A stretch of DNA of 10,160 nt from NCBI GenBank assembly GCA_030642225.1, contig DAOWOC010000015.1, positions 1-10,160 on the forward strand, given 5' to 3'. Shown here piece by piece: positions 1 through 10,160 of the stretch (its first letter is position 1; every line of letters begins with the position of its first letter). The stretch comes from Deltaproteobacteria bacterium. GTDB taxonomy: Bacteria > Desulfobacterota > DAOWOC01. The position numbers and the translations under genes were made by a program. The notes below the pieces were generated by a model. The model was given only the letters and a program-made list of their open reading frames with translations. It was not told the DNA's origin and made no database searches.

Positions 1-38
1 TTATGAGCCGGTGGCTCTTCCAACTGAGCTATGGGCCC
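1..38 (-). tRNA. tRNA with CAT anticodon (Met or Ile2), 5' half only
   Basis: The reverse complement begins GGGCCCA (acceptor strand), then TA, a D-arm GCTC-AGTTGGAA-GAGC, the 5' anticodon-stem strand ACCGG and the anticodon loop CTCATAA, where the window ends. The anticodon CAT is at positions 5-3. The 3' half (rest of the anticodon stem, variable loop, T-arm, acceptor) lies outside the window. A CAT anticodon fits elongator Met, or the Ile2 tRNA whose wobble C is modified to lysidine; the visible half does not separate them. The conserved A14 and GG of the D-loop are present and the D-stem pairs fully. An initiator tRNA is less likely because the anticodon stem lacks the three GC pairs typical of initiators. 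It lies 73 bases downstream of rpoD on the same strand and has its own promoter-like sequence. Confidence 0.9.
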
Positions 39-64
39 TTTAATAATCTGTGAAAGAATTATAT

Positions 65-93
65 TTAATATACTTGCTGAGTGTGACTGTCAA
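65..93 (-). promoter_or_regulatory. Probable sigma-70 promoter of the tRNA
   Basis: On the minus strand a perfect -35 box TTGACA (93-88) is followed after 17 bases by TATTAA (70-65), or after 15 bases by TATATT (72-67). Either -10 would start transcription roughly 20 bases before the tRNA 5' end, a usual leader length for a stable RNA. It sits just after the rpoD stop codon, so the tRNA can be made independently of the long protein operon. The -10 choice is uncertain. Confidence 0.6.
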
Positions 94-112
94 GTTAAAA
101 TATCCTTTAACT
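93..112 (-). repeat. Short inverted repeat at the rpoD stop codon
   Basis: AGTTAAA (93-99) pairs with TTTAACT (106-112) around a 6-base loop, overlapping the last base of the rpoD stop codon and the edge of the TTGACA box. The stem is AT-rich and is not followed by a T-tract on the minus strand, so it is at best a weak transcription-termination or mRNA-end structure. It may be chance in AT-rich DNA. Confidence 0.25.
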
Positions 113-1908
113 CAATTTTCAATAAATGATTTGAGTATACGCCTTCTGCTCGGATGCCTGAGTTTTCGCAATGCCTTGGCTTCAATCTGCCTTATACGTT
201 CTCGTGTTACTGAAAAATCCTGGCCAACCTCCTCAAGTGTATGATCCGCCTTCTCACCAATCCCGAAACGTTTTCTTAATACCTTTTCTTCTCTCGGGGT
301 AAGAGTGGCAAGTACCTTTCTTGTCTGTTCAGAAAGATTTAAATTGATAGTAACCTCAGCTGGTGAATCTATTCTTTTATCCTCAATAAAATCACCAAGG
401 CTGCTATCCTCATCTTCTCCAATAGGGGTTTCAATGGATATCGGTTCCTTGGCTATTTTCAATACCTTTTGTACCTTTTCAAGGGGATAATCCATGCGCA
501 AAGCTATTTCATCAGGGGTAGGCTCCCTGCCAAGCTCCTGAAATAAATAACGTGACGTCCTGACAAGCTTGTTTATTGTCTCAATCATGTGAACAGGGAT
601 ACGTATTGTCCTGGCCTGATCTGCTATAGCGCGGGTAATAGCCTGACGTATCCACCATGTGGCATAGGTGGAAAATTTATAACCCCGCTGATATTCAAAT
701 TTATCAACCGCCTTCATAAGACCTATATTACCCTCCTGGATTAAATCCAGAAATTGAAGACCGCGATTTGTATACTTTTTGGCAATACTTACTACAAGCC
801 TGAGATTTGCCTCCACCAACTCTCTTTTGGCATCCTCACTCATATCACTTCCGTGATAAATAATTTTCATGGTATCCCTAAGGCTAACTGCCTCCATATT
901 AACTTCTTCTTCAATCCTCTTAATCACCTGTTCATGCTTCTCAACATCCTCGCCAATCTCAAGCATACTTTCAATAGTTATATCCATTTCCTGACATTTC
1001 AGAGTCGCCTCTTTATCATTATTCTGAAGCAAAGAACAGATATGTTTTATCTCAAATCTTGATTGCCCGCATATACAAACATTTTTAGTCAGCGCCCTTT
1101 CACTCAGCTGCATGGTTTTAAAATTAGATTCGAGCTTTTCAACAATAAAGTCAATCTCCTCTTTTTCAAGCATTAGGCCTTGCACCAATCGGCAAATATT
1201 CTCATGATTTTCTCTTATCTTTTTTTCATATCCATTTATACCTTTTGATACTTTTCCCTCCATATCTTTTTTTGCACGAAGCTCAGACATTCGCACCTCT
1301 ATTTCCTTTAACTGGTTCAATGTCTCCTGCAAATCCTGTAAACTAATATTTATGCCGCACTCATCACCATCAGGGATTATAAACTCAACCTCCTGTTCTT
1401 CATCAGCAATATCATTTTGTGCTTCTTCTTTAAGCACCAGTTCCTCAATAGCCTTTTTGCCATCAAGGATATTTCTCCCGAGTTCAATTATTTCTCTTAT
1501 CCCATAAGGGGTTGAAAGAATAGCATTAGTCATTATATTAATGCCTTTTTCTATACGCTTTGCTATCTCAACCTCACCCTCCCTTGTTAAGAGCGGGACC
1601 ATGCCCATCTCTTTAAGATACATCTTAACAGGGTCAGTCACTTTTCCGGAATCTGCGTCATTTAAGACAACGCTATCTTCACTATCATCCTCTTCTATAA
1701 TCTCTTTTTTAATCACCGGCATCTTTTTATTGTCATCAACAACCTGGATATCCATCTCATCAAAAATCATAATCATGTCATCCATCCTGTCAGATGTCAC
1801 AAAATCATCCGGTAAGGCATCGTTAAGTTCTTTATAGGTAAGAAAACCTTTTTCTCTGCCAATAGATATTAAGCGCTGCATATCTTCCACTTTGGGTTTA
1901 CTGCCCAT
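112..1908 (-). CDS. rpoD: RNA polymerase primary sigma factor RpoD (sigma-70)
   Basis: Housekeeping sigma factor that directs RNA polymerase to -35/-10 promoters. At 598 residues it has the full group 1 length. Region 1.1 occupies about residues 1-60; region 1.2 starts at [11 protein letters not shown] (92-102). A long acidic non-conserved region follows (about 125-350). Region 2 runs from [18 protein letters not shown] (366-383) through [19 protein letters not shown] to the melting and -10 recognition segment [19 protein letters not shown] (413-431). Region 3 is [12 protein letters not shown] and what follows. Region 4.2 is a helix-turn-helix ending [20 protein letters not shown] (567-586). 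All residues expected for -10 and -35 recognition appear intact. Start: ATG at 1908 has GGGAG 12 bases upstream on its strand, a rather long spacing. It follows dnaG by 63 bases in the same direction, the classical dnaG-rpoD pairing. All six cysteines (184, 239, 278, 280, 291, 305) fall in the non-conserved region. Confidence 0.98.
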
Positions 1909-1971
1909 AAGATTTCACACTCCCTGAAATATTGATTACCCTATTATTATTGTAACTTTTAAAAAATAATT

Positions 1972-3735
1972 TCACATAATATTTTCTTTTTGAAGAGACT
2001 GTTTTTTCAATAGAAGCTTCATTAATACACTTATATCATTTTGTGCTTCAGCCTCTTCTATGGCCATCTGCAATTTTTCAAGCGGCTCTTTTCTACCCTT
2101 CTTTTTTAAATAATTAAGCGTATCGGACAATATAAGTTGCCTGTACTCCGACGGTAATAAATTTTCTTCTATAATCAACCTTGAGACACAAGCCTTAAGA
2201 TTATCATCCTGTAGAGCTTCTACGCACTGTAAAAAAGAAAACCCGGTATCATCACTGTAATTATCAATTATCCAGTGAATAATTTTTCCATATCCTGTAT
2301 TGCTGATCTTATCAATAAGACCTGCTTCAATATATGTCTTGATTGTGGCAGGCTCCACAAGCATCATCCTTGCAATATATTCCTCCTCTCTTGTAAGGCA
2401 GGATGGAAGACTCGCATTTGTCTTGATATTATCATTTCTGTTGTAAGAAGATTTTATTGATTCCTTTAATATATGATACTGGATGCCGAGCCTGAATGCA
2501 GCCTTCTGCAAAAAGGTATCTTTTCTAACAGGATCAGTGATATATGTCAATAAGGGTTTTAATTCCTCAACACTTTTTAGCTTACCTTCCATGGACCGGC
2601 TGTTTTTTGAAATCAAATTTTCAAGGCAAAAGTCAAATATCAAAGGGGCGTTATCTATTATAATTTCAAGGGCATGATGTCCTTCTGATGATAGAAAACT
2701 GTCGGGATCATGTCCCTGAGGCAAGACAGCCACCCTTGACTCAAAAGATTCATTAATTAGTATGGGGGCGGTTCTGAAGGCAGCCTTTATCCCTGCTTCA
2801 TCTCCATCAAAAAGGATTACAAGGGTTTCAACCCTGCCTCTAAGCAATGGCAGATGAGCCTTTGTCAGGGCAGTACCAAGTGTTGCCACTGCACAATCAA
2901 TACCTGCAATGTTTAATGCGATAAGATCAAAATATCCCTCTGCAATAATTGCTTTTTTAACCTTATGAAAAACAGAAGATGCTTGTGGAAATCCATATAG
3001 CTGCCTTGATTTATTAAAAACAGGGGTCTGAGGGGAATTCAGATATTTAGGTTCCTGCCCGTCAAGTGAACGTCCTCCGAAACCTGTTACCTGATTATCT
3101 CTGTCAAGGATTGGGAAAATAATCCGTCCCCTGAAACGGTCATAATATCCGCCATCATTTCTTTGAACAATCAGGCCTGCATCTGATATCTCAGCTGTGG
3201 TATAGCCTTTCTTTTTCAAATATATTATAAGATTTTCCCATCCATCTGGGGCATATCCTATAAAAAATTTATCAATTATCTCAGAACCAAGCCCTCTTTT
3301 TTTAAGATACTCCAACCCTTTTTGTTTACCTGATTTTTGCAGCTGTTCCTGAAAATAAATCATAGCCTCATGATTGAGAGCAAAAAGCCTTTTTCTTTTG
3401 TTGGCCTGAAGAAACAAGGCGGGACTCATTTTTTTTTCAGGGAGTGTTACCCCTGCCTTTTTTGCTAACATTTCTAATGCTTCGGGGAAATTTATGGAAT
3501 GATAACGCATTAAAAATGAAAAGATATCGCCGCCTGTTCCACATCCGAAACAATAAAATATCTGTTTGGATATATTGACATTAAAAGACGGGGTTTTTTC
3601 CTGATGAAAAGGACAAAGGCCCTTTAAATTATTTGAGCCGTATTGTTTTAAAGGAATATATTCAGATATTACAGAGCCAATATTTATACGGGCACGGATA
3701 TCTTCAACAATATCTCTATCAAAGATTTGAGGCAT
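1972..3735 (-). CDS. dnaG: DNA primase DnaG
   Basis: Synthesises the RNA primers for leading-strand initiation and Okazaki fragments at the replication fork, working with the replicative helicase DnaB. 587 residues, normal length. The N-terminal CHC2 zinc domain shows C41-P-F-H44 and C62-F-G-C65. The RNA polymerase core has RFRGRIIFPI (200-209) and GFGGRSL, then the TOPRIM domain with catalytic E266 in AEGYFD (265-270), the D310-G-D312 pair in FDGDEAG, and GHDPDSFL (341-348). The C-terminal part (about 445-587), which in the family binds DnaB, is helical and weakly conserved. Start: ATG at 3735 has AGGG five bases upstream, and translation begins with the family-typical motif for a primase N-terminus (DIVEDIRARINIGSVISEY). 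It follows hisA after 78 AT-rich bases and precedes rpoD. Confidence 0.98.
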   Translation of the reverse strand: MPQIFDRDIVEDIRARINIGSVISEYIPLKQYGSNNLKGLCPFHQEKTPSFNVNISKQIFYCFGCGTGGDIFSFLMRYHSINFPEALEMLAKKAGVTLPEKKMSPALFLQANKRKRLFALNHEAMIYFQEQLQKSGKQKGLEYLKKRGLGSEIIDKFFIGYAPDGWENLIIYLKKKGYTTAEISDAGLIVQRNDGGYYDRFRGRIIFPILDRDNQVTGFGGRSLDGQEPKYLNSPQTPVFNKSRQLYGFPQASSVFHKVKKAIIAEGYFDLIALNIAGIDCAVATLGTALTKAHLPLLRGRVETLVILFDGDEAGIKAAFRTAPILINESFESRVAVLPQGHDPDSFLSSEGHHALEIIIDNAPLIFDFCLENLISKNSRSMEGKLKSVEELKPLLTYITDPVRKDTFLQKAAFRLGIQYHILKESIKSSYNRNDNIKTNASLPSCLTREEEYIARMMLVEPATIKTYIEAGLIDKISNTGYGKIIHWIIDNYSDDTGFSFLQCVEALQDDNLKACVSRLIIEENLLPSEYRQLILSDTLNYLKKKGRKEPLEKLQMAIEEAEAQNDISVLMKLLLKKQSLQKENIM

Positions 3736-3813
3736 AAAAACCCTGAGATTATAAAAACAAATTAATTAAAAAATAGTTAATGTATTAGTTAAGATTTTAA
3801 CCATTCAAACCAA

Positions 3814-4560
3814 TTATGGCAATGGGCTATCATGAAAATTTGATACAAAATCCAATGCCTGCTTTAAATCAAGGCTGCCTGTATATATGGCTCTGCCGGT
3901 TATTATGCCTTTAACGCCATGTTTTTCAAGGGGTAAAATATTTTTTATATCTTTCAGATCAGATACGCCGCCTGAAGCAATCACAGGGATATTAACAGCA
4001 TCGGCTATGTCCCGTGTCGCTGCTATATTAGGCCCTGTCTCAGCCCCATCCCTCTCAATATCCGTATATATAATACCGGCTGCGCCTTTGTTTTCCATTT
4101 TAAGAGCCATTTCAATTGCAGAGATATCAGTTATTTCTGTCCAGCCCTTTATCGCCACCATACCCTTTACCGCATCAATCCCAACCATGATTCTGCCGGG
4201 GAATCGTTCTGCTGCCTGTAAAACAAATCCAGGGTCTTTCACAGCTATTGTCCCCAGAATCACCCTGTTTATACCGAGTGCAAGATAATTTTCAATAGTC
4301 TGCATATCCCTGATCCCGCCACCAAGCTGTACAGGGATATCAATATCCGATATAATATTTCTTATAATTTTTGAGTTAACAGGGATACCATTAAAAGCGC
4401 CATCCAGATCAACAACATGCAATAATTTGGCGCCGATATCTCTCCATTTTCTGGCCATCAATAAAGGATTTTCATCAAAGACCGTAACCTTGTCGGCTTT
4501 ACCCTGAAAAAGCCTGACACATTGTCCATCCTTTATATCTATAGCAGGAATAATAAGCAT
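3814..4560 (-). CDS. hisA: Phosphoribosylformimino-5-aminoimidazole carboxamide ribotide isomerase HisA
   Basis: Catalyses the Amadori rearrangement of ProFAR to PRFAR, the fourth step of histidine synthesis. A 248-residue (beta/alpha)8 barrel of standard length. Visible marks: MLIIPAIDIKDGQCVRL with catalytic D8; HVVDLDGAF (48-56); phosphate-binding QLGGGIR (78-84); GIDA with the second catalytic Asp, D129; TDIERDGAETGPN (166-178); the C-terminal phosphate loop ASGGVSD (195-201) and GRAIYTG (222-228). The start is ATG at 4560, because HisA proteins begin directly with this first beta strand and a GGGAG site lies 11 bases upstream; a longer reading from 4599 adds 13 residues that fit no HisA. 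It starts one base after the apgM-like stop, so translational coupling is likely. No other histidine genes are in the window, so it is an isolated pathway gene here. Confidence 0.96.
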   Translation of the reverse strand: MLIIPAIDIKDGQCVRLFQGKADKVTVFDENPLLMARKWRDIGAKLLHVVDLDGAFNGIPVNSKIIRNIISDIDIPVQLGGGIRDMQTIENYLALGINRVILGTIAVKDPGFVLQAAERFPGRIMVGIDAVKGMVAIKGWTEITDISAIEMALKMENKGAAGIIYTDIERDGAETGPNIAATRDIADAVNIPVIASGGVSDLKDIKNILPLEKHGVKGIITGRAIYTGSLDLKQALDFVSNFHDSPLP

Positions 4561-4561
4561 A

Positions 4562-5773
4562 TTAAATTTCACTCCCAAGTAACAAAGGCAATAATTCATG
4601 CCCTTTGTCTATATATAAACCGCTTGCTTCTGCCCCTGATTCATTAAAACCCGTTGTCCTTATCTTTTTTTTATGACTCGATGAATCAAAAAGGCAAAAT
4701 GGAACCGGTTCAGACGTATGAGTCATCATTGATACAGGGGTGTAATGATCAGGCAAAAGGAGTATGCGGCAGTTTTCTGTTTTTTGGGCATATGAAAGCA
4801 TGGGGCCGACTATATGATAATCAAAATCCATGATCGCCTTGAGTTTGTCTTTAAGATTGCCTTTATGTGATGCCTCATCAGGCGCTTCAATATGGATATA
4901 AACAAAATCATCTTCAGAGAGGATATCAAGGGCAGCATCCACCTTGCCCTTGTAATTGGTATCAAGATATCCGGTTGCCCCATAAACATTAACAGGCTTT
5001 AAACCGGCATAAATTCCAAGCCCTTTTAATAAATCCACAGCAGAAATCATACCGCCTTCAAGGTTGTAAAGATTTTTCAGGGAAGGTATGACAGGAGCGC
5101 GTCCCTGCCCCCATAACCAGATAGCATTTGCAGGCTTTTTATTTGAATTAATCCTGTCTAAGTTAACAGGATGTTTTTTTAGTATCTCTCCTGCATGCCC
5201 AATCAGGGTATAAAGTTCTTTAGATATTTTATAATCTTTAAGAATTTCAGATACATCCTGTCCGGTTAAATCATGCGGCGGCCTGGTTTTTAATGTATCT
5301 ATCCCGCACTTCCATACCATTAGATGCCGATAACTTACACCTGGATAAAATCTGAATGCCTCTGTCCCCAATTCGGCTTGTATATCATTAATAATTATTT
5401 GTGCCTCTTTGGTGCTTATATGACCAGCGCTGTAATCATCCATAATCACGCTGTTCATAAAGGTGTCAAGCGTAACAAGATTACACCTGAATGCAATTTC
5501 ATCCTGCGCCAGTTCAACGCCCATTGATGCCGCCTCCAATGGAGACCGGCCGGTATGATATAAAAGGGGATCATACCCGAGGACACTCATGTTGGCTATA
5601 TCGCTCCCAGGTTCAGCCCCTTCCGGGATAGTACGGGCTCTCCCAAAAAGTCCGCGGTCAGCCATATAATCCATATTAGGAGTTGCAGCGTAAAAAAGCG
5701 GGGTTTTATCATCAAGCTCATCAATTCCATAATCTCCCATGCCATCGCCAAGGAGTATAATATATTTTTTCAT
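4562..5773 (-). CDS. ApgM-family phosphotransfer enzyme, probable homoserine kinase
   Basis: 403-residue member of the alkaline-phosphatase superfamily, the archaeal-type cofactor-independent phosphoglycerate mutase branch. Metal and catalytic residues are visible: D10 in LLGDGMGD, the candidate phosphorylated Ser57 in EPGSDIANMSVLGYDP (54-69), D299 and H303 in EAPDEASHKG (297-306), D342 and H343 in LPDHYTP, and H352 in THTSEPVPF. Family knowledge: one subgroup of these proteins (TIGR02535, as I recall it) has been proposed as a homoserine kinase in genomes lacking ThrB, because it neighbours homoserine dehydrogenase. Here it starts 10 bases after hom, with its GAGG ribosome site overlapping the hom stop codon, which fits phosphorylation of homoserine for threonine synthesis. 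The alternative is true 2-/3-phosphoglycerate mutase (apgM). The family call is firm; the substrate is inferred from context. Confidence 0.9.
   Translation of the reverse strand: MKKYIILLGDGMGDYGIDELDDKTPLFYAATPNMDYMADRGLFGRARTIPEGAEPGSDIANMSVLGYDPLLYHTGRSPLEAASMGVELAQDEIAFRCNLVTLDTFMNSVIMDDYSAGHISTKEAQIIINDIQAELGTEAFRFYPGVSYRHLMVWKCGIDTLKTRPPHDLTGQDVSEILKDYKISKELYTLIGHAGEILKKHPVNLDRINSNKKPANAIWLWGQGRAPVIPSLKNLYNLEGGMISAVDLLKGLGIYAGLKPVNVYGATGYLDTNYKGKVDAALDILSEDDFVYIHIEAPDEASHKGNLKDKLKAIMDFDYHIVGPMLSYAQKTENCRILLLPDHYTPVSMMTHTSEPVPFCLFDSSSHKKKIRTTGFNESGAEASGLYIDKGHELLPLLLGSEI
4572..4576 (-). promoter_or_regulatory. Ribosome binding site that sets the hisA start
   Basis: GGGAG on the minus strand lies inside the last codons of the upstream ApgM-like gene, 11 bases before ATG 4560. 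It supports the internal start rather than the upstream ATG at 4599. The spacing is longer than the usual 5-9 bases. A very similar leader (GGGAGTG, then GAAAT a few bases on) precedes rpoD. Confidence 0.6.
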
Positions 5774-5783
5774 ACAGCATGCC

Positions 5784-7094
5784 TCAGTCTTCCATAATTC
5801 TTATCAAACGAACATGACCGTTAACAACTTTTAGTTTCTCAATTTCCAAAATAGCGCTGCGCACATCTTTTTCCATGGCCTCGTGAGTAAAAAGGACTAT
5901 GGGCACCCCGCCTTTATTGTTTCGCCCTTTTTGCAGCACAGACTCTATACTGATACCGGCCATGCTGAGTAGGCCTGATATGCTGGAAAGAACACCGGGC
6001 TTATCATCAGCATTTATCCTGAAATAATACTTGCTATACACCTGCTCCATTGGTTTTACTGATAAGGATATAACAGAATCATGCTGAAAACCAAGAGAAG
6101 GAACCCTGTTTTCTATGTTCAACATGATCTGACGGGCAAGTTCAATAATATCTCCGGCAACAGCGCTGCCGGTAGGAAGCGCCCCTGCGCCACGACCATA
6201 AAGGAATATCTCATCAGCTGCATTATTATGGATAGATAAGGCATTAAAAGACCCGTTTACATTTGCAAGCATGCTGTCATAAGGAATCATCGCCGGATGA
6301 ACGCGTACCTCAACGTTTTTTCCATCACACCCGGCCATTGCGAGAAGTTTAATACAGTAACCAAAATTAGATGCATATTCAATATCTTCAGGAGAAATAT
6401 TTTTAATCCCCTCAACATAAACATTTTCAAATGGGACAGGAGTGCCAAAGGCCAAAGATGCAAGAATTGCTATTTTATGCGCAGCATCCCATCCTTCAAT
6501 ATCAAGTGTCGGGTCTGTCTCCGCTATGCCAAGCCCCTGTGCCTCCTTTAAAACCTTGTTAAAGGACCTGCGGTCGTTTGTCATACTTGTCATAATGAAA
6601 TTGGCAGTGCCGTTTAGAATACCAACCAATTCTGTAATCCGGTTGGCTGCAAGTCCCTCTTTGATAGACCGTATTATAGGGATTGCCCCTCCGACACTCG
6701 CCTCAAACATAATGTCCTGGCCAAACCTTTTTGCAGCATCAAAAAGTTCTGTGCCGTGAACAGCAAGCAATGCCTTGTTCGCGGTAACCACATGTTTGCC
6801 ATTCTTCATGGCACGCAGTATAAAAGATTTTGCCGGTTCTATCCCGCCTATAAGTTCAACCACTATGGATATTTCAGGATCATTCAGGATATCATCCACA
6901 TTCGATGTAAGCACACCCGCATCAAGAGATATTGACCGCTCTGTCTCAATATCCAGATCAGCCACTTTTTTAACCTTTATTATTGCCCCAAGTCTTCTCA
7001 TGATAAGGTCACTGTTCTTTTGCAATGCATGTACAGTGCCGGCTCCAACCACGCCAAAACCTATTATACCTATATTTATTATTTTTTTATCCAT
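5784..7094 (-). CDS. hom: Homoserine dehydrogenase with C-terminal ACT domain
   Basis: Reduces aspartate semialdehyde to homoserine with NAD(P)H, the branch point to threonine and methionine. 436 residues, typical for the monofunctional ACT-containing form (not fused to aspartokinase). The Rossmann domain opens with IGIIGFGVVGAGT (8-20); TANKALL (104-110) carries the conserved K107. The catalytic domain has VGILNGTANFI (157-167) and the signature AETDPTLDIEGWDAAHK (191-207) with D203 and K207, equivalent to the catalytic Asp/Lys pair of the yeast enzyme. GRGAGALPTGSAV (300-312) follows. The ACT domain, about 355-436 (YYFRINADDKPGVLSSISGLL), suggests threonine feedback control as in relatives. 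Its ATG overlaps the stop of the upstream aminotransferase gene by one base (TAATG), and no good Shine-Dalgarno is seen, so translation probably depends on reinitiation. Downstream is the probable homoserine kinase. Confidence 0.97.
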   Translation of the reverse strand: MDKKIINIGIIGFGVVGAGTVHALQKNSDLIMRRLGAIIKVKKVADLDIETERSISLDAGVLTSNVDDILNDPEISIVVELIGGIEPAKSFILRAMKNGKHVVTANKALLAVHGTELFDAAKRFGQDIMFEASVGGAIPIIRSIKEGLAANRITELVGILNGTANFIMTSMTNDRRSFNKVLKEAQGLGIAETDPTLDIEGWDAAHKIAILASLAFGTPVPFENVYVEGIKNISPEDIEYASNFGYCIKLLAMAGCDGKNVEVRVHPAMIPYDSMLANVNGSFNALSIHNNAADEIFLYGRGAGALPTGSAVAGDIIELARQIMLNIENRVPSLGFQHDSVISLSVKPMEQVYSKYYFRINADDKPGVLSSISGLLSMAGISIESVLQKGRNNKGGVPIVLFTHEAMEKDVRSAILEIEKLKVVNGHVRLIRIMED

Positions 7095-8263
7095 TATAAA
7101 AGAATCTTTTTTATACCTCTTAATGCCTGATTTATACGCATTTCATTCTCCACAAGGGCAAACCGCACATAACCATCACCATATTCACCAAACCCAAGCC
7201 CCGGAGATACCGCTACCTTTGCATCACGAATAAGCATCTTGGAAAAATCAACAGACCCCATATGACTAAACTGTTCAGGGATTTTTGCCCATACAAACAT
7301 CGTGGCTTTAGGTTTTTCAATACTCCAGCCTATCCGATTCAAACCATCCACAAGAGCATTCATGCGGTGTTTATATATATCCACAATTTCTTTAACGCAT
7401 TCCTGCGGACCATTAAGTGCAATGATAGAAGCTATCTGTATCGGCTGGAACATCCCATAATCAAGATAACTTTTAATCCTGGTAAGGGCATCTACCATTG
7501 TTTTATTGCCCACACAAAAACCAACCCTCCATCCAGGCATGGAATAACTTTTAGACATTGAAAAAAGCTCAACTCCAACATCCTTTGCCCCTGGAACCTG
7601 CATAAAACTCGGGGCATTATAATTATCAAAAGTTAAATCAGCATAGGCAAAATCATGTATCACCCAGATATTATGCTCTTTTGCAAAATCAACTATTTTT
7701 TGAAAAAAATCAATATCCACTATCTGCGTAGTCGGATTATGTGGAAAAGAGATAATCAGTATCTTGGGCTTTGGCCATGTCTGACGTGTAGCCTTTAAAA
7801 GTTCCTCAAAAAAATCACTATCCGGTCCGATAGGAATACTCCTGACATCGGCACCGGCTATTATTGCTGAATAAGGATGGATAGGGTAGGTCGGGTTCGG
7901 AGCAAATACAACATCACCCGGATTAGCCATGGCAAGGACAAGATGACTTAAACCCTCTTTTGCACCCATACTGACTATTGCCTCGTTATCAGGGTTTATA
8001 TCCACATTATAACGTCTTTTATACCAGCTCGAAATAGCCATCCTGAGCTTGGTTATCCCTTTAGAAGCAGAATAGCGGTGGTTATGCTCTTTCCCTGCGG
8101 CCTCGACCAGTTTTTCAACAATATGTCTCGGTGTGGCAAGGTCGGGATTTCCCATCCCAAGATCTATAATATCCTCTCCTGTCCGGCGTAAATCCATTTT
8201 TAATGCATTTACCTGAGCAAAAACATAGGGAGGAAGCCTTTTCATCCTTGGAAATTCTTGCAT
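7094..8263 (-). CDS. PLP-dependent class I/II aminotransferase, AlaC-like
   Basis: 389-residue fold-type I aminotransferase. The N-terminus [22 protein letters not shown] matches the usual start of AlaC (glutamate-pyruvate) relatives, supporting ATG 8263 although only a weak GTGAG ribosome site is seen. Key residues: G36-M-G-N-P-D (substrate loop), N176 in PHNPTTQ, D204 and Y207 in IHDFAYADL, the PLP Schiff-base K238 in [15 protein letters not shown] (235-249), and the carboxylate-binding R367 in [10 protein letters not shown]. The exact substrates cannot be read from the sequence: alanine/pyruvate by similarity, but aspartate or LL-diaminopimelate aminotransferase (DapL-like) are close alternatives. 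Being first in an operon with hom and the probable homoserine kinase, a role feeding or draining the aspartate family is plausible (inference). Confidence 0.92.
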
Positions 8264-8321
8264 GTCATTAACTCACTTTAAATAATAATTTTTTATAAAT
8301 ACCATAAGAACAGAACTATAT

Positions 8322-8351
8322 TTTATATAATAATAAATTACTGACTGTCAA
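8322..8351 (-). promoter_or_regulatory. Promoter of the aminotransferase-hom-hisA-dnaG-rpoD operon
   Basis: On the minus strand a consensus -35 box TTGACA (8351-8346) is followed after 18 bases by TATAAA (8327-8322), five of six matches to the -10 consensus. Transcription would start near 8315, giving a leader of about 50 bases before ATG 8263. It is the best sigma-70 promoter upstream of the operon, and its first ten bases, TTGACAGTCA, are identical to those of the tRNA promoter at 93-84. Confidence 0.7.
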
Positions 8352-8530
8352 AGGTTTAGCTGAAAGGAATCATGGTTAAGTGGAATAAATATGATGAAAA
8401 GGGGTCGGCCTGAATCAGGAAAATCTAAATTGTAAACTTTTTTTCAATTGAGGCGACAACTACCCTGACACATAGGGTTAATGTCGGATGACAGAAAGCG
8501 TGGAAAGGGGTTTCTACATCTGCGGCTTGA

Positions 8531-8726
8531 ATAATGATTTATTCGGAGATACGGCTGAATATATTTGTTTTAGCACGCTAATAACTGTTTTTGCAGACGA
8601 CGGTCGTTATCTAAGTTTCCACTGTACGTCGATAATCATTTTTGCGGATTTATGCCATAAAATAATTGTTTTAGTTGATATTGAGTTCAAATCTATCTAT
8701 ATTTATAGTGAAATAACAATTTTACG
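8531..8726 (+). repeat. Degenerate direct-repeat array of about 50-bp period upstream of fic
   Basis: Related 17-mers start at 8531, 8581 and 8632 (spacing 50 and 51), e.g. ATAACTGTTTTTGCAGA at 8581 and ATAATCATTTTTGCGGA at 8632. A second set starts 30 bp into the unit, at 8561 (ATATTTGTTTTAGC), 8662 (ATAATTGTTTTAGT) and weakly 8713 (ATAACAATTTTACG). Aligning 8531-8573 with 8632-8674 without gaps gives 32 of 43 identities. Consensus near ATAATTGTTTTTGCGGA. All spacings (30, 20, 51, 30, 51) are close to whole numbers of DNA helical turns, so the copies would lie on nearly one face of the helix. The array overlaps the fic promoter and ends at its ribosome site. Function unknown: an operator array or transposase-binding sites of an element end are both possible. 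Confidence 0.6.
8675..8703 (+). promoter_or_regulatory. Probable sigma-70 promoter of the fic gene
   Basis: TTGATA (8675-8680), 17-base spacer, TATATT (8698-8703): five of six matches in each box with ideal spacing. The predicted start near 8710 leaves a short leader of about 27 bases containing GAGG (8726-8729), seven bases before ATG 8737. The promoter lies inside the repeat array, so a protein bound to the repeats could control it. Confidence 0.6.
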
Positions 8727-8736
8727 AGGTCAGTCC

Positions 8737-10160
8737 ATGGAAATAAACGTTTTGGAGGTTCGCCCGGCTGGTTATGCTCACCTGTTAAAAAGGCTTGAGC
8801 TTACAGCTATACCCAATTGGCACATTTCTTCTGTGTCGGCAGCGGGTACTCATCACTCAAAGGTTCAGGATGGATCTATCGAAGAGGTCTTCCGAGCACA
8901 GTACTGGCCAGGAGATAAGGTCGGCGATCATCTCGAGTTTGCATTGAAATATGATGGCGTCAACATGAGCCTTTTGAATCTTATCTTCGGAGCTGTGCCC
9001 GAGACTGATATTGTCGACTATATAAAATCCAAGCCAACCGGGAAGTATGCCCGAAGAATCTGGTTCTTCTATGAGTTCCTGACTGAGAAACAGCTTCCCA
9101 TCGAGAATATCACTGCGGGAAACTATGTGGAAGCGCTGGAGCCAAAGGCATACTACACAATCACAGATGGTGAGAAATCCCAGCGGCACCGGGTTGTAAA
9201 TAATCTTCTTGGGCCAAAGGAATTCTGTCCGATCATCAGGAAAACGGACGAACTCAAAAAAATGGATTCCGCTGACTTACGAAAAAGATGTGAAGATATT
9301 GTCACGTCCTATCCGCCGGAACTGCTCCGCAGGGCGTTGAGTTACCTCTACAAAAAGGAGACGAAATCCTCTTTTGAAATAGAGCATATAAAACCCAACG
9401 CCTTACGCACTGAAAAGTTTATCGTCTCTCTGGAACTGGCTGAAAAAGAGGATTTCTGTGAAAAGGAGCTGTTGATCGACCTGCAAAACCGGATTGTCGA
9501 CCCACGCTTCAAAGACAGCGATTACCGGGCCACCCAAAATTATGTAGGCCAAACAGTATCCTATCAAAAAGAGGTTATTCATTTTATCTGTCCAAAGCCG
9601 GGAGATCTGTCAGACCTGATGAAGGGGCTTATTGTTGCACACAAGCGAATGAAAGACGGAAATGTGTCACCGGTGATTCATGCGGCGGCTATAGCCTATG
9701 GTTTTGTCTTCATGCATCCATTCGAGGATGGAAACGGCCACATTCATCGATTTTTGATACACAACATTCTCTCAATCCAGGGAATGGTGCCACGCGGATT
9801 GATGTTCCCCGTCTCAGCAGTGATGCTCAAAAAACCGGCTGACTACGATGCCTCTCTGGAAACTTTTTCCCGGTCGCTGTTACAGTTAATCGAATACAGG
9901 CTGGATGATGCTGGGCAAATGACGGTGGAAAACGATACGGCATGCTGGTATCAATACATGGATATGACGGCACAAGCGGAAGCTCTGTATGATTTTGTGC
10001 GCAAGACCATAGAAGAGGAACTTGTCGAAGAGCTCAGTTTCCTTGTCAACTATGACAATACCAAAAGGGCGATTCAGGACATCATTGATATGCCTGACCG
10101 CCTGATTGATTTGTTTATCCAGCTTTGCCTTCAGAACAACGGCAGCCTTTCTGCCAGAAA
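8737..10160 (+). CDS. Large Fic-family protein (probable AMP-transferase), 3' end outside window
   Basis: Open for 474 codons to the window end. Fic enzymes transfer a nucleoside-monophosphate, usually AMP from ATP, to a hydroxyl of a target protein. The Fic motif is HPFEDGNGHIHR at 327-338, with catalytic H327, metal-binding D331, the GNG anion nest, and R338; the ninth position, normally Arg, is His335. Upstream, SSFEIEH (211-217) resembles the (S/T)xxxE(G/N) inhibitory helix, with E216 positioned to pair with R338. Its location before the Fic core is that of class II, self-inhibited Fic proteins. A flap-like segment YRATQNYVGQ...IHFICPKPGDLSDLMKGL (263-298) fits the target-docking hairpin. 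Residues 1-200 are an N-terminal region with a helical patch YARRIWFFYEFLTEKQLP (104-121) seen in other large Fic proteins as I recall; its function is unknown. The start is well set by GAGG seven bases upstream. No antitoxin-like gene precedes it. GC is visibly higher than in the neighbouring operon, suggesting acquisition by transfer. Confidence 0.93.
   Translation, partial: MEINVLEVRPAGYAHLLKRLELTAIPNWHISSVSAAGTHHSKVQDGSIEEVFRAQYWPGDKVGDHLEFALKYDGVNMSLLNLIFGAVPETDIVDYIKSKPTGKYARRIWFFYEFLTEKQLPIENITAGNYVEALEPKAYYTITDGEKSQRHRVVNNLLGPKEFCPIIRKTDELKKMDSADLRKRCEDIVTSYPPELLRRALSYLYKKETKSSFEIEHIKPNALRTEKFIVSLELAEKEDFCEKELLIDLQNRIVDPRFKDSDYRATQNYVGQTVSYQKEVIHFICPKPGDLSDLMKGLIVAHKRMKDGNVSPVIHAAAIAYGFVFMHPFEDGNGHIHRFLIHNILSIQGMVPRGLMFPVSAVMLKKPADYDASLETFSRSLLQLIEYRLDDAGQMTVENDTACWYQYMDMTAQAEALYDFVRKTIEEELVEELSFLVNYDNTKRAIQDIIDMPDRLIDLFIQLCLQNNGSLSAR

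Follow-up and report, generated by a model that had tools for sequence, protein, structure and literature searches.

We investigated an array of short direct repeats that precedes a fic gene in a 10,160-nucleotide stretch of a Desulfobacterota draft genome (contig DAOWOC010000015.1; hereafter, the window). Comparative evidence makes it likely that this array is the operator of fic, read most probably by the PDC-S24-type Fic protein itself, which would repress its own gene. Fic is proposed as the binder because the array travels together with this Fic and because one of its residues, residue 55, covaries with the array motif.

Array and promoter in the window

We found that the array comprises seven genuine copies of a 15-bp motif, all in direct orientation, in which the core TAAYNRTTTT is followed by a variable 5-bp right half. 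The steps from copy to copy are, in order, 30, 20, 51, 30, 31, and 20 bp. The repeat unit consists of three copies spaced 30 and then 20 bp apart; this triplet occurs twice (cores at 8532/8562/8582 and 8663/8694/8714), and a single copy (core at 8633) stands outside both triplets. The original prediction had described six copies in a direct-repeat unit of about 50 bp; it overlooked the copy on the −10 box (core 8694-8703), and the triplet replaces its unit. The features of the region are as follows.

8532..8546 (core 8532-8541), + strand: array copy U1 (shuffle test, copy calling)
8562..8576 (core 8562-8571), + strand: array copy U2 (repeat search, copy calling)
8582..8596 (core 8582-8591), + strand: array copy U3 (repeat search, copy calling)
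8633..8647 (core 8633-8642), + strand: array copy D0 (repeat search, copy calling)
8663..8677 (core 8663-8672), + strand: array copy D1, overlapping the −35 box (repeat search, promoter scan, copy calling)
8675..8703, + strand: likely fic promoter, TTGATA-17-TATATT (consensus scan and 45-locus alignment)
8694..8708 (core 8694-8703), + strand: array copy D2, holding the −10 box (promoter scan, copy calling)
8714..8728 (core 8714-8723), + strand: array copy D3, reaching into the ribosome-binding site GAGG at 8726-8729 (copy calling)
8737..10158, + strand: fic, PDC-S24-type, 474 codons, truncated by the contig end (open reading frame, domain and family profiles)

The likeness of 32 in 43 positions reported earlier for the first and third units was reproduced: 8531-8573 and 8632-8674 are 74% identical across 43 nt without a gap, and none of 500 dinucleotide-preserving shuffles matched this pair, either for the region 8264-8739 or for 8480-8739. 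The sites at 8581, 8632, and 8662 form one 17-mer family, and the number of sites with at least 12 of 17 matches to one 17-mer was likewise equaled by none of the 500 shuffles of either region. Equally good repeats in shuffled DNA, which the original prediction had named as evidence against itself, were thus absent for both the 43-nt pair and the 17-mer family. A 30-nt pair was matched in 0.8% (8264-8739) and 0.2% (8480-8739) of such shuffles, and the best lone 17-mer pair (14/17) was ordinary, being equaled in 12% and 3.6% of them. Tandem Repeats Finder reported nothing at the array, as the copies are too degenerate for that program. U1 to U3 form the distal 30/20 triplet, where a model built from the proximal block also matches (8528-8599, E 3.9e-4).

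The proximal triplet lies over both promoter boxes (−35 and −10) and the ribosome-binding site of fic. The promoter-like site at 8675-8703 spans copies five and six, and the last copy runs into GAGG, upstream of the ATG at 8737. The consensus scan for promoters is weak alone (3 sites vs 2.3 in shuffles); an alignment of 45 loci gave the consensus TTGACA-17-TATATT under D1 and D2, with the ribosome-binding site after D3. The copies on the promoter and the ribosome-binding site keep their register with the start codon. Two other accounts of the region were rejected: a longer reading frame from 8488 across the array is open for at least 80 codons in just 1 of 78 other loci, and an RNA element found no support in a scan of the window against Rfam, which returned no match.

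The draft genome of the window is 66% complete in 375 contigs and holds one copy of this Fic. The 17-mer consensus with up to three mismatches occurred there at 17 sites (three of them in the array), compared with 19 for the reversed control; therefore, the second array that the original prediction had suggested seeking elsewhere in the genome is not visible in this 66%-complete draft. A DNA similarity search with 8264-8760 found nothing among plasmid and phage records, and comparison of the upstream DNA with 59 genomes, its own included, returned one 41-bp match and short weak ones besides itself. The 41-bp match pairs positions 8361-8400 with contig C18 of the same genome (about 40 bp at 93%), beside an unrelated gene, and is a short dispersed repeat. 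Additionally, the stretch 8490-8521, just 5' of the array, is similar to DNA found ahead of the array in L058, L061, L070, L094, L135, and L136, where GTAGAAAG repeats occur together with a GTAGAAAGGTCTTTCTAC palindrome.

Array in close relatives

Two homologues from the same phylum, 64% and 61% identical, are each preceded by their own version of the array. A scan of genome contigs, from which 80 of 178 confirmed stretches were kept, together with four loci from viral contigs and the window itself, gave 85 loci, near duplicates among them being L135/L136 and L087-L089, and L111 being the contig of L015. By record title, the carriers include Desulfobacterota, Spirochaetes, Acidobacteria, Chlorobi, Riflebacteria, Dadabacteria, Gammaproteobacteria, and others; many of these records are metagenome-assembled genomes, so binning errors are possible.

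Among the 79 loci with at least 300 bp upstream, the core (up to one mismatch) occurred 4.8 times per 300 bp; the corresponding rates were 0.63 for shuffled DNA, 0.56 for the opposite strand, and 0.11 within the gene. Distances between cores were 20 bp 82 times, 30 bp 111 times, 50 bp 82 times, and 51 bp 22 times, with at most 0.3 for each in shuffles. At least one complete 30/20 triplet was called in 74 of the 85 loci and two triplets in 31, which are lenient counts because the copy finder used those spacings. The original prediction held that the same array before other fic homologues would point to an operator, and this was found, with the distances in the 79 loci lying far above shuffles. 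Up to nine copies occur per locus, and a distal triplet plus an extra copy is common. The distance between triplets clusters at 96–97, 131, and 139 bp; the helical phasing originally proposed for the whole array therefore stands within the triplet and not between triplets. Seven of the 85 loci have no called copy, including L081, whose contig starts at fic, and two loci have two copies.

Two side observations concern individual loci. In L111 and L120, a GC-rich hairpin-like insert (CCTGCCTGCC...GGCAGG) shortly ahead of the fic start separates the final copy of the motif from the ribosome-binding site. In L017 (genome G032), a decayed fic copy, only the last third of Fic is left, beside the upstream GTAGAAAGGTCTTT stretch and one motif copy.

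Spacing in distant homologues and other Fic families

We also applied a motif-free test that asks which of 676 spacing pairs yields the best triplet; the close loci and the other-family genes entered it with at least 260 bp upstream. In the 79 close loci, (30,20) ranked first of 676, and 71 loci had it in the top 1%. In 17 plasmid homologues with 28–42% identity, (30,20) again ranked first (Z sum 47.1; next pair, 28.5), with a shuffle p of 0.01 or less in 10 of the 17, 0.043 in one, and no significance in six. In these distant homologues the motif differs and the 30/20 spacing stays; between subfamilies, too, the motif changes at constant spacing. Conversely, upstream of 24 Fic genes of other families (one of 25 loci was left out), the same pair ranked 375th (Z −0.7) and reached the top 1% before no single gene. 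The reading of the array as an operator of the fic promoter, one of the two offered by the original prediction, gains support to this extent: the array precedes fic homologues, and its spacing precedes distant ones but not the 24 other-family Fic genes.

Family identity of the Fic protein

The window's Fic scored 572.5 bits over residues 9-474 with the PADLOC profile PDC-S24, a candidate defence family with a predicted anti-phage role. The Fic of L058 scored 609.4 bits with PDC-S24 vs 77 with SoFic, and 7 of the 17 distant homologues, scanned in the same way, scored 564–607 bits with PDC-S24; in all nine proteins scanned, this profile was the best match and nearly full-length. The name PDC-S24 appeared in no paper of the literature searched. 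A search of phage records with the L058 Fic gave no match.

The Fic domain PF02661 was detected in the window's frame at 42.7 bits (cut-off, 24) and in 83 of 83 family members at E values up to 1. The signature motif of Fic AMP-transferases is HxFx(D/E)GNGRxxR, which the family as a whole shows. The window's Fic lacks the full motif and reads HPFEDGNGHIHR: in the corresponding stretch, HPFEDGNGHIHRF (9715-9753), it has H where 82 of 83 aligned members have R. Judging from this substitution, the window's copy may be less active or impaired, or the draft assembly may differ from the genome. Class II Fic proteins carry an inhibitory helix before the Fic core, with the motif (S/T)xxxE(G/N). In the corresponding region of this family, TKSSFEIEHI is commonest (56/83) and TKSSFEIENI, with N for H, occurs in 8/83; the last position is usually H.

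Covariation between Fic and the motif

The right halves of the motif are more alike within a locus than expected (2.60 of 5 positions vs 1.98 when permuted; maximum, 2.10), whereas the variable left positions are not (1.67 of 4 vs 1.62; maximum, 1.71). Among 62 loci with at least four copies, the Fic column most strongly linked to the right half was residue 55, which immediately precedes YWPGD (r 0.383; rank 1 of 305). No column reached this value when arrays were permuted among relatives only (500 permutations for each of four settings, with 16, 5, 2, and 1 clusters). Loci with K or R at residue 55 have more C at motif position 12; among loci with at least three copies, this held in 8 of 9 independent pairs, and the ninth was a tie. 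Of 314 splits tested, this one ranked first, with an uncorrected sign p of 0.0078. The residue-55 rule was fixed in writing before it was tried on 12 distant homologues, of which 8 fit K/R with C (p 0.27), and the part of the rule that pairs Q with G fit none of three. The link of residue 55 with the motif is thus strong among close relatives and unproven outside them. The motif-linked columns lie mostly outside the C-terminal part of Fic, where a winged helix would be expected by analogy with SoFic, and this counts against Fic as the reader.

Proposed mechanism and alternatives

We propose that several Fic proteins bind next to one another along roughly one side of the helix and that bound Fic would keep RNA polymerase, and perhaps ribosomes, off the fic gene. 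Such repression would keep the amount of this potentially toxic AMP-transferase low. The distal triplet may aid by cooperative binding, looping, or storage, and repression may be relieved by a trigger of which phage infection is one possible example.

Of the other explanations, we give most weight to an operator read by another protein, either a host factor or a regulator encoded elsewhere, which we nevertheless regard as unlikely. It could accommodate the residue-55 rule going unconfirmed out of sample, in the distant homologues, and it would account for distal triplets kept without a family Fic nearby (L159 and L160), G164 having none at all. These cases emerged when the sequence-only model of the proximal block was run on 297 genomes of the phylum and 30 matched loci were examined: this Fic follows in 14 (of which the window and G065 had contributed to the model, and others may have), a Fic of another family follows the triplet in one (L162), and no Fic follows in 15. 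At E values of 1e-7 or below there were 16 loci, namely the 14 that lead into this Fic plus L159 and L160; the other 13 Fic-less matches (E 2.7e-5 to 7e-3), of which L163 and L164 were inspected as lists of open reading frames, are probably chance. L159 and L160 count about once, because they are nearly alike. In both, a distal triplet stands alone in a mobile element whose cargo differs, and no family Fic occurs in the L160 genome, which is rated 100% complete. Most simply, these triplets are leftovers of a lost fic, yet they count against a strict tie to fic. Against another reader, the motif drifts with the Fic subfamily, the array precedes fic in many phyla, and no other gene is common to the loci: each neighbouring gene family is present in 7 of the 85 at most, antisense frames in fic excepted.

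A second and rather improbable reading takes the array as a store in addition to an operator, in which DNA would serve as the antitoxin. Seven or more Fic molecules would be held inactive on the array, and a phage that degrades or takes over host DNA would release them, whereupon Fic would stop the cell. Fic would then be an enzyme that reads DNA, recognizing the right half of each site through its N-terminal domain around residue 55, and the distal triplet, situated over 100 bp 5' of the promoter triplet and kept in many loci, would serve storage.

The original prediction had also considered a TniA/TnsB-type transposon end with fic as cargo. The ends of Tn7- and Tn5053-like transposons carry several spaced, degenerate direct repeats, a layout that the fic array shares, but neither a second end nor a transposase was found with it among the 85 loci. 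In the 85 loci (526,748 bases), no core pairs at 20 or 30 bp were found downstream of fic on either strand, and the only two isolated core pairs elsewhere lie 1.7 and 2.5 kb upstream; this search for a facing array covered flanks of up to 3 kb in most loci, and a strongly diverged array would escape it. No recombinase or transposase gene recurs among the neighbour families. With no facing array and no widely shared neighbour gene, the transposon-end reading is unsupported. The broader idea that the array is the end of a mobile element, made of transposase or recombinase sites, draws on mobile settings of fic (the viral contigs L135 and L136, and an element shared with L091, L159, and L160) and on a tyrosine recombinase gene that adjoins the array in L016; we consider it very unlikely, as the copies lie on the promoter and the ribosome-binding site, in register with the start codon. 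The L016 gene (genome G071, 3200-4084, − strand; Pfam Phage_integrase, E 3.8e-26) is directly 5' of the array.

Iterons at the replication origin of a satellite or plasmid are still less probable. Spaced direct repeats do occur near a primase-like gene in L135 and L091, but in these elements a distinct set of 9-bp repeats is located upstream of the array, and most carriers have no replication gene in common. Short GTAGAAAG repeats lie between the array and a divergent gene of 256–257 codons in L135 (2370-2800) and L091 (2360-2770), as do short TGCGGTGG repeats in L159 and L160 (near 1200-1500 and 1580-1950); by their appearance in the sequence, both look like iterons of an integrative element. 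In the elements that keep a lone distal triplet, the site beside it (L159 485-1081, L160 2038-2663) is occupied by other conflict genes, namely an AbiLii-like gene and a gene pair that we take to be Phd/ParE, and is a possible defence hotspot. Finally, chance or a by-product of AT-rich promoter DNA would fit the degenerate copies and the ordinary lone 17-mer pair but is contradicted by the shuffles, the other loci, the distant homologues, and the other-family Fic control, and its probability is negligible.

Comparison with known systems

An operator read by Fic itself has its nearest precedent in CccR of Yersinia pseudotuberculosis, a Fic toxin and autorepressor that binds and represses its own promoter (PMC9755527). 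Both CccR and the window's Fic are encoded by stand-alone genes, and the self-repression described for CccR is what we infer here. There are also differences: CccR protects one 46-nt stretch with two inverted repeats and is a secreted effector (PMC9755527), whereas the fic array consists of direct repeats at 30/20 spacing, and no sign of secretion was noticed for this family. A palindromic operator of the CccR type is not what we found, as the copies are direct repeats; a repeat search of 8300-8950 returned one inverted pair, 316 nt apart, unrelated to the layout of the copies.

AbiEi and Rv2827c are antitoxins that autoregulate through several 23-bp inverted repeats (PMC7319586). The reader of those sites is an antitoxin distinct from the toxin, and its winged helix is N-terminal (PMC7319586); for Fic, self-reading is proposed. 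Sofic and the window's family are alike in being Fic defence candidates, but the control described in the accessible sections of PMC12249575 is a small antitoxin protein and not a DNA operator. Cloning of Sofic from E. coli needed three lac operators according to the same sections (PMC12249575), so tight control may matter.

A direct-repeat 30/20 operator for a Fic family was described nowhere in the literature searched, a corpus with most subscription papers and preprints outside its scope. Since the spacing persists from phylum to phylum as the motif drifts, the loci form a natural series of matched protein and DNA partners suited to direct tests of a recognition rule. In addition, the 30/20 layout could serve as a promoter signature in searches for members of a candidate defence family, and the array bears on how cells restrain a toxic single-gene defence enzyme until it is needed. 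Self-repressing toxins are already known; what the family studied here adds to them is the direct-repeat 30/20 layout of its candidate operator.
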